64,000 nucleotides of DNA from Verrucomicrobiota bacterium (GTDB taxonomy: Bacteria > Verrucomicrobiota > Verrucomicrobiia > Limisphaerales > UBA9464), in the NCBI GenBank assembly GCA_017309115.1, contig JAFLEF010000014.1, positions 1 to 64,000 of the forward strand. The letters run 5' to 3'. Below, piece by piece: positions 1-64,000 of this stretch. The position numbers and the translations under genes are program-made. Under the pieces are notes generated by a model that saw only the letters and a program-made list of their open reading frames with translations, had not been told where the DNA came from and made no database searches. Each line of letters begins with the position of its first letter. Position 1 is the stretch's first letter.

Positions 1-72
1 CTCGAGGTAAACGGGAACGAAAACCGACCCATTGCGGGCGGTGTAGACTTTGCCCAGTTTCTGCCCAGTCAT
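1..72 (-). CDS. N-terminal fragment of an unidentified protein
   Basis: An ATG at 72-70 on the minus strand opens a frame of 24 codons that runs off the window. The start reads MTGQKLGKVYTARNGSVFVP, which looks protein-like rather than random. The gene begins only about 30 bases from the 3' end of a tRNA gene, the usual place for a tyrosine recombinase of an integrated element, and a short basic beta-strand-like N-terminus would suit such a protein. That identity is only inference from position; no catalytic domain is visible. A weak AAGGAA lies about 15 bases upstream of the ATG. Confidence 0.35.
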   Translation of the reverse strand, partial: MTGQKLGKVYTARNGSVFVPVYLE

Positions 73-101
73 CTGATTTGAGCGAATTCCTTAGGAAATC
101 G

Positions 102-178
102 TGGTGCACGGGGCGGGGGTCGAACCCACAACCTTCGGCTTCGGAGACCGACGCTCTATCCAATTGAGCTACCCGTGC
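102..178 (-). tRNA. tRNA-Arg (anticodon CCG)
   Basis: The minus strand folds as a complete cloverleaf: acceptor GCACGGG/CCCGTGC, D stem GCTC/GAGC, anticodon stem TCGGT/GCCGA with loop CTCCGAA (anticodon CCG, reading CGG), and T arm GTGGG-TTCGACC-CCCGC. The discriminator base is A and the CCA end is encoded in the gene (minus-strand 104-102). It stands alone, downstream (in its own direction) of a composite repeat. Confidence 0.97.
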
Positions 179-260
179 AGCAGTTGAAGCGCGCGGAAAC
201 TAGTGAGCCAGCGGCTCGGCGGCAACGAGTTTATGAGGCGGACTCAGCGGGTAAGCGGCA

Positions 261-393
261 GGGCGACGCTCCGCGGAGCCGCGCCCCTGCGGACTCCACG
301 CGCATCTCTTCACCGGGACGCGCACGGCTCCGCGGAGCGTCGCCCTTCCGGGCTTCGCCTTTCCTTACCGCTTACCCCTTACCCCTTACCCTT
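261..393. repeat. Composite repeat: perfect nested palindrome plus heptamer array
   Basis: Bases 261-281 and 325-345 are perfect reverse complements over 21 bases (arm GGGCGACGCTCCGCGGAGCC plus one more G). Each arm contains its own 12-bp palindrome GCTCCGCGGAGC. From 346 to about 393 the sequence runs in a 7-base rhythm (TTCCGGG, CTTCGCC, TTTCCTT, ACCGCTT, ACCCCTT, ACCCCTT), ending at the stop codon of the downstream minus-strand transporter gene. The same two parts recur elsewhere in the window. Function is unknown; the fold resembles REP/BIME-type elements or a terminator at the transporter 3' end. Confidence 0.8.
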
Positions 394-1788
394 TCAGTAG
401 ATCCGGCCCCAGCGGCCCAAAACGGCGGCCAGGACCAATATCGCCCCCGAGAGCAACACCGGACGCAGCCGACCCAGGAGCGTTGGCGTCCCTTCTCCCG
501 ACTCTTGATTCGGAACCGAGGCACGGCGGACAAAGAACGCGGCCGCCAACATCAGCGCCACCAACCCCACCCAGGCGCACACCCAGCTGATGCGCGTAAA
601 GAAGGTCAGAACGTCCCCTTCCCCCGACCACACCCGGCGGCCCAGCATGACCGCGACATACCCCAGATACCCGGCCGCATCGGCCACGTACATAAGGTAA
701 CCGATGTTGCCCCGCTCGCGGGTCAGGGCAATGAGCCGCTCGAACACTGTCGCATGAACGGCCACGTAAGGGATGTAGAGCCCCAACCCCACAATCACCA
801 TGAACGTGAACCCCTCCAGTCGTCCCCATTGAAACGCCGCCAAGGCTCCCGCCAAAACCAGAAGTCCCAGTCCCGACAACGCCAGTGATCCGAGAAAGGC
901 GGTCCGGTTGTCCCGAATCCGACAGGCCATTCCGTTGATCACCGCCACACCCAAAGCCACCCACAGCTCGGACCGGGTGAACACTGCCGGCTGCCCCGTG
1001 GTCCCCAGACTGCGCCACAATTCTGGCGCAAAGTCGGCGCGCAGACTCCGCAGAATGGTGATGAGCAGATAGGCCAGTGTGATCAGCAGCAGGCCCGGCG
1101 CGTATTTGCGAAAGAATTGCCGCCGACTCCCGGCATCCATCGGAGCGCGTTCCGAACGCGCGGCCACGTCCTCCGCATTGGGCCGGGGAATGCGCTCCAG
1201 CATCGCCACGAATCCCACCAGCGGCAGGGCAAACAAAAGTCCGCACACCGCGGGCATCCAGCGTTCCGAGACTCCCGCGGCCAGCAACGAGGCGCCCACC
1301 GATTTCGTGAAGCCGTCAGCCAGAATAAAACTGGCGCACAACCCCGCCACGAACGCTTCGGTGAGCCTCCGACCTTCCAGAAATCCCAACACCAGACCGA
1401 ACACCATGCCCAGCGGCAGGCCATTGAAGAACAGGAACACCGCACTGTACGGCGCGGGCGTGAGCGCGAATCCCACCAGCGCCACCTCCGCCACAGCAAT
1501 CAAGCCGAGCAAAGTCCACGCCCGTCGCGTTGGGAGCATCTCGGCAATGACCTTGATTCCGATGAATTTCGACAGCGTGTAGCCCAGCACTTGGGCCGTC
1601 ACGAGCAGAGTCTTGAAGCCGTCGCCAAAAATCGCCGGGTCATAGGAGCCCGCGGTGAAGGGTTTGCGAAAACCATACATGCAGGCGTACGTGCCGAAGG
1701 CGGCCAGCCCACACCAAAGCGCCTGAACCCAGGGCTGACGTCGCCCGACCAGGCTCTCCCCGCCCGAGGTTGTCTCCACGGCCCGCAT
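394..1788 (-). CDS. DUF5690-type multi-pass transporter-like membrane protein
   Basis: The 464-residue protein has about twelve hydrophobic segments and the look of a divergent major-facilitator-fold carrier. The segment around residues 33-50 (GTYACMYGFRKPF) is the recognisable signature of the DUF5690 family. It follows the HD-domain and alcohol dehydrogenase genes on the same strand with short gaps (26 and 60 bases), so the three probably form an operon. Because both neighbours are of phosphonate-associated types, an uptake role for a phosphonate or its product is a reasonable inference, but no substrate can be read from the sequence. A palindromic repeat follows its stop codon directly. 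Confidence 0.8.
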   Translation of the reverse strand: MRAVETTSGGESLVGRRQPWVQALWCGLAAFGTYACMYGFRKPFTAGSYDPAIFGDGFKTLLVTAQVLGYTLSKFIGIKVIAEMLPTRRAWTLLGLIAVAEVALVGFALTPAPYSAVFLFFNGLPLGMVFGLVLGFLEGRRLTEAFVAGLCASFILADGFTKSVGASLLAAGVSERWMPAVCGLLFALPLVGFVAMLERIPRPNAEDVAARSERAPMDAGSRRQFFRKYAPGLLLITLAYLLITILRSLRADFAPELWRSLGTTGQPAVFTRSELWVALGVAVINGMACRIRDNRTAFLGSLALSGLGLLVLAGALAAFQWGRLEGFTFMVIVGLGLYIPYVAVHATVFERLIALTRERGNIGYLMYVADAAGYLGYVAVMLGRRVWSGEGDVLTFFTRISWVCAWVGLVALMLAAAFFVRRASVPNQESGEGTPTLLGRLRPVLLSGAILVLAAVLGRWGRIY

Positions 1789-1814
1789 CGTCGGCTGGAT
1801 CGACGGACGTTCCC

Positions 1815-2393
1815 TCAGGCTTCCCGACGAACCAGGGATTCCAACAGCGGACGGAACGCTTCCAGATCGGGCGTCGCGCGGTTCGGATCCTTCCCGAGAT
1901 CATCGTACCGACGCACCGCCACCGCCGGAGCGTACTGCGGATGCTGCTCAAACTCCCGCGCCTCCTCGTCAGTCATCACGCCACCCTGTAATCCCAGACT
2001 GCGCACCGACGCCTCGGAAAGTCCCGCCAGGTAACCCGCTTCCTTCCAGCACAGATACCGTTTGGACGCGGCGTGTAACCGCACGGGTTCCACTACTTCG
2101 GGTCCGAACCAACGGGCCAACCGGTTTGCGCCCACGTGCTCGTGCCGGGCATCAACGCCGCGTTCGGCAATGTCTTCCCCGAGGTCGTGCACCAAATGCC
2201 CGTAATCGTGCAGCAAACACGCCGCCACAATCTCCGGTGACTGACCCGCCAACTGCGCGAGTGTGGCGCACTGCAGGGCGTGTTGAAGTTCGGTCACGTT
2301 CTCGCCGTAACTGCGGTGCCCCTGCTCGCGAAAGGTTTGGAACAGATCAGACACCACCTCGGCGGCGGTGACCGGCGGATTGGGATTGGACAT
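1815..2393 (-). CDS. PhnZ-like HD-domain oxygenase (phosphonate catabolism type)
   Basis: This 192-residue protein matches the TIGR03276 style of phosphonate-associated HD proteins, whose characterised member PhnZ uses a mixed-valent di-iron centre to oxidise 2-amino-1-hydroxyethylphosphonate to glycine and phosphate. Metal ligand candidates are His38, His62-Asp63 and later histidines; the start of the helix reads YGENVTELQHALQCA (Tyr29, Glu31). In PhnZ the gating Tyr and Glu lie three residues apart; here they are two apart, so substrate preference may differ. No PhnY hydroxylase is visible in the window. The alcohol dehydrogenase gene lies just upstream on the same strand. Confidence 0.82.
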   Translation of the reverse strand: MSNPNPPVTAAEVVSDLFQTFREQGHRSYGENVTELQHALQCATLAQLAGQSPEIVAACLLHDYGHLVHDLGEDIAERGVDARHEHVGANRLARWFGPEVVEPVRLHAASKRYLCWKEAGYLAGLSEASVRSLGLQGGVMTDEEAREFEQHPQYAPAVAVRRYDDLGKDPNRATPDLEAFRPLLESLVRREA

Positions 2394-2453
2394 CCCGCTT
2401 AGGGTGAGCCGAATTCCGTCAGCGGCGGCAGTTAAGAACCGGTCACAAACCCG

Positions 2454-3491
2454 TTACGGTTGCAACGAGACCCGGGGCCAGACTCCGCTTTCGGCCAACA
2501 CGATGGCCTCCGCCAACTCCCGAAGCGGACGCGGTGGCGCCACCAGGCGATCCCACGGATGCAACCGCGCCCGTGTGGCCAAGAACGACACCGCGGCGGC
2601 TAGGTGCCGCGGCGCATAGTTGTGCGTGCCGCGAACAGTCAGGCACTTGCGAATCACGGTCTCGCCGCTGAGCTGGAGTTGCGACTGCGGGTGGACCATG
2701 CCGGCCCAGGCGTAGACTCCCCCCGGCCGAAGCCAACGAATGCCCTGAGCCACCAATTCCGGCGCGCCAGCAACTTCCACGACCAACCCGGCCGAGTTCT
2801 CCGGGAGGGCTGCAGTGGAATCAGCTTCCCAGGGTTCTCCGCCGAACGCCTCCGCCAGAGCGAGTCGGGACGCCTGCCGATCCACCAACACCACCCGTTT
2901 CCAGCCGGCTGCCCGCAACAAGAGGCACCCGTACAGGCCCAGCAAACCCGCCCCCTGAATCACGGCCAATTCGCCGCCCGACGAGTAGGGCTCCGTCACC
3001 GCGCACATCGTGGCCAAGGCACAGTTCGCCGGGGCGGCCATGCGATCCGTGACCGCCTCAGGCAACGGGATCAACGCCGTGCCGGCCCGCAACACCACAT
3101 GGGAGGCGTAACACCCGTTAAGTCCGGAACCGTTGTCCAGCGGTGCGTGCCCGTACTTGAAGAGTCGCTCGCATTTTTGGGGCAGGTCCCATTGCCGGCA
3201 CGCCGGGCATTGACCACAGCTGTCGGCCAAGGTCCAGGTCACTCGGCGTCCGAGCCACTCCGGATCCCGTCCCTCGCCAACCCCCACGACCCGACCCACC
3301 GCTTCGTGCCCGAGCACACAGGGGGTCGGCTCCTGCCGACGGCCGCTAAGCGTGTGCAAATCCGATCCGCAAATCGTCGCGAGACTGATCTCCACCAGGA
3401 CTTCGCCAGGCGCAAGCTCGGGGCACTCCAGGGTGCGAAACTCCCAAGGGGCGCCTGGGCCATGAAACACCGCAGCGAAGGCATGAGGCAT
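2454..3491 (-). CDS. Zinc-dependent alcohol dehydrogenase, phosphonate-catabolism-associated type
   Basis: A 345-residue medium-chain dehydrogenase. Cys41 and the His62-Glu63 pair (GHEAVGRVVG) fit the catalytic zinc site, and Cys92, Cys95, Cys98 and Cys107 the structural zinc lobe. The nucleotide-binding region shows a modified glycine-rich turn near QGAGLLGLYG. The overall pattern (CGSDLHTLSG at the start, PANCALATM in the middle) fits the TIGR03366 group found beside phosphonate genes. It is the first gene of a probable three-gene operon with the PhnZ-like oxygenase and the DUF5690 carrier. The exact substrate is unknown. Confidence 0.85.
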   Translation of the reverse strand: MPHAFAAVFHGPGAPWEFRTLECPELAPGEVLVEISLATICGSDLHTLSGRRQEPTPCVLGHEAVGRVVGVGEGRDPEWLGRRVTWTLADSCGQCPACRQWDLPQKCERLFKYGHAPLDNGSGLNGCYASHVVLRAGTALIPLPEAVTDRMAAPANCALATMCAVTEPYSSGGELAVIQGAGLLGLYGCLLLRAAGWKRVVLVDRQASRLALAEAFGGEPWEADSTAALPENSAGLVVEVAGAPELVAQGIRWLRPGGVYAWAGMVHPQSQLQLSGETVIRKCLTVRGTHNYAPRHLAAAVSFLATRARLHPWDRLVAPPRPLRELAEAIVLAESGVWPRVSLQP

Positions 3492-3615
3492 GATCCGGAT
3501 ATGCGTCTTCGGCGGACCGACGTCACGTCACAAATGCTCCCGACGGATTCCGGTGGGCGGACCTTCCTCAGGCACTCTTGGACATTTTTCAAGATTCCAG
3601 CCTACGCTCGCCGCC

Positions 3616-5019
3616 ATGTCACCGGCGCCCCATTCCCACGCCCGCCGACATGCCTTCACGTTTCTCAACGGTCGGGCGCGCGAAGGGGTCACGGTGATCA
3701 GCCGGCGTTCGTTGCTCAAGGCGAGTCTGGCGGGCTGGGCCGGATTGAGCCTGCCGGATCTCCTGCGCCTGCGGGCCGAACTCAGTCCGCAACGTCCCGC
3801 CCTGCGACGTTCCAAGTCCGTCATTCTGCTCTGGATGACCGGAGGCCCGTCGCACATCGACATGTGGGATGTGAAACCCGACATGCCCTCGGAGATTCGC
3901 GGGCCCTTCAAGGACATCCCCACCAAGCTGCCCGGGGTGCATCTGTGCGAGTACCTGCCCAAACAGGCCGCCCTGATGGACAAGTTCACGCTGATTCGTT
4001 CCGTGGACTGCCGGGACAGTAACCACGAGCCGGATCACGTGATGCAGACGGGACATCGCGCCGCCACACCGCGGACCAATCCCCAGGGGCATCTGTATCC
4101 GTCCATTGGCTCCGCCGTCGCCCGGTTTCGCGGCCCCAACCACCCGGGCTTGCCGGCGCACGTCGTACTGAACCTGAAGGACAAGTCCCACATCGCCGGC
4201 GCGGGCTGGCTGGGCCAGGCCTACAATCCCTTTCTCGGCGACAATGTGGACCGGTTGTTTCGTTTGCCCGCAGGTCTGACTTTGGACCGACTTCAGAACC
4301 GAAGAACCCTGCTTCAACAGATGGATCAACTGCGTACCGATCTCGACGCCTCGGGTCAGATGGAAGCCACCGATCGTTTCGCTCAACAGGCCTTTGATTT
4401 GGTGGCCGGTTCGCGCGCCCAGGAGGCCTTTGATCTCTCGCGAGAGTCAGCCCGCATGCGAGAACGCTATGGCTCCCATGACTGGTGTCAGCAGGCCCTG
4501 CTGGCGCGAAGGCTGGTGCAGGCTGGGGTCAGCTTCGTGACGCTGGATCTCAGCAATCACTCCGCCTCCGGCACCTGGGATACCCACGGGGACAACATCC
4601 CGCCGTACGGGGGAATCTGGAACGGGCTTCGTCCGCTGCTGCCGGTCTTCGATCATCTGATCACCACGCTGGTTCAGGACCTGGAAGAACAAGGACTGCT
4701 CCAGGACACACTAGTGCTGGCGATGGGTGAATTTGGCCGGACACCCAAGCTAGGAACCCAGGGCAGTACCGACGGACGCGACCATTGGCCGGTGGTGATG
4801 TCGGTGTGTCTGGCCGGCGGGGAGTTCCGACATGGCCAAGTCATCGGATCCTCCACGCGCGATGGCGGCGAGATCGACCAGCGACCGGTCACTCCCGGGG
4901 ATCTGGCCGCCACGTTGTACCATCATTTGGGCATTCCGCTGGACACCACCTTCACCGATCATCAAGGCCGACCCATATTCCTGGTCGAAAACGGGGCGCC
5001 CCTGCGGGAACTCCTCTGA
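3616..5019 (+). CDS. DUF1501 family Tat-exported protein
   Basis: The 467-residue product is a DUF1501 protein, a sulfatase/alkaline-phosphatase-fold family abundant in Planctomycetes and Verrucomicrobia. A twin-arginine signal is visible (SRRSLLKASLAGWAG, Arg30-Arg31). Family landmarks include LLWMTGGPSHIDMWDVKP near the N-terminus and LAMGEFGRTPKLG in the second half. The ATG at 3616 is chosen because the sequence before it has no protein character and the Tat region then sits near residue 30. These genes usually pair with a DUF1549/DUF1553 cytochrome-like partner; none is present here. It is divergent from the alcohol dehydrogenase gene. Confidence 0.9.
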   Translation: MSPAPHSHARRHAFTFLNGRAREGVTVISRRSLLKASLAGWAGLSLPDLLRLRAELSPQRPALRRSKSVILLWMTGGPSHIDMWDVKPDMPSEIRGPFKDIPTKLPGVHLCEYLPKQAALMDKFTLIRSVDCRDSNHEPDHVMQTGHRAATPRTNPQGHLYPSIGSAVARFRGPNHPGLPAHVVLNLKDKSHIAGAGWLGQAYNPFLGDNVDRLFRLPAGLTLDRLQNRRTLLQQMDQLRTDLDASGQMEATDRFAQQAFDLVAGSRAQEAFDLSRESARMRERYGSHDWCQQALLARRLVQAGVSFVTLDLSNHSASGTWDTHGDNIPPYGGIWNGLRPLLPVFDHLITTLVQDLEEQGLLQDTLVLAMGEFGRTPKLGTQGSTDGRDHWPVVMSVCLAGGEFRHGQVIGSSTRDGGEIDQRPVTPGDLAATLYHHLGIPLDTTFTDHQGRPIFLVENGAPLRELL

Positions 5020-5159
5020 TTTTCCCCGGCTCCGGCACGGATTTCTATCGAGTGGTCGCAGGCGCTCTGGCAGTCTCCCGCCGCTCAATCCCCGTGAACT
5101 GGTACCCGGAATCCACGTTTGTCGGCCGCCGCCTCCCGCGGCTGCGTTCCTGTCCGTCC

Positions 5160-6206
5160 ATGAACTCTTTTCTGCCCCGACTCCTCCCCCATTTACTTCT
5201 CGGCCTAGCCCTCGGATTTGCCGGATGCAAGCCGTCCTCCGAAGCCCCAAGCGCACCCTCCGGTTCCGCTTCCGGTAGTTCCGCCAAGAAGAAGGTCGCC
5301 TTCGTCAGCAACGGCGTGGCGTCGTTCTGGACGATTGCCGCCGCCGGAGTGAAGGCCGCTGGAGAAAAGACCGGTGTGACGACCGAAACGCTCATGCCGG
5401 TGGAAGGAATCAGCGATCAGAAACGCATCATCGAGGACCTTCTCACCCGCGGCATCGATGGCATCGCCGTCAGCCCGATTGATCCGGTGAACCAGACCGA
5501 TCTGCTCAATCGCGCCGCGAAGCGCACGGCGTTGGTGACCGCCGATTCCGATGCCCCAGACAGCAACCGCGCCGTGTACATTGGCATGGACAACTACCAA
5601 GCCGGCCGGCTCTGCGGCGACCTGGTCCGCGAAGCCATGCCCAACGGTGGCACGGTCATGCTGTTCATCGGCCGCCTTGAACAGGACAACGCCAAGCGCC
5701 GCCGTCAGGGCGTGATCGATGCCATCCTTGGACGGCCGTCCAACCCCGGCAATTTCGACCCGCCGTCCGGGGTGATCGAAGGCAACGGCTTCAAGATTCT
5801 GGGAACTCTCACCGACCAATTCGATCGCGCCAAGGGCAAGGCCAACGCCGAAGATGCCCTCGCCAAGTATCCCGACCTCGGCTGCATGGTTGGCCTCTTT
5901 GCCTACAACCCGCCGCTGATGCTCGAAGCCCTCGCCCAAGCCAACAAGCTGGGCAAGGTCAAGGTGGTCGCTTTCGACGAGGACGATGCCACGCTGGAGG
6001 GAATCCAGAAGGGCTCCGTCCACGGCACCGTTGTTCAGAATCCGTACCTCTACGGCTACAAGTCGGTCGAAGTCTTGGCGGAACTGGCCAAGGGCAATCA
6101 GGCGGTGGTTCCCGCGAGCAAGTTCATCGACATTCCCGCCCGCCAGATTCGCAAGGCCAACGTGGATGAGTTCTGGGCCGACTTGAAGGCCAAGACCGGC
6201 AAGTGA
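5160..6206 (+). CDS. Sugar ABC transporter substrate-binding lipoprotein
   Basis: The 348-residue protein starts with a lipoprotein signal (hydrophobic stretch ending GFAGC, lipidated Cys23), a Ser/Ala-rich linker, then a two-lobed type I periplasmic-binding fold of the ribose-binding kind ([34 protein letters not shown]-like hinge region; [14 protein letters not shown]). It should deliver a sugar to the ATPase and permease encoded immediately downstream. The ATG at 5160 is the only start that leaves a clean lipoprotein signal. The ligand cannot be assigned; ribose-, xylose- or inositol-type sugars are all possible. Confidence 0.92.
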
Positions 6207-6219
6207 CGCCCGCGCCGCA

Positions 6220-7743
6220 ATGACGCCGCCGCTGCTGCAAGCCCTTCGGCTGACCAAATCCTTTCCCGGTGTTCGCGCCCTCAAAGGGGTCAGCCTGACC
6301 CTGCACCCGGGCGAAGTGCTGTCGGTCATCGGCGAAAACGGGGCCGGCAAAAGCACGCTCATGAAGATTCTCGCCGGGGTGCAAACTCCGGACTCCGGCG
6401 AGATCCGCCTGGACGGTCAACCGATCGAACTGCGGTCGGTTCACGACGCTCAGAAGTACGGCATCGCCCTGATTCATCAGGAACTGAATCTGGCGGACAA
6501 TCTGGAGGTCGCGGCCAACATCTTTCTCGGCCGGGAACACCTGCGCTGGGGACTCATTGATACGCAACGACTTTATCGCGAAGCGGAGACGTTCCTGACC
6601 GCCGTCGGACTTGAGGTGCATCCCGCCACCCGCGTCAGTGAACTCAGTCTGGGTCAGCAGCAGTTGGTGGAGATCGCCAAAGCGCTGTCGGTCCAAGCCC
6701 GGGTCCTGATCATGGACGAGCCAACCTCGAGCCTCTCGAGCAGCGAAGCCGCCACCTTGTTCCGGGTCATCCGGGATCTGCGCAGCCGAGGCGTGAGCCT
6801 GGTGTACATCTCGCATCGACTGGGCGAGGTGAAGGAACTCTCCGACCGGGTGACGGTCCTTCGGGACGGCGAGAATGCTGGGGATCTGGAACGCGCGGAA
6901 ATCCACCATGCCGCGATGGTGCGTCTGATGGTTGGTCGGGATCTGTCGCAGTTTTATGCGCACGAACCGCATCCCCCTGGGGCGCCCGTGCTACAGGTTC
7001 GCGATCTGCGAACCCCGGCGAATCCCCGGCATCCCGTGAGCTTCGAAGTCCGCGCCGGGGAGATTGTCGGCATGGCCGGTTTGATTGGAGCCGGACGCAC
7101 CGAAGTTCTCGAAGCCTTGTTCGGAGTAACCCCGGCGGTCAGTGGTTCCATTCGGCTGGGCGGAACCGACGTTCGGCCGGAGTCACCCGAAGATGCCATT
7201 GCCGCGGGAATGGCTCTGGTCCCGGAGGATCGGAAACATCAGGGCGTGATTTTGGAAATGGCCGTCCGCACCAACCTCAGCCTGGCCAGCCTCCGCCAGG
7301 ATCAACAGCACGGCTTTCTCAATCGAACGCGGGAAGCCAGTCTGAGCGAGGAAATGATCCGCTCGCTTCGGATCAAGACGCCGTCGGAAAACCAGCCGGT
7401 TCAATTTCTCTCCGGCGGCAATCAGCAGAAAGTGGTTCTCGGAAAATGGCTCGCCCTTCGACCTAAGGTGCTGCTGCTCGACGAACCCACCCGAGGCATT
7501 GATGTCGGGGCCAAGCACGAGATTTACCGGTTGATGGAGGAGTTGTCTCGGGCCGGCGTGGCCATCCTGTTTGTCTCGAGCGAACTCGAGGAGATTCTCG
7601 GTCTCTCAGATCGCGTGCTCGTGCTGCACGAAGGCAGACTCACCGGTGAACTGGCCCGCGCCGATCTCAGCGAAGAAGCCGTCCTCCATCTCGCGACCGA
7701 CACCCTGCCGCCTGATCCCGTTCCTGCTTCCCCCGCCCCATGA
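6220..7743 (+). CDS. Sugar ABC transporter ATP-binding protein (RbsA-like, two ATPase domains)
   Basis: A 507-residue duplicated ATPase. The first domain has Walker [10 protein letters not shown] (38-46), signature [15 protein letters not shown] and Walker [10 protein letters not shown]. The second has the degenerate Walker A usual for this family ([10 protein letters not shown]), signature [14 protein letters not shown] and Walker [15 protein letters not shown]. Length and layout match RbsA/XylG/MglA proteins. Its stop codon overlaps the permease start (ATGA at 7740-7743), so the two are translationally coupled; the binding-protein gene ends 13 bases upstream. Confidence 0.95.
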
Positions 7744-8729
7744 AAAAGATCCTCGGCATCACCACGCTGTTGTTCGTGGTCTGCGTGCTGACCTCGCTGG
7801 CCAGCGACAGCTTTCTCAGCGCCTACAACCTGGAGAACCTCGTCCGACGTACCGCGCTCTTCGGCATCATCAGCATTGGCGTCGCCTTCGTCATTGTGAC
7901 CGGCGGTATCGATCTCTCCATCGGATCCGTGGTGTGTCTGGTCGGCTGTGGTCTGCCCTGGCTGCTGACCACTCAGGGCTGGTCCGTTCCGGCCGCTCTA
8001 TTGGCCGTCACCGCCCTTTCCCTGAGCATCGGACTGTTCCACGGATTGCTGATCACCAAGCTGAAGCTCCCACCGTTCGTGGTCACCCTGTGTGGACTGC
8101 TTCTCTACCGCGGCATTGCGCGGGGTTTTACCCGGGACCAAACCGTCGGCTTCGGCAGCGACTTCAAGGGATTGCGAACTCTCGCCACGGGTGAAATTCC
8201 CCTGCCCTTCCTGGGCGGTTTCTCCCTTCCGGCCCCATGGATTTTTCTGCTCGTGGTGGCGGTGCTGGCTGCCGTGTTTCTGAACCGCACCATCTACGGT
8301 CGCTATCTGCTCGCCCTGGGCCGCAATGAAGAAGCCGCGCGCTACAGTGGCATCAACACCGACCGCATGGTGATCCTGGCCTACGTGATTAGTTCGGGTT
8401 TGGCCGGACTGGGTGGAATTCTGTTCGTCCTCGACGTGAACTCCGCGCAACCGGTCGACTTCGGAAACTTTTACGAATTGTACGCCATCGCCGCTGCGGT
8501 CTTGGGCGGCTGCAGTCTGCGCGGCGGCGAAGGCACCATCGTAGGGGTGATTGTCGGCGCCGCCCTGATGCAGGTGTTGCGCAACATGATCACGCTGGTG
8601 ACGACCCACAACAACATCGAGTTCGCCATCATTGGCGCAGTCATCCTGGCTGGCGTTATCGCCGACGAACTGGTCAAACGCTACGCTATTCGCCGCCGCG
8701 CCGCCCGTGCCTTGGCGGCGGAGGGGTGA
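7740..8729 (+). CDS. Sugar ABC transporter permease (RbsC-like)
   Basis: The 329-residue protein is hydrophobic throughout, with about eight to ten membrane segments, and carries RbsC-family landmarks: [19 protein letters not shown] near residue 50 and the C-terminal [22 protein letters not shown] loop region. It completes the importer with the two upstream genes and starts inside the stop codon of the ATPase gene. No sugar kinase or regulator gene is adjacent, so the substrate stays open. A heptamer array (AAGCGGT) begins seven bases after the stop codon. Confidence 0.95.
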
Positions 8730-8735
8730 ATGGCA

Positions 8736-8860
8736 AAGCGGTAAGCGGTAAGCGGCAAGATCGGCAGGGCGAGGTTCCACCGAGCCGTCCGCGTCATGTC
8801 GAAAATTCAAGTCACCACTCCACCAAGGCCGACGCTCCGCTGCGCTACGGGCCCGCGCCC
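8736..8860. repeat. Heptamer array and degenerate palindrome copy
   Basis: Directly after the permease gene comes AAGCGGT, AAGCGGT, AAGCGGC, AAGATCG (8736-8763) in exact 7-base register, followed from about 8766 by GGGCGAGGTTCCACCGAGCC, a decayed version of the palindrome arm seen at 261. A second arm-like stretch (GACGCTCCGCTGCGCTACGG) lies near 8831. The order, heptamers then palindrome, matches the copies at 0.26 and 11.7 kb. It fills the whole space between two convergent genes. Confidence 0.65.
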
Positions 8861-8864
8861 AATT

Positions 8865-9431
8865 TCACCGAATAGACCGACTGAGCAGAGCCCGAAACTG
8901 CGTCAGATTCTCCGGGGCTTCTTTCAGAGCGAGCAAGGGAATGAGCTCCCGTTCGATCAATTCGACATCCAATCGACGACCTTGGCGTTGCAGTATCCGT
9001 TCCACGTCGGCCCAGTCTTGGGCTCTTGCCGCAAAGACTTTGTGGACGATGAGATCTTCCGCCGAACAGGTCCGCAGGCTGAGACCCGGCACCGCCTGCC
9101 AATCACTGGATCGAGCCACTGAGGATACTTCAAACGGCAAACCTCCCAGAGCAATGTCTAAACCCACACCGTTAGGATGCCGGAGGAGTAGCACGCGTGC
9201 CCGTTTGGCGAATTCTCGAGCATCGGAGAGCCGGGCTGGGAACGCACTGAGCAAAGTGTCTATATAGTCCTCATCATAGACAAAGTGGGTCAATAAGGTG
9301 AGGTCGGCATCGAGGGTTTGGCGAGGTTCGCCCCATCGCTGGAGGGCAACGCCGCCGATGAAGCAGAACTCCCAACCACGACCCAGGCAAAAATTGTGGA
9401 GGTCGGCCGCAGCGGCATAGACTTGGTTCAT
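8865..9431 (-). CDS. AbiEii/MNT-type nucleotidyltransferase-like protein
   Basis: This 188-residue protein carries the nucleotidyltransferase core: FIGGVALQRWGEPRQTLDAD with Gly26-Gly27 and the acidic pair Asp41/Asp43, a third acidic strand candidate near GLDIALGGLPFE, and SAEDLIVHKVFAARAQDWAD, a pattern common to AbiEii-type toxin-like proteins. Such enzymes transfer nucleotides to tRNA or proteins. The gene begins inside the stop codon of the small upstream gene (ATGA at 9431-9428), so the pair is likely made together, as in toxin-antitoxin units. Toxicity is not shown by sequence. Confidence 0.8.
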   Translation of the reverse strand: MNQVYAAAADLHNFCLGRGWEFCFIGGVALQRWGEPRQTLDADLTLLTHFVYDEDYIDTLLSAFPARLSDAREFAKRARVLLLRHPNGVGLDIALGGLPFEVSSVARSSDWQAVPGLSLRTCSAEDLIVHKVFAARAQDWADVERILQRQGRRLDVELIERELIPLLALKEAPENLTQFRALLSRSIR

Positions 9432-9670
9432 CGCGAGGGAACATATCGCTGAAACCAGCGTTGCTGTTCGACCAAACCGGAGCTTTGGTCACGCCAGCTC
9501 GGTGGTTGGGGAAACGTGATCCCTTGAAGCAACGTTTCCGAGAGGGCGCATGCCTGTTCCTCGGTCAACGAACCAAGTTCCTGGCGCTTTAACTCCTCAA
9601 GCGCCGCCCCAGCCACGCGCCAAGCCTCCATCCAGAGGCGCTGCTGCTCGGGTGTCGCCGAACTATTCAT
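9428..9670 (-). CDS. Small partner protein of the nucleotidyltransferase pair
   Basis: An 80-residue acidic-to-neutral helical protein (MNSSATPEQQRLWMEAW ... SGLVEQQRWFQRY). Its Trp/Glu-rich helix and the C-terminal SGLVEQQRWF stretch are the parts most likely to be conserved. The ATG at 9670 is chosen because the frame upstream reads like the intergenic repeat-rich DNA. Its four-base overlap with the nucleotidyltransferase gene and the gene order (small first, enzyme second) suggest an antitoxin or modulatory partner. No DNA-binding motif is evident, so the role is inferred from context only. Confidence 0.7.
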   Translation of the reverse strand: MNSSATPEQQRLWMEAWRVAGAALEELKRQELGSLTEEQACALSETLLQGITFPQPPSWRDQSSGLVEQQRWFQRYVPSR

Positions 9671-9787
9671 TACGTGAGTTTGCCGACAGGGATGGAGCCA
9701 CGCAAGCAACGGCGGGCAAAGGAGCCTGGGAAAATATCCCGAATCGACCGTGCCAGGCAAGGCTCGTCCGGCCGCGGCACGGATCTC

Positions 9788-9836
9788 GGTCCCGCTTCGC
9801 GCCTCCCGCCTGCCGTTTCCCGCTTCTCGCTTACCC
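9788..9836. repeat. Heptamer array between divergent genes
   Basis: Seven consecutive 7-base units in register: GGTCCCG, CTTCGCG, CCTCCCG, CCTGCCG, TTTCCCG, CTTCTCG, CTTACCC. They share the consensus YTTCCCG. No palindrome accompanies them. The array lies in the spacer between the divergent small-partner gene and the DTW gene, where promoters for both must sit. Confidence 0.6.
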
Positions 9837-9886
9837 ATCCCCCACGATTGCTCCCGCGGTTCCCCCATGGTTCCCTCACCCGCTTC

Positions 9887-11077
9887 ATGCGGATCCGAAC
9901 TGCCCGCGCCGTCTGTGACCGGTGCCGTCGACCCACCAGCGCCTGCTGGTGCGCCGACCTGCAGCCGGTTACCACTCGGACCCGGCTCGTGTTCCTGCAA
10001 CATCCGCGTGAAGCCCGGGTCGCCATCGGCACCGCCCGGATTGCGCACCTGGGTCTGACCCACAGCGAACTCCACCGCGGAATCGATTTCAGCCAGCACG
10101 AACGCATCTCTCAACTCGTCGCCCAGCCCGGCACCGCCCTACTGTTTCCCGGGGAAGGTTCCGTCGGCCCCGACCGGTTGGCCCAACCACCGGATACGCT
10201 GCTGGTCATCGACGGCACTTGGCCCCAAGCGCGCCGCATGCTGACGCTGAACCCCGCTCTTCGCTCCCTTCCCCGAATCGGCTTCGTTCCGCGTCAGCCC
10301 GGCAACTACCGCATTCGACGCGAACCCGCCGCCCACTGCGTCGCCACCGTGGAAGCCGTGGTGGAGGTTCTCGCCGCCCTCGATCCCGATCCCTCCCGAT
10401 TTGATCCCCTCCTGCGGGCGTTCGAGCGGATGGTGGATCGTCAACTTGCTGGACTCGCGAGCCGCACGGAACCCATCCGTCGTCGCCTCAAGCCCGGTGA
10501 TCCTTGGTGGCTCATCCGCAGTCTGCCGGATCTGGAAAAGCTTTGGCCCAACCTGATTGCCATCGCCGGCGAAGCGAATGCCCATCGGCTGGGCAGCGGC
10601 ATCCCGGGGGAACCCGAGATCATTCAACTCGCCGCCCAACGCCTGGCCACCGGCGAAGTCTTTCACGCCTTCCTCGCCCCCCGACGTCCGCTCGCGCCCC
10701 GAGCCGCGCACCATCTGGAGGTCCCGGTCGACTCCCTGGAAAATGGGCGACCTCTCGCAGACGTGCTTCGAGACTGGAATCGATTCATCCAACCCGGCGA
10801 TCGGTTGGTCGGCTGGGGTGGCTTCAGTTGGGATCTGCTCGCTCAGGAAGGGTGGCATGCGGAGGCCCCTCCGATTGATCTCCGGTTGATTGCCGCCCAA
10901 CGCCTGAAGCGACGTCCTGGACGACCCGACACGGCTACCCTGGCGATCGGAGGAAACCTGGGACCGGAACCTCCCACCCCGGGCCGCGCCGGACGAGCCG
11001 TTCAAGCAATTGCGGCTTTCGTCACCCGCTTGCTCGAAGAAAAGCGAGCGGCGTTGGCCGCACCGGAAGCGGATTGA
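9887..11077 (+). CDS. DTW-domain tRNA-uridine aminocarboxypropyltransferase-like protein with extra C-terminal domain
   Basis: Residues 1-200 form a DTW domain: the Cys10, Cys13, Cys20, Cys22 cluster at the start and the naming motif DGTWPQA (Asp109, Thr111, Trp112), followed by YRIRREP near 141. DTW proteins such as E. coli TapT add the acp group to uridine in tRNA using S-adenosylmethionine. The remaining ~190 residues are extra compared with a minimal DTW protein; they contain VFHAFLAPRRPLAP and LVGWGGFSWDLLA, loosely reminiscent of a DnaQ-type nuclease fold without its acidic motif. The ATG at 9887 precedes the cysteine cluster by nine residues. It is divergent from the nucleotidyltransferase pair. 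Confidence 0.85.
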   Translation: MRIRTARAVCDRCRRPTSACWCADLQPVTTRTRLVFLQHPREARVAIGTARIAHLGLTHSELHRGIDFSQHERISQLVAQPGTALLFPGEGSVGPDRLAQPPDTLLVIDGTWPQARRMLTLNPALRSLPRIGFVPRQPGNYRIRREPAAHCVATVEAVVEVLAALDPDPSRFDPLLRAFERMVDRQLAGLASRTEPIRRRLKPGDPWWLIRSLPDLEKLWPNLIAIAGEANAHRLGSGIPGEPEIIQLAAQRLATGEVFHAFLAPRRPLAPRAAHHLEVPVDSLENGRPLADVLRDWNRFIQPGDRLVGWGGFSWDLLAQEGWHAEAPPIDLRLIAAQRLKRRPGRPDTATLAIGGNLGPEPPTPGRAGRAVQAIAAFVTRLLEEKRAALAAPEAD

Positions 11078-11227
11078 AGCCGAGGCGCGAAGAAGAGTTG
11101 AGAGGAGCCAAAACCGATGACCGATTCGGAAGTGGAACGGGACGTTTCTGCCTAAAAAATCTGCGCTACTAATCTGCGTTCAAACTGCGGTTCACCTCCG
11201 TTGCACGTTGACCTCAGCCGGCGTGAA

Positions 11228-11491
11228 TCAACTCGGATTCCGGGAGTCGGCTTCGCCTGCGGGACGTCGGACGGCGCTGGCCGAAACCACTTCCGGCAAG
11301 GCAATGACATCGAACGCCGTTGGCGCGTCGGGTTGCACAACGATGAAGTCGGTTTCGATGGGATCGCCGTTCGGAGGAATCAAGACGAAGTCAGGATGAG
11401 CGATCGGAAGTTTCCGCCCATCGCTGAGATGCAGCATCACTTCGTGGGAAACGGACTGCTCGACCAGCTTTCGAAGTGCCGACTTCGTCAT
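11228..11491 (-). CDS. Small conserved hypothetical protein
   Basis: The 87-residue product (MTKSALRKLVEQ ... LHLSDGRKLPIAHPDFVLIP) looks like a small beta-rich protein of a type seen repeatedly in this phylum, where an LxLxDGRxxxVxHPDF stretch is the core. No catalytic residue is evident and no neighbour explains it. It stands alone, convergent with the DTW gene. The last 20 residues are less convincing and may be poorly conserved. I do not assign a function. Confidence 0.6.
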   Translation of the reverse strand: MTKSALRKLVEQSVSHEVMLHLSDGRKLPIAHPDFVLIPPNGDPIETDFIVVQPDAPTAFDVIALPEVVSASAVRRPAGEADSRNPS

Positions 11492-11680
11492 GCCAGAAAA
11501 CTACAATCCGAACGCTCCCAGTCGACTCCGATTCCGCACTAAAACTCAGTAGGCAGGTCCCGCGTAGCCGCCGACGGCAGGAGGCGCCATCTCGATCTGC
11601 TCTTCGGGCGTCCCAACAATCCCACCCGTGAAGTTCTCCCGGAGCAGTCAGCGCGTCGTCCCCTCCGCGGCTACGAAGCC

Positions 11681-11876
11681 CTTACCGCTTACCCCTTACC
11701 GTTCCTGCCTCTCAGCTCTCAGCTCTCAGCTTTTCCGCCCCCGGTGGGGCGACGCTCCGCGGAGCCGTACGTGGGTGGACTCGCGACGCGTGATTCGGTG
11801 GGACGCGGACGGCTCGGTGGGAACCTCGCCCTACCGGATCCCTTCCCGCTTCCCGCTTTGCCTCTCAGCTCTCAGC
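11681..11876. repeat. Composite repeat: heptamer array, palindrome, heptamer array
   Basis: This is the fullest copy. Bases 11681-11743 are nine 7-base units in register (CTTACCG, CTTACCC, CTTACCG, TTCCTGC, three CTCTCAG, CTTTTCC, GCCCCCG). The palindrome spans 11746-11831 with arms GGGGCGACGCTCCGCGGAGC and a diverged partner ending CTCGCCC. After it, 11842-11876 is again heptameric (CTTCCCG, CTTCCCG, CTTTGCC, TCTCAGC, TCTCAGC). It occupies most of the 446-base space upstream of dapF (11492-11937); the part before 11681 holds nothing I recognise. Confidence 0.75.
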
Positions 11877-11937
11877 TTTGCCCCACTGGTTCCTGGATTG
11901 TTTCCCAGGCCAACCGCTGTAGGCTTCCCGGCACGAC

Positions 11938-12750
11938 ATGACGCTCGACTTCATCAAGATGACCGGTGCGGGAAATGACTTCATCCTCGCCGACAACCGC
12001 CAGGGAGCCATTTCCCTGACCCGCGACCAGGTGGCCCGCCTGTGCCATCGCCAATTTGGAATCGGGGCCGACGGCCTGATGCTGCTTGTTCCCGCCCGCA
12101 ACGGCACCGCCGAATGGGCCTGGCAATTCTGGAACTCCGATGGTTCCGATGCCGAAATGTGTGGCAACGGCGCCCGCTGCTTCGCCCGCTACATTCAACG
12201 GGTCACCCATTCTACCGCCCCCGCCACCTCTTTCGAAACGGTCGCCGGCGTCATTCATGCCGAATTCAAAGGCGAACGGGTCACCGTCAATCTTACCCCG
12301 CCCCATTCGCTCCGGCTGAACGAGGCCGTGGCCACCACCGCGGGACCGCTGTCCGTGTCGTCCCTCAACACCGGTGTTCCCCATGCTGTCGTGTTTGTGC
12401 CGGATGCCGATCAGGCCATGGTTCAGGCCCTGGGCGCCGAACTCCGCTGGCATGCGCACTTCAAGCCGCGGGGCACCAACGTAAATTTCGCTCAGCTCAA
12501 GGGCCCCAATTTCATCCGGGTTCGCACCTACGAACGCGGGGTCGAAGGAGAAACCCTGGCCTGTGGCACCGGAGTCTCGGCCAGCGCCATGGTGGCCGCC
12601 GCCACCCACGGGTTCACCTCGCCGGTCCGGGTGCAGGTCCAAGGCGGGGATGAACTGGAGGTCAGCTTCGAACGGCGGGGGAACGACTTCCACGACGTTC
12701 GTCTTTCGGGTCCCGCCACCTTTGTGTTCGAGGGACGGATTCAGCTGTAG
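11938..12750 (+). CDS. dapF: Diaminopimelate epimerase
   Basis: DapF interconverts LL- and meso-diaminopimelate without a cofactor, for lysine and peptidoglycan synthesis in the cytoplasm. The 270-residue protein shows both active-site cysteines in their motifs: Cys75 in MCGNGARC and Cys209 in ACGTGVSA. The N-terminus (FIKMTGAGNDFILAD) and GIGADGLM are also standard, and length matches the family. It starts seven bases after a repeat-rich spacer, so its promoter must lie within or before the composite repeat. The TPR gene follows by eight bases. Confidence 0.98.
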   Translation: MTLDFIKMTGAGNDFILADNRQGAISLTRDQVARLCHRQFGIGADGLMLLVPARNGTAEWAWQFWNSDGSDAEMCGNGARCFARYIQRVTHSTAPATSFETVAGVIHAEFKGERVTVNLTPPHSLRLNEAVATTAGPLSVSSLNTGVPHAVVFVPDADQAMVQALGAELRWHAHFKPRGTNVNFAQLKGPNFIRVRTYERGVEGETLACGTGVSASAMVAAATHGFTSPVRVQVQGGDELEVSFERRGNDFHDVRLSGPATFVFEGRIQL

Positions 12751-12758
12751 TCTTTCCC

Positions 12759-13616
12759 ATGGTCCCGCTTCTGACCCGGGTTTGGTTCGTTGTGGGTTTG
12801 CTGCTTGGGCCGTTGCCACTGAGCGCCCACGGTCCTCTGCATGAGGAGATCCTGCGCCTCACCGCGGAACTCGAAAGGAAGCCCAACGACCGGGAGTTGT
12901 TGATCCAACGCGGGGAACTCTTCCGCGTGCATGAACTCTACTCCGAAGCACGCCTGGACTGGGAAAAGGCTGCGGCACTGCAACCCGCCGATGCCACCAA
13001 CGACCTCCGACTGGGTCTGATTGCTTTGGGCACTCGGGAGACCAACGCGGCGGTCCAATTGCTGGAGCGGTTCGCGACGCGAGTGCCGACGTCCCTGCCC
13101 GGGCAACTCTCCGCCGCTGAGGCGACCCGACTCGCGGGCGATTATCCTTCCTCTACCCGTCACTGGACCGCCGCCATCGCCCTCAGCGAAGAGCCCCGAC
13201 CGGAATGGTTCCTGGAACGGGCCCGCACGGCCGAAAAAGGAGGCGTCCCCGTTGCCGATATCCTCGCCGGCTTGGACGAAGGGATTCAACGGTACGGACC
13301 CTTGCCGGCCTTGCAGTTGAAGGCCGTCGACTTGGAGGTCGGACGTGGGCAAATCGATGCGGCGCTGCGCCGACTCTCCGCGATTGCCGAGCGCGCCGAT
13401 CGCAAGGAACGGTGGCTCATGCGGCGCGGTGAGGTCCTGCTGACCGCCGGGCGAACCAACGAAGCTCGAGCCGAGTTCACGGCTGCCCGCGCCGCCTTGG
13501 ATCAGTTGCCGGAGAAACTCAAGCGGGCCTGGATCGCAACGGACTTGAGGCAACAAATCGACACGAAGCTCGCCAGTCTCGACGCCATCCTCAAGACTCC
13601 TCCCGCGCAACCATGA
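12759..13616 (+). CDS. Secreted tetratricopeptide-repeat protein
   Basis: The 285-residue protein has a signal peptide (hydrophobic residues 7-21 ending LSAHG) and helical repeats of TPR style, for example LLIQRGELFRVHELYSEARLDWEKAAAL and RWLMRRGEVLLTAGRTNEARAEF. TPR proteins act as binding scaffolds; no enzymatic motif is present. Its last codons overlap the start of the phosphatase gene (ATGA at 13613-13616), so the two are translated together and probably work in the same extracytoplasmic process. Confidence 0.85.
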   Translation: MVPLLTRVWFVVGLLLGPLPLSAHGPLHEEILRLTAELERKPNDRELLIQRGELFRVHELYSEARLDWEKAAALQPADATNDLRLGLIALGTRETNAAVQLLERFATRVPTSLPGQLSAAEATRLAGDYPSSTRHWTAAIALSEEPRPEWFLERARTAEKGGVPVADILAGLDEGIQRYGPLPALQLKAVDLEVGRGQIDAALRRLSAIAERADRKERWLMRRGEVLLTAGRTNEARAEFTAARAALDQLPEKLKRAWIATDLRQQIDTKLASLDAILKTPPAQP

Positions 13617-14908
13617 GACCACTCGTTCTTCTCTTTGCCTGGGTGTGGGTCGTTTCCCTGGTTCACGCTGCGCCCCGAGTCACCCGCGAACCGTATCTGC
13701 AACTCGCCACGCCGAACTCCATGGTGATTCGCTGGCGGACCGACGATCGCTGTACGGGGCTGGTTCGCTACGGTCTCACGCCGCAATCCGCCACCAATCT
13801 CGCCAGCCACGCGGGATCGCTCACGGAACACATTGTTCAGCTCAAGTCCTTGAAACCTGACACTCGCTACTACTACGGGATCGGCCGGGCGACCAATCGT
13901 TGGTTCACCGCTCCATCCCGACTGGACAGTTTTGTGACACCGCCAGTTGCCGGCCCGGCCCGACCCACGCGTATCTGGGTACTCGGCGACTCCGGCACCG
14001 CAAACCTGAATCAAGCGGCCGTCCGGGATGCCTATTTCGCCTGGAGCAGGAAGCAGAACCCCGATCTCTGGCTGATGCTGGGAGACAACGCGTACAACAC
14101 CGGGACGGACGTTCAATATCAGAAGGCCGTCTTCGATATGTATACCGGTCTGCTCCGGACCGCTCCGCTCTGGCCGACCTTGGGCAATCACGATGCCGGC
14201 AGCGCCAACTCCGCAACCCAATCCGGCGTGTACTACGACCTGTTCACTCTTCCCACCCAGGGACAGGCCGGTGGACTCCCCAGTGGCACGGAGGCCTACT
14301 ACTCCTTCGACTACGCCAACATCCACTTCATCTGCCTCGATTCCCACGACACCGATCGCAGTCCCAGCGGCGCCATGGCGCAGTGGTTGCGCGCCGATCT
14401 CGAAGCCACCGCCCGGGAGTGGATCATCTGCTTCTTTCATCATCCGCCCTACACCAAGGGTTCCCACAACTCCGACAATCCCAAGGACAGCGGCGGACGC
14501 ATGATTCAAATGCGGGAGAATTTCCTGCCCATTCTGGAAGCGGGTGGAGTGGATCTCGTGCTGGCCGGACATTCCCACGACTACGAACGCAGTTTCCTCA
14601 TCAACGGGGCCTACGGATTCAGCACCAACCTGATTCAGGCCAATATCCTCAACCACGGTGATGGCCGACCGGATGGTTCCGGAGCCTACGTCAAACCCGT
14701 CGGGACGACGTCTCATGCCGGAGCCGTATACATTGTGGCGGGCAGCTCCGGACAAATCAGTGGCGGACCGTTGAACCATCCCGCGATGTTTCTTTCGCTC
14801 AATAAACTCGGCTCGCTGGTTCTGGATATTGATGGGTCCGAACTCAAAGCCACGTTCGTAACCGACCAGGCGAAGGTCCGCGACTACTTCACGCTACGAA
14901 AGCAATAG
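13613..14908 (+). CDS. Purple acid phosphatase-like metallophosphoesterase
   Basis: A 431-residue exported protein: signal peptide 1-19, a fibronectin-like N-domain (about 22-110) typical of purple acid phosphatases, then a calcineurin-like catalytic domain. The metal-site motifs are complete: GDSG (Asp126), GDNAYN (Asp158, Tyr161), GNHD (Asn192, His193), HHPP (His276, His277) and GHSHDYER (His320, His322). The Tyr161 position is that of the charge-transfer tyrosine that colours these enzymes. It probably releases phosphate from organic esters outside the cytoplasm. It is coupled to the TPR gene and convergent with lpxI, nine bases away. Confidence 0.93.
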   Translation: MRPLVLLFAWVWVVSLVHAAPRVTREPYLQLATPNSMVIRWRTDDRCTGLVRYGLTPQSATNLASHAGSLTEHIVQLKSLKPDTRYYYGIGRATNRWFTAPSRLDSFVTPPVAGPARPTRIWVLGDSGTANLNQAAVRDAYFAWSRKQNPDLWLMLGDNAYNTGTDVQYQKAVFDMYTGLLRTAPLWPTLGNHDAGSANSATQSGVYYDLFTLPTQGQAGGLPSGTEAYYSFDYANIHFICLDSHDTDRSPSGAMAQWLRADLEATAREWIICFFHHPPYTKGSHNSDNPKDSGGRMIQMRENFLPILEAGGVDLVLAGHSHDYERSFLINGAYGFSTNLIQANILNHGDGRPDGSGAYVKPVGTTSHAGAVYIVAGSSGQISGGPLNHPAMFLSLNKLGSLVLDIDGSELKATFVTDQAKVRDYFTLRKQ

Positions 14909-14917
14909 GAACTTCGC

Positions 14918-15739
14918 TCACACCGGGCCGTCTACCGCCACCACAGCGATGCCCCGCGCCTTGACGAGAGTCTCCATGTCAGGTTGATCCAACAGTAGCG
15001 TCCGGTCCGCTTCCACTGCCAGGACGGCCACGCCGTTCGCTGCGCAGACTTCAATGGTCTTGGGACCAATGCACGGAATGTCGAACCGAAGATCATGCCC
15101 CTGTTTGGCCACCTTCACGGCCACCGCACCGCCGTTCTTCCCCGCCAGTTTGCCGCCCCGTTCCAGACACGGATCAGTTCCTTCGAAGCCTTCCACAGCG
15201 AGCGTGGTGCCACCTTTGACCACCACGCTCTGACCGATCTCTAGCCGGGACACTTCTTTGGCAATTCGCCAACCGAACGCGACATCCTCGGTCTGCTCCG
15301 TCGTCAAGCGCGGTCCCACGGTGTAGCCCTTGCTGGGCATCCAGGGACGCAACCACCGGAGCGGCTCAATCAACTCCACGCCATCCTTCTTCAATTCGTC
15401 GGCAATCGCGCCGAAGATCGTGTGGGCATTCTTCTCCTTCAGTTTGAAGAGAAGACTCATTCCGCGCAGATCGGGTCGCACATCGAACAGATTCTTGGGC
15501 GCCACCTGACCGAGCATGACACATTCCTTCACCCCGCGGTCGGTGAAGGCGGAAATCATCTTTCCCAACTGGCCCACCCGGAGCCAAACGATCTCGTCCA
15601 CGAGGGAAGCCAATTCCGGATTCGTCTCCCCCTCGACGGCCGTCGCCACAATCTTCCGCCCGTCCTTGCGAGCTTCCCGGGCGAACAGGAGCGGCAACGA
15701 CTTGGATCCGGCGATGAGTCCGAGAGGTGGTTGATTCAC
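14918..15739 (-). CDS. lpxI: UDP-2,3-diacylglucosamine pyrophosphatase LpxI
   Basis: LpxI hydrolyses UDP-2,3-diacylglucosamine to lipid X in lipid A synthesis, replacing LpxH. The 273-residue reading from a GTG at 15739 starts NQPPLGLIAGSKSLPLLFAR, the usual LpxI N-terminus; the frame continues upstream but without protein character. The C-terminal domain carries KGGTTLAVEGFEGTD and RFDIPCIGPKTIEV, both typical. It indicates an outer membrane with lipid A. LpxI genes are often beside lpxA/lpxB; here it stands alone between a phosphatase gene and the respiratory cluster. Confidence 0.93.
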   Translation of the reverse strand: MNQPPLGLIAGSKSLPLLFAREARKDGRKIVATAVEGETNPELASLVDEIVWLRVGQLGKMISAFTDRGVKECVMLGQVAPKNLFDVRPDLRGMSLLFKLKEKNAHTIFGAIADELKKDGVELIEPLRWLRPWMPSKGYTVGPRLTTEQTEDVAFGWRIAKEVSRLEIGQSVVVKGGTTLAVEGFEGTDPCLERGGKLAGKNGGAVAVKVAKQGHDLRFDIPCIGPKTIEVCAANGVAVLAVEADRTLLLDQPDMETLVKARGIAVVAVDGPV

Positions 15740-15911
15740 AGGTTCATCGTGAAAGGAGCCTCTGCATTCGAAAAGCCTTCTCTGCGGGAGGAAGAGCGGA
15801 CAGGGACGATCAGCGGCCGACAAAATGGAAAATGGGAGAGTCCAACCTTCTGTGCTCCGCGGATTGCGAAACTCGGGGATCTCCTGTCGCGTCAACGCCG
15901 GATGCCTTCAG

Positions 15912-16640
15912 CTAAGGAGTGGGCGGCTTGAGGTACACGATTTCGAGTCGACCGTCGGTTTTCCACAGATCGCCGCCACCATTGCGACCTTCCAGCTGGG
16001 GATGAAAATGGTCCTTCCACTCAAGCTTCTGCACCCAGCCCGCCTTTTGGAGATCCTGGGCGACCAAGTCGCGCTCGGCATCCACATCGGGTCCGATGTG
16101 ATGGGTGATCTGGCCGGTCGTGTGACTCAGGCCCACCCGTTCGTCCAAGGTGGCGGAGCCAAACCACACCGGGCGTCCGTCCTCCTCCCGATTCCACAGC
16201 CAGTACCGGACGTGATGCCGCTGACGCGGGCTGTTGCCGATGGGCTTTTCGAAGGCCAGATCCTGTTTTCGACCGAAGAGGTACAGCGCACTCACCGGCG
16301 CTTCGGGATCCGGTTTCCGGAACACGGAATCGACGGCGATGCGAAGACTGCTGTCGAACGTGATAGGATCGGCTGGAACCCACCCCGCCCGGGTCATACC
16401 CAAAATCACGTCTTCCTTGGAGCCCACGAGGGCCAGGTTGATGGGATCACCGGGGATGCCGTTGGCCGCGAGCGTGATCCGCTCCACATCACTGAAATGA
16501 AGGTGCTTCTTTTCATCGGTTCGCCATCCCAGCGGCAGGATCACGTAGGCGATCACCAGGTAGGTCACGAGGATGCCGCCCAGCCAAGCGAGGGATCGAT
16601 GCCAGCGAGAGGGAGCCGTACGGCCGAGTTCTGGATTCAT
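15912..16640 (-). CDS. LssY C-terminal-domain-like membrane protein
   Basis: The 242-residue protein has one membrane segment (about residues 15-37) and a soluble domain whose sequence (GDPINLALVGSKEDVILGMTRAGWVPADPITFDSS ... in several pieces; SALYLFGRKQDLAFEKPIG; RYWLW) matches the LssY_C family. The biochemical role of that domain is not established. It is the last gene of the long minus-strand respiratory series, five bases after the preceding reading frame, and may be only co-transcribed with it. Confidence 0.8.
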   Translation of the reverse strand: MNPELGRTAPSRWHRSLAWLGGILVTYLVIAYVILPLGWRTDEKKHLHFSDVERITLAANGIPGDPINLALVGSKEDVILGMTRAGWVPADPITFDSSLRIAVDSVFRKPDPEAPVSALYLFGRKQDLAFEKPIGNSPRQRHHVRYWLWNREEDGRPVWFGSATLDERVGLSHTTGQITHHIGPDVDAERDLVAQDLQKAGWVQKLEWKDHFHPQLEGRNGGGDLWKTDGRLEIVYLKPPTP

Positions 16641-16644
16641 GGGA

Positions 16645-17277
16645 TCAAGAGGAAGACATCAACCGACGACGCAATCCTTGGTGGGTCATAAAAAGACCAA
16701 TGGCCAACGGGGGCAAGGCTAGGCAACCGACCACCGAAGTGCGGGCCAGGGGCGGTTCCAATACGGATAGCGGGGCCTGGAACTGTGCTCGCGCGTCCGC
16801 ACGTCGGACGCGGACCTCGAGTAACCACTCCCCCGCCACGGGCAAGTGAATCCGCGCGGCCCGGAGCAGCCGGTTGGTGGCGGCCGCCCGGGTGGCCACG
16901 TACTTCCGGGTTGGGGAGTTCACCCCACTGCGGGCCTGACTCAGCGCTTCCCCGTTAGGTCCACAGAAGGGATCCAGCGCCGGCAACACCGCTCCCTTCG
17001 GCGGATGCAGCAGGAACTCCGTCTCCGCATCCAGCCACACCTCAGTTCCCTCGGCGGACTGCACCAGAACACTCAAATCGATCCAGCCCAACCGAGCCTC
17101 GGCCGGATCCATCATGACCGTGACTCGCAGCGGTGATTGAACTTCCTGCAACATCACCCTGCCCCCGTCCGCCCGAGCTCCGGTTGTTGCCCCCAGCAGC
17201 AGAAGCAAAATCCAGCCAAGTCCAGCGGCAAGTCGGTTTGCCCACCATGCTCCGAATTGACGCCGAGATGAGTTCAT
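16645..17277 (-). CDS. Membrane-anchored respiratory accessory protein, YtkA/FixH-like by context
   Basis: A 210-residue protein starting at the ATG at 17277 (MNSSRRQFGAWW), with a signal or anchor segment near residues 15-33 (LGWILLLLLGATTGA), a beta-rich periplasmic region and a second hydrophobic segment near the C-terminus (LALPPLAIGLFM). The periplasmic part (VQSPLRVTVMMDPAEARLG) resembles copper-handling or oxidase-assembly proteins of the YtkA/FixH kind, but no metal motif is clear. It starts immediately after the CtaG-like gene, which supports a role in oxidase maturation. Function is inferred from position. Confidence 0.65.
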   Translation of the reverse strand: MNSSRRQFGAWWANRLAAGLGWILLLLLGATTGARADGGRVMLQEVQSPLRVTVMMDPAEARLGWIDLSVLVQSAEGTEVWLDAETEFLLHPPKGAVLPALDPFCGPNGEALSQARSGVNSPTRKYVATRAAATNRLLRAARIHLPVAGEWLLEVRVRRADARAQFQAPLSVLEPPLARTSVVGCLALPPLAIGLFMTHQGLRRRLMSSS

Positions 17278-17281
17278 GTCG

Positions 17282-19585
17282 TTACCAAGCTTGGCCTGGA
17301 AGCCCCCGCATTTGCATCGGCTGAAGAAAAATCCAAAACGCGGCGCCATATCCAAGGGTCCAGAGGCCGGCCCATGGCGCCCAGATGCCAAGCCTTCGGG
17401 TTCGCTCGGTTGCCTTGCGCTGGGCAATGCGCCAACTCATCCACAGCGACAACAGATATCCAGCGTCTAGGATCAGGAGCTGGACGGTCGGGAAACCCTC
17501 CCGCCAAGCCAGCGGCAGAGTGATCAGGCCCGTTCCCAGGGGCACGCCCGTGTCCCACGCCAACCGGCCCAGAGCGGGACCGATCAGGGGAACACCGACC
17601 AGCAAATGGAAGCCGTAGTGCGCGACCCACACGGCAAGACCGATCGGCGCGATCGCATACACGAATTCCGGAGTCCACTCCCGCCAGGACGTTCGCTGAC
17701 CCGACTGCATCCGGCGGCTTAGCTCCCCGCCCAGAGCCAAGCCTCCGAGAACCACTCCGCCCACGACGAGATAGAAGAGCGTGATCGGCAGCCACGAATC
17801 GGACAGCCCCCAACTCCCCTGCAGGGCCGCCAGCCACTGGACCACCGGAGCCACCATGACGGCGCTTCCAGCCCAGGCCGCGGCTGCCACAACGGCCACC
17901 AAGACCGCCCAGTCTGGACGACGCTTGTAGCGACCGATTGACGATCGATTCCGATCCTCTGTGGCGTCGCGGGCCGGAAACACTGTTAGGACACCCACGT
18001 TCCCCTGCGGACAGGCCCGCACGCAATCCAGGCAAAAGGTGCACTCCAGGTTGCCCGCCTTGCGCGGCAGGAAGAGCTCCAGTTCGCATCCCCGTTGTGT
18101 CGCGTTGCCTTTGAGACAGTCATGGGTGGTGCAACTGCGGCAGGTCTCGGCATCCTTCACCTTCACTTCCAAAGGCGAGACCAGGGATTGCGCAAAGTTG
18201 AACTGGCCAATCGGACACACGTATTTGCAGAAGCTGGCGCCCTTAAAGAGTCCATCGATCAGGACGGCCGCGACGAAGTAGGCGACCACCAAAGAAGCAG
18301 TGGCGGCCGGGCGATCCCACCATTGAAACGCCTCACTGGCCCAGAAGAAGAGCGCTAACAGAACCACCGCCAGCCATTTGGAACGAAGCGCGCGGGGCCA
18401 GGTCAGCCGTCCCGGCAGAATGCGGCGGCCCCAGTCCCGAACCCACATCATTGGGCAGCTGTAACAAAACACGTTGCCCGCCACGAGGAGTCCGATCACC
18501 AGGAGACCTCGCCAGCCCATCCAAGGAAGAATTCCCGCGAAATTCAAACTGCTGATGGGCGTTCCCCACCAGCCGTCCCACACCACCAACGCCGCCAGCA
18601 ACAGCAACCCGGTTTGCACGACGCGACGAGTGAATGCTGACCGCAGGACCGCTCCCAGTCGTGGGACGCTCAGAAGATCCCAAGCTTCCGCACGGTCCGA
18701 CGATGGTAATGCGCGGATTCGCTGAGGGCGGGGTCGCGTTCGGCGAGCAACCTCGCTGGGACGCACCCCGCGCGGACCGCTCAGCACCTCCACGACGATT
18801 AACACCACCGGTAGCAGAAAAGCCATCGACCCCGGCACCCACATGATGGCTCCCGCCGCCTGTTGATCTGCCAGGGGCGTCAACGACCACACCCGTGGAG
18901 CGGCTGCATAGGTCGGATAGAGCACGTGGTCGTAAAACGAAAAGAAGCCCCCCAGCGCGGTGTTCTGCAGGTCGGCGACCAGCAAATACGGAATCATCGC
19001 CCAACGCGGCCAGATCGGTCGACTCGGCCACGGCTGAATCACCGGGAACCAAAACAGGAGCGCGGTTCCCAGAAAAAACAGATGTTCCAGTTCGTGCCAA
19101 CCCCGGGAACGCAGGGCGAGTTCGTAAAGGACTGGATGATGCCAGGCCAGATTCGAAAGAACGAAGACCGCGCCGGTGAATAGCGGATGCGTGAGTCGAT
19201 GCCCCCATCGGCGGAGTTCCGGCGCGGCAAGGAAGGGTCCTAGAACGTCCCGAGTCACCACCCGGGGCAAACCGCAGAGAATGGGGAGGTAGGGACTTCC
19301 CAGGAGGAGAAGCGGCGGCGCCACCATGGTCAGCAACAGATGCTGCACCATGTGGACTTGCAGCAGGAGATTGGCGAACGCATCCAGCGGCGACACCACG
19401 GCGAAACCCACCACTGTTAATCCACTCAGAAAGGAAACGCAGCGTGCTGAAGTGAACCGCTCGGGAAGCTGCCGATGCAGCCGGCTCCATCCCCGCAGAT
19501 ACACCGCCGCCCCGAGGAACAGCGAGAGCAACGGGAGCGGCGCGAAGTTCCAGGAACCCAGGACCGCTTCGAAGACGGAATTCAC
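17282..19585 (-). CDS. CtaG-like oxidase assembly domain fused to NapH-like polyferredoxin
   Basis: A 767-residue membrane protein from a GTG start. Residues 1-265 look like caa3-oxidase assembly factor CtaG (VHMVQHLLLTMVAPPLLLLG with His78 and His82; many membrane helices). Residues 315-545 look like NapH/CcoG-type iron-sulfur membrane proteins: CYSC (Cys374, Cys377), CKYVCP (Cys453, Cys457), CRSC with Cys482, Cys485, Cys490, and a full [4Fe-4S] motif Cys515-x2-Cys518-x2-Cys521-x3-Cys525-Pro. The C-terminal part adds further helices. It lies directly downstream of the cytochrome b gene. A role in copper delivery to the oxidase with local electron supply is inferred. Confidence 0.87.
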   Translation of the reverse strand: MNSVFEAVLGSWNFAPLPLLSLFLGAAVYLRGWSRLHRQLPERFTSARCVSFLSGLTVVGFAVVSPLDAFANLLLQVHMVQHLLLTMVAPPLLLLGSPYLPILCGLPRVVTRDVLGPFLAAPELRRWGHRLTHPLFTGAVFVLSNLAWHHPVLYELALRSRGWHELEHLFFLGTALLFWFPVIQPWPSRPIWPRWAMIPYLLVADLQNTALGGFFSFYDHVLYPTYAAAPRVWSLTPLADQQAAGAIMWVPGSMAFLLPVVLIVVEVLSGPRGVRPSEVARRTRPRPQRIRALPSSDRAEAWDLLSVPRLGAVLRSAFTRRVVQTGLLLLAALVVWDGWWGTPISSLNFAGILPWMGWRGLLVIGLLVAGNVFCYSCPMMWVRDWGRRILPGRLTWPRALRSKWLAVVLLALFFWASEAFQWWDRPAATASLVVAYFVAAVLIDGLFKGASFCKYVCPIGQFNFAQSLVSPLEVKVKDAETCRSCTTHDCLKGNATQRGCELELFLPRKAGNLECTFCLDCVRACPQGNVGVLTVFPARDATEDRNRSSIGRYKRRPDWAVLVAVVAAAAWAGSAVMVAPVVQWLAALQGSWGLSDSWLPITLFYLVVGGVVLGGLALGGELSRRMQSGQRTSWREWTPEFVYAIAPIGLAVWVAHYGFHLLVGVPLIGPALGRLAWDTGVPLGTGLITLPLAWREGFPTVQLLILDAGYLLSLWMSWRIAQRKATERTRRLGIWAPWAGLWTLGYGAAFWIFLQPMQMRGLPGQAW

Positions 19586-19612
19586 GGTCGCGGCAGGCCG
19601 ATCCGGCGCTGC

Positions 19613-21073
19613 TTACAGAGCGGCTTGCGCGGGAATGGTGGAGTCGCGGACGGGCGGCACGTTGGACGGATGGAGGGTCAGCATGAACGCCACCAACGCT
19701 TCGACTTCGGCCGGTGACAGATTCTTGCCGTAGGCCGGCATGTTGCCGCCGCCTTGAATCACCTGCCGAATGAGCTGATCCCGAGTCAACCGGGTGGCGA
19801 TGCGGGACAAATCAGGCCCGCGCTCGCCGCCAATTCCATCCAGGGAGTGGCAGTTACGGCATTGCTTATACTGAAGGACCAACGCCCCTTGCAGTTCCAG
19901 CGGCGACCGACCCTTTAGAAACGCGGCGGGTGTGGAATCGCTGGTCCAAGCGGTCATTTCCGGCGACCACGGTGAGCGAATGCCTGCCCAGGTCAGGAGG
20001 CTCAACGCCAGCAGCGAGACCACCACGGTGAGCACAGCAATTGGACGCTTACGGGCACTCTTTTCTCCCGTGTTCGAAATGAAGGGGAGCGCGAACAACG
20101 CCAAAGTAGCCACCACCGGGCCCACCAGGAGCACAAAGGTTTCGGTGTAGGGCGGCAGCAAGGCGGCCACCGAGTAAACCCACAGGAAGAAGAAGTCCGG
20201 TTGGGGCGCCGTCTGGATGTAGGTCGGATCCGGAAAGCCCTTGGGACCCTTGGGGCCGAACACCGCAGCACAGGTGAAAATCGCGAACATCACCAACGCC
20301 GAAAAGACCAGATCCTTACTGATCGCCGCCGGCACAAAGGGCACGCCCTCCTTTTTGATGATTGCCTCGTATTCCTGATCGTAGGTCTCGCGCTTCACCA
20401 CCACACCTGGCTTCGGATACTCATTGATACCCTTCGCCAGAACCAACCGCAGGTGCACTCCGATTAGCGCCAGGATCGTCCCGGGCAGAATGAACACGTG
20501 CAGCGTGAAGAAACGCGAGAGGGTCTCACCGGCAATGATCGGGCCGGCAAGCATCAGATGCACCAAATCGGAACCAATGATCGGAACCCGACCCATGATC
20601 GCCGTGCCAATGCCCAGACCCCAATAGGCATCTTGATCGAAGCGCATCACCTGGCCGGTGAAGGCCAATCCCAAGGTGACGAACATCAGCAAAACGCCCG
20701 TAATCCAGGTTAGTTCCCGGGGATACTTGTACGCCCCGAAGAGGAACACCTGCGCCATGTGGAGCATCATGATCCCCACCATGAAATTCGACCCCCAGTA
20801 ATGTAGGGCCCGCAAAAACCAGCCCAACGGTTGCTGATAGGTGAGGTACTCCAGGGTCAAATAGGCCTCATCGGCCGACGGCACGTACACGAACGCCAAA
20901 CACGTTCCCGTGACCAACTGGAGCATCAGGCAGAGCAACGTGCCGCTGCCGAACACGTAGAACCAACTGCCCGAGCTCTTGGGCACATGATGCCCGGCCG
21001 TGGACTCGAACAGCTTGGTCAGATGCAGCCGGTCATCAAACCACTGGGCAATCTGTTGAAGTCTCTTGATCAT
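19613..21073 (-). CDS. Cytochrome b (b6-type) with fused C-terminal cytochrome c
   Basis: The 486-residue protein holds the quinol-oxidising cytochrome b core and a heme c tail. Heme b ligands are His91/His105 and His192/His207; the 14 and 15 spacing is the b6f pattern, while bc1 has 14 and 14. The Qo-site motif usually PEWY reads PDFF (292-295). After about eight helices, residues 385-470 form a cytochrome c domain with CRNCH (405-409) and a distal MPAYG. It lies between the Rieske and CtaG-like genes and should reduce the downstream caa3 oxidase, possibly through its own heme c. Confidence 0.94.
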   Translation of the reverse strand: MIKRLQQIAQWFDDRLHLTKLFESTAGHHVPKSSGSWFYVFGSGTLLCLMLQLVTGTCLAFVYVPSADEAYLTLEYLTYQQPLGWFLRALHYWGSNFMVGIMMLHMAQVFLFGAYKYPRELTWITGVLLMFVTLGLAFTGQVMRFDQDAYWGLGIGTAIMGRVPIIGSDLVHLMLAGPIIAGETLSRFFTLHVFILPGTILALIGVHLRLVLAKGINEYPKPGVVVKRETYDQEYEAIIKKEGVPFVPAAISKDLVFSALVMFAIFTCAAVFGPKGPKGFPDPTYIQTAPQPDFFFLWVYSVAALLPPYTETFVLLVGPVVATLALFALPFISNTGEKSARKRPIAVLTVVVSLLALSLLTWAGIRSPWSPEMTAWTSDSTPAAFLKGRSPLELQGALVLQYKQCRNCHSLDGIGGERGPDLSRIATRLTRDQLIRQVIQGGGNMPAYGKNLSPAEVEALVAFMLTLHPSNVPPVRDSTIPAQAAL

Positions 21074-21089
21074 GGCGGCGGAGTTCCGG

Positions 21090-21647
21090 TCAGGACTTCG
21101 ACAACGGTTGCGCCAGCGTGGGAATGAACCCGCCCTTCACCAGCAGTTTGCCCTCTTCCACCTTGTATTCGTATTCGAAGAGTCCCCGCGGCGGCGGACC
21201 GGAGGCGCGGGAGCCATCCTCGTAGTAGGCGCCACCGTGGCACGGACACAGGAACAACCGCGACTGTTCGAACCAGCGAACCGGACACCCGAGGTGGGCG
21301 CAGTTGATGGCGAAGACCTGGAACTTCCCGCCTTCCATGCTGCGAACCCAACACGGAATATCCCCGGTTTTACCATCCCAAGGTCGGGTGATGGGATTGC
21401 GGTAAGTCGCGAGGCGGGTCGTTCCCGCCGGGAACTGGTCCAGCGCCCCCAAAGGAATCCACTGTCCCGGCGCCTGCCGTCGAAAGCTGGAGAAGACGTA
21501 GCCAATAATCGGAACCGCCAGCAACGAGCCGGCGACCACGTTGATGCCAATGCCCAGTTTGAAAAAGAAGCCGCGGCGGGAAGTGCCTTCGCAGGCGCAC
21601 GGCTTGGTGGGAGTGGAAGGAGATTTGGGCTTCATGTCGGTACTCAC
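21090..21647 (-). CDS. Rieske iron-sulfur protein
   Basis: A 185-residue Rieske subunit. Box 1 is Cys116-Ala-His118-Leu-Gly-Cys121 and box 2 Cys134-Pro-Cys136-His137, giving two Cys and two His ligands plus a disulfide. A twin-arginine anchor SRRGFFFK precedes a membrane helix near residue 31-51. The GTG start at 21647 overlaps the stop codon of the diheme cytochrome gene (GTGA), supporting that start and translational coupling. An unusual CACEG (Cys17, Cys19) stands before the Tat motif. The cytochrome b gene follows 16 bases later. Confidence 0.95.
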   Translation of the reverse strand: MSTDMKPKSPSTPTKPCACEGTSRRGFFFKLGIGINVVAGSLLAVPIIGYVFSSFRRQAPGQWIPLGALDQFPAGTTRLATYRNPITRPWDGKTGDIPCWVRSMEGGKFQVFAINCAHLGCPVRWFEQSRLFLCPCHGGAYYEDGSRASGPPPRGLFEYEYKVEEGKLLVKGGFIPTLAQPLSKS

Positions 21648-22345
21648 TTCTTCCGATGGGAAATCAACCAGGCCACCACGTCGGAGACTTCGGTGTCCGT
21701 CATCGGACGTCCCGAAACGTATCCCCGCCAGTCCGGCATGCCGAGATCAACTCGGCCGACGACCACCGCGGTGCGCAGAGCTTGGTCGCTCACCAGGGCG
21801 AGATAGTTCGGATCAACCACGGAACCTCCGGTTGGCCCACCCTTCCCGTCCTTCCCGTGGCATTTCGCGCAGAAAGTTTGGAAGGCCACCGCACCTCGTT
21901 GGACGTCACCCGGAGCCGCCCGGTACGGCGGCAACCGCAAGGTGGCGCGGTCACTCTCGGCGCCGGCCAACAAGTTCTGCACCAAGATATCGATCTGCGC
22001 GTCGGTCAAAAGTCCCCCAGCCGATTGGGCAAAGGCGGGCATGGTGGTGCCCGGGACGCCTTGGGCGATTACCTGTCGGAAGATCTTGGGATCTACGAAC
22101 GCGCGATAGACGGGATCGTTCAGTGGACGGGCCGCTGCCATGCGACCATCCCGAGAATGGCATCCGGCACACTGTGTTTGGTACAGGTTCGCGAAATCCG
22201 TGATGGCGGTATCCGGTTGCCAACGCTCGGCGGGTTTGGGCTTGCCTGGCATCCAGTCACACCCGGAGACCAGCGTCAGCAGACCAACCAAAGCGGTCGC
22301 CTGGCGAAGTTGCTGGCCCCAGTTTTCCCGGCAGAAGAACCTCAT
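21644..22345 (-). CDS. Diheme cytochrome c lipoprotein
   Basis: This 233-residue protein has a lipoprotein signal ending LVSGC (Cys29) and two heme c sites, CAGCH (59-63) and CAKCH (159-163), each followed by a methionine-bearing segment (MPAF near 102; MPDW near the end). It is probably anchored at the periplasmic face and moves electrons from the Rieske/cytochrome b part to the CuA/heme c of oxidase subunit II. ATGA overlaps couple it to the gene upstream (22345-22342) and GTGA to the Rieske gene downstream. Confidence 0.93.
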   Translation of the reverse strand: MRFFCRENWGQQLRQATALVGLLTLVSGCDWMPGKPKPAERWQPDTAITDFANLYQTQCAGCHSRDGRMAAARPLNDPVYRAFVDPKIFRQVIAQGVPGTTMPAFAQSAGGLLTDAQIDILVQNLLAGAESDRATLRLPPYRAAPGDVQRGAVAFQTFCAKCHGKDGKGGPTGGSVVDPNYLALVSDQALRTAVVVGRVDLGMPDWRGYVSGRPMTDTEVSDVVAWLISHRKK

Positions 22346-23184
22346 TCGCGTTCCTCCTGGGATTCAATTCCGATTCGCGCCGCCAAGGGCCAAGTCTGGC
22401 GCGTCTCAATCCGCTCCGACCGAGCGACCACATATCCGGTCACCATGCCAAAGGCGATCTGACACACCACAAACCACGGCCAATCCACGCGACCCGCCAA
22501 CGCCGGGTTGATGAACTTGCTGGTGCCGTAAAACAGCCCGGTCCAGAAGAGCGGCAGAACAATGCCTGCCCACAACCACCCGCGACGGGGAAACATCGGC
22601 ACCATCACCGCATAAACAAAGCCCACCAGCAGCGACACCACGCCATGCGCGAAAATTCCGACGGCCAGGCCGGTCGAACTGAAAGCCCGCAACTGCTCGG
22701 TGGTCGCTGTCGCCAAAGTCGGCACCGCGGCGGCCGACAGTAGATTGATCGGGTACCACAGGCTGCCGTGGCGAATAAGGCCGTAGCCCAGAGCCAGAAC
22801 AGCCATGACGGCACCGCCCGCAATTCCCGCCTTCAGTCCCGAGGAGTAAGGATGGATCTCCGCTGGGACTCTGACCCGGTGCCCGGCTTGACCGAGCTTC
22901 AAGTGCTCCACCCGTCCGGCGGCCACTTGAACCGGTTGGGCGCGTTCGGACGGGGGCACGACCGGAACGTGCTCATGCCGATCGGCCGGCAACACATCCC
23001 GCCACCAGCCCACAGCCCCGACCAAGGCCACCACCAACCCCACCACGCTCACCGCCAGATTAGTCACCAAGCCCGTCACCAGCAGGGTAATCCCGAACGC
23101 GGTGACCATCGGCCACATCGTCGGCGCCGGCAGCGCAATGTGCGTCGGCGTTTCCGAGCTGGGTTTGGTTTCGTTTCCGGGCAT
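22342..23184 (-). CDS. Multi-pass membrane protein of the oxidase cluster
   Basis: A 280-residue protein with an N-terminal helix pair (about 25-65) resembling small oxidase subunit IV proteins, a polar charged stretch (70-115), and four to five further helices (about 117-255). No cofactor motif is visible. It sits between ctaE and the diheme cytochrome gene and overlaps the latter by four bases, so a structural role in a bc-caa3 assembly is likely by context. I do not recognise a named family for the C-terminal half. Confidence 0.7.
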   Translation of the reverse strand: MPGNETKPSSETPTHIALPAPTMWPMVTAFGITLLVTGLVTNLAVSVVGLVVALVGAVGWWRDVLPADRHEHVPVVPPSERAQPVQVAAGRVEHLKLGQAGHRVRVPAEIHPYSSGLKAGIAGGAVMAVLALGYGLIRHGSLWYPINLLSAAAVPTLATATTEQLRAFSSTGLAVGIFAHGVVSLLVGFVYAVMVPMFPRRGWLWAGIVLPLFWTGLFYGTSKFINPALAGRVDWPWFVVCQIAFGMVTGYVVARSERIETRQTWPLAARIGIESQEERE

Positions 23185-23214
23185 GGGAAGAAGGTCAGTC
23201 GAACGGGAATTGGG

Positions 23215-23811
23215 TCAGCGTCCCAAAATGTAAACCACCGTGAACACGACAATCCAAATCGCGTCCACGAAGTGCCAATACCACGACAGCATTTCCACCC
23301 GCTCGTGTTGTTCCGGGCCAACCCAGTTCGCCAGACTGAGGACCCAGACCAAGCTGAGCAGGAGCAGGCCGATCACCACGTGACTGGCGTGGAGCCCAAC
23401 CAGCGAGTAGTAGGTGCTGCCCGCGAGGTTGCTGCTGATTGTGAACTGGTCGTGGGTAATCAGGCGCTTCCATTCCAGCGCCGTCGCTCCCAGGAAGAAG
23501 ACGCCGAGGGCGATGGTAACAAACAGCATCAGCTTGAACCGACCCAGATTCCCCCGCAGGAATGCGCGTTCCGCCAGCACCACCGTCACGCTGCTGGACA
23601 ACAGCGCCACCGACGCCAGCCAGGGCGGGCTGAGAATATCCTTGGGATACGGACCATTCAGGCTCTTCCCCAGATAGAACAGATACGCCACCACGAAAAT
23701 GGTGAACAAGGCCGACTCCGTCGCGAGTAGGCAGATCAGGCCCACCTTGCGCTTGGAGGGAAGCTTCCATTCCGCCGCAGCGGAAATCGTCGGTGAAGAT
23801 GCCGCAGCCAT
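23215..23811 (-). CDS. ctaE: Cytochrome c oxidase subunit III
   Basis: The 198-residue product has five hydrophobic segments and typical subunit III landmarks: a conserved start of helix ATESALFTIFVVAYLFYLG, the GLHASHVVIGLLLL helix with paired histidines, and the final WYWHFVDAIWIVVFTVVY. It is the shorter bacterial form. The ATG at 23811 is two bases before the end of ctaD, and longer readings upstream lie inside ctaD in the wrong frame. Part of the ctaC-ctaD-ctaE block. Confidence 0.95.
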   Translation of the reverse strand: MAAASSPTISAAAEWKLPSKRKVGLICLLATESALFTIFVVAYLFYLGKSLNGPYPKDILSPPWLASVALLSSSVTVVLAERAFLRGNLGRFKLMLFVTIALGVFFLGATALEWKRLITHDQFTISSNLAGSTYYSLVGLHASHVVIGLLLLSLVWVLSLANWVGPEQHERVEMLSWYWHFVDAIWIVVFTVVYILGR

Positions 23812-23812
23812 G

Positions 23813-25501
23813 TTATTCGTATTTCCAGTCGGGATCCGTCGGGTGTTTGAGATCCCACAGCGGGCGCCGGCTCCGGACCTCCGGGAGCACTTCGAAGTTG
23901 TACGGCGGCGGAGGCGACGTCGTGGACCATTCGAGAGTCCAGGCATCCCAGGGATCATCCCCCGCCTTCTTTCCCTTCCACAGCGACCACAGAATGTTGC
24001 CCACGAAGAAGAGAATGCCGACAGCCTGGAAGATCACACCAATGCTCGCCAGCAGGTTCCAGACATCCCAGCCACGACCGACGTCGTAGGTGTAGATGCG
24101 GCGGGGCATACCCAGAATTCCGGCGATGTGCAGCGGTCCGAAGGTGAGGTTGAAGCCGATCAGGAACACCCAGAAATGCCACTTGCCCAACTTCTCGCTC
24201 AGCAATTTGCCGGTGGCCTTGGGGAACCAGTAATAGATCGCCCCAAAAATTGTGAAGAGCAGACCGCCAATCAGCACGTAGTGAAAATGCGCGACGACGA
24301 AGTACGAGTCGCTCAACTGCCAGTCGAAGGGCGCGACCGCCAGCATGATTCCGGTCAGTCCGGCACAGAGGAATTGGAAAAGGAACGCCACGCAGAAAAG
24401 CATCGGCGTTTTGAAGCGAATCTTTCCGCCCCACATCGTGCCCAGCCAATTGAACAGTTTGATCCCCGTGGGAATGCCGACCAGCATGGTCGACGTCGCA
24501 AAGAACGTGTTGCTCATCGCGCTCATGCCAATGGTGAACATGTGATGCGCCCACACGCCCAAACTGATGAACCCAATCATCACCGAGGCACCCACCATCA
24601 CGGCATATCCGAAGATCGGCTTTCGCGAAAACACCGGGATGATTTCCGTCGCCACCGCGAACCCCGGCAGGATCAGCACATAGACTTCCGGATGTCCGAA
24701 GATCCAGAAGAAGTGCTGCCACAACACCGCCGAACCGCCGGCCTGAGTATCGAAGAACTTCGCTCCCAGAAAACGGTCCAGCAGCAACATGATCTGCGCC
24801 GCGGTCAGCGGGGGGAGAACGATCACGATGAGGTAGGCCACCACCAGGACGATCCAGACAAACATCGGCATCTTCATCAGGGTCATGCCGCGGCAGCGCA
24901 TGGTAATGACCGTCACAATCACGTTGATCGCCGACGCAATGCTGCCAATGCCGGAGATCATGATGCTCAGAATCCAATAGTCGGTGCTGTGTCCCCGGGA
25001 GAATGCTTTTCCCGTTAAGGGCGAATAGGCAAACCAACCGACATCCGGGGCGCTGCCCGCTCCGGATAATCCCGGTGCCGCCAGATAACTGAAATACAAC
25101 AAGCCCCCGCCGAAGAGAAAGATCCAGAAGCCAAAGGCATTCAGCCGCGGAAACGCCATGTCCCGGGCGCCAATCATGAGCGGGACCAGATAATTCATCA
25201 GCCCGGCAATGATCGGCATGCCCACCAGGAACACCATCGCCGTGCCGTGCATGGTGAACATCCGATTGAACATCTGCGGCGGCAGAAAATCGTTGTTCGG
25301 AAAGGCCAGTTGAACGCGGATCAAGGCCGCCATGCAGCCGGAGATCACGAAGAACAACAGGCCGGCCATGATGTACATCAGACCCAGCCGCTTGTGATCC
25401 GTCGTGGTCACCCACTCGTGGAGGATCGAGGGAATGGAGGGTCGTTCCGCTGCTGCCGCCTGAGGAATGGGAACCGCGGGATTGAGGCTGGAGGCGGGCA
25501 T
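23813..25501 (-). CDS. ctaD: Cytochrome c oxidase subunit I (A1-type heme-copper oxidase)
   Basis: The 562-residue catalytic subunit binds heme a, heme a3 and CuB and reduces oxygen while pumping protons. Visible motifs are the heme a ligand region MFTMHGTAMVF, the CuB/cross-link motif GHPEVYVLILPGF with the A1-type glutamate, the CuB histidine pair in GVWAHHMFT, and HFHYVLIG near the heme a3/heme a histidines. About twelve helices are present. It is preceded by ctaC and followed immediately by ctaE. Confidence 0.98.
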   Translation of the reverse strand: MPASSLNPAVPIPQAAAAERPSIPSILHEWVTTTDHKRLGLMYIMAGLLFFVISGCMAALIRVQLAFPNNDFLPPQMFNRMFTMHGTAMVFLVGMPIIAGLMNYLVPLMIGARDMAFPRLNAFGFWIFLFGGGLLYFSYLAAPGLSGAGSAPDVGWFAYSPLTGKAFSRGHSTDYWILSIMISGIGSIASAINVIVTVITMRCRGMTLMKMPMFVWIVLVVAYLIVIVLPPLTAAQIMLLLDRFLGAKFFDTQAGGSAVLWQHFFWIFGHPEVYVLILPGFAVATEIIPVFSRKPIFGYAVMVGASVMIGFISLGVWAHHMFTIGMSAMSNTFFATSTMLVGIPTGIKLFNWLGTMWGGKIRFKTPMLFCVAFLFQFLCAGLTGIMLAVAPFDWQLSDSYFVVAHFHYVLIGGLLFTIFGAIYYWFPKATGKLLSEKLGKWHFWVFLIGFNLTFGPLHIAGILGMPRRIYTYDVGRGWDVWNLLASIGVIFQAVGILFFVGNILWSLWKGKKAGDDPWDAWTLEWSTTSPPPPYNFEVLPEVRSRRPLWDLKHPTDPDWKYE

Positions 25502-25511
25502 GGGACTCCGA

Positions 25512-26558
25512 TTACTTCAAGGTGAGGAGATAGGCGACAATCTTCTCCACTTCCGCCGGGTTGAGCTGCATGTCGGGCATCAGACAGCCCGGTTTGATCG
25601 TGTGCGGATTCTGGACCCATAGCCGCAGATTCTCCGGGGTATTCGACGCCGCGCCGGCCGCCAAAGTGGAGCGGGACATCAGCCGGGTGAGATCCGGGCC
25701 AAACACGCCTTCCGCCGCTGTCCCGGAAATCCGGTGGCAGTTCACGCAGGAGGTATTGAAGAAGAGATCGCGGCCCGCCTGCGCCGACGAATCCTGGACC
25801 ACCGGGGCCTTCTGCGAAGCAATCCAGCGGGCGAATTCCTCCGGCGTTTCCACCACCACGCGCAGCAGCATCTTGGCGTGCTGCGTGCCGCAGTATTCGG
25901 CGCAATTCCCGAGAAAGGTTCCGGTTTGATACGGCTCGACCCACATATCGTTGGCCCGATTCGGAATCAGGTCGGTCTTGCCCGCCAATTGCGGCACCCA
26001 AAAGCTGTGAATGACATCAGCGGACTCCAGTCGCAGCGCGGTCGGACGCCGCTGGTCGCGGGAACTGACGGGAATGTGCAGCTCGTTGGCCGTGATGACG
26101 CCGTGATCGGGATAGTGAATCTCCCACCACCATTGATGTCCCACAACGCGAACCTTGAGGGAGTCTTCCGGTAACGGGTGGTTCTGGACATCCGCAGTGG
26201 TCCGAGCCGTAACCAGCACCAGCACGAACACAATGAGGATCGGAATCGCCGTCCAAGCCATTTCGAGCTGATTGCTGCCGTAAATCTGGGGTGGCTCCGT
26301 TCCCTCGTCACCGGGCCGACTGCGGAACTTGACCACCGCATAGGCCAGCAGACTTCCGACCACGAGAAAGATCCCGGCGCAGACCAGCAGCGCGAGCAGG
26401 GAAATCTCGTAAACCGCCTCCGCCGGCGCCGAGAGCGGTTTGAAAATGTTGGCAATGGAATGAACCTGCGCCGAGTCGGCTCCAAAGGCCCAACTACCCG
26501 TCCCTCCCGCGACGACCAGTCCGAGTCTCTTGAGCTTGCTGATTCTGGCTGGGTTCAC
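25512..26558 (-). CDS. ctaC: Cytochrome c oxidase subunit II with fused cytochrome c (caa3 type)
   Basis: The protein has a signal-like start, two membrane helices, a cupredoxin domain with the CuA motif CAEYCGTQHAKM, and a C-terminal cytochrome c domain with CVNCH and a late MPDM. This layout defines caa3 oxidases, which take electrons through the fused heme. The quinol-side WWWEIHYP stretch is present. I prefer the GTG at 26558 because the region before it is basic and lacks protein character; ATG starts at 26648 or 26678 in the same frame are possible. First gene of the respiratory series, divergent from the glycosidase gene. Confidence 0.94.
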   Translation of the reverse strand: MNPARISKLKRLGLVVAGGTGSWAFGADSAQVHSIANIFKPLSAPAEAVYEISLLALLVCAGIFLVVGSLLAYAVVKFRSRPGDEGTEPPQIYGSNQLEMAWTAIPILIVFVLVLVTARTTADVQNHPLPEDSLKVRVVGHQWWWEIHYPDHGVITANELHIPVSSRDQRRPTALRLESADVIHSFWVPQLAGKTDLIPNRANDMWVEPYQTGTFLGNCAEYCGTQHAKMLLRVVVETPEEFARWIASQKAPVVQDSSAQAGRDLFFNTSCVNCHRISGTAAEGVFGPDLTRLMSRSTLAAGAASNTPENLRLWVQNPHTIKPGCLMPDMQLNPAEVEKIVAYLLTLK

Positions 26559-26769
26559 GTGGTTCTGGGTCAACGGAAATGTGGCTCGAGCCGCCCGAAT
26601 TCCCTCCCTGCGAAGGATCTTGGGTTTTCTCCGTCTGGCGGCGCCCATCCTGTTTTTCCGAGGGTTCAATGTCAACACGTGCGCAGGCTATCGCAGCGTT
26701 TGGGAGCGAACCGGATCGACGAATTTCGCAGGGTGGACTTGTCGAAATCGACCCGCGACTGTCCACGCC

Positions 26770-28017
26770 ATGATCCTCCGCCTGCTTCTACTGAGTTCGA
26801 TCCTCCTGGAACTACTCCCCGGGACCGGTCGGGCGGCGGAATCTCCCAGCCCTGCTCCACCTTCCCTCCTGGGTAAGGTTCTGTGCGGTTATCAGGGCTG
26901 GTTCAATTGCCCGGGTGATGGGGCGGATCGGGGTTGGGTGCATTGGTCGCGACGCGGATCCGCCTTTGGGCCGGGGACGGCGACCGTCGATCTCTGGCCC
27001 GATGTCTCCGAACTCGGCCCCACCGAACGCTTCGCCACCGGATTCACAAATGCGGCGGGCCAGCCCGCTGAGGTGTTCAGCTCCTTCCACACTGACACCG
27101 TGCAACGCCACTTCCGGTGGATGCAGCAGTACGGCATCGACGGCATTTTTCTCCAACGATTCGCCGTGGGCTTACGGGACCCCAAGAGCCTTCGTCAGAA
27201 CAACACCGTCCTCGAACACTGTCGGAAGGGGGCGCAACAAACGCAGCGGGCGCTGGCGGTCATGTACGATCTAAGCGAAATGGGCAGCAAATCTCTAGCC
27301 CTGGTGCGCGAGGACTGGCGCACCTTGCGAAGTCAGTTTCGAGTCACCGAGGATCGCCACTATCTGCATCACCGGGGAAAGCCGCTGGTGGCGGTCTGGG
27401 GAATCGGCTTCAACGACAACCGCAAGTACTCTCTCGCGGAATGTCGGGAGTTGGTGGAGTTCCTGCGAGCTGATGGCTGTGCGGTGATGGTGGGGGTGCC
27501 GACGTTCTGGCGGGAACTGAAGCGCGATGCCCTCGCCGATCCGGCGCTCTTGGATCTCATTCGCCGGGCCGACGTGGTCAGCCCGTGGACGGTCGGCCGA
27601 TACCGAACCCTTCCGGAAGTGGCGCGCCACGCCGAACAGGTCCTAAAGCCTGACCTCGCCTGGTGCGCCGAGGCCAAAGTCGATTACCTGCCCGTCGTAT
27701 TCCCAGGTTTCAGCTGGCACAACCTCACTGGCGGCCCGCTCAACGCCATTCCCCGTCAGCGCGGAGAGTTTCTCTGGTCGCAGTTCGTGGAAGCCAAGCG
27801 GGCGGGAAGTCAGATGGTCTATGTGGCCATGTTCGACGAAGTGGACGAAGCCACAGCCATCTTCAAATGCACCAATGACGTGCCCGTGGGAGAAGGCGTT
27901 CAGTTCCTGTCGTACGAAGGTCTTCCCAGTGACTTCTACCTGCGCGTGACCGGCGCCGGAACCCGGATGATTCACGGAACGGCACCGCTACAGGAACGCC
28001 TTCCAGTCTCGCCCTGA
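26770..28017 (+). CDS. Secreted glycoside hydrolase family 71/99-like protein
   Basis: The 415-residue product has a signal peptide (MILRLLLLSSILLELL) and then GKVLCGYQGWFNCPGDGADRG, the recognisable start of GH71/99-like proteins. Further landmarks are FRWMQQYGIDGIFLQRFA and the C-terminal MVYVAMFDEVDEATAIFK with a conserved acidic pair. Family members act on alpha-linked glucans or mannans; the substrate here is unknown. The ATG at 26770 gives a clean signal peptide; the long upstream extension overlaps the divergent ctaC promoter region and is not credible. Confidence 0.85.
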   Translation: MILRLLLLSSILLELLPGTGRAAESPSPAPPSLLGKVLCGYQGWFNCPGDGADRGWVHWSRRGSAFGPGTATVDLWPDVSELGPTERFATGFTNAAGQPAEVFSSFHTDTVQRHFRWMQQYGIDGIFLQRFAVGLRDPKSLRQNNTVLEHCRKGAQQTQRALAVMYDLSEMGSKSLALVREDWRTLRSQFRVTEDRHYLHHRGKPLVAVWGIGFNDNRKYSLAECRELVEFLRADGCAVMVGVPTFWRELKRDALADPALLDLIRRADVVSPWTVGRYRTLPEVARHAEQVLKPDLAWCAEAKVDYLPVVFPGFSWHNLTGGPLNAIPRQRGEFLWSQFVEAKRAGSQMVYVAMFDEVDEATAIFKCTNDVPVGEGVQFLSYEGLPSDFYLRVTGAGTRMIHGTAPLQERLPVSP

Positions 28018-28050
28018 GCGACGCCTCGCTTACCGGTCTTCATTTTTTCC

Positions 28051-28459
28051 GGACTCAGGGTGGTAGGGCGACGCTCTGGAGCGTCCTTGCATGGACCCCA
28101 CACGCGTCATTCGTCGGGACGCGAACGGCTCGGCGGAGCCTCGCCCCATCAAACTTATCCCCTACTCTCCCTTTCCTGTTTTCCGGACTCAGGGTGGTAG
28201 GACGACGCTCTGCGGAGCCGTCCGTGTGTGCACTCCACACGCGTCATTCGTCGGGACCCGAACGGCTCGGCGGAGCCTCGCCCCACCGTACTTATCCCCT
28301 ACTCTCCCTATCCTGTTTTCCAAACTCAGGGTGGTAGGGCGACGCTCTGCGGAGCCGTCCGTGGGTGGACTCCACACGCGCCAATTGCTGGGACGCGAAC
28401 GGCTCGGCGGAGCCTCGCCCCACCATACTCATCCCCTACTTCCCCTTTCCTGTTTTTCC
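28051..28459. repeat. Three tandem copies of the palindromic composite repeat
   Basis: Three direct repeats of 134, 137 and 138 bases at 28051-28184, 28185-28321 and 28322-28459. Each opens with ACTCAGGGTGGTAGG, has a palindrome with left arm GGGCGACGCTCTGCGGAGCC and right arm CGGCTCGGCGGAGCCTCGCC, and ends with a pyrimidine tail (CTTATCCCCTACTCTCCCT-like, then CCTGTTTTCC). The arms are imperfect reverse complements. Copy one has a short deletion in its left arm. The array fills most of the 590-base space between two convergent genes; 28460-28607 holds nothing I recognise. Confidence 0.9.
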
Positions 28460-28607
28460 AGATTCACCTTCCCCCTCCGCGTCCTCCGCGGGAGATGCTT
28501 TCCCAGGGCCGAGGTCAGAGCGGGTGTTCGTTCACCGCTGAACAGCAAGAGCCGCGCCGCTGCGCGCGGAGTCGCGGGGACGGCCCGGCGGTCCATCCCT
28601 ACCCAGT

Positions 28608-29519
28608 TTAGGTCACACTGAGGCGGAACGCGGCCCGATAAGACTCGCCGGCCTTGACCCAGTTCAGTCCCAATCCTGAGACCAACGCGTTGGTCGGTGC
28701 GGTCATGGGTTCCAGAGCGATGAAGTCCTTCCCGGCGGGCGCATAAACTTGGGCGAAGCGATAGCCCTCCAAAAACTCCATCGTCAACCGGCGTCCCCCG
28801 CCCTGCAGGACGAACTCCGGCGTCGGGCTCAAGGTGACGAAGCCATCATCAAACACCCGGTCCCCCAAGGGTTGATCGAACCGGGAAAAGAATTCCTCCG
28901 CGCCAGTCGGAATCCCCCGTGGATCGAGACTTAACCGACTTAACGGCGGCAGTCGCAGCCACCAATCGGAACGGCTCTTCCCGGGCAATCTCAGGAACGG
29001 ATGAAACCCGAAGCTGACGGGAACGGCCCCCTGCGTCCCGGCCGTGAGGACCGTCTTCACAGTCAGGCTGGAAGCGTCGAGCGAAGCCGTTAGTTGAAGA
29101 CGGTGGGCAAAGGGGAAGACACCCAGCCATTCGGGACGATTCCAGTCGAGCAGGGCTGAGATCTGGTTGGGTCCGGCCGCCACTTCCGTCCACGGTAGCA
29201 ATGGCCAGCCGATGCCATGCATGGGCAGCCCGTTCGAATCGAGGTGGAGCCAGGGTGACTGCGGGTCCAGAAGCACGTCGTGACCACCCGCCGCATAGTG
29301 CACTCCGTTCAGTCGATTCGCCCACGGATGCAACAAGGGGATGCCGGCGGTACTGCCCCGGGTCGCCGAACTCTCCAAATCCTCTACGCGACCGAGCAGT
29401 TTCTCACCCCGATGTCGCAGCGAAGCGCCCAACATTCCCCGGGACAGGAGGAACACCGCCTCCAGTTCGCCCGCCTTAAGCTCCCGTGGACCAGAATTCT
29501 CCCACCAAGCTGATGCCAT
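28608..29519 (-). CDS. Aldose 1-epimerase family protein
   Basis: A 303-residue galactose-mutarotase-fold protein. Landmarks are GIPLLHPWANRL (the conserved substrate-binding Asn-Arg of the family), MHGIGWPLLPW with the catalytic-type histidine, VSFGFHPFLRLP with a second histidine, and FIALEPMTAPTNAL with the conserved glutamate. It would interconvert sugar anomers. It closes the minus-strand sugar-phosphate series, 22 bases after rpiB, and probably feeds sugars into it; whether the substrate is free glucose or a phosphorylated hexose is not clear. Confidence 0.88.
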   Translation of the reverse strand: MASAWWENSGPRELKAGELEAVFLLSRGMLGASLRHRGEKLLGRVEDLESSATRGSTAGIPLLHPWANRLNGVHYAAGGHDVLLDPQSPWLHLDSNGLPMHGIGWPLLPWTEVAAGPNQISALLDWNRPEWLGVFPFAHRLQLTASLDASSLTVKTVLTAGTQGAVPVSFGFHPFLRLPGKSRSDWWLRLPPLSRLSLDPRGIPTGAEEFFSRFDQPLGDRVFDDGFVTLSPTPEFVLQGGGRRLTMEFLEGYRFAQVYAPAGKDFIALEPMTAPTNALVSGLGLNWVKAGESYRAAFRLSVT

Positions 29520-29541
29520 TTTGAGAACGATTCGCGACGGC

Positions 29542-29994
29542 TTAAGCCTTGCCCCCTTCGAGCAAGGCCACCTTGTTCAACCGCCGCCGATGCCGGTCAG
29601 CGCCGCTGAAGACGGACTCCAAAAAGGTTTCCACCAAGTCCCAGGCCACCTCGGGTCCGATCGTCCGACCACCCATGCACAAGATGTTCATGTCATCATC
29701 CTCCACGCCCTGGCGCGCGGAGAAGTGGTCATGGATCAGGCACGCCCGAGTGCCCGGAATCTTGTTGGCACACACCGCCGCCCCCACTCCACTGCCGCAG
29801 ATCGCGATGCCCCGGTCCACGGTTCCCGAGGCCACGGATCGCGCCAAGGGAACCACGAAGTCCGGATAATCATCGTCCGACTTCAACTCCTTCGCCCCAA
29901 AGTCGGTGATCTGATGCCCGGCCTTTTTGAGCCGGGTCAGGATCTCCTGTTTGAGGGCAAAGCCGCCATGGTCCGTCGCAATTCCGACACGCAT
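29542..29994 (-). CDS. rpiB: Ribose-5-phosphate isomerase B
   Basis: The 150-residue enzyme interconverts ribose-5-phosphate and ribulose-5-phosphate. Motifs: IATDHGGFALKQEI at the start, the catalytic cysteine in GIAICGSGVGAAVCANK, and CLIHDHFSARQGVEDDDMNILCMGGR. Length is normal. It lies in the same series as zwf, gnd and pgl, where it would take over the ribulose-5-phosphate made by gnd. A second RpiB domain occurs in this window within the fusion protein at 43.7 kb. Confidence 0.93.
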   Translation of the reverse strand: MRVGIATDHGGFALKQEILTRLKKAGHQITDFGAKELKSDDDYPDFVVPLARSVASGTVDRGIAICGSGVGAAVCANKIPGTRACLIHDHFSARQGVEDDDMNILCMGGRTIGPEVAWDLVETFLESVFSGADRHRRRLNKVALLEGGKA

Positions 29995-30055
29995 CAGTTG
30001 GGAGTGGTTGAGATTGAAGTTCGCCGAAGGATCGTCGCGGTCATGCTCGGGACGT

Positions 30056-30760
30056 TCACACGGTTCCCCCGCGAGCCGCTTGATCCGCCAAAATCGAGGC
30101 TGTGCTACGGACGATTCTTCCCGAGGGAATTCCAGTGTCGCCCGCCAGCAACCGTTGAAGCATCGGTTGCTTCTCCGCCCCGGTGATTACCCAGAGAATC
30201 TTCCGGGCCCGGTTCAACACGGGATACGTCAGCGTCAATCGACGCCGCTTCTGATACACCCCGGTCACGGCCACCTCGGCGTTGTGCACTTCCAGCACCG
30301 GATCGCCAGGAATCAGCGAAGCCGTGTGACCATCGGCGCCCATTCCCAAGTGCACCAAATCCAACACGGGCGGAGAGCCGGCCCAGTGCTCGAGCGTCTT
30401 GGAGTAATTGTGGGACGCAACCAGGGAGTCCGGTTCCTCCACCGGCATCGCGTGAATCTGATCCGGCGGCAGCGGCGCGTGGCTGAGCAGACTTTCGCGC
30501 AGGTGGGTCAGGTTGCGATCCGGATCGCCCGGCGGCGCAATCCGTTCATCCACTTGGAACACATGAACCCCGCTCCATGGCACCTGTTCCTGAGCTAGAT
30601 CCCGCAGCATTTGCCAGGGCGTTCGGCCGCCGCTGACCGCCATCAGAAACCGACCTCGGGCAGCCACCGCTGCGCGCGCTTCGGCGGCGATCACCCGGGC
30701 TGCTTCCCGGGCGACTGCATCGGCGTCCGGCAAGACGTTTAAAGCGAGTGGTTCAACCAT
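30056..30760 (-). CDS. pgl: 6-phosphogluconolactonase
   Basis: The 234-residue protein is of the DevB/Pgl type related to glucosamine-phosphate isomerase: AVSGGRTPWQML near the start binds phosphate, VHVFQVDERIAPP holds the conserved aspartate-glutamate, and HLGMGADGHTASLIPGDP is the family's strongest motif, with its catalytic histidine. It hydrolyses the lactone made by Zwf. The gene follows zwf by 21 bases, in pathway order. Confidence 0.95.
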   Translation of the reverse strand: MVEPLALNVLPDADAVAREAARVIAAEARAAVAARGRFLMAVSGGRTPWQMLRDLAQEQVPWSGVHVFQVDERIAPPGDPDRNLTHLRESLLSHAPLPPDQIHAMPVEEPDSLVASHNYSKTLEHWAGSPPVLDLVHLGMGADGHTASLIPGDPVLEVHNAEVAVTGVYQKRRRLTLTYPVLNRARKILWVITGAEKQPMLQRLLAGDTGIPSGRIVRSTASILADQAARGGTV

Positions 30761-30781
30761 GATTCGAAATGGATTCCGGAT

Positions 30782-32158
30782 TTAGGCCACGGTGGGATTC
30801 CACCATCCGCCCGGCGGAGCGAGCAGACGGTCCACTTCCGGCGGCCCCCAGGTTCCGGGTTGATACGGATAGACCGGCGTCTTGGCCTTCAGCATGGGAT
30901 CCACAATCCGCCATGCCTCTTCCACGTAATCCTCCCGCGAGAACAGCGTGGCATCACCGGACATGGCGTCCCCAAGGACCCGCTCGTAGGCATCCATCTC
31001 TTCCTTGGTCGGATGATGCGCGGCAATCATTTCATTGATACCGCCGGTCGTGTCATCCGCTGGCGCCACGACGTTGATGCCGATGGCGATGGTGGCTTCG
31101 GGACTGATTCGGAGCCGGAGATAGTTGGGCTCCAACTGGAAGTCCTCGTACATGGTCGGCGGCGGGCGCATGCGAATAAGGACTTCGGTACAAGTCACCG
31201 GCAGACACTTGCCCGCGCGGATGTAGAACGGCACGCCTTTCCAACGCCACGAATCGAGTTCGAGTTTCAGTGCTGCAAACGTTTCCACGGTAGAGTCTGG
31301 AGCGACGCCGGGTTCGTCGAGATAGCCTTGGAACTGGCCGCGCACGACGTCGCGAACGGTCAGCGGCGGAATCGCCTTCAACACCTTCACCTTCTCATCC
31401 CGCACTGTCTCGCTGTCGAGGCGCGGCGGAGGTTCCATCGCGATATTGGCCATCAACTGGAACAGGTGATTCTGCATCACGTCCCGAATCGTTCCCGTTT
31501 GATCGTAGAATTTGCCGCGGCCCTGGACCCCGAAATCCTCCGCCATGGTAATTTGCACGCTCTCGATATGGTCACGGTTCCAATACGATTCCGGGAAGGA
31601 ATTGGCGAAGCGGAAGAACTGCAGGTTGTGCACCGGCCGTTTGCCGAGGTAGTGGTCGATCCGAAAGATCCGGGCCTCGTCAAAGGTGTTGAGCAGAATC
31701 CGGTTCAGGTTGCGGGCCGATTCCATGTCTGTGCCAAAGGGCTTCTCGACAATGATCCGAGCCCCGGGTCCCGCACAGCCGGCCTTGGCCAGTTGCTCGA
31801 CCACCTGACCGAAGAGCAGCGGCGGGATGGCCATGTAATGCGCCGGACTTTGGGCGTCCCCTAGTTGCTGCTTCAACTGTTGGAACGTGGCGGCGTCGGC
31901 ATAGTCGCCATCGACATAGCGCAGCAGTTTGGAAAGCTGCTCGAAGGCGACAGGATCCAAACCCCCATGCTTTTCCAGGCTGTCCTTCGCCCGGGCTTTC
32001 AACTGATCCAGGTTCCAACCGGCCTTGGCCACACCAATGACAGGCACCTTCAGATGGCCCCGCTTCAGCATCGCCTGGAGGGACGGAAAGATCTTCTTGT
32101 ACGCCAAATCGCCGGTGGCGCCGAAGAACACCAGGGCATCGGAATGGGGGACACTCAT
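30782..32158 (-). CDS. zwf: Glucose-6-phosphate 1-dehydrogenase
   Basis: Zwf oxidises glucose-6-phosphate with NADP or NAD, the entry to the oxidative pentose-phosphate route. The 458-residue protein shows the nucleotide-binding GATGDLAYKK (13-22), the active-site motif RIDHYLGK (166-173), and IIVEKPFGTD (135-143 region). The C-terminal domain carries FYIRAGKCLP and TEVLIRM. It lies between gnd and pgl on the same strand; the spacer to gnd is entirely a heptamer repeat array. Confidence 0.97.
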   Translation of the reverse strand: MSVPHSDALVFFGATGDLAYKKIFPSLQAMLKRGHLKVPVIGVAKAGWNLDQLKARAKDSLEKHGGLDPVAFEQLSKLLRYVDGDYADAATFQQLKQQLGDAQSPAHYMAIPPLLFGQVVEQLAKAGCAGPGARIIVEKPFGTDMESARNLNRILLNTFDEARIFRIDHYLGKRPVHNLQFFRFANSFPESYWNRDHIESVQITMAEDFGVQGRGKFYDQTGTIRDVMQNHLFQLMANIAMEPPPRLDSETVRDEKVKVLKAIPPLTVRDVVRGQFQGYLDEPGVAPDSTVETFAALKLELDSWRWKGVPFYIRAGKCLPVTCTEVLIRMRPPPTMYEDFQLEPNYLRLRISPEATIAIGINVVAPADDTTGGINEMIAAHHPTKEEMDAYERVLGDAMSGDATLFSREDYVEEAWRIVDPMLKAKTPVYPYQPGTWGPPEVDRLLAPPGGWWNPTVA

Positions 32159-32162
32159 AGGG

Positions 32163-32211
32163 GAAGCTGAGAGCTGAGAGCTGAGAGGTCGGAAGAGGGA
32201 AACCGGTAACG
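32163..32211. repeat. Heptamer array filling the gnd-zwf spacer
   Basis: Seven 7-base units in register: GAAGCTG, AGAGCTG, AGAGCTG, AGAGGTC, GGAAGAG, GGAAACC, GGTAACG. Read on the other strand the first units are CTCTCAG-type, identical in kind to those upstream of dapF. The array takes up nearly all of the 56 bases between the gnd stop and the zwf start, so it is transcribed and includes the zwf ribosome-binding region. No palindrome accompanies it. Confidence 0.65.
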
Positions 32212-32214
32212 GCG

Positions 32215-33249
32215 TTATTTGGCGGGCTTTTCCAAGTGGCCGCCGAAACCAAAGCGCATCGCGGACAGGAGCTTGTCCTGATAGTCTGCCTCGCCCCGGG
32301 AGGCGAATCGTTCGTAGAGCGCGGTGGTCAGTACCGGCACCGGCACGCCTTCGTCGATGGCCGCCTTGATCGTCCAGCGACCTTCCCCGGAATCAGAGAC
32401 GCGGCCGGCGAATCCTTCGAGATTCTGGTCCTTGGCCAGAGCAGTGGCCGTCAGGTCGAGCAGCCAGGAGGAAATCACGCTGCCCCGGCGCCAAACCTCG
32501 GCGACATCGGCCAGATTGAGATCGAACTGATAGTGCTCAGGATCCCGCAGCGGCGTCGTTTCGGCATCCACAGTATGACTGCGCTTGCCGATGTTGGCCG
32601 ACCGCAGGACGCCCAACCCTTCGGCATAGGCAGCCATGATTCCGTACTCGATTCCATTGTGCACCATCTTCACGAAATGGCCGGCGCCGTTGGATCCGCA
32701 GTGCAGATACCCCTGCTCTGCCGTTCCACCCAGTTGCTCGCGTCCGGGTGTGCGCGGGATGTCGCCAATGCCTGGCCCCAGGGTGGCAAAGATGGGATCC
32801 AACCGCTGAACGATGGGCGTTTCCCCGCCAATCATCATGCAATACCCACGCTCCAAGCCCCAAACCCCGCCGCTCGTTCCGACATCCACGTAATGGATAC
32901 CCCGGGTCTGCAGTTCCTTGGCTCGGCGGATGTCATCCACGTAGTAGGAGTTGCCGCCGTCGATCAGAATGTCTCCCGATTCCAGATGCGGGAGCAGCGA
33001 GGCAATCGTTTGGTCCACGACACCCGCGGGCACCATGAGCCAGACGGCCCGCGGTTGCTCCAGCTTGGCGACGAAGTCCGCCAGGGAACTCGCCCCGGTG
33101 GCGCCCTCGGCCGCCAAACCGGCGACGGCCTGGGGGGACATGTCAAAGACGGTACAGCGGTGTCCGGCTCGAAGGAGTCGGCGCACCATGTTGGCACCCA
33201 TGCGGCCCAAGCCGATCATGCCGAGTTGTTGAGGCGAGTTGGTTTTCAT
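32215..33249 (-). CDS. gnd: 6-phosphogluconate dehydrogenase, decarboxylating (short form)
   Basis: The 344-residue enzyme converts 6-phosphogluconate to ribulose-5-phosphate and CO2. It shows the dinucleotide fold [14 protein letters not shown], the substrate motif [36 protein letters not shown] and the catalytic [15 protein letters not shown]. At 344 residues it belongs to the short class (often NAD-preferring) rather than the 470-residue GndA form. It lies between pgi and zwf in the sugar-phosphate series. Confidence 0.96.
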
Positions 33250-33281
33250 CAGTGTGGTCTCTCAGGTCGGATGGTTCCGCT

Positions 33282-34928
33282 TCAGGCACCCTTCATCTTG
33301 CGGTACCGCTTGATCAAATTGTTGGTCGAACTGTCGTGCTTCAATCGCGGGGGTGTCGGACTTTCAAGTTCCGGAATGATTCGTTGCGCCAGTGCCTTGC
33401 CGAGTTCCACGCCCCACTGGTCGAACGAATTGATGTTCCAGATCACGCCCTGAACGAAGACGCTGTGCTCATACAAAGCGACCAAGCGACCCAGGGCCGC
33501 CGGGGTCAACTTGTCCGCCAGAATGGTGTTCGAGGGCCGATTGCCGGCGAACACTCGATGCGGCACCAGCGCCAGTTCGGTTCCTTCCGCCTGCACCTGC
33601 TCCGCCGTCTTGCCGAAGGCGAGGGCTTCCGCTTGGGCGAGCACATTGGCCATCAGCATGTCGTGATGACGTCCCAGAGGTGTGAGGGCGTGGGCAAAGG
33701 CAATGAAATCACAGGGAATCAGCCGGGTGCCCTGGTGGATCAGCTGATAGAAACTGTGCTGACCGTTGGTACCCGGCTCGCCCCAAAAAATCGGGCAGGT
33801 CTGATAATCCACCGTGCTGCCGTCGAGGGTGACGTGCTTGCCGTTGCTCTCCATGGTCAATTGCTGGAGGTAGGCGGGAAACCGCTTCAAATACTGTTCG
33901 TAGGGCAACACGGCCACGGTCTCGGCGCCGAGGAACTCCGTGTTCCAAATCGTCAGCAGACCCATCAGCACCGGCAAATTCCGTTCCAGCGGCGCCGTTC
34001 GGAAGTGCTCATCCATTTCGTGGAAACCGGCGAGCAACTCGCGGAATCCGTCCGGACCAATGGCCAACATGGTGGACAAACCGATCGCCGAATCCATGGA
34101 GTACCGGCCACCGACCCAATCCCAGAAGCCAAACATGTTCGCGGTATCGATGCCGAATGCCGACACCTTTTCGGCGTTGGTGGACACCGCGACGAAGTGC
34201 TTCGCTACCGCCTTGGTTTCGCCGCCCAAGCCCGCCAGCAGCCAATCCCGGGCACTGCCGGCATTGGTCATGGTCTCGAGCGTGGTGAAGGTCTTGGAAG
34301 AAACGATGAAGAGCGTTTCGGCGGGATTAAGGTCGTGGGTGGCTTCCACGAAATCGATGCCGTCCACGTTCGAGACAAACCGGAACGTCAGGCCGCGCTC
34401 GCTGTAATGGCGCAGGGCTTCATAGGCCATCACCGGGCCGAGGTCGGATCCCCCGATGCCAATGTTGACGATGTTCCGAATGCGTTTGCCGGTGTGGCCC
34501 TTCCATTTTCCCGAACGCACGCGTTCGGCAAACTCAGACATGCGATCCAGCACGGCGTGGACCTCCGGAACCACATTCTTGCCGTCCACCAGGATGGTGG
34601 CGTCGCGAGGGGCACGCAGGGCGACATGGAGCACCGCGCGTCCTTCGGTGAGATTGATCTTTTCACCGGTGAACATGGCCTCCCGACGGGCCGCCAGTCC
34701 GGACTCCTCAGCCAACTGAAACAACGTCTGAAGCGTCTCGTCGGTGATCCGATTCTTGGAGTAGTCCAGAAACAATCCGGACCCTTCCGCGGTGAATCGC
34801 TGCCCGCGCTTGGGATCCTCGGCGAAGAGGTCGCGCAGATGCACATCCTTGATCTTCTTGTGATGCGCGGTCAGGGCCTTCCAGGCGGAACGGCGGGTCA
34901 AGGGCTTGAAGGAAGTGGGGGTGCTCAT
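33282..34928 (-). CDS. pgi: Glucose-6-phosphate isomerase
   Basis: A 548-residue long-form Pgi. Signature motifs are present: [17 protein letters not shown] for phosphate binding, [27 protein letters not shown], the catalytic [16 protein letters not shown] with its glutamate/histidine region, and the C-terminal [13 protein letters not shown] with the catalytic lysine. It links glucose-6-phosphate and fructose-6-phosphate and sits between the glucokinase-like gene and gnd. Confidence 0.97.
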
Positions 34929-34955
34929 GCGGGAAAAGTCTGGATTGAACGGAGA

Positions 34956-35657
34956 TCAGGCTTGGGGTTTTGGGGAACGACGGCGCTTGGGGGTGGGCGG
35001 AGGATTGGGAGTGGGTTGCCACAACCGAAATCCACCGAGAAAGGCGTTGTCATTGCTGCCCAACCGACAGTCCTGGGGCAGTTCCTTCAACTTCTTCGCA
35101 TTGCCGCCACCGAGGACAATGTCGTTGGGCTCCAGCGCCGCCCGCAGGGTCTCGATGACGCGGTTAACCTCCTTACGCCACTTCTTCTTGCCCAGCTCTT
35201 CCAGGCCCCGCAGACCGACATAGTCTTCAAACGTGGCTTTTTTGTAGGGCAGATGCGCGAGTTCCATTGGCTCAATGATGCCGTCGACGACCATGCAGGA
35301 CCCAAGACCCGTGCCCAGGCCGAGAAAGAGCATTTTGCCGCCTTGATAACTTCCGTAGGCTTGCATCGCGGCGTCGTTGATGACCTTCACCGGAAGCTTA
35401 AAGGCTTTCCGAAAATCGAATCCAACCCAGCCATGCGCCAGGTTGTGCGGTTCCGCCACCGGACGTCCCCGCGAAACAAACCCAGGATAGCCAATCGTGA
35501 TCGCCTCGTATTCCCAATCCTTGGTCAGTTTGCGCGTCTCCGCGACCATTCGGCGGGCCGTCATACGCGGACCCGAGGGGAACTCCCGGCGTTCTTTTTG
35601 GCCGGTGGCAAGGAGTTTGACGTGCGTTCCGCCAACATCGATCACAAGGACCTTCAT
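34956..35657 (-). CDS. ROK-family kinase, polyphosphate-glucokinase-like
   Basis: The 233-residue protein has a phosphate-binding start IDVGGTHVK (6-14), the catalytic aspartate in VINDAAMQAYG, and LFLGLGTGLGSC, an arrangement matching polyphosphate glucokinases rather than repressor-type ROK proteins; it lacks the ROK zinc motif and any helix-turn-helix domain. Residues after about 213 are a proline/basic tail (PTPNPPPTPKRRRSP). It would make glucose-6-phosphate for pgm, pgi and zwf, its neighbours. Polyphosphate versus ATP use cannot be told from sequence. Confidence 0.83.
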   Translation of the reverse strand: MKVLVIDVGGTHVKLLATGQKERREFPSGPRMTARRMVAETRKLTKDWEYEAITIGYPGFVSRGRPVAEPHNLAHGWVGFDFRKAFKLPVKVINDAAMQAYGSYQGGKMLFLGLGTGLGSCMVVDGIIEPMELAHLPYKKATFEDYVGLRGLEELGKKKWRKEVNRVIETLRAALEPNDIVLGGGNAKKLKELPQDCRLGSNDNAFLGGFRLWQPTPNPPPTPKRRRSPKPQA

Positions 35658-35763
35658 GAGATTGATCTAGGACTGTTTGGTGAGCCCAAGAAAACGCCGC
35701 GGGCGCAATCTTGGCAAGGACGCGGGCAGAAAGACTGAGAGAATCGAGTCCATCGTCTCTCGC

Positions 35764-37410
35764 TCAAGCCCCGGACAGGGAGTTGGTGACCATTTGTTGG
35801 GCTTCCCGAACCAGAGTCTGCAAATGCGCCTCGTTCCGGAAACTTTCGGCGTAGATTTTATAGATGTTCTCCGTGCCAGACGGGCGGGCCGCAAACCATC
35901 CGTTGGCCGTGGTCACTTTCAGACCACCAATCGCCGCCTGATTGCCGGGAGCGCGGGTCAGCTTCGCCATGATGGGTTCGCCCGCCAATTCGGCTTCCTT
36001 GACGGCATCGGGTGTCAGTTTCTGCAACCGGGCTTTCTGTTCCGGTGTCGCCGGCGCGTCGATCCGGGTGTAGTAAGGCGTGCCGAATTCGGCAGCCAGC
36101 TTCTGATAATGCCGGCCGGGATCCTCTCCGGTGACTGCCGTGATTTCCGCGGCCAGCAGGTTCATGATCGGCCCATCCTTGTCGGTGGACCACACCGTGC
36201 CGTCCTGCCGCAGGAAACTGGCCCCAGCACTTTCCTCTCCGCCGAAACCGAACGAGCCATCAAACAACCCCGGCGTGAACCATTTGAACCCAACGGGAAC
36301 CTCACACAACCGCCGGCCCAACCGAGCCACGACGCGATCGATCAGGGTGCTGCTGACCAGCGTCTTCCCCACCACCACCGAACTTGGCCAAGCCGGACGA
36401 TGCGTCAGCAAATACTGAATTGCCACGGCCAGATAGTGATTGGGATTCATCAGCCCGACGGAAGGCGTCACGATGCCATGCCGGTCGGAATCCGGATCAT
36501 TGGCAAAGGCCACCTGGAACGTGTCCTTCAGTTTGACGAGGCCGGCCATCGCGTAGGGGCTCGAACAGTCCATCCGGATTTTCCCGTCATGATCCACGCA
36601 CATGAAGGCGAAGGTCGGATCCAATCGAGGGTTCACGACTTCGATATTGAGCCCATAGATTTCGTTGATCGGCGCCCAATACGGCAAAGCGGCGCCGCCG
36701 AGCGGATCCACCCCGAGTTTCAATCCGGCGGAGCGAATGGCGTCCAGGTTGACCACGGACTTCAAGTCGCGGACGTACGGCAGAACGTAGTCTTCCTGTC
36801 GGGTGGTGGGCGCGCGCAGGGCCTGCTCATAGGTCACACGCTTCACTCCAGCGTTGCCACCCCGCAGCAGGTCGTTGGCCCGGTCTTGGACCCACTTGGT
36901 GACATCGGTGTCAGCCGGCCCTCCGTTGGTCGGATTGTATTTGAAGCCACCATCCTCCGGCGGGTTGTGCGAGGGGGTGATGACAATGCCGTCGGCTAGG
37001 CCGGAAGTGCGTCCCTGATTGTAAACCAGGATGGCTCGGGAAATGACCGGGGTGGGCGTCACCCCATCCTGCGGTTGAATCACGGTGGTGACTCCATTGG
37101 CCGCCAGCACCTCCAACGCCGTGCGCTGGGCCGGAGCGGAGAGGGCGTGGGTATCCTTGCCCATGAACAGGGGCCCGGTAGTCCCCTGCTGCTGCCGATA
37201 CTCACAAATGGCCTGAGTGATCGCCAGAATGTGGGCTTCTGTAAAAGTCCCGTTGGAGGAAGTTCCCCGATGCCCGCTGGTGCCGAAACTCACCCGCTGA
37301 TTGGGATCCTGCATGTCCGGCTGCCGGCCGTAGTAGTCCCGTTCGAGGCGGCTTAAATCGACAATGAGGTTCGAGGGAGCCGGGTGTCCGGCGAGAGGAG
37401 ACAGTGCCAT
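35764..37410 (-). CDS. pgm: Phosphoglucomutase (alpha-D-glucose-specific)
   Basis: The 548-residue enzyme interconverts glucose-1- and glucose-6-phosphate. Landmarks are [16 protein letters not shown] (the family's N-terminal signature and active-site region), [20 protein letters not shown] with the phosphorylated serine, the metal loop DPDSDRHGI, the sugar-binding [11 protein letters not shown], and the C-terminal phosphate loop [16 protein letters not shown]. It heads the minus-strand sugar-phosphate series and connects it to glycogen metabolism. Confidence 0.96.
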
Positions 37411-37506
37411 GGGTATTTGCGAGAGGTTGTTGGCGAAACGCTAACCACGAACCCCGGCGGAGAGCACGGGGAAACCAGCGGAAGCCAGCAAAGAATCAGC
37501 AACGCA

Positions 37507-38118
37507 TCACCGCGGGAGAATGGGCACAGTGAGATGTTGGGTGTCGTTCCACAGTTGAATCGCCGGACGTTCCCGGGTGTGCTCGTAACTCAGCTGACTC
37601 AGACTGGCCGTTCCCAGGAGAAACAACCGACCTTCCGAGGCCGGTAATCCCAACCACCGAGCGGTGATCACCCGCAGAATATGGCCGCTGGAAAAGATCA
37701 GGGCCCGACCACCCGCCGACCGCAATCGCGCCACGACCCGGTCGGCCCGTTCGCTGATCGCCGCCAGTGTCTCGCCTCCGGGACAACCGTCGCGAAACAA
37801 GTCCCAGTCTGGCCGCTCCCGCCGAATCTCTGATGTTTTCCGTCCCTCGTAGTCGCCATAGTCCCATTCCATGAGGTCGGAATCAGCGACCGCCACGGAT
37901 CCAAACCCCGCCAACGCGCAAGTTTGGGCAGCGCGTTGCAAGGGACTGCACCAAACATGAGGGAACGACTCGGTTCGCAAACGTTCGCCCAAGCGGCGCG
38001 CGTTCTCTTCCCCTTGGCTGGTTAGGGGCAAATCGGTCCGACCGGTGTGCTGTCCGGAGAGGCTCCACGCCGTCTCACCGTGACGCGCCAGATAGATTAC
38101 TGGGAGGGGGTCGTTCAT
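37507..38118 (-). CDS. Histidine phosphatase family protein
   Basis: The 203-residue protein has the phosphohistidine motif YLARHGETAWS near residue 10, the second-shell arginine in CSPLQRAAQT, a conserved WDYGDYEG stretch, and the second catalytic histidine in FSSGHILRVITARW. It belongs to the phosphoglycerate-mutase-like branch 1 phosphatases; sugar phosphates are plausible substrates given the neighbours, but specificity cannot be read. It lies 96 bases upstream of pgm on the same strand, so it may be the first gene of that series. Confidence 0.9.
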   Translation of the reverse strand: MNDPLPVIYLARHGETAWSLSGQHTGRTDLPLTSQGEENARRLGERLRTESFPHVWCSPLQRAAQTCALAGFGSVAVADSDLMEWDYGDYEGRKTSEIRRERPDWDLFRDGCPGGETLAAISERADRVVARLRSAGGRALIFSSGHILRVITARWLGLPASEGRLFLLGTASLSQLSYEHTRERPAIQLWNDTQHLTVPILPR

Positions 38119-38347
38119 GGACGCTACCGAAGTGCCCGACTCCAGCGTGAGTCCGGGCGAATGTCGATGTCGATGTCAGAGAGGAGGGCCGCACTCGGCG
38201 CCACTCGGCGGTACTCAGCCGAACAGCGACGAACGGACGCCGAGCCTGAGTGAGAGATCCCAGTGGAAGGCTGGGAACTCGCGTTGGTTCGCGATTCCAA
38301 CACCTTCAACTCCTGCACTCCCTTGCTTGCCCGGACTTCCCACCGGG

Positions 38348-38746
38348 TTAGCCAACCCAGGCAAAGGTCCCCGGACTTAGCTTCTTAATTTCTTTCACCT
38401 TTCGCCCGGTGGACGAAAACCAAACATGGATATTCTGCGGTTTGAGTTTCAGGGATTCCGCGATGCTCTTGACCGGCAGCCCGCCTTTTCCGGCCTCCTT
38501 GAGCAAACCAATAATCTTCTCCATCAGTTTACCGCGTCCTCCGCGTTTGCCACTGCGCTTGGCTTTGGGCGCCTTGGTCGCGTTGGCCCGGGCCGGGCGT
38601 CCGCGCTTGGCTCCTGGTGCGCTAGCGGAACCAAACCCCGCCAGTTCCGCATCAATTTTGGTAATCTCGGCCAAGTGGGTTTCCTTAAGGGAAATTAGTT
38701 TAGCCAACCGCTGTAGGTCAGCGGACGTCAGTGAAGAGAGGTTCAT
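38348..38746 (-). CDS. AT-hook-like and winged-helix-like putative DNA-binding protein
   Basis: The 132-residue protein has three parts: an N-terminal helix (LTSADLQRLAKLISLKETHLAEI), a basic linker with an AT-hook-like KRGRPAR and GKRGGRGK, and a C-terminal domain (IIGLLKEAGKGGLPVKSIAESLKLKPQNIHVWFS split here) that reads like a winged helix. It may be a small nucleoid or regulatory protein. The ATG at 38746 begins the convincing part. It stands alone with 229 bases of featureless spacer to the phosphatase gene. Confidence 0.75.
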   Translation of the reverse strand: MNLSSLTSADLQRLAKLISLKETHLAEITKIDAELAGFGSASAPGAKRGRPARANATKAPKAKRSGKRGGRGKLMEKIIGLLKEAGKGGLPVKSIAESLKLKPQNIHVWFSSTGRKVKEIKKLSPGTFAWVG

Positions 38747-38857
38747 TGGGAGCCCTTGGAATAGAGCGATTAGACAGCGACGACAAGCACAGGATGTCAC
38801 AATGCGGGGATTTACACCCGGACACCGCCGTCGAGAACAACCGAACCTAAGCGAGCT

Positions 38858-39211
38858 CTAAACCAACTGGAGCAAGAACGCGGGCAGCCGCCAGGATCGC
38901 CCGGTATGTCGCAAATCCTCCACAATCCAATATCCGTCCTCCGCTCGCACGGTACGGACCCGCTCGCCCGGAGCCAATCCCTCCGGAAGAACAAACGTCT
39001 CGGACCACCGCGTGGCAATCGTCTCGCACACCTGATCGGGCTGAGTTGGGACTAGGCTCCCCATAACCGATTCGACGAGCAAAGCGCGGGCCAGAGGCGC
39101 CCGGACTTCGACCTGTCGCTGACTGTGGAGATCGGAGTTCACCTGACCCGTGCCCGCCGACAATTCGGGGCGTGCTGCCACCACCTCCGCACGTCCTGAA
39201 ATTTTTTGCAT
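38858..39211 (-). CDS. Hypothetical protein
   Basis: From the ATG at 39211 a 117-residue product can be read; its C-terminal half (RWSETFVLPEGLAPGERVRTVRAEDGYWIVEDLRHTGRSW in pieces) looks like a genuine protein, the N-terminal half less so. It is divergent from the DUF4331 gene with 48 bases between starts. No family is recognised. The long upstream extension of this frame is antisense to the DUF4331 gene and not credible. Confidence 0.45.
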   Translation of the reverse strand: MQKISGRAEVVAARPELSAGTGQVNSDLHSQRQVEVRAPLARALLVESVMGSLVPTQPDQVCETIATRWSETFVLPEGLAPGERVRTVRAEDGYWIVEDLRHTGRSWRLPAFLLQLV

Positions 39212-39259
39212 CCAGTCCTCTGCCTCGTTCGTAAACCGGTTGTTCTGACCAACGATTCC

Positions 39260-40882
39260 ATGAACACCAAAATTCTCCTCCCCCTGCTGGCTTCCGGTTT
39301 CGGCCTCTCCGTCTTCGGCTCCAGCCATCGCGAAGCTCCAGCCATAACGAGTCAGCCCAAACTCGATTGCTCGGACTACTATGCCTTCAACAGCTACGAA
39401 CCCGCTCGCGGCGACTATGTCACGCTCATCGCCAACTATTTGCCCCTCCAGGATGCCTACGGCGGGCCCAACTATTTTCAACTGGATCCCCAAGCCTTGT
39501 ACGAAATTCACGTCGATAACACTGGCGACGCCGTGGAGGACCTGACCTTCCAGTTCCGCTTTCAAAACGCCGCGCGCGACATCGCTCTCGTGATCGGCAC
39601 TGGAGACAACCGCCGGACCAATGCCATTCCTCTGCTGGCAGCGGGTCAGATCACCGCCGGCAACAATGGCGCGCTGAATGTGGATCAGACCTATACGCTC
39701 TCGGTCATTCGCGGTCCACGACGCACGGGTTCCTCCACACCAGTCCTCAATCCCGCCAACAACACGCCGAACTTCACCAAGCCTCAGGATAACGTCGGCA
39801 ACAAGACGTTCCCGGAATACACCGCTTATGCCGACCAATACATCTACGAAATCGCCCTTCCCGGCACGGACAAGAAGGGCAAGGTCTTCGTGGGCCAGCG
39901 AAAGGATCCGTTCGTGGTGAATCTGGGCGAAACCTTCGACCTCATTAACCTGAACCCGCTCGGCACGGTGGACGGCGCCAAGGATTCCCTGGCGGACAAA
40001 AACGTCACCGCACTGTGTCTGGAGCTGCCCAAGGAATTTCTCCTGGCTGGGGGCAATGGCCCGATTATCGGCACTTGGACCACCGCCAGTCGGGTGGACG
40101 GCACCACCATCACGCAGGTCTCTCGACTCGGCATGCCCTTAGTCAACGAAGTGGTCATCGGGCTGAAGCACAAGGACGTCTTCAACGCGTCCGAACCCAA
40201 GGATGACCTGCAATTCGTGGATTACATCACCCATCCCACGCTTCCGGCCCTGATTGAGATTCTGTTCCCGATCGCCAAGGCGCCCACCACGTTTCCTCGG
40301 GCGGATTTGGTCGCGGCGTTTGCCACGGGTGTGGAAGGGCTCAACAAGAACGGGTCGCTGGGCGAGATGCAGCGCTTGAACACCGCCATTCCGGCCACGC
40401 CCCGGGATTCCCAAAACAATCTGGGTGTGATCGCGGGCATCACCGGTGGCGTGCTGGATCCGGCGAAGGCTGATTTGGCCGGATTCCCCAATGGTCGCCG
40501 ACCGGGTGATGACGTCGTGGACATCGAACTCCGAGTCGCCATGGGCAAGCTGCTGACTCCTGCGGAAGCCCCGGTGGGCGACGCGCCGATCACCGATGGC
40601 GCGCTCGTCAACGCTTCGTTCTTCGCCAATCAATTCCCGTATCTGCTCGCCCCGCTGGGGGGTTCCCCGAACGATCTCAGCATCACCATTCAACCCCAGG
40701 CGGGCGCCTCGCTGAACGGACCGCTCCGTCCGGTCCCGGGCAAGTTTGATCCGGCCACCCGACGTCTGACCGTGACGGCCCCAGCGGAAGGAAGTTCGTT
40801 TCTGGGCGTGAAGGCCGATGCCAAGGTGACCTTGTCCCAACCGGCCGCCGCTGCCGGAGAACTCTCCGCCAAGGTTCAATAG
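39260..40882 (+). CDS. DUF4331 family secreted protein
   Basis: The 540-residue protein has a short signal peptide ending near FGSS and then HREAPAI, the diagnostic start of DUF4331 proteins, followed by LDCSDYYAF and repeated beta-rich segments with the family's typical 'PKDDLQFVDYITHPTLPALIEIL' region (seen here in pieces around residue 315-335). Its biochemical role is unknown. Genes of this type are found with a TPR protein and a HupE/UreJ membrane protein, exactly as here. A strong hairpin follows the stop codon. Confidence 0.9.
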   Translation: MNTKILLPLLASGFGLSVFGSSHREAPAITSQPKLDCSDYYAFNSYEPARGDYVTLIANYLPLQDAYGGPNYFQLDPQALYEIHVDNTGDAVEDLTFQFRFQNAARDIALVIGTGDNRRTNAIPLLAAGQITAGNNGALNVDQTYTLSVIRGPRRTGSSTPVLNPANNTPNFTKPQDNVGNKTFPEYTAYADQYIYEIALPGTDKKGKVFVGQRKDPFVVNLGETFDLINLNPLGTVDGAKDSLADKNVTALCLELPKEFLLAGGNGPIIGTWTTASRVDGTTITQVSRLGMPLVNEVVIGLKHKDVFNASEPKDDLQFVDYITHPTLPALIEILFPIAKAPTTFPRADLVAAFATGVEGLNKNGSLGEMQRLNTAIPATPRDSQNNLGVIAGITGGVLDPAKADLAGFPNGRRPGDDVVDIELRVAMGKLLTPAEAPVGDAPITDGALVNASFFANQFPYLLAPLGGSPNDLSITIQPQAGASLNGPLRPVPGKFDPATRRLTVTAPAEGSSFLGVKADAKVTLSQPAAAAGELSAKVQ

Positions 40883-40910
40883 CACTTGGACTTCTCGAGT
40901 GAGAATTCCC

Positions 40911-40949
40911 GGCGGGTCCGGCGTCACCCGTGTGGACGCCGGACCTGCC
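40911..40949 (+). terminator. Strong intercistronic hairpin (terminator- or attenuator-like)
   Basis: GGCGGGTCCGGCGTC at 40911-40925 pairs with GACGCCGGACCTGCC at 40935-40949, fifteen pairs including one G-U, around a nine-base loop. There is no T run after it, so it is not a textbook terminator. Its place, 29 bases past the DUF4331 stop and before the TPR and HupE genes, suggests RNA stabilisation or partial termination. Confidence 0.6.
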
Positions 40950-41130
40950 CCAACCCCCGCCTCCGAAACATCCCATGAACCGCCGTAGCCGCAGACGGAA
41001 GGACGCGCCATCTGAATTCCCACCGCCCAACCCGCAAACTCGGCATGGAGTCCTGGTGACCGGACAGCGCCCCGATCCCGCGTCGGTTCATTGTCCTAAC
41101 TCGCATCCGTTTTGGAGGTTTTCTCTTCCC

Positions 41131-42324
41131 ATGAACTGGACTTCACCCCGCTGCCTGCTGTTCGTCCCGCTGGGCCTCGCGCTCCAGGGTTTCGCCCCAG
41201 TCTCAGGAGCGACGGTCTGGCGCCCGAATCAAGACTCGGACGTGATCGCCACCGTCCGGACCGGAGGTTCGTCGGCGGCGGATCGAGAGTTGCGGAATCT
41301 GCGGCAAACGTTGGCCGCCAATCCCACTCAGCCGAGCCTCGCCCTGGAAGTGGCTCAACGCGCCTTGGACCGCGGCAAACGGGAGGCGGATCCGCGATTC
41401 CTGGGTCAGGCCGAGCTGGCCTTGGCTCCCTGGAAGGATCTGCCCGACGTCCCGGTTCCCCTGCGACTGGTTCGGGCGAATCTGCACCAAACGCTTCACA
41501 ACTTCCCAGCCGCCTTGGCGGACTTGAATCAGGTGCTGAAGGAGGATCCGCGCCACCTCCAAGCCTGGCTCATGAAAGCCACCGTGCACACGGTTCAGAG
41601 TGACTACACCCAGGCGCGAACGGCGGCGGCCCAACTGCTCGGAAAAGCGGACGACCTCGTGGCCACCGCGGCCATTGCCCAAATCGGCATCGCAACGGGC
41701 AACGCCGAGGCCGCGTGCCGCCAACTCGAGCGGGCTCTGGAGCAGGAGTCGTCCCGCCCAGCGGATCCGTCCCGCACGGCGGTTCGGGTCTGGGCGACCA
41801 CGATGCTGGCCGAATCGCTGGCCGGATTGGGAAGGTCCGTCCCCGCCGAACACCGATTTCGGGAGGCTCTCAGCCTGGACCCGACAGAACCCTATCTGTT
41901 GGCGGCCTACGCGGACTTCCTGTTGTCCCAGAATCGCCCCGAGGAAGTCCTGACCCTGCTGGCTGCACACCGGAGTCAGGACGGCCTCCGACTCCGCTGC
42001 GCCGAAGCCAGCTACCGGGCGACGGGAGAACGTCCCACCCATGAGGTTACCGTTCTGGCGGAACAGTTCGCCGCGGCCCGGGCTCGTGGCGAGCGGGTGC
42101 ATTTGCGCGAGGAAGCGCGTTTTGAATTGCGACTCCAGCGACAACCAGCCCGAGCGCTGGCGTTGGCCCGGGAGAACTGGCAGGTCCAAAAGGAAGCCGC
42201 TGACTTTCAGTTACTATGGGAAGCAGCCCAGGCCGTTCCGGATGAACCCACCTTGCGCGAACTGAAGGAATGGCCGGCTCCAGCCGGCTTCGTTCCGCGA
42301 CTCCCCGGTGAACCCCAACTTTGA
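41131..42324 (+). CDS. Secreted TPR protein of the DUF4331 cassette
   Basis: A 397-residue protein with a signal peptide (CLLFVPLGLALQGFAPVSGA) and TPR-type helices from about residue 85 (LRLVRANLHQTLHNFPAALADLNQVLKEDP in pieces; AEHRFREALSLDPTEPYLLAAYADFLL). A GGAGG lies about 13 bases before the ATG at 41131, supporting this start over longer readings. It probably binds partner proteins outside the cytoplasm. It is sandwiched between DUF4331 and HupE/UreJ-like genes; only nine bases separate it from the latter. Confidence 0.85.
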   Translation: MNWTSPRCLLFVPLGLALQGFAPVSGATVWRPNQDSDVIATVRTGGSSAADRELRNLRQTLAANPTQPSLALEVAQRALDRGKREADPRFLGQAELALAPWKDLPDVPVPLRLVRANLHQTLHNFPAALADLNQVLKEDPRHLQAWLMKATVHTVQSDYTQARTAAAQLLGKADDLVATAAIAQIGIATGNAEAACRQLERALEQESSRPADPSRTAVRVWATTMLAESLAGLGRSVPAEHRFREALSLDPTEPYLLAAYADFLLSQNRPEEVLTLLAAHRSQDGLRLRCAEASYRATGERPTHEVTVLAEQFAAARARGERVHLREEARFELRLQRQPARALALARENWQVQKEAADFQLLWEAAQAVPDEPTLRELKEWPAPAGFVPRLPGEPQL

Positions 42325-42333
42325 GAGTGACGA

Positions 42334-43578
42334 ATGGAATCCACCCCCACCCCCGGTTCCGGCCCTTGGACGAATCCGCTGGAGCACTGCCCACGGACCC
42401 GGCGCCTTGTCCCCCGCACGGGACACCTTCGTCACTCTCTTGGTCTTTTCTTGCTGAGCTTCTGGCTGCTGAGTCTGGCCCAAGCGCACACCGCCAGCAC
42501 CGCCTACCTGCAGGTATCGGCCATGTCCGACCGGATCTCGGGCCGATTGGAGCTTCCTCTGCGAGATCTCGAGGATCGCTTCGGACTGGATACAAATGAG
42601 GACGGTCAGCTGACCTGGGGCGAGTTCCGCCGTCGCGGGGCGGAAATCGAGGCCTGGGTTCGTCGCGGCTTGGTTTGGTCCAGCGGAACCAACGCCCTGC
42701 CTTGGACGACTGCGGAGTGGCAGGTCTCCCAGCGTCAGGACGAAGGCTATGCGGTCCTGGATTTTCAGGTGAACGAAGTCGCCGAGGTGCAACTCACCTA
42801 CGGGCTTTTGTGGGACCAGGATCCCCTGCACCGCTGTCTGGTGTTCTGGAATGCCGCGTCACGTCCCGGACAGGTTCTGGCGTTGTCGCCCACGGACCGC
42901 ACCTGGTCGGTTCCGGCGCCAGGAGCCACAACTTCGGCCGGGTGGTTAACCCTCGTCCGCGAGGGGGTGCACCACATCTGGACCGGATACGACCACCTCC
43001 TGTTCCTGCTGGCGCTCCTCCTGCCGGCCGTTCTGCGGCGCACTCCGACGGGTTGGGCGCCCGTGGGTGACTTGGGGTCGGCGCTCCGAGATGTCATCAA
43101 GGTCGTTACGGCCTTCACCGTGGCGCATTCGCTCACCCTCATTCTGGTGACCCTCGGCTGGGTCAGTCTCCCCTCTCGCTGGGTCGAAGTGACCATTGCG
43201 GGCAGCATTGGAGTAGCGGCGTTCGCCAATTTTCGAGGTCGGCCCCGCCTGGGTGACTCCGGCATCCGGGAGATTCTGACGTCTCCCTGGGCGGTGGCCT
43301 TTCTGTTCGGCCTGATTCACGGGTTCGGTTTCGCCGGCGTTCTGACCGAACTGGAATTGCCGCCAGGACACCTCGCCGGCCCGCTTCTGGGGTTCAATCT
43401 GGGAGTTGAACTGGGCCAACTGGCCTGTGTTCTGGTGTTTGTACCGCTGGCGTTCGCCCTTCGTGCGACTTGGTTCTATCGGCAGGGCGTGCTCCCAGTG
43501 GGGTCGGCGCTGATTCTACTGATGGCCGCCGGGTGGGTGGTGGAGCGGAGTTTTGGTCTGGGGTTCATGCCCCTTTGA
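42334..43578 (+). CDS. HupE/UreJ-like membrane protein with EF-hand
   Basis: The 414-residue protein has a leader (hydrophobic about 37-48), an extracytoplasmic domain, and a C-terminal membrane domain of six or more helices with the HupE/UreJ_2 signature GVHHIWTGYDHLLFLLALLL and a late LIHGFGFAGVL. HupE/UreJ proteins are metal (nickel or cobalt)-related permeases, though the function of this subgroup is unknown. The extracytoplasmic part contains a canonical EF-hand loop, DTNEDGQLTWGE (about residues 86-97), suggesting calcium binding. It ends the DUF4331-TPR-HupE cassette. Confidence 0.87.
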   Translation: MESTPTPGSGPWTNPLEHCPRTRRLVPRTGHLRHSLGLFLLSFWLLSLAQAHTASTAYLQVSAMSDRISGRLELPLRDLEDRFGLDTNEDGQLTWGEFRRRGAEIEAWVRRGLVWSSGTNALPWTTAEWQVSQRQDEGYAVLDFQVNEVAEVQLTYGLLWDQDPLHRCLVFWNAASRPGQVLALSPTDRTWSVPAPGATTSAGWLTLVREGVHHIWTGYDHLLFLLALLLPAVLRRTPTGWAPVGDLGSALRDVIKVVTAFTVAHSLTLILVTLGWVSLPSRWVEVTIAGSIGVAAFANFRGRPRLGDSGIREILTSPWAVAFLFGLIHGFGFAGVLTELELPPGHLAGPLLGFNLGVELGQLACVLVFVPLAFALRATWFYRQGVLPVGSALILLMAAGWVVERSFGLGFMPL

Positions 43579-43702
43579 AGTGGCTCAAGTAACGGGTCGG
43601 CCTGACCGTGACCGTGACCGCGACGCCGACAAAATTCCGGGGCCGAGACTGATCCGTTGACGCGTGGTCGGGAGACTCACACCTTCCGCCGTCACGTTTT
43701 TG

Positions 43703-45853
43703 ATGAAGACCCTCCTCTTTGTTTGCACCGGAAACACCTGTCGCAGCCCCATGGCGGAAGCCTTGGCGCGGCAGGCGTTGGCGAACAAAAGCGGTTGGCG
43801 GGTCGTTTCGGCGGGTCTGGGCGCGGTCAATGGTCATCCACCCAGCCCACACGCGGTCAAAGCCATGCGGGCTCTGGGCGTGGATATTTCGGGACACCGC
43901 TCCCAAATGGTCACGCATCGGCTGGTCCGGGAGGCCAGTTACATTTTTGGACTCACTCATGGGCATGTCGAAGGGCTCATGTACCTTTATCCCGAGGCGG
44001 CAGAAAAAACCTTCGTTCTACGGGAGTTTGACGACACTCTGCACGCTTTCGATAAGGACATCAGCGATCCTATCGGCGGTCCGCTGGAAGGCTACCTGGC
44101 CTGCCGGGACCAGATCGAACAAGGCGTTACCACCATGTTGCAGTTTCTCGAACGTCAAGAGACTCAGTCCCGCGCCACTCTTTCCGTGGCGCTGGGTTCC
44201 GACCATGCCGGGTTTGCGCTCAAGCAGGCCCTGCTCCCCGAACTGAAGCGTCGGGGTATTGAAGTTCACGATTTGGGCACCCATTCGCCCGAATCCACCG
44301 ACTACCCGGACTACGCCCACGCCGTGGCCCATGCGGTGGCTGACGGCTCGGCCGACTTCGGGGTTCTGTGCTGCTCCACCGGGATCGGCATGAGCATGGC
44401 CGCCAACAAGGTCGAGGGAGTCCGGGCAGCCTTGGTCGTCAACGAGGAGACGGCCACCCTCACCCGGCGTCACAACGACGCCAATGTCCTCTGCCTTGGG
44501 GCCAAAACCAGCACCCCGCAGCAGGCGATCAAGATTCTCGAGGCGTTTCTCCAGGCCGAATTTGAAGGCGGCCGGCACGAACGCCGCATTCAAAAACTAG
44601 AAGACGAAGTGCATCCCGAACTCTCCCTCGAATCCGTCGATCCGGCCCTCGCCGAAATCATCCAACACGAACGGCGACGTCAGCAGGAAAACATCGAGCT
44701 GATCGCCTCCGAAAACTTCACCAGCCCGGCGGTCATGGCGGTTCAGGGAAGTGTCCTGACCAACAAGTACGCCGAAGGCTATCCGAAGAAGCGTTGGTAC
44801 GGTGGTTGTGAGTTTGTGGATGAAGCCGAACAACTGGCCATTGATCGGGCCAAGCAACTGTTCGGAGCCGAGCACGCCAACGTCCAACCGCACTCCGGTT
44901 CGGGCGCCAACATGGCAGTGTACTTCGCCCTGCTGAAGCCCGGGGACAAACTGCTGACGATGGATCTGTCTCACGGCGGCCATCTCACCCACGGCAACAA
45001 AGCCAACTTCTCCGGAAAATTCTTCGAGATCGTTCACTACGGGGTCCGCAAGGAGGACGAACGTCTGGACTACGATCAATTGGCCGCTCTGGCCCGCGAA
45101 CATCGGCCCAAAATGATCACCGTCGGCGCCTCGGCGTATCCGCGCGTGATCGACTTCCAGCGCATGAGCGAGATTGCGAAGGAAGTCGGAGCCCTGATGC
45201 TGGCCGACATCGCCCACATCGCGGGTCTGGTCGCGGCGGGAATTCATCCCAGCCCGGTGCCCTTCGCCGACTTTGTCACCACCACCACGCACAAAACCCT
45301 GCGCGGACCACGCGGTGGCTTGATTTTGTGCAAGGCGCAATACGCCAAGGCGATTGACTCCCAGGTGTTCCCGGGAATCCAGGGCGGACCGCTGATGCAC
45401 GTGATCGCGGCCAAAGCCGTCTGCTTCCACGAAGCGCTGCAGGCGGGCTTCAAGGATTACCAGCAGCAGATCGTTCACAATGCCGTGGCGTTGGCCGAGG
45501 GCATGAAGCGGAACGGATTCCGACTGGTTTCCGGCGGCACTGAGAACCACGTGATGCTCGTCGATGTGGGCGCGCGTGGCTTGACCGGCAAGCAATGTCA
45601 GCTGGCCTTGGACGAAGCCGGCATCACCACCAACAAGAACACGATTCCGTTCGAGACGCGCTCGCCGTTTGAAGCGTCAGGCGTTCGTCTGGGCACTCCA
45701 GCAGTGACCACCCGGGGCATGAAGACCGCGGAAATGGCGGCGATCGCGGACATGATCAGCGAGGTGTTGCTCGACATCAGCAATCCCGGCACGGCCCACG
45801 CCGTTCGCGAACGGGTGCGGGCGCTGACCGCGAAGTTCCCGCTGCCTTACTGA
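43703..45853 (+). CDS. Three-domain fusion: arginine-phosphatase-like, RpiB and serine hydroxymethyltransferase
   Basis: One uninterrupted 716-residue reading. Residues 1-150 are a low-molecular-weight phosphatase with CTGNTCRS (Cys8, Thr12, Arg14) and the acid DPIGG (Asp122); the Thr is the residue that gives YwlE its phosphoarginine preference. Residues 158-295 are RpiB ([11 protein letters not shown]; catalytic Cys224 in CCSTGIG). Residues 305-716 are serine hydroxymethyltransferase ([28 protein letters not shown] lysine Lys531 in [14 protein letters not shown]), making glycine and methylene-tetrahydrofolate. In Bacillus ywlE, ywlF (rpiB) and glyA are close neighbours in the same order. 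All three active sites appear intact. Confidence 0.93.
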
Positions 45854-45940
45854 AGGCCCGGCGGGCGGATTTCCGTCCGCGCGGAGAAAGCGTTTGGTCC
45901 GGGAGGGACGGCTCTGCTTCACTCAGGCCGTTCCACCTGA

Positions 45941-47218
45941 ATGCACTCCGCTTCTCCGGCCCAACCTCGTCTACGCGACATCACCGGCTCCCAATGGCGC
46001 TCCGGCGTGGCGGCCTGGTTGGGCTGGATGTTCGACGGGTTGGACATGCATCTATACACCCTGGTCGCGACGCCGTTTGTGGCGGAGTTGATCCGGGCGC
46101 AGTCTCCCACTGATCCTGCCGTAGGCCGTCATGCCGCCATCATCATGGCGGCCTTTTTGGTGGGCTGGGCGCTCGGAGGCGCCTTCTTCGGGCGCATCGG
46201 CGATGTCCTGGGCCGCAGCCGGGCCTTGAGCCTCACCATTCTGACCTATGCCGCCTTCACCGGCCTCTCGGTCCTGGCCACGGAATGGTGGCACCTGATG
46301 ATCTTTCGGTTTCTCGCCGCCTTAGGCATTGGCGGTGAATGGGCGGTGGGTGCCTCGCTGCTGGCGGAGACCTGGCCCAAATCCTGGCGACCCTGGCTGG
46401 CGGCGATTCTGCAGACCGGGGTCAACTGCGGCGTCTTGTTGGCCTGCCTGGCGGGACTGCTGTTTGCCCACAGTGAACCGCGGTGGATCTTCCTGGTCGG
46501 CGTGTTGCCGGCCCTGATGGTGCTCTGGATTCGCCGAGCCGTTCCCGAGACGGAGGAATGGCACGCGGCCCGGCGGGACCAAAAAACGAAGCTTCCCGGC
46601 ATCCGAGATTTGTTCCGAGGTGACGTGGCCCGGATCACTTGGCCGGTCCTCTGCCTGTGTGCCCTCGGCCTCACCGCCCATTGGACGTTCATGTTCTGGC
46701 AGCAGGCCAATGTGCGCCAACTCCCGGAAGTGGTGATGCTGACCGCGGCCGAGAAGAATCAGTACGCCACCACCGCCCTCTTCATTGTCATGATCGGGTC
46801 CATCATCGGCAATTTCCTGGCGGGCTGGCTGGCTTCAATCTTCGGCTACGCCCGCACCATTGCGTTCCTGCTCGGAACGTACGGAGTGGTCATGCTGCTG
46901 ACCTATCTGCAGCCGCAAACCTGGGCGGTGTTGCGCTGGGCGATTCTCGTGATTGGCGTGTGTCAGGGAGTGTTCGCGCTGTTCACCATGTGCCTTCCCC
47001 CGCTGTTCCCGGTCCTGTTGCGCACCACCGGAGCGGGCTTCTGTTACAACTTTGGCCGCATCATCTCGGCCATTGGGGTAGTGGCGTTCGGCTACTTCTC
47101 CACCGTGGGTGATCCGCGGGTGGCGTTGTTCTATTCCTCGTTCCTATTTTTCCCGGCCGCCGTGCTGGCCTTCTGGTTGCCTAAGCAAGGCCCGGAAGGA
47201 TCCGAGTCCGCCGCTTAA
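45941..47218 (+). CDS. MFS transporter
   Basis: The 425-residue protein has about twelve membrane helices and family motifs: WMFDGLDMHLYTLV in helix 1, GWALGGAFFGRIGDVLGRSRAL between helices 2 and 3, and GIGGEWAVGASLLAETWP in helix 4, a pattern shared with sialate/metabolite:H+ symporters. The substrate cannot be assigned. It lies 87 bases after the fusion gene and is convergent with the carotenoid-type gene, three bases away, with no terminator between them that I can see. Confidence 0.9.
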   Translation: MHSASPAQPRLRDITGSQWRSGVAAWLGWMFDGLDMHLYTLVATPFVAELIRAQSPTDPAVGRHAAIIMAAFLVGWALGGAFFGRIGDVLGRSRALSLTILTYAAFTGLSVLATEWWHLMIFRFLAALGIGGEWAVGASLLAETWPKSWRPWLAAILQTGVNCGVLLACLAGLLFAHSEPRWIFLVGVLPALMVLWIRRAVPETEEWHAARRDQKTKLPGIRDLFRGDVARITWPVLCLCALGLTAHWTFMFWQQANVRQLPEVVMLTAAEKNQYATTALFIVMIGSIIGNFLAGWLASIFGYARTIAFLLGTYGVVMLLTYLQPQTWAVLRWAILVIGVCQGVFALFTMCLPPLFPVLLRTTGAGFCYNFGRIISAIGVVAFGYFSTVGDPRVALFYSSFLFFPAAVLAFWLPKQGPEGSESAA

Positions 47219-47221
47219 GCG

Positions 47222-48049
47222 CTACCAAGTGCCGCCCCGGATCGCCAGACCTGCGGCGAGTAGCCCGGAGACCGTTCCCACCGCCACGGCCGACCACGCG
47301 CCGTGGAATCCGCTGATGAGGATCAACCACAACATCAGGACTTCCCACACGATCAGCGGATGCCAGTCCGTCGGTTGTTTGACCGGCTGCTTATTGAGAA
47401 ACCAAGGCGTGGTGAATCCGTAGATCAAGAGCGTGGTGATGCCCCAGCCCAGCAAGGACACGGCCGGACTTCCATACCACGACCAGACGCCCGCCCGGTT
47501 CTCCCGCCACCACCAATCGAGCCGATTGCCGGCGGCCTCGTAGTTCAAGGCCATCAGGAGCGTCAAAACAATGGCTGCCGCCATCACCCACAGTCCGTAG
47601 TACTGCAGCTTTCGCCAGGGTCGGAGGATTAAGCGGGCGACCCCGCGTCCGCTGATGGCCAACGCCACCCAGACAAACGGAAGATACCAAGCGACCCCCA
47701 AGGCGCGGGATCCCAACCGGCCCTGATACGCCCGATGACCGAACGGGATCTGCGTGGCGACATTCAGCGCCTCAATGGCTAAGCCCATGAGCCCCGCCAG
47801 GGCCGCCACGGCGACGACATTTTGGGCGGGCAGCCGGCGCGCCAATCCCACCGCCAGCGTAAGGGCGGCCGCGAACCAGACTCCCGGCCCGAGAAACTCC
47901 CAGCCTGCGGGCCAGCGTTCGCCCAGCCACAGCCGAATGGAATCGGCCGCCACCCAAAGAACGAAGATCCCGAAAGCCGGTTTATGCAGTCGGGCAGGCA
48001 GCGGATTGACCCAGGATTGAGCCAAGCTGGGCGTGGCAGTCGACGTCAC
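47222..48049 (-). CDS. Carotenoid-biosynthesis-type membrane protein (CruF-like)
   Basis: About 275 residues with seven to eight membrane helices. The segment GLAIEALNVATQIPFGHRAYQG is the mark of the CruF/carotenoid-biosynthesis family, which includes 1',2'-hydratases; a glutamate and asparagine in this helix are typical. I prefer the GTG at 48049; an ATG at 48184 in the same frame is possible, but the added residues read like repeat-derived sequence. No other carotenoid gene is in the window. Confidence 0.75.
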   Translation of the reverse strand: MTSTATPSLAQSWVNPLPARLHKPAFGIFVLWVAADSIRLWLGERWPAGWEFLGPGVWFAAALTLAVGLARRLPAQNVVAVAALAGLMGLAIEALNVATQIPFGHRAYQGRLGSRALGVAWYLPFVWVALAISGRGVARLILRPWRKLQYYGLWVMAAAIVLTLLMALNYEAAGNRLDWWWRENRAGVWSWYGSPAVSLLGWGITTLLIYGFTTPWFLNKQPVKQPTDWHPLIVWEVLMLWLILISGFHGAWSAVAVGTVSGLLAAGLAIRGGTW

Positions 48050-48183
48050 TGGGGAAGTGAAACAGAATCGTCGAGCCGCGGCACGTCGGGAGTCGCCGCC
48101 AGGCCCCAAGCCCGTGACTGTCACCACGACGCGCGCGATCTGGACGCGCTCTCTGAAAAGTGAAGAGCCAATGGCGTCAACCA

Positions 48184-48409
48184 TTAGGGCACACGGTCCG
48201 AGCCATTGAGGTCTCTCAGGAGTTGGATCCAGAAACCTCGGATGGCCTGGGCAGCTGCGATGTAGCCGATTCCCGGAATCTCCCAACCCACCTCCACTAG
48301 GCGCCACTCCAAATGTCGCGTCGCCAAGGAACAACGCCTCCCCGCCGTTGCCTCGGCTCACAACGTGATTCCAGGATGCTTCAAGATTCACACGCAAAGG
48401 CCGCGCCAC
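48184..48409 (-). pseudogene. Remnant joining a RAYT-type transposase start to a decayed coding repeat
   Basis: From the ATG at 48409 the minus strand reads MARPLRVNLEASWNHVVSRG, then NGGEALFLGD, the classic N-terminus of Y1-type REP-associated tyrosine transposases (RAYT); the catalytic His/Tyr region is gone. After about 31 residues the frame passes into a different sequence which, allowing a one-base shift, reads RLVEVGWEIPGIGYIAAAQ and stops at 48184. The second part is homologous to the decayed frame at 49.8 kb. It cannot make a working transposase. Confidence 0.75.
48228..48326. repeat. Direct repeat A bounding the AT-rich island
   Basis: This 99-base stretch (from TCCAGAAACC to GTCGCGTCGCCA) matches 49899-49996 in the same orientation with scattered changes and one single-base indel. 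The best-kept parts are CCACCTCCACTAGGCG and CACTCCAAATGTCGCGTCGC. The two copies enclose about 1.6 kb with the immunity-type genes. Confidence 0.8.
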
Positions 48410-48526
48410 TTACTCAGGGCTGCACACCTCAGCCTATATCATTTTTATAACCCTGATCCCACCGCCCAATTTTTTACATTAGAATTGAGTTGCTGAAAAC
48501 CCCGAGTCTGACTAAATGGTAAGTCC

Positions 48527-49111
48527 ATGGACGTGTTTGAATTGAATATCCGTTATGGAAGAATGCGTGAATGCTTTGAGGCGAATGCGTTTAGTTTTGA
48601 TTTCTTTAAAGGCCTTGAGCTGTCTGATGCCAAAAAGGTATCTTTCTCGACACCTTTGTGGTGCAAGGCTAAAACCCCGAGCCAAGAGGGGCCGCTTTTT
48701 GATTTTCTTTGGAATTCATACGCAATTCCACTGGTTTCGGAACTTGCGGTTAGGGCGATTCATGAAATTGATCAGGGTGGTGAATACGAGCTATTTCCTA
48801 TAGCTGTAATTGATAGCCGTGGCGAAACAGTGGCCTCATACAACGTTTTAAATATTTTGACGGTATATGATGCAATCGATTTTGATCAATCTGACCTGAC
48901 GTTTAGCGAACGAATTGATCCCATTTCCGGGAAACCATATATCGGATTCGCCAACAAACTGGTTGTGGATCGCCAACGTATTGGCGGAGCAGCGTTGTTT
49001 AGGCTCGCGCGATATTGCCAACCCATGTTTTGTTCCGATGGGATTGCACACAAACTCCAATCCAAGCAGCTAACTGGGGTTCGACCAGTCAAAGTCTTGT
49101 GCGGCAATTAA
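48527..49111 (+). CDS. Imm11 (DUF1629)-like putative immunity protein
   Basis: A 194-residue protein from AT-richer DNA than its surroundings. The sequence order fits the Imm11/DUF1629 pattern: YELFPIAVI, then YNVLNILTVYDAIDFDQSDL, a central IGFANKLVVDRQRIGGAALFRL, and the closing MFCSDGIAHKLQSKQLTGVRPV. Such proteins neutralise toxin domains of polymorphic toxin systems. No toxin gene is adjacent, so this would be an orphan immunity gene. Base composition and flanking repeats point to horizontal gain. Confidence 0.72.
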   Translation: MDVFELNIRYGRMRECFEANAFSFDFFKGLELSDAKKVSFSTPLWCKAKTPSQEGPLFDFLWNSYAIPLVSELAVRAIHEIDQGGEYELFPIAVIDSRGETVASYNVLNILTVYDAIDFDQSDLTFSERIDPISGKPYIGFANKLVVDRQRIGGAALFRLARYCQPMFCSDGIAHKLQSKQLTGVRPVKVLCGN

Positions 49112-49264
49112 CTGAACTGGACACGCCAACCAAGGCGCGGAGCGTGCCAATGAGAGTAGATGCCGGACAGACTTCTCGGTGGAGGGCGGCAAGCGATTCG
49201 ATTTTGCAAAGCGCTTGGCACACGGAAAACAGTTACTAAGGCAAGCTGGATACCCAGGATTCTG

Positions 49265-49735
49265 ATGATGAAGACGCCGAAAATTGGATGCGTATTTGAA
49301 ATGCCGGTGAATGCTGGTTACGCATACGGACAATACGTTTTCCATCATTCAGAGCGGGGAGCACTAGTTGGAATTTACGATTCAACGTTTACCTCACACC
49401 TGCGAAGCGGAGTCGCCTTGGCAGGAATTCCATTCAGGTTTGTTGTTCATTTTCCAGTTAGGGCGGCTGCACGACAGGGATGGATACAACTCATTGATGA
49501 ACTTCCGGTTCCAAGGGAGTATGAGAGTTATCCAAAACTTCGAAATGGATTTCCTGACAAGAATGGAAAAGTGCATAAATGGTGGATCAATGACGGAAAC
49601 CGAGATGTTCCTGTGTCTAATGCTTTAGACGTAAAGTATCTGTCGGAGTTGCGCACAGTTGATATTGGGTATTTGGAGCAATTGATCAACGAAGGTTGGA
49701 TCCCGGAGAAAGAGTGGTTGGACACAAGACCTTGA
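49265..49735 (+). CDS. Imm26-like putative immunity protein
   Basis: The 156-residue protein starts MMKTPKIGCVFEMPVNAGYA and continues YGQYVFHHSERGALVGIYDSTF, the layout of Imm26-type immunity proteins (G-x-VFxxPxxxGxYAYGQ). The C-terminal half is rich in aromatic and charged residues (WWINDG, YLEQLINEGWIPEKEW). Two adjacent ATGs (49265, 49268) are possible starts. It is AT-rich like the Imm11-like gene 153 bases upstream and likely arrived with it. No toxin is present. Confidence 0.7.
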   Translation: MMKTPKIGCVFEMPVNAGYAYGQYVFHHSERGALVGIYDSTFTSHLRSGVALAGIPFRFVVHFPVRAAARQGWIQLIDELPVPREYESYPKLRNGFPDKNGKVHKWWINDGNRDVPVSNALDVKYLSELRTVDIGYLEQLINEGWIPEKEWLDTRP

Positions 49736-49764
49736 AAGAACGGACTCACGCGCCTAGGCGGCTT

Positions 49765-49989
49765 TTAAGCTTCGAGTCTCTTCTCCAGAGAGTAGCCAAG
49801 CTCGCCTGGAGAGCCAATGGGGGCACATCTTGACGTTTGATCTTCGGGCCAGAAGCGCACGTCGAAAACTCTCTTTTCCGGGCCTATCAGGAATTGACTC
49901 CAGAAACGTCGGATTCCCTAGGCCGCTGCGCTGTAGCCGAGTCCCGGAGTGTCCTTGACCACCTCCACTAGGCGCACTCCAAATGTCGC
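49765..49989 (-). pseudogene. Decayed coding repeat with one in-frame stop
   Basis: Read on the minus strand from 49989: ATFGVRLVEVVKDTPGLGYS, then AAA, a TAG stop, then GIRRFWSQFLIGPEKRVFDV and further, ending LGYSLEKRLEA at a TAA (49767-49765). The reading is protein-like over 75 codons apart from the single stop. The first part is homologous to the sequence attached to the RAYT remnant at 48.2 kb, where a Gln codon stands in place of the stop. I do not recognise the parent protein. Confidence 0.55.
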
Positions 49990-49996
49990 GTCGCCA
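49899..49996. repeat. Direct repeat B bounding the AT-rich island
   Basis: The second copy of the repeat at 48228-48326, same orientation, 98 bases. It forms the first part of the decayed reading frame on the minus strand and overlaps the start of a truncated plus-strand frame. Confidence 0.8.
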
Positions 49997-50160
49997 CGGG
50001 CATCAACCCGTTGCGGCCCCAGTCCCCGTATCGGGTCGTCATCTCTAACCACGACCGCCCCGACAATTCCTCCTTCGCCTTCACCAGATTTTTCCAGGGC
50101 GGTCAGGACGAACGGGCCATCCTGGAAGTGGAGATCTTCGCGGTAAACTCCATCAGTTGA
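49972..50160 (+). pseudogene. C-terminal remnant of an unidentified protein
   Basis: After a TAG at 49969 the plus strand is open for 62 codons to a TGA at 50158-50160. The part beyond the repeat reads RVATGINPLRPQSPYRVVIS, then NHDRPDNSSFAFTRFFQGGQ, DERAILEVEIFAVNSIS, which looks like the end of a real protein. There is no ATG, and its upstream part is direct repeat B, so the gene seems to have been cut by whatever placed the repeat. Family unknown. Confidence 0.45.
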
Positions 50161-50198
50161 CCGTGCATCGTTGGCTTCGATTCGGTAGGCTTCCGCGC

Positions 50199-50474
50199 AT
50201 GAAATCTGCCTACGAACTGGCCATGGAACGTCTCGGGGGATCCAAAGCGGGTCCCCGGCTCACCGCGGATCAAAAAGCCCGGTTGGCTGAACTCGATTCC
50301 GTCTACAAAGCTAAGCTGGCCCAGGAAGACCTGGCCTGCCGGGATGAAGTCGCCCGCCTGCTCGCCGGTGGTGATGCCGAGGCGGCGGCGGAACGCCAAA
50401 CGACCTACCGGGAACAAAAGCGTCGATTAGAGGCCGAGTTGGAGGAGAAGAAGGATCGCGTTCGCGCGGAATAA
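50199..50474 (+). CDS. Small coiled-coil conserved protein
   Basis: A 91-residue charged helical protein (MKSAYELAMERLGGSK ... RRLEAELEEKKDRV). Proteins with the MKSAYELAMERL start and a KYKAK-like middle (here VYKAKLAQ) are frequent in Verrucomicrobia; function is unknown. A long coiled coil is the only visible structure. The ATG at 50199 gives exactly that conserved start. It precedes the small membrane protein gene by 61 bases. Confidence 0.82.
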   Translation: MKSAYELAMERLGGSKAGPRLTADQKARLAELDSVYKAKLAQEDLACRDEVARLLAGGDAEAAAERQTTYREQKRRLEAELEEKKDRVRAE

Positions 50475-50535
50475 TTGACTCGCCGATTGAATTGCTGCCG
50501 GGAGCGGCGTTGACTGCGGCGGGTCGGCAATCCGA

Positions 50536-51105
50536 ATGAAACGATTCCTCTTGGGAAGCTTTTTGGCGGCGGTGGTCCTCTTCGTCTTCGGGGCGGCGTT
50601 CTGGACGTGTCCCATTCCCTACGCCTACGTCGAGAAGCCCAGCTCCAGCAACGAAGCCCTCGGAGCCGCCCTGCGGGAACATCTGCCCAACGATGGGCTG
50701 TACTTGGTGCCGGGGAATTCTCCTGATCCCGAACTGACCGCCCGCCTCTATCGATCCGGTCCGATTGCCACGATTCACTATCAGCGCGAGGGCGCCGAAG
50801 TGTTTGATCCGCTCCGCCTGTTTCTCGGATTTCTGCACGGCTGGGTGACGACGGCGATCTTGGCGCTGCTCCTACGCCTCGCCCCCCTGCCCCGTTTTGG
50901 ACAACGCCTGACGGTCGTCACACTCGCCGGTCTGGCCGCTGCCAACTACATGGTGCTGGGCGCGGGCATCTACTGGCATCAGCCCTGGCCTTGGTTGATT
51001 TTGAACGCCTCCTTCAACACGGCGGCCATGCTGGTCGCGGGATTGGTTCTGGCCGTCATCGTCAAGCCGGCGGCAGCCACCAATTCCGCCAACGCCGCTC
51101 GCTGA
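50536..51105 (+). CDS. Hypothetical inner-membrane protein
   Basis: The 189-residue protein has a first helix at residues 5-23 (LGSFLAAVVLFVFGAAFW), a periplasmic stretch of about 70 residues (with DGLYLVPG and YRSGPIATIHYQREG), and three helices near 95-180. The pattern of a short extracytoplasmic loop followed by three helices recurs in small Verrucomicrobia and Bacteroidota proteins of unknown role. The coiled-coil gene lies upstream and a sulfatase-like gene 29 bases downstream. Confidence 0.75.
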   Translation: MKRFLLGSFLAAVVLFVFGAAFWTCPIPYAYVEKPSSSNEALGAALREHLPNDGLYLVPGNSPDPELTARLYRSGPIATIHYQREGAEVFDPLRLFLGFLHGWVTTAILALLLRLAPLPRFGQRLTVVTLAGLAAANYMVLGAGIYWHQPWPWLILNASFNTAAMLVAGLVLAVIVKPAAATNSANAAR

Positions 51106-51134
51106 TCCGCAGTCTGTCGTTTATCCTCGGACCC

Positions 51135-52586
51135 ATGGCGTTTGTCTCGCGCGGGCTGACCTGGTGTTTGGCCTTAGGAATCACGTTTTCAGCCTGGGGT
51201 GCCTCGCGCCCTTCCCGGAGGTCCACGTTACCCAACCTCGTGCTCATCGTGGCCGAGGATTTGGCAGTGGATGAACTGAACGGACTTCCTGACCGACGGT
51301 TGGTGACGCCCAACCTGGATGAACTCACTCGCCAGGGCTTCCGCTTCACCCAGGCCTATGTCGGCTCGCCGGCAGGGGTAGCCGCGCGAGCGTCGCTACT
51401 GACCGGACTCGCGGCGGACCAAGCGAGCATTCGCAGTGAGATCCAAGAGCCTTTGGCGCCGGACGACATCACGGTGGCCGAAGTGGTTCGCGCGGTTGGG
51501 TACCGTACCTCGCTGGTCGGCCAGTGGGGGCTCGGGTGGGAGGGAACGACGGGCCATCCCAATCAACAGGGCTTTCTCGAATTCCTGGGGTCTCTCGACT
51601 TGCAGCATGGAGCCTACGAGCGGACCCAGTTTCTGTGGCGCAATGAGTTCCCGTTCACGCTCCGGCCGTTCCCTCAGGCTCGACTGGATGATCTGGCCGC
51701 ATCCTGGTTGTTTCGGGGCGTGACCAACTTCGTTCGCTTGAACGAAGATCTGCCGTTCTTCCTTGTGTTTGCCCCCCATCTTCCCGGTGGCGGAACGCTC
51801 CCGATGCTTCCGGGTGAGCCGGCGGAATTCCATTATACCAATACCACTTGGACCGCAGCGGAACGGTCCCGGGCGGTCCGGATCACCCGTCTGGATCATC
51901 AGGTGGGACAACTCATCGCGGAACTCCAGCGCCGAAATCTATCTGGGGACACTGTCGTGGCATTAACCAGCGTACCGGCCTTCGAGGCCGTACCAGCGGG
52001 GAGATGGAATCGACTGACCGGTGGCGCGCAAGGACGTTCCCATCGGCTGTCAGAAGCCGATTTGCGGGCGCCCCTCGTTTTTTGGGGACCTGGACGAGTG
52101 CGAGTGGGGGAAACAAATCTCCCGGTTGCTGCCTGGGATCTCCTCCCGACGCTGGGCGAGATTGCTGGCGCCCCCTTGCCGGGGAAGCTGGCGGGACTTT
52201 CCCTCTGGCCCCTGATCTCAGCCACGAACGGGATCTCGACCAACCGTCCGCCGGCGCCATTGTATTGGGAATCTCACGGTCCAGTGAGCGGACAGGCGGC
52301 CCGTCTGGACTTCTGGAAAGGGCTCCAGTGGGGACCCCAGAAGACCCTCGAGCTTTACGATCTGCAAACGGATCCCCAGGAACGCACCAATGTCATTTCC
52401 TCCCACCCGGAGGTGGCGAACCAATTCCAAGGACTGTTTCAAGCCCGGTTCCGAACCTGGGCCCCGCCCAATCCGGGAGAAACCAATGCGCCGGGGCGAA
52501 CCGGTCGGACCGTGCCAGCGATTCCGTTTCAACAGCCCATGCGGACCAACCTGTTTCCGATCGGAAACTCCGCAGTGTCCCCTTAA
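51135..52586 (+). CDS. Sulfatase-fold protein lacking catalytic residues
   Basis: The 483-residue exported protein (signal peptide 8-22) has the sulfatase layout: NLVLIVAEDLAVDEL, TPNLDELTRQGFRFTQAYVG, and RASLLTG. The site that should hold the formylglycine cysteine (C-x-P-x-R) reads GVAAR: Gly81 replaces Cys and Ala replaces Pro. The usual Asp-Asp metal pair is Glu-Asp (41-42), the lysine of the GKWHLG-type motif is absent (VGQWGLG), and no DNG motif is seen later. It is therefore probably a binding protein or pseudoenzyme. It converges on, and overlaps by four bases, the TPR gene. Confidence 0.83.
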   Translation: MAFVSRGLTWCLALGITFSAWGASRPSRRSTLPNLVLIVAEDLAVDELNGLPDRRLVTPNLDELTRQGFRFTQAYVGSPAGVAARASLLTGLAADQASIRSEIQEPLAPDDITVAEVVRAVGYRTSLVGQWGLGWEGTTGHPNQQGFLEFLGSLDLQHGAYERTQFLWRNEFPFTLRPFPQARLDDLAASWLFRGVTNFVRLNEDLPFFLVFAPHLPGGGTLPMLPGEPAEFHYTNTTWTAAERSRAVRITRLDHQVGQLIAELQRRNLSGDTVVALTSVPAFEAVPAGRWNRLTGGAQGRSHRLSEADLRAPLVFWGPGRVRVGETNLPVAAWDLLPTLGEIAGAPLPGKLAGLSLWPLISATNGISTNRPPAPLYWESHGPVSGQAARLDFWKGLQWGPQKTLELYDLQTDPQERTNVISSHPEVANQFQGLFQARFRTWAPPNPGETNAPGRTGRTVPAIPFQQPMRTNLFPIGNSAVSP

Positions 52587-54349
52587 CGGGCGAGCAGGTA
52601 AGGCCTAACCAGCTCCTCCTCGGCTGAGCGCATCTTCTCCAGGGGAACCTTGGCCGCGAAGGTCCGGGCGGCTTCACGCTGGTCATTGGCGCCCAACACG
52701 GCAACGTAAACCGCCTGCCAGCGGGGCCGTAGGTCGTTCCACTCCGGCGAAAGGTTCTCGATGATGGTCAGAGCCTCACTCGGCCGCTGTTCCCGCAACA
52801 GGGCCAGCGCCATGAGGAACTTCCACTGAACCTCCTGCGGTTGCACCTCCAGCATTCGTTGGGCGACGGCCTTGGACTCCTTGATGCGATTGTTCAAGAG
52901 CAGCTCCGCCCAGGCGCGTTCGCCCGCAACCGCATCGTCTCCTGGCAACTGCTCGTTCAACTTCTTAAGCGCGTCCCGAACCAGGCCCAGGTCATCCACG
53001 GCTCGCAGCACGCGAAGGATCTCCAATGAAGCCCAAACGCTTCGTCCCGGGGTGCCGTACAACCGCTGATACGCACTCACCGCAATCAAGGGGAACCCCG
53101 CCCCTTCCGCCGATCGCGCCACCAAAAGGATCCGTTCGACGGGGATCTTCGGCTGCTCCAAGGCAGTTTTGAAGGCCGCTTCCGCCTCCTTGCGATTGTT
53201 GGAAGCCAACGCCATTTCGCCCCGCAGGACGTTGGCCACCACTGGATCAAGCGGGAACCGCCGATCCTCCAAAACGGGAGTCAATTCGTTCCAGCGACGC
53301 GCCTGCGCCAACGCATAGGCCCGAAGAGGCGCCAGGACAGTGTTCGTTCGGGCCACGGCGGCAGGTACCTTCTCCAGCACCAATTCGGCCTGTCGTTGCT
53401 GCGCCGCCCATTGGCTCAGCAAAGCTAACATTCCGATACTGTCGTTGGTCTGGGTCATCGTCTCAAACGCCTGGCGAACCAACTGATTGCTCCGCCCAGG
53501 CTCCAGTCGCATCTGCAGTTCGTAGGACCGCAACAAGTCGGTGGGGCGAAGATTCGTCCGAGTCTGCAGATCGCGAATCAGGAGGCGAATTTCCCCGTCC
53601 GCCAACTCCGGGCTAAGCATCAGGGTCTCCACCGCCCGGTCGGCATATGGCCCTTCGGAAAGCGCCAATCCCCACAGCGTCCGCCGTCCGTCGGCCCGAA
53701 TGGAGTTGGTCTTGTTGCGGACCAGCAACGATCCATAGAGGAACTGGGTCTTGGGGTCGTTGGGCTCCAAGCTCAACGCGTAAATCGCCGTCCGCGTGGC
53801 CCGGTTAAGGTCAGCTGCTTCCTGTTGTTGCTGCGCCAACAAATGGAGCAGTTCGAGATTGGTGCTGTCCTGTTTCAGGAGATAAACCAATTCCCGACCC
53901 GCGATGTCAAAGCGGCGCAAAGCCAACGCCAACTGCGCATAGTTCTTGCGGTCCTCTGGCGTCGCCGCTCCCAACGTCACCAAGCTTTCGTAGTAGCGCA
54001 GTCCGTTGGGGTTACCCGTATCCAAACACAGCTTCGCCGCCGTCCTCAATACGGTGGGATCCCGGGGGGCGAAGCGCAGGGCCGCAATCACCTTGGCAAA
54101 GGCTTCGTTGTACTCGTCCCGGCGCATCAAGGCCTCCGCCTCCTCGGCAAATCGGCGGGCTCGCGCCTCCTTTAATCCAGGTATCACCAGTTTCCACGCC
54201 ACCAACCCGACCACCACCAACCCAAGCAGACTGCCCAGCCACAGGCGCCGTCGCCGTTTTGCCTCCTGCCGACGGGTACTTATCCGACTTTCCGCACCCG
54301 GAGGGCCGGTGGGAGAAGGAGCGGCGGGGGGTGAATCCGAGGACTTCAT
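52583..54349 (-). CDS. Membrane-anchored TPR protein linked to an exosortase
   Basis: The 588-residue protein has a basic N-terminal tail, one membrane helix (about 36-58) and a long row of helical TPR-like repeats (for example AEALMRRDEYNEAFAKVIAALRFAP and EAEAAFKTALEQP). It lacks catalytic motifs. The gene lies 38 bases downstream of the exosortase gene, and TPR proteins of this shape commonly accompany exosortase/exopolysaccharide loci, so a scaffold role in surface protein or polysaccharide export is inferred. Confidence 0.85.
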   Translation of the reverse strand: MKSSDSPPAAPSPTGPPGAESRISTRRQEAKRRRRLWLGSLLGLVVVGLVAWKLVIPGLKEARARRFAEEAEALMRRDEYNEAFAKVIAALRFAPRDPTVLRTAAKLCLDTGNPNGLRYYESLVTLGAATPEDRKNYAQLALALRRFDIAGRELVYLLKQDSTNLELLHLLAQQQQEAADLNRATRTAIYALSLEPNDPKTQFLYGSLLVRNKTNSIRADGRRTLWGLALSEGPYADRAVETLMLSPELADGEIRLLIRDLQTRTNLRPTDLLRSYELQMRLEPGRSNQLVRQAFETMTQTNDSIGMLALLSQWAAQQRQAELVLEKVPAAVARTNTVLAPLRAYALAQARRWNELTPVLEDRRFPLDPVVANVLRGEMALASNNRKEAEAAFKTALEQPKIPVERILLVARSAEGAGFPLIAVSAYQRLYGTPGRSVWASLEILRVLRAVDDLGLVRDALKKLNEQLPGDDAVAGERAWAELLLNNRIKESKAVAQRMLEVQPQEVQWKFLMALALLREQRPSEALTIIENLSPEWNDLRPRWQAVYVAVLGANDQREAARTFAAKVPLEKMRSAEEELVRPYLLAR

Positions 54350-54387
54350 GCGGGAAAGGAGACAACAGGTACAGCTCTTGAGTTCGG

Positions 54388-56004
54388 TTAAAACGGCGTG
54401 AACTCAAAATACTTGGGAAGATGCTTCTGCACCAATTCAAGGGAGGGAGGGTCACCGCGATACGGTACAAAACAGGAGACCAACTCGACCCCGAGCAAAT
54501 GCCGACTGGTCGGAAGCGGACTGAACACCTCTGGCGAGGCGGTGAGCTTCTTCGAATAATCCATCTCCACCGGCTTGCCGTTGCGCCACACGCCCCACAC
54601 CTGCATGGCCTTCACGTCGCTGTCATTCCGCCGGAATCGAAAGACATGGAACTCCATTGGAACGTCCGCAAAGGGGATCGTCACTTTCTCCACCTCGCCC
54701 ACCTGTTTCCAACCGGAACCAGGCATACAGATATCGGGACGATGCCCCAACGCCATCCGACTCTTCGCTCCCGGCTTCCAAAAGAGATGGTAAATACTCA
54801 TGGTCCCCATCGGCGCTTCCGGGACATCCACCTCGAACTGTTCCCCCGTGTTGGCCCCCAGTTTCTTCCAGACATTCTCCTCAAACTCCTGACTCGATAC
54901 CGCGGAGTTGGTGCCGATATTCGGCGCAAATTGGGCGATGGTCTGTGGCCGAACCGTGACCCGGAGCGCGTAATACCATACGTGGACGGATCCAAAGACC
55001 AACAGACCGGTCGCCAATAACGGTCGGAAGTCCGGGACCGCCGCCCAACCCAAGCGGCCAAAGCGTTCCTTCCAGCTGGGCAACCCTTGGGGAATGGGCG
55101 GAACGGACTCGGGCGTCTCGAGCCACTTTCCGGCAAGGTAGATCAGGGCGTAGAGGGAATACATGGCGATGTTGCCGACCACGTCGTGCGCCTTGTGCAT
55201 GGCTTCGTCGCCGCTCTTGTCCATGATCCAGCACAGCGTAAAGGTCCGGACCAGGTTGCTCACCAACGCCAGCATCACGGCGATAAACACCAGCCAGGCT
55301 CGACGACCGGCCGTCAGCAACAGCAGCTCGCCCACCGCCAAACTGACCATCAGGCCGGACTGCAGCGAACGGATTCCGCTACAAGCCTCCACGATACCCA
55401 CCGTTCCCTTGGTGAGATGCAATTGGGCGCCTTCCATCGTGACCGGAGTTCCCAGCCAGAGCAGTACTTCCGCCACGATATGCGCCACGGTCTGCATCAA
55501 TCCCTGCTGAACCGGGATGGCGATCAAGGCCGGCCACGGCACCGCTGTCAGATAGAACAGGAAGGGAAAGGCGAGGGTGAAAAGAAGCTTCCGCCCACCC
55601 AACCACCAGGCGGACAGCAAGCTAAAGCCTACGGCCGTCAAGTTGATGGCCCAGAGGACGATTCCCGACTGGAAGTACTCGCTTCGATAGACTTCGAGCG
55701 GAAAAAGGCCGAGCGCGGGAATGGCCAAGAGCCAGGGATTGGGCTTGAACGAAATCGGAGCCTCCCTCTGAAACGAATCCCATGCGTCCATGGGAAGATC
55801 GCTCAGTCGCCGCCACAGATAGAAAAGGATCAGCGGGGGCACCACCCAGCCGTAGGAATAGTTGGGATCGTTCTCCCAGAACGGCACACACACTCCGATG
55901 GCCCAGGCCCACAGGGCCGCCAGCAACCAAAGGAAGATCGTGTTGATCCTGTGGGTTTGGGTAGGGGCCGCTGGTTCGACGGCCGGCGCGACTGCGGCTG
56001 ACAT
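54388..56004 (-). CDS. Exosortase fused to an EpsI-like C-terminal domain
   Basis: The 538-residue protein has about eight helices in its first 290 residues with the exosortase catalytic triad: Cys208 in VEACSGIRS, Arg253 in SNLVRTF and His273 in AHDVVGN. Exosortases process proteins with PEP-CTERM-like sorting tails at the inner membrane. Residues from about 330 form a soluble EpsI-like domain containing HRPDICMPGSGWKQVG. The ATG at 56004 is chosen (an ATG at 56052 is also in frame). No PEP-CTERM tail is seen in any protein encoded here, so its substrates lie elsewhere. Confidence 0.92.
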   Translation of the reverse strand: MSAAVAPAVEPAAPTQTHRINTIFLWLLAALWAWAIGVCVPFWENDPNYSYGWVVPPLILFYLWRRLSDLPMDAWDSFQREAPISFKPNPWLLAIPALGLFPLEVYRSEYFQSGIVLWAINLTAVGFSLLSAWWLGGRKLLFTLAFPFLFYLTAVPWPALIAIPVQQGLMQTVAHIVAEVLLWLGTPVTMEGAQLHLTKGTVGIVEACSGIRSLQSGLMVSLAVGELLLLTAGRRAWLVFIAVMLALVSNLVRTFTLCWIMDKSGDEAMHKAHDVVGNIAMYSLYALIYLAGKWLETPESVPPIPQGLPSWKERFGRLGWAAVPDFRPLLATGLLVFGSVHVWYYALRVTVRPQTIAQFAPNIGTNSAVSSQEFEENVWKKLGANTGEQFEVDVPEAPMGTMSIYHLFWKPGAKSRMALGHRPDICMPGSGWKQVGEVEKVTIPFADVPMEFHVFRFRRNDSDVKAMQVWGVWRNGKPVEMDYSKKLTASPEVFSPLPTSRHLLGVELVSCFVPYRGDPPSLELVQKHLPKYFEFTPF

Positions 56005-56126
56005 GCGTCCCCAAACTAGGGATACCGACCCATGTTGGTCAACCCACACCACTGGGTTCCGTCACCCCGCAGATCCCAAGAAAGCCCCTTGTCCCCGGCG
56101 CCACCTCGTCTAACCATCCCCGTCGA

Positions 56127-56510
56127 ATGGATTCTAAAAAGCTGGCGCTGCTGTGTCGCGACTTGGCGGAAAACAAGAAGGCTGAAAACGTTGTCGTCCT
56201 AGATGTCAGGAAACTCTCCGACGTCACTGACTTCTTTGTGATCGTCAGCGCTTCCAGTGAACCGCACCTCCGCGCCATCGAAACCGAGATTCTGGCAACC
56301 CTCCTCAACGAGTATCAGCTGAAGCCTCACGCCACCGATGGCCAGGGCCAGGCCACGTGGATCGTCGCCGACTTCTTCGACGTCATCGTGCACATCATGC
56401 GTCCCGAAGTGAGGGATCACTACGACCTGGAGGGCCTGTGGAGTGATGCGCCCCGTCTTCCCCGACCTCGCCGCGCCAAGACCGCTACGGCGAGCACGAC
56501 CTCGGAATGA
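56127..56510 (+). CDS. rsfS: Ribosomal silencing factor RsfS
   Basis: RsfS binds ribosomal protein L14 and blocks subunit joining when nutrients are scarce. The 127-residue protein has the family core: VVLDVRKLSDVTDFFVIVSA, SEPHLRAIETEI, WIVADFFDVIVHIM and RDHYDLEGLWSDAP. The C-terminal 20 residues are a basic Thr/Ala tail. It stands alone on the plus strand; 194 bases of spacer to the next gene hold nothing recognisable. Confidence 0.96.
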   Translation: MDSKKLALLCRDLAENKKAENVVVLDVRKLSDVTDFFVIVSASSEPHLRAIETEILATLLNEYQLKPHATDGQGQATWIVADFFDVIVHIMRPEVRDHYDLEGLWSDAPRLPRPRRAKTATASTTSE

Positions 56511-56704
56511 CGCCCGGTTGAAAACCAAACGCAGTAGGGCACCGGCAGAGCCCTCCGCTCGGGTTGGCAGAAAACGGGAAAGGGGTATGTGGAGAGCGGA
56601 AAACTTGCTCTAAACCGTTCGCGCTTCGGCGAGGTGGCGCGCCCAGTATCTCACCCACCTCGGTAGGGCGGAAGCTCCGCTCGTCCGAGGAAAACGGATC
56701 GAGA

Positions 56705-56959
56705 TCAGACCCCGAGATTTGCTGCGACCGCCTCGAGGGCTCGTCGAAAATCCGCCAGCCCCGTGGCTGGAACAATGATGGTATCCCGCCGCCCTTGAAC
56801 ATCCTCGGTGATCTTCAGAAACTTCCCGCGGGGGTTCTCACCCACGGCAAATAGGAAGTTCTTCCGCTCGATCTGGACCTGCTGCACTAACCGAAGTTCA
56901 GTCGGTCCGGAGATTGGTCGGGAAGGCTGCGAACTGGGAGTCGTGTATTCCTGTAGCAT
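56705..56959 (-). CDS. Pur-alpha-like (DUF3276-type) nucleic-acid-binding protein
   Basis: The 84-residue product centres on QVQIERKNFLFAVGENPRGK, FLKITEDVQGRRDTIIVPA and FRRALEAVAANLG, the beta-beta-beta-beta-helix pattern of a bacterial PUR domain. Single-domain bacterial PUR proteins bind DNA and RNA as dimers. The ATG at 56959 has GAGG six bases upstream; a TTG at 57004 would add 15 residues. It follows the DUF4149 gene on the same strand. Confidence 0.75.
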   Translation of the reverse strand: MLQEYTTPSSQPSRPISGPTELRLVQQVQIERKNFLFAVGENPRGKFLKITEDVQGRRDTIIVPATGLADFRRALEAVAANLGV

Positions 56960-57000
56960 TGGAGCCTCGTGTACCACCAGTTCCGCGAGACTCCCAATTG

Positions 57001-57525
57001 TCAATAGTAGGCCACTGGATACTTCGAAGCGGGTCGCGGGCCCACAGGAATCGTGAGATGCACGAAGTAAACTCCCACGCCAATCAGGACCAGCAGGTTC
57101 CCCACCTGCGAAACGCCATGCCAGCGCCGGAATTTCTGGGTTGCCGCGGTTTTTTCCTCAATCGACGTGTCGGGCGCATACATCACGGTATGCAAATGGC
57201 GCAGCTTGGGTTGTAGCGAAAGCCCCCCAAGGAGCACCAGCGTCACTAGGCCGAGCAGCAACCCGGAAGCCCACTTTCGCGGAGGTCGACCGGCATAGGC
57301 CCATCCCGCCAGCAACAACAGGACCGAAGCAATGGAGCAGCCAATCTGGAACCAGAAGAAGCTTTGCAGGATGACTTGGGCAATACGACCGGCATGGTAA
57401 CGCGGCACCAATTGCTGAACTTCCGGGGAAAAAAGAGCCGGTCCGGCTCCAAAGGTCACAAACACCGTTGCACCCAGCCAGATCGCCACTACTCCGAGAC
57501 TGAGGACACGCAAAACCTGTGGCAT
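57001..57525 (-). CDS. DUF4149-type membrane protein
   Basis: The 174-residue protein has four helices and DUF4149/TMEM205-like features: an N-terminal helix with VAIWLGATVFVTFGAGPALF, a central helix pair, LSLQPKLRHLHTVMYAP before the third part, and FRRWHGVSQVGNLLVLIGVG near the end. The family is found in the inner membrane and its role is unknown. It precedes the Pur-alpha-like gene and is divergent from rpoZ. Confidence 0.85.
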   Translation of the reverse strand: MPQVLRVLSLGVVAIWLGATVFVTFGAGPALFSPEVQQLVPRYHAGRIAQVILQSFFWFQIGCSIASVLLLLAGWAYAGRPPRKWASGLLLGLVTLVLLGGLSLQPKLRHLHTVMYAPDTSIEEKTAATQKFRRWHGVSQVGNLLVLIGVGVYFVHLTIPVGPRPASKYPVAYY

Positions 57526-57645
57526 GGAGGGACGCTAGCGAGCTCTCCCCCTTGTCGCCAAGCCCGAGCCGACCTCAGTTTAAGATTGCCCCAGCGCTGG
57601 CGCACCGTATCGTACGCCGCTTTTAACCGATCCAAATTCGTTTTC

Positions 57646-57924
57646 ATGAACGTCGAACTGACTCGTAAGGCGCTGGAGAAAGTGGGGAATCCCCACATCT
57701 TGGTGAACATCATCTCCCGGCGCGTCCGCCAACTCAACAGTGGCGGTGGCGGCATCAGTCGTCCTTTGATCGATGCCGACCCTGGAATGGGCGTCGCCGA
57801 CATCGCCTTATTGGAGCTGATTCATGACAAGATCGGCTTCCAACAGGATGACGACGGAACCCCCACCGGCAAGCCACCCGAGGCAGCCAAGCGCAAGCGC
57901 CGTCCTCGTGCGCTAACGACCTAA
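57646..57924 (+). CDS. rpoZ: RNA polymerase omega subunit
   Basis: The 92-residue protein is an omega subunit: LTRKALEKVGNPHILVNIIS, RRVRQL, then ADIALLELIHDKIGF. Omega helps assemble the beta-prime subunit. The Gly-rich GGGGISRPL insertion after RRVRQL is of the verrucomicrobial style. It has a basic tail (KRKRRPRALTT). The ATG at 57646 is chosen because upstream sequence is antisense to the DUF4149 gene. smpB follows 63 bases downstream. Confidence 0.88.
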   Translation: MNVELTRKALEKVGNPHILVNIISRRVRQLNSGGGGISRPLIDADPGMGVADIALLELIHDKIGFQQDDDGTPTGKPPEAAKRKRRPRALTT

Positions 57925-57987
57925 CGCCGGAAGCCGACCCCGTTTTGACCACCAGCCGGAGAGCCTCTGCCTCCGGCTGTTTCATTC

Positions 57988-58440
57988 ATGGCCGACATCA
58001 TCTCCAACGCTCGTGCCCGTCACGAGTACCACATTCTCGAGACGTTCGAAGCAGGGATTGTTCTCCGGGGCACGGAGGTGAAATCCATCCGGGCGGGTCG
58101 TGCCCAGATCAGTGACGCCTTTGCCCGGGTGGAACAGGGTCAAGTGTGGCTGTACAACGTCCATATCGACGAATACAGCTTTGGCAACGTCCACAACCAC
58201 GCGCCCAAGGGAAAACGACGCCTTTTGCTCCACAAATCGGAGATTCGAAAGCTCTTCGGGCTCGCCAGTGTGAAGGGCCACACGATTGTTCCGCTCTCCT
58301 TCTACTGGAAAAATAACCGAGTCAAGGTGGGGCTCGCCGTCGGCAAGGGGAAGGTCGACTTTGACAAACGGGAGGATCTGAAGCGGCGGGAAGCCGATCG
58401 GGATATGAAACGGGCGCTGCAACGATCCAACCGCTCTTGA
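57988..58440 (+). CDS. smpB: SsrA-binding protein SmpB
   Basis: SmpB carries tmRNA to stalled ribosomes. The 150-residue protein shows HEYHILETFEAGIVLRGTEV, KSIRAGRAQISDAF, HAPKGKRRLLLHKSEI and the basic C-terminal tail (DKREDLKRREADRDMKRAL) that enters the mRNA channel. Length is normal. It ends just before a perfect hairpin shared with the convergent rpmB gene. Confidence 0.98.
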   Translation: MADIISNARARHEYHILETFEAGIVLRGTEVKSIRAGRAQISDAFARVEQGQVWLYNVHIDEYSFGNVHNHAPKGKRRLLLHKSEIRKLFGLASVKGHTIVPLSFYWKNNRVKVGLAVGKGKVDFDKREDLKRREADRDMKRALQRSNRS

Positions 58441-58472
58441 GACGGGTATCGACTACGGTCGCCAAAAACGAA

Positions 58473-58502
58473 AGGACGGTTCTCCGGCGGGAGAACCGTC
58501 CT
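58473..58502. terminator. Hairpin between smpB and rpmB
   Basis: AGGACGGTTCTCC (58473-58485) pairs perfectly over 13 bases with GGAGAACCGTCCT (58490-58502) across a GGCG loop. On the minus strand it is followed by TTTCGTTTTTGG, so it should terminate rpmB efficiently; on the plus side the T content is low, so smpB termination is weaker. Confidence 0.85.
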
Positions 58503-58523
58503 CTCTGCGAACTGAATGGCGGC

Positions 58524-58781
58524 TTACGCCGTCTTCTTCCAGGTTCGGCGGGGCGCCTTGGCGACCAAGCCCTTCTTGATGACGCTGGCAGCAACCCGGA
58601 CTCGCTTCACTTGTCCGTTCGGCATGACAATCCGAACCTTTTGCAGGTTGGGAAAGAAGCGCCGCTTGGTGATGGCGGTGACGTGCGTGCCGATGCCGCC
58701 TTTTTTCTTGGCCTTGCCGGAGCGCCAGATGTGGCTGCCCTTGACAGGCCGTTTGCCGGAAATGGGACAAATACGAGCCAT
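58524..58781 (-). CDS. rpmB: 50S ribosomal protein L28
   Basis: The 85-residue basic protein starts MARICPISGKRPVKGSHI and contains KRRFFPNLQKVRIVMPNGQV, the L28 core, then RVRVAASVIKKGLVAKAP. No extra zinc-binding cysteines beyond Cys5 are present. It is followed by a strong hairpin terminator and is divergent from the sulfite-oxidase-like gene. Confidence 0.97.
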   Translation of the reverse strand: MARICPISGKRPVKGSHIWRSGKAKKKGGIGTHVTAITKRRFFPNLQKVRIVMPNGQVKRVRVAASVIKKGLVAKAPRRTWKKTA

Positions 58782-58894
58782 AGTAATAACCTTCCCTCTC
58801 GAAAGGAGCGCGGTAACTACCTAGCCTGAGGTCCGACTGCAAGACCTTATTTCGACTTACTTGCGTCTATTGCTTCAACTCCCACTCTTTCCCA

Positions 58895-59530
58895 GTGAAT
58901 CAAGCCTTCATCGCCGCCAAGGAACGCTGGGCCGCCCGCAAGGGTGGCGGACTCCGTCTCGCCGCCCGTCCCGCCACCGACCGAATCCCGCCCGGCCAAC
59001 GGGAAGTTCATAATTTCCCCATACTGGATCTGGGCGTGAAGCCCGTCATTCCGCTGGATCAATGGGAGTTGAAGATTGGAGGGCAGGTAGAGAATCCCGT
59101 CCAACTGAAGTGGTCAGACTTCCTGGCACTGCCCCAGGTTCGAGACACCAGCGACTTCCATTGCGTGACCACTTGGAGTCAATTGGACATGGTTTGGGAC
59201 GGAGTGCCCTTCCTGGCTTTGGCTGACCTCGTCAAACCCACTGCCCGGGCGAGTCATGTGTTCTTCAAAAGCTACGACGGTTACTCCACCAACAACCCCC
59301 TCGAAGTGTGCCTTGATGATGACGTGTTGATCGCCCACTCCTGGAATCAGCAACCCTTGCCCACCGAACATGGCGGACCTGCCCGAGTGATCGTCCCCAA
59401 ACGCTACGCCTGGAAGGGCGCCAAATGGGTTCGGGAAATCACCTTTATGGACCGCGATATTCTGGGGTTCTGGGAGCTCCGCGGCTATTCCAATAGCGCC
59501 AATCCCTGGAAGGAAGACCGGTTCTCCTGA
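58895..59530 (+). CDS. Sulfite-oxidase-fold molybdopterin-binding protein (YuiH-like)
   Basis: The 211-residue protein is the molybdopterin domain alone: WELKIGGQVENPVQLKWSDF, the cofactor cysteine Cys90 in FHCVTTWS, and GGPARVIVPKRYAWKGAKWV followed by FWELRGYS. It has no signal peptide, no heme and no dimerisation domain, so it resembles the small cytoplasmic YuiH-type members whose substrate is unknown. The start is GTG at 58895. Convergent with the M23 peptidase gene. Confidence 0.88.
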   Translation: MNQAFIAAKERWAARKGGGLRLAARPATDRIPPGQREVHNFPILDLGVKPVIPLDQWELKIGGQVENPVQLKWSDFLALPQVRDTSDFHCVTTWSQLDMVWDGVPFLALADLVKPTARASHVFFKSYDGYSTNNPLEVCLDDDVLIAHSWNQQPLPTEHGGPARVIVPKRYAWKGAKWVREITFMDRDILGFWELRGYSNSANPWKEDRFS

Positions 59531-59545
59531 AGAATGCCGCGCCCT

Positions 59546-60553
59546 TCAGTAGGTCAGCAGATCCAACAAATCCTCGGCTCGCGGAAGCAGGGTCCAAACC
59601 TGGCCCCGTTTGAAAACCAACTTGCCGCAAGGTCGGCGGGCGTACTCGGCGGCATTGACTTCCAGCAGGCGGGTTTTGCCCGCCCCGGGGAGTTCCCGAG
59701 CCGCCCGTGGGATGACCCGAACCGGGAGTCCGTTGAAAGCCAGTCGAAGTTCATAACCCGCCACCCCTTCCCGATCCGCCACTGGATTGGGCTCGACCAA
59801 CTGGGGATATCGGCGAGCCCATAGCAGTTTAGCGCCTCGAACCGTTACCGTGGCCAGCACCGGCTGGGATCGCAGGTAATTGACCAACCGGAACTGAGCT
59901 CCCAACCGGGCCTGCTCGCGGAAAATGGCCTCCGGATCTAATCCCAACAGGTTCCGACCATTGAAATTCCCGTGATCATTGCGCATACCCTTGAGACGGA
60001 CGTTGTGCCACGCCGCATATCGATCATTGACCACCAGGTTGATTTCAAAGTGCAGGTGAGCCCGATCCTTGGAGATTCCCTGCTGCGTGTTGGCTGTCCG
60101 CCCGAGGGTGGCCACGCGTTCCCCCGCCGCCACCTTATCCCCCACTTTCAAGCCCTTGCGAAGGGACGATAAATGGGCGTAGAGCGTGTAAACCTCTATC
60201 CCCTCAATCGAATGGCGCAGAACCAGATAGTTGCCGTAGTTGGAGAGGGACGGCCGGGCATTCAGGTAAGCAACCGTTCCCGCCGCACTGGCCAGGACCG
60301 GATCCATGGGCTCACCCTTGGAATCCCGTTGCAGGCAACGAATGTCCAAGCCCTCATGAAACTGAGCGCCCCCACTACGCACACACCCAAACTCCCCGCT
60401 GGTCCATGGCTTACCCACGGTACCCACGAAAAACTTGGACTCACCGCCGGGCTCCAACAGAAAGCGGTTGGCGGTCGGGAAGGAGAAGGGATCGGCCGCC
60501 CGACAGGACACCCAAGCCAGCAAACCCACTCCCCACAAACTGAGCCACCTCAT
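59546..60553 (-). CDS. Secreted M23-family metallopeptidase
   Basis: The 335-residue exported protein has a signal peptide ending near residue 20 and a LytM/M23 domain: HEGLD (His66, Asp70), YAHLS (His127) and HLHFE (His166, His168), the complete zinc and catalytic set. Such enzymes cut peptidoglycan peptide bridges. About 145 residues follow the domain and are beta-rich with no known motif. Its ATG overlaps the stop of the upstream gene (ATGA at 60553-60550), so the two are coupled. Confidence 0.92.
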   Translation of the reverse strand: MRWLSLWGVGLLAWVSCRAADPFSFPTANRFLLEPGGESKFFVGTVGKPWTSGEFGCVRSGGAQFHEGLDIRCLQRDSKGEPMDPVLASAAGTVAYLNARPSLSNYGNYLVLRHSIEGIEVYTLYAHLSSLRKGLKVGDKVAAGERVATLGRTANTQQGISKDRAHLHFEINLVVNDRYAAWHNVRLKGMRNDHGNFNGRNLLGLDPEAIFREQARLGAQFRLVNYLRSQPVLATVTVRGAKLLWARRYPQLVEPNPVADREGVAGYELRLAFNGLPVRVIPRAARELPGAGKTRLLEVNAAEYARRPCGKLVFKRGQVWTLLPRAEDLLDLLTY

Positions 60554-61239
60554 TGTTTTTGATTTTTATCGATCAGATCTCGCGCCGTGGAATTGGAAGT
60601 GGACGGCGGCTTGTTTTTCTCTGACTTCGGAGCCGAGGTGGCCGTGCTCGATTTGTTCTTGGGCTGATTCTTCAGCTTGATTGCGACGTTGTTGATTCCA
60701 TCCACAATCCGATTGGCTTCCTCCCGATTGCAATCCACCGAGAACACCATCACCCCATCATGCAGCGGCGACCGGATCAAGGGCGCAGCCAACCAGCGCT
60801 CCTCAGGCTTTTCCACCCCATCCATGGTCCACTGGCTGAAAATCACCATCCGACGCCCGTTCGAAGAGACCGTAGCCATCTCCAGCGCCTGTTTTCCATG
60901 GGACGTCAACTCCAGCTTGATCATGAACCCCCCATCCGGGGTTTCCAAGAGGATCGCGCGGACAATGTCCCGCTCGTCAACGAACGGCTGTTTTGTGATC
61001 GCGACCGCAATCGGACGGGACCGGATCACATCGACCTTGGGAGCCGTTCCATCATCCGTCGTTTCCATAAAGACCCGAACCATGGCCGCAGCTTTTTCCT
61101 CTTTCTTCTTTTTGGAAGAACTGGACGAGGAACTGGTTTTGGAGTCTTGAGCCTCCACCGGGGACCAACCCAGGGAACTCGCCACTCCCAAAACCACCGC
61201 CAGGAAAAAGGAATTGAACGGCTGAGGGGCAATCCTCAT
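60550..61239 (-). CDS. Secreted hypothetical protein coupled to the M23 peptidase
   Basis: The 229-residue reading from the ATG at 61239 has a signal peptide (FFLAVVLGVASSLGW), a low-complexity stretch of serines then lysines (DSKTSSSSSSSKKKKEEK), a beta-rich domain (about 65-190, VRAILLETPDGGFMIKLEL) and a Lys/Ser/Pro-rich tail. No family is recognised; the domain's shape is like small periplasmic substrate-recognition domains. The four-base overlap with the M23 gene suggests the two act together at the cell wall. Confidence 0.75.
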   Translation of the reverse strand: MRIAPQPFNSFFLAVVLGVASSLGWSPVEAQDSKTSSSSSSSKKKKEEKAAAMVRVFMETTDDGTAPKVDVIRSRPIAVAITKQPFVDERDIVRAILLETPDGGFMIKLELTSHGKQALEMATVSSNGRRMVIFSQWTMDGVEKPEERWLAAPLIRSPLHDGVMVFSVDCNREEANRIVDGINNVAIKLKNQPKNKSSTATSAPKSEKNKPPSTSNSTARDLIDKNQKQ

Positions 61240-61284
61240 GTTTGAACGCACAAACGCAGTCATCGTTCGCAAAATAAAACAGCT

Positions 61285-61386
61285 ATGGGCAAACAGCACA
61301 ACAAAGTCGAAAAGCGGCGCCGTCAAATCCGTCATCTGAAGCGAAAGAAGGCCGCCGCGGCCACCAAAGGCTCCCGGAAATCCTGA
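61285..61386 (+). CDS. 33-residue highly basic protein
   Basis: An ATG at 61285 opens MGKQHNKVEKRRRQIRHLKR, then KKAAAATKGSRKS and TGA. It is very basic, like ribosome-associated or nucleic-acid-binding microproteins. The MGKQHNKVEKRRR start is, to my recollection, repeated in Verrucomicrobia genomes as a short conserved protein, which cannot be checked here. A strong rho-independent terminator follows 15 bases after the stop, which supports a real monocistronic gene. Confidence 0.7.
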   Translation: MGKQHNKVEKRRRQIRHLKRKKAAAATKGSRKS

Positions 61387-61401
61387 CGGAGACTCCGCCC
61401 C

Positions 61402-61434
61402 AACGCCACCCTTCCCGGGTGGCGTTTTTGTTTT
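61402..61434 (+). terminator. Rho-independent terminator
   Basis: AACGCCACCC (61402-61411) pairs with GGGTGGCGTT (61417-61426) around a TTCCC loop, followed by TTTGTTTT. It lies directly after the 33-residue gene and before the sugar-isomerase-like gene. Confidence 0.9.
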
Positions 61435-61466
61435 CACCCCTCCCGGGAATCAGTATCGATAGCGCC

Positions 61467-62372
61467 ATGATCCTTTGCGGCATTGGTGACGAAGCAGGAA
61501 ATCGCCTGGAATCTCAGATCAAAGCTACCCAGGAACTGGAGTGGCAGCATCTGGAAGCCCGGAACATCCAGATGGACGGCTTCCCCAAGGCTAATCTTCA
61601 CGATCTTCCCGAACCCGCGTTCGAAGCCGCCTGCGAGGCCCTCGAACGGTCCGGAATCGCCGTCTATTGCTTTGGTTCCACGATCATGAACTGGGCCAAA
61701 AAAGTCGGCGATCCCTTCGAAATCACCCAGGCCGAGGTCCGCCGCGCCCTGCCCCGTCTCCGGCGCCTCAACACTCGGTTCATCCGGATCATGAGTTTCA
61801 AACCAGAGGAGGCCGAGGAACGGATTCCGCCGGTGGTTCTGACCCGCGTTCGGGGGGTGGTCCAGCAATTCGCCGATGCCGGCGTCCAGGCGGTTCATGA
61901 AAACTGCATGAACTACGGAGGCATGAGTTCCTCCCACGCCCGGGAATTGTTGGAGGCGGTACCAGGTCTCAAATGGGTGTTCGACACGGCGAACCCAGTT
62001 TTCAACCCCGATCGGTCCCAAACCCGACCCTGGCCTCGTCAGGATGCTTGGGAATTCTGGACCGCGGTTCGCGATCAAGTCGCCCACATCCACATCAAGG
62101 ACGCCCGCTGGGTGCCCGCGAAGAATGACGCCGACTACACCTGGCCCGGCGAGGGCGAAGGGGCAGTCGAACGGGTCGTCCGGGATGCTCTCCAACGGGG
62201 CTATGCCGGAGCGTTCAGCATCGAACCCCATATGGTCGCGGTCTTCCACGATGCGAAGTCCGAGGCCCAGGATGACGCGCTGCGCGAGAATTTCGTGACC
62301 TACGGACGTAAACTCGAGGAACTCATTCGCCGAGTCTCGCCTGCGGGAAATCCGACCAGCGGTCGACTCTGA
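61467..62372 (+). CDS. TIM-barrel sugar-phosphate isomerase/epimerase-like protein
   Basis: The 301-residue protein has the xylose-isomerase-like TIM-barrel signature: an N-terminal MILCGIGDEAGNRL, the metal-site series VHENCMNYGG (Glu), WVFDTANPVF (Asp), HIHIKDARW (His and Asp) and SIEPHM (Glu). These enzymes bind a divalent metal and isomerise or epimerise sugars. The ATG at 61467 gives the usual short start. Substrate unknown; it is an isolated gene just after a terminator. Confidence 0.87.
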   Translation: MILCGIGDEAGNRLESQIKATQELEWQHLEARNIQMDGFPKANLHDLPEPAFEAACEALERSGIAVYCFGSTIMNWAKKVGDPFEITQAEVRRALPRLRRLNTRFIRIMSFKPEEAEERIPPVVLTRVRGVVQQFADAGVQAVHENCMNYGGMSSSHARELLEAVPGLKWVFDTANPVFNPDRSQTRPWPRQDAWEFWTAVRDQVAHIHIKDARWVPAKNDADYTWPGEGEGAVERVVRDALQRGYAGAFSIEPHMVAVFHDAKSEAQDDALRENFVTYGRKLEELIRRVSPAGNPTSGRL

Positions 62373-62472
62373 CCCGACCGGCGGGCCTGGGCCTTGCGTC
62401 TCGCCCTGATTACTCTGGTGATTTCTCGCAGTCGGGCTCAGTTTGGGGCTCCGACAACCACCCAGCAACGAC

Positions 62473-64000
62473 ATGGGCAACCCGGCCAATGAGGAACGCC
62501 GCCTAGCGTCAACTGGCAAACCACATCCCACCGAGTCCAGGGGTAAATCCCCTCGCTGGAATTGGGAACCGTACGCCTTGGCGATTGCTCTCGTCTTGGT
62601 CGCAGTCGGGCTTCGATACCTGTTGGACGATCGGATTGGGGCCCGCCTTGGCATTCTCCTGCTCGTTATTCCGCTCGTCCTCAGCGCCCAATTGGGAGGC
62701 ACCGGTCCCGGACTGGTGGCGACCCTTTTGACGTCCGCCCTCGCCAAATTCCTCTTTGTTCCCGTCCGGCAGGATTTCCGCTTTGAATCCAGTACTGACC
62801 TCATTCTCTGGCTGGGACTGCTGGGAGCCGGAATCCTCGTCAGCGGTGTCGTTCACCTTCAACAACGTCGGCAACCCCGTAGCTCCGCCCCCGTGTCAAC
62901 CACCGCGCCTCTGGTCACTCCCATTCCCGGCCACCAACCAAGTACCGAGCGAAGGGTTCGGGTCGGATTCATCCTGGGCATCGTCCTGTTGATCGTCGTT
63001 GGCACCATTTCCTTCCTGAGCGTCAATCAACTGAACGCCCACGCCAAGGTCACCCGGGAAGTCAGCCAGATCAGCCAACTCCTGGATCAAGTGGTCCTGG
63101 AGGCCACCGAAATTCGGACGTCTGTGGGATCTTTTGTCATCTCCGGTCTCGAAAAAGACTCGGAGCAGTATCGGGAAGCGGTCCAGAGGATTGACAAGAA
63201 TCTGGAGAACCTTTCCAAGAAACTCTCCAACCTTCCGGAGCTGCAGTCGGATCGGGCCAGTTTGGAATCTGCCATCCAGCAGCTCAAGGAAGCCTCTCGC
63301 ACGGTCGTCAACAGTCGAACCAATCAAGGGGAAGCGGCCGGGCGGAAAGAGTATACCAATCCCGACACGGAAGGGTTGCTTCCGCGGATCCGGGAATTGG
63401 CGAAGAAAATGAAGGAGGTGCAGGGGCAAACCTTCCAGAAAGTTCAGCGGGAAACCGAGACCAGCCTGAACGTCGCCCGATTTGTCGTAGGGTTTGGAAG
63501 TATTCTGGCTTTTGCGTTCGTCTCCCTCGCCTTGTACCTGCTCGGTAAGGAATTCGCGCGCAGCCAAGCGGCGGAAGCCAAGTTGCGGGAAGCCAAGGAG
63601 GAACTCGAAGCCCGGGTTCAGAAGCGAACGTCCGAACTAGCCCGGTCCATCGGTTCCCTCTACGCCAGCGAAGGCCGACTGGCCGAGGCGCAGAAAATCT
63701 CCCACACCGGTAGCTACGACTGGAACCTTCGAACAGGCCAACAGACCTGGTCGGACGAGTTGTACCGGATCTTCGGGTACGAATCGACCCGACAGGCATC
63801 CATTGAAGCCTTCGAACGACTCATTCACGCCGAGGACCGCCCGCATGTTCAGGAAACCCTCAAGCGGGCACGCGCCGGCGACGTCGCCGAGTCGATGGAG
63901 TTTCGGATCGTCCGCCGCGGCCGGGAAATCCGACATCTGCTCGCCAATGCCCGCGGAATCCGGGACGAAAACCACACCGTCGGACGAATCGTCGGAACCA
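62473..64000 (+). CDS. Membrane-bound PAS sensor protein (partial, probable histidine kinase)
   Basis: The frame opens at an ATG at 62473 and runs off the window after 509 codons. Three or four helices near residues 33-125 (with LGGTGPGLVATLL) resemble the DUF4118 sensor domain of KdpD-type kinases. A helix at about 160-180, a long helical periplasmic stretch (about 180-335) of CHASE3 type and a helix near 340-360 follow, then a coiled coil and a PAS domain (SYDWNLRTGQQTWSDELYRI, FGYE) at about 415-500. The kinase core lies beyond the window, so histidine kinase is inferred. Confidence 0.8.
   Translation, partial: MGNPANEERRLASTGKPHPTESRGKSPRWNWEPYALAIALVLVAVGLRYLLDDRIGARLGILLLVIPLVLSAQLGGTGPGLVATLLTSALAKFLFVPVRQDFRFESSTDLILWLGLLGAGILVSGVVHLQQRRQPRSSAPVSTTAPLVTPIPGHQPSTERRVRVGFILGIVLLIVVGTISFLSVNQLNAHAKVTREVSQISQLLDQVVLEATEIRTSVGSFVISGLEKDSEQYREAVQRIDKNLENLSKKLSNLPELQSDRASLESAIQQLKEASRTVVNSRTNQGEAAGRKEYTNPDTEGLLPRIRELAKKMKEVQGQTFQKVQRETETSLNVARFVVGFGSILAFAFVSLALYLLGKEFARSQAAEAKLREAKEELEARVQKRTSELARSIGSLYASEGRLAEAQKISHTGSYDWNLRTGQQTWSDELYRIFGYESTRQASIEAFERLIHAEDRPHVQETLKRARAGDVAESMEFRIVRRGREIRHLLANARGIRDENHTVGRIVGT

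Follow-up and report, generated by a model that had tools for sequence, protein, structure and literature searches.

The three enzyme families that meet in the protein described here, and the gene cluster that holds them, are already known. The closest described counterparts of its N-terminal part are YwlE (PDB 4pic and 1zgg) and Staphylococcus aureus PtpB, which resemble it in the P-loop, the Asp-Pro loop, Thr12, and the presence of McsB in the genome; YwlE, however, is a free enzyme, whereas the LMWP described here forms one part of a chain with RpiB and serine hydroxymethyltransferase (SHMT), and most close relatives have Ile or Val instead of Thr. According to PMC8001253, Thr or Ile at position X5 of the P-loop decides between phosphoarginine and phosphotyrosine. 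Solved RpiB enzymes (PDB 3he8 and 2vvr) share the catalytic positions of the fused domain, which differs from them in being embedded between two other enzymes and in having decayed in 8 of the 97 relatives with the triple fusion. Bacterial SHMT, GlyA (PDB 3pgy and 1dfo), is matched by a complete SHMT domain with the PLP lysine kept, ∼47 to 57% identical to bacterial SHMTs in the structure-comparison listing, the difference being the two extra enzymes that the fusion bears at its N-terminus. A further phosphatase chain, PDB 4egs, which we take to come from Thermoanaerobacter tengcongensis, is a close phosphatase domain with Thr and is labeled "Ribose 5-phosphate isomerase RpiB," a label that hints at an LMWP-RpiB fusion, but the comparison covers a 180-residue phosphatase part without SHMT. 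Finally, the Bacillales cluster ywlE-rpiB-(TIGR01440)-glyA-upp contains the same three functions in the same order, with Thr at the specificity position of its phosphatase, but as separate genes and with an extra gene between rpiB and glyA.

The window, meaning the whole stretch of 64,000 nucleotides analyzed here (Verrucomicrobiota bacterium, GenBank assembly GCA_017309115.1, contig JAFLEF010000014.1), carries these three functions in a single open frame that runs from an ATG to the stop codon with zero internal stops and has a predicted product of ∼78 kDa (Table 1). This ATG coincides with the N-terminus of the LMWP domain, an alternative upstream start being a GTG at 43664. Pfam matches to LMWPc (residues 5 to 145, 2.1e-29), LacAB_rpiB (162 to 299, 2.1e-58), and SHMT (309 to 685, 5.2e-165) each span almost the entire profile, and the active-site positions assigned in the first-pass annotation of three complete domains in one frame (C8, D122, C224, and K531) were all confirmed. 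Upstream of the gene lie a DUF4331 protein (39206 to 40882, plus strand) and a HupE/UreJ-like membrane protein (42334 to 43578, plus strand), and the downstream neighbor is an MFS transporter; the flanking genes have no obvious link to the fusion. Searches of the open-licence PMC literature listed no paper that, judged by its title and the beginning of its abstract, describes the fusion chain, its breadth, a phosphatase on the only SHMT, or an RpiB decaying in place; databases of the UniProt type may list the architecture.

Table 1. Coordinates of the triple-fusion gene, its domains, and the free RpiB-like protein in the window
Feature	Position	Strand	Details
Triple-fusion gene LMWP-RpiB-SHMT	43703..45853	+	716 aa; sole SHMT gene found in genome
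YwlE-type LMWP domain, aa 1-152	43703..44158	+	Pfam LMWPc 2.1e-29; top solved match YwlE 4pic, 1e-27
Short linker, aa 153-158	44159..44176	+	Block mean pLDDT 59; <50 at aa 154-157
RpiB domain, aa 159-303	44177..44611	+	C224, H257, R291 intact; TIGR01120 180.5 bits
SHMT domain, aa 304-716	44612..45850	+	K531 and other checked residues intact; PRK00011 639.9 bits
Free RpiB-like protein, outside fusion	29545..29994	-	Cys kept; Asp at catalytic His position

The AlphaFold model was good for LMWP and RpiB and poor for SHMT at ∼300 to 370, with a pTM of 0.55 that left the domain placement open, and structure comparison gave only SHMTs because the SHMT domain fills the list. The first junction measured 31 to 45 residues between Y131 and G165, and the second 35 to 49 residues between H292 and E332. 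Regarding internal starts, the window has no ATG within the 21 codons that precede either RpiB or SHMT, its only candidate starts there being TTG and GTG. Among the 97 relatives, an ATG occurs before RpiB in 44 and before SHMT in 60, compared with 0 to 97 in fifteen control stretches, while a start codon following a Shine-Dalgarno-like tetramer occurs before RpiB in 40 of 97, close to the upper limit of the controls (4 to 42), and before SHMT in 15 of 97.

A scan of public genomes confirmed 552 candidates, the best 80 of which were examined as close relatives. In all 80 of these best 80 of 552, LMWP, RpiB, and SHMT lie in one frame, the match ending at a contig edge in two of them (L077 and L082), and four genomes consisting of one contig (G042, G072, G078, and G265) likewise carry the triple fusion. 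The first-pass annotation had pointed to a missed stop or frameshift between domains as what would undo the fusion, which the one-frame relatives contradict; the idea that three genes were artificially linked by misassembly or a frameshift, for which no evidence was found, is thus already refuted by them and of practically negligible probability. The titles of the 80 loci name Verrucomicrobia or member genera, save three given as "bacterium" and one as "Proteobacteria." Six loci titled "Akkermansia muciniphila" (L006, L010, L017, L034, L042, and L070) and the one titled "Proteobacteria" (L021) carry the triple fusion and cluster among relatives of the window, and these titles look wrong. In the genus f3 g3, presumably Akkermansia, only RpiB-SHMT is shown among the 150 phylum-sample matches listed.

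Results for the phylum as a whole, across which the first-pass annotation had proposed searching for this architecture, revealed that the fusion or its intermediate stages are widespread in Verrucomicrobiota. Matches were found in 284 of 288 genomes of the phylum sample, and among the 150 matches listed, one per genome, all span RpiB and SHMT (123 stop-free), with 39 extending into LMWP, of which 19 are stop-free and 20 contain at least one stop. Frame checks on 110 loci, including the window's own, found RpiB and SHMT joined in all 110 and all three domains joined in 98. Over 140 loci, composed of the best matches and a further 30 loci drawn from 44 genomes (41 of these outside the 150 listed), the corresponding numbers were 126 and 99, proportions that are not population frequencies, given the choice of loci. 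Of the other loci among the 140, 15 join RpiB to SHMT and have LMWP nearby as a gene of its own, while 12 show the same two-domain fusion with no LMWP in the locus (for part of the loci this means not within ∼1.5 kb on each side). In 6, LMWP is separate and RpiB was not found, one of these (L129) being a triple fusion that is broken, and in 4 (L130 and L136 to L138) LMWP is joined to SHMT without RpiB, with the genome G036 as a fifth case. The rest comprised neither (2), RpiB separate only (1), and all three separate (1), the three separate genes adjoining one another at L133. G134 looks like LMWP-SHMT and was left out of that count, and in G149 and G102 a stop stands between RpiB and SHMT, so that the apparent open frames of 586 and 589 aa are misleading there. 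At L129 (G152:C1, ∼689,010 to 689,040), in a pMMO-bearing genome, the gene is broken in frame inside a degraded RpiB domain into pieces of 267 aa and 465 aa, which reflects either a sequencing error or a real split.

A 111-row SHMT tree requires 11 changes to account for the architecture states, 8 of them for the triple fusion. The RpiB-SHMT fusion is present on both sides of the root, which was placed at the midpoint and not inferred, suggesting that this was the oldest step. Such frequent change would agree with a neutral operon fusion, in which stops between cotranscribed genes were lost several times and the link itself is unselected, as would the 9 of 110 loci in which LMWP shares the frame but is followed by a stop that immediately precedes the RpiB-SHMT frame, the stops in 20 of the 39 LMWP-reaching rows among the 150 matches listed, and the retention of a degraded RpiB domain. 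We consider this neutral account unlikely, since the triple fusion is kept in every one of the best 80 of 552 and the sole SHMT in 44 genomes is always the fused one.

Outside the phylum, the Priestia plasmid NZ_CP140268 carries an arginine-phosphatase gene, rpiB, a TIGR01440 gene, glyA, and upp in succession, and the Paenibacillus plasmid NZ_CP054613 shows the order ywlE-rpiB-glyA with an unannotated open reading frame between rpiB and glyA. In Sphingomonas, the gap from rpiB to glyA is 18 bases, while in Niveispirillum the two genes share one frame with a single stop between them. This pattern of adjoining genes in Priestia, Sphingomonas, and Niveispirillum indicates that the fusion grew from an old gene neighborhood, and the operon origin suggested by the first-pass annotation is borne out by the Priestia plasmid cluster; the Bacillus order ywlE-ywlF-glyA that it quoted was right but omitted the fourth gene, seen in Priestia, between rpiB and glyA.

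The SHMT domain exceeds its family cutoff (NCBIfam PRK00011, 639.9 versus 335 bits). Lys531, the PLP lysine, is present in all 97 triple-fusion relatives, in all of which most of the checked SHMT residues are kept; S398 and H424 vary, and R662 is missing in one of the 97 rows, that row ending at a contig edge. In each of the 44 genomes searched, the fused SHMT is the only one over the cutoff (three genomes hold a further match under it), and the fusion protein must therefore supply SHMT activity. The reading that we prefer, with a probability of roughly 0.58, is that the protein would be a coexpressed and colocalized housekeeping multienzyme with three separate activities, derived from an ancestral ywlE-rpiB-glyA operon.

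The fused RpiB domain lies above the rpiB equivalog cutoff (TIGR01120, 180.5 versus 138.65 bits), and all three of C224, H257, and R291 are present in the window's copy; by analogy with Escherichia coli RpiB, we take C224 and H257 to be catalytic and R291 to belong to the phosphate site. Each of the three is kept in 79 of the 80 close relatives (best 80 of 552), while in the 17 other triple fusions C224 and H257 are kept in 11 and R291 in 12. At least one has been lost in 8 of the 97 triple fusions, where the domain nevertheless stays in the fusion: L104 to L106, L092, and L101 are without all three, L093 and L063 are without Cys and His, and L081 has lost R291 and several other positions with C224 and H257 kept. 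On the tree, these losses need three changes, and loss of Cys224 two. Given these eight degraded domains, isomerase activity cannot be the general reason for the fusion. Five genomes of family f4 within the degraded-RpiB set carry ammonia/methane monooxygenase genes, and the family is for this reason probably Methylacidiphilaceae; no such genes were found in the L101 (family f9) or L081 genomes.

RpiA was found in none of the 44 fusion genomes by a search that finds it in 8 of 14 control genomes, and the fused RpiB is the only RpiB in 19 of the 44, although 15 of these 19 are without a completeness figure. All seven degraded-RpiB genomes searched (the L063 genome lies outside the 44 searched for RpiA, RpiB, and SHMT) carry a separate high-scoring RpiB of 175 to 194 bits, judged by score alone. 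A second RpiB occurs in 18 of the 37 remaining genomes, giving a Fisher P value of 0.014 against the seven of seven when kinship is ignored; after correction for kinship, with two independent pairs only, the association is not significant. The free RpiB of the window scores under the rpiB equivalog cutoff (113.6 versus 138.65 bits) and over that of the broader RpiB subfamily (171.4 versus 135 bits), and in the alignments an Asp takes the place of His257. The first-pass annotation had concluded from this free protein that the fused RpiB was dispensable and free for other work, which is not supported, given the absence of RpiA, the sole RpiB in 19 of 44 genomes, and a free RpiB at 29.5 kb that has no catalytic His and falls under the equivalog cutoff.

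Turning to the phosphatase, the window has the P-loop C8-TGN-T12-C13-R14-S15 and the acid loop D122-P123, in agreement with the C-X4-C-R-S/T and Asp-Pro motifs of the family, and C8, C13, R14, S15, D122, and P123 are found in all 97 triple-fusion relatives where readable (D122 in 97 of 97 and C8 in 96 of 97, one row being cut). The top solved match of the window's LMWP is YwlE 4pic (100.1 bits), followed by 4egs (88.4 bits) and other phosphatase types at no more than 60.1 bits; an Ile-type homologue matches 4egs best (101.6 bits), then YwlE (96.0 bits), with other phosphatases at no more than 64.9 bits. An identity as ArsC of the thioredoxin type was rejected, the domain scoring 62.4 and 69.0 bits against cutoffs of 174.3 and 215 bits. 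Two other LMWPs of the window genome (L003 and L004, at G000:C45 and C47) are ArsC-like, with the P-loop CTGNSCRS and scores under the ArsC cutoff, making the fused domain the only YwlE-type enzyme in that genome; both apparently lie in arsenic gene clusters.

The window carries Thr12 at the specificity position, where the 79 readable of the best 80 of 552 show Ile in 36, Val in 25, Thr in 17, and Leu in 1, and Thr occurs in 2 of the 17 other triple fusions. Within the window's order, the Thr-bearing lineages make up a basal grade of the tree, and Ile and Val are nested inside it. As most close relatives carry Ile or Val in place of Thr, the phosphatase substrate may differ between clades. McsB is present in the window genome (G000:C20; L114, 94354 to 97884), where, by eye, it follows an McsA-like gene with a UVR motif and precedes a ClpC-like gene start; 92 of the other 97 fusion genomes have it too, two as partial matches. 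An aminotransferase-like gene was also seen by eye upstream in this locus, an arginine-kinase system in a Gram-negative genome. No link of the Thr marker with McsB presence was found; being nearly everywhere, McsB does not explain which specificity residue occurs. Of 53 genomes, 6 have no LMWP besides the one attached to SHMT, and all 6 of these have McsB. G036 (915,884 bases) has an LMWP-SHMT with Thr as its only LMWP and McsB (6.1e-119) beside McsA-like and ClpC-like genes. Thus, the name "arginine phosphatase" given in the first-pass annotation is plausible for the window, where YwlE 4pic is the best match, Thr12 is present, and McsB is in the genome, and is weaker as a property of the fusion, with Thr in 17 of 79 readable close relatives.

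The attachment of a YwlE-type phosphatase to SHMT in genomes that nearly all have McsB raises the question of a regulatory hub, in which SHMT would be controlled by the arginine phosphatase or by a sugar phosphate occupying RpiB, or the phosphatase would shield SHMT from being marked by McsB and degraded through ClpC. Such a role would be in line with the phosphatase site being intact even where RpiB is degraded, with the joining of LMWP to SHMT in five loci without RpiB, and, according to PMC8024496, with the rise of mcsB and a clp unfoldase gene on formic acid in Methylacidiphilum. No regulatory motif or shared site was seen in the fusion, however, the Thr marker is not conserved, and the 12 of 140 loci with RpiB-SHMT but without LMWP in the locus mean that SHMT works without it, all of which makes this hub quite unlikely. 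The first-pass annotation had proposed that SHMT or one-carbon flow is regulated by phosphoarginine or a sugar phosphate, for which no evidence was found in this analysis.

Another role for the LMWP would be that of the missing phosphoserine phosphatase, handing serine to SHMT, at least in the Ile/Val-type clades. Canonical SerB is scarce, passing the cutoff in 7 of 53 genomes, although this cutoff is strict and reached by only 7 of 14 controls; among 48 genomes on the tree, SerB occurs in 6 of 13 with Thr and 1 of 35 others, an association that is not significant when corrected for kinship (5 pairs). Two reports describe similar gaps, SerB and SerC being reported absent from a verrucomicrobial methanotroph bin (PMC8170126) and SerB being a gap in 450 gut genomes (PMC9026213). 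Searches of G036 with E. coli queries gave no match to SerA, SerB, or RpiA (positive control AroA, 5.9e-51) and a single weak match to SerC (4.6e-4, 14.7 bits), for which the query was the E. coli type only and would miss other aminotransferases, yet this genome keeps LMWP-SHMT. Moreover, other phosphatases may act as SerB, and the domain is closest to YwlE. This serine-feeding role is highly improbable, and phosphoserine phosphatase as a general role of the LMWP is unsupported by the G036 genome and by the tree.

Returning to the housekeeping multienzyme that we favor, the genes of a ywlE-rpiB-glyA operon would have been joined into one multifunctional enzyme with SHMT as its core and the cell's only source of that activity. 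RpiB, which is the domain found fused to SHMT most widely across the phylum, would interconvert ribose and ribulose 5-phosphate in the window's clade, and the N-terminal YwlE-type phosphatase would dephosphorylate proteins, its substrate in that clade most likely being phosphoarginine placed by McsB. The three sites would work separately on short flexible linkers, and the benefit of fusion may be that enzymes feeding nucleotide and one-carbon metabolism are held at a fixed ratio, expressed together, and kept in one place, with the phosphatase, as the counterpart of McsB, tied to an oligomer. A more daring and very doubtful extension would have Gram-negative arginine phosphorylation wired to one-carbon metabolism: the only YwlE-type phosphatase, built into the only SHMT, would keep the enzyme and its partners free of McsB marks, stress on the complex (e.g., oxidation of C8/C13) would release the ClpC pathway, and RpiB, degraded in the methanotroph-like family and two single lineages, would serve as a scaffold.

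The locus thus presents a conserved fusion of three enzymes on a single-copy enzyme, and the stages by which it was assembled can still be seen. One protein makes testable both the role of arginine phosphorylation in bacteria other than Firmicutes and whether a functional link underlies the recurring ywlE-rpiB-glyA neighborhood, and the relatives in which an enzyme domain decayed in place yet stayed in the fusion provide a natural experiment.
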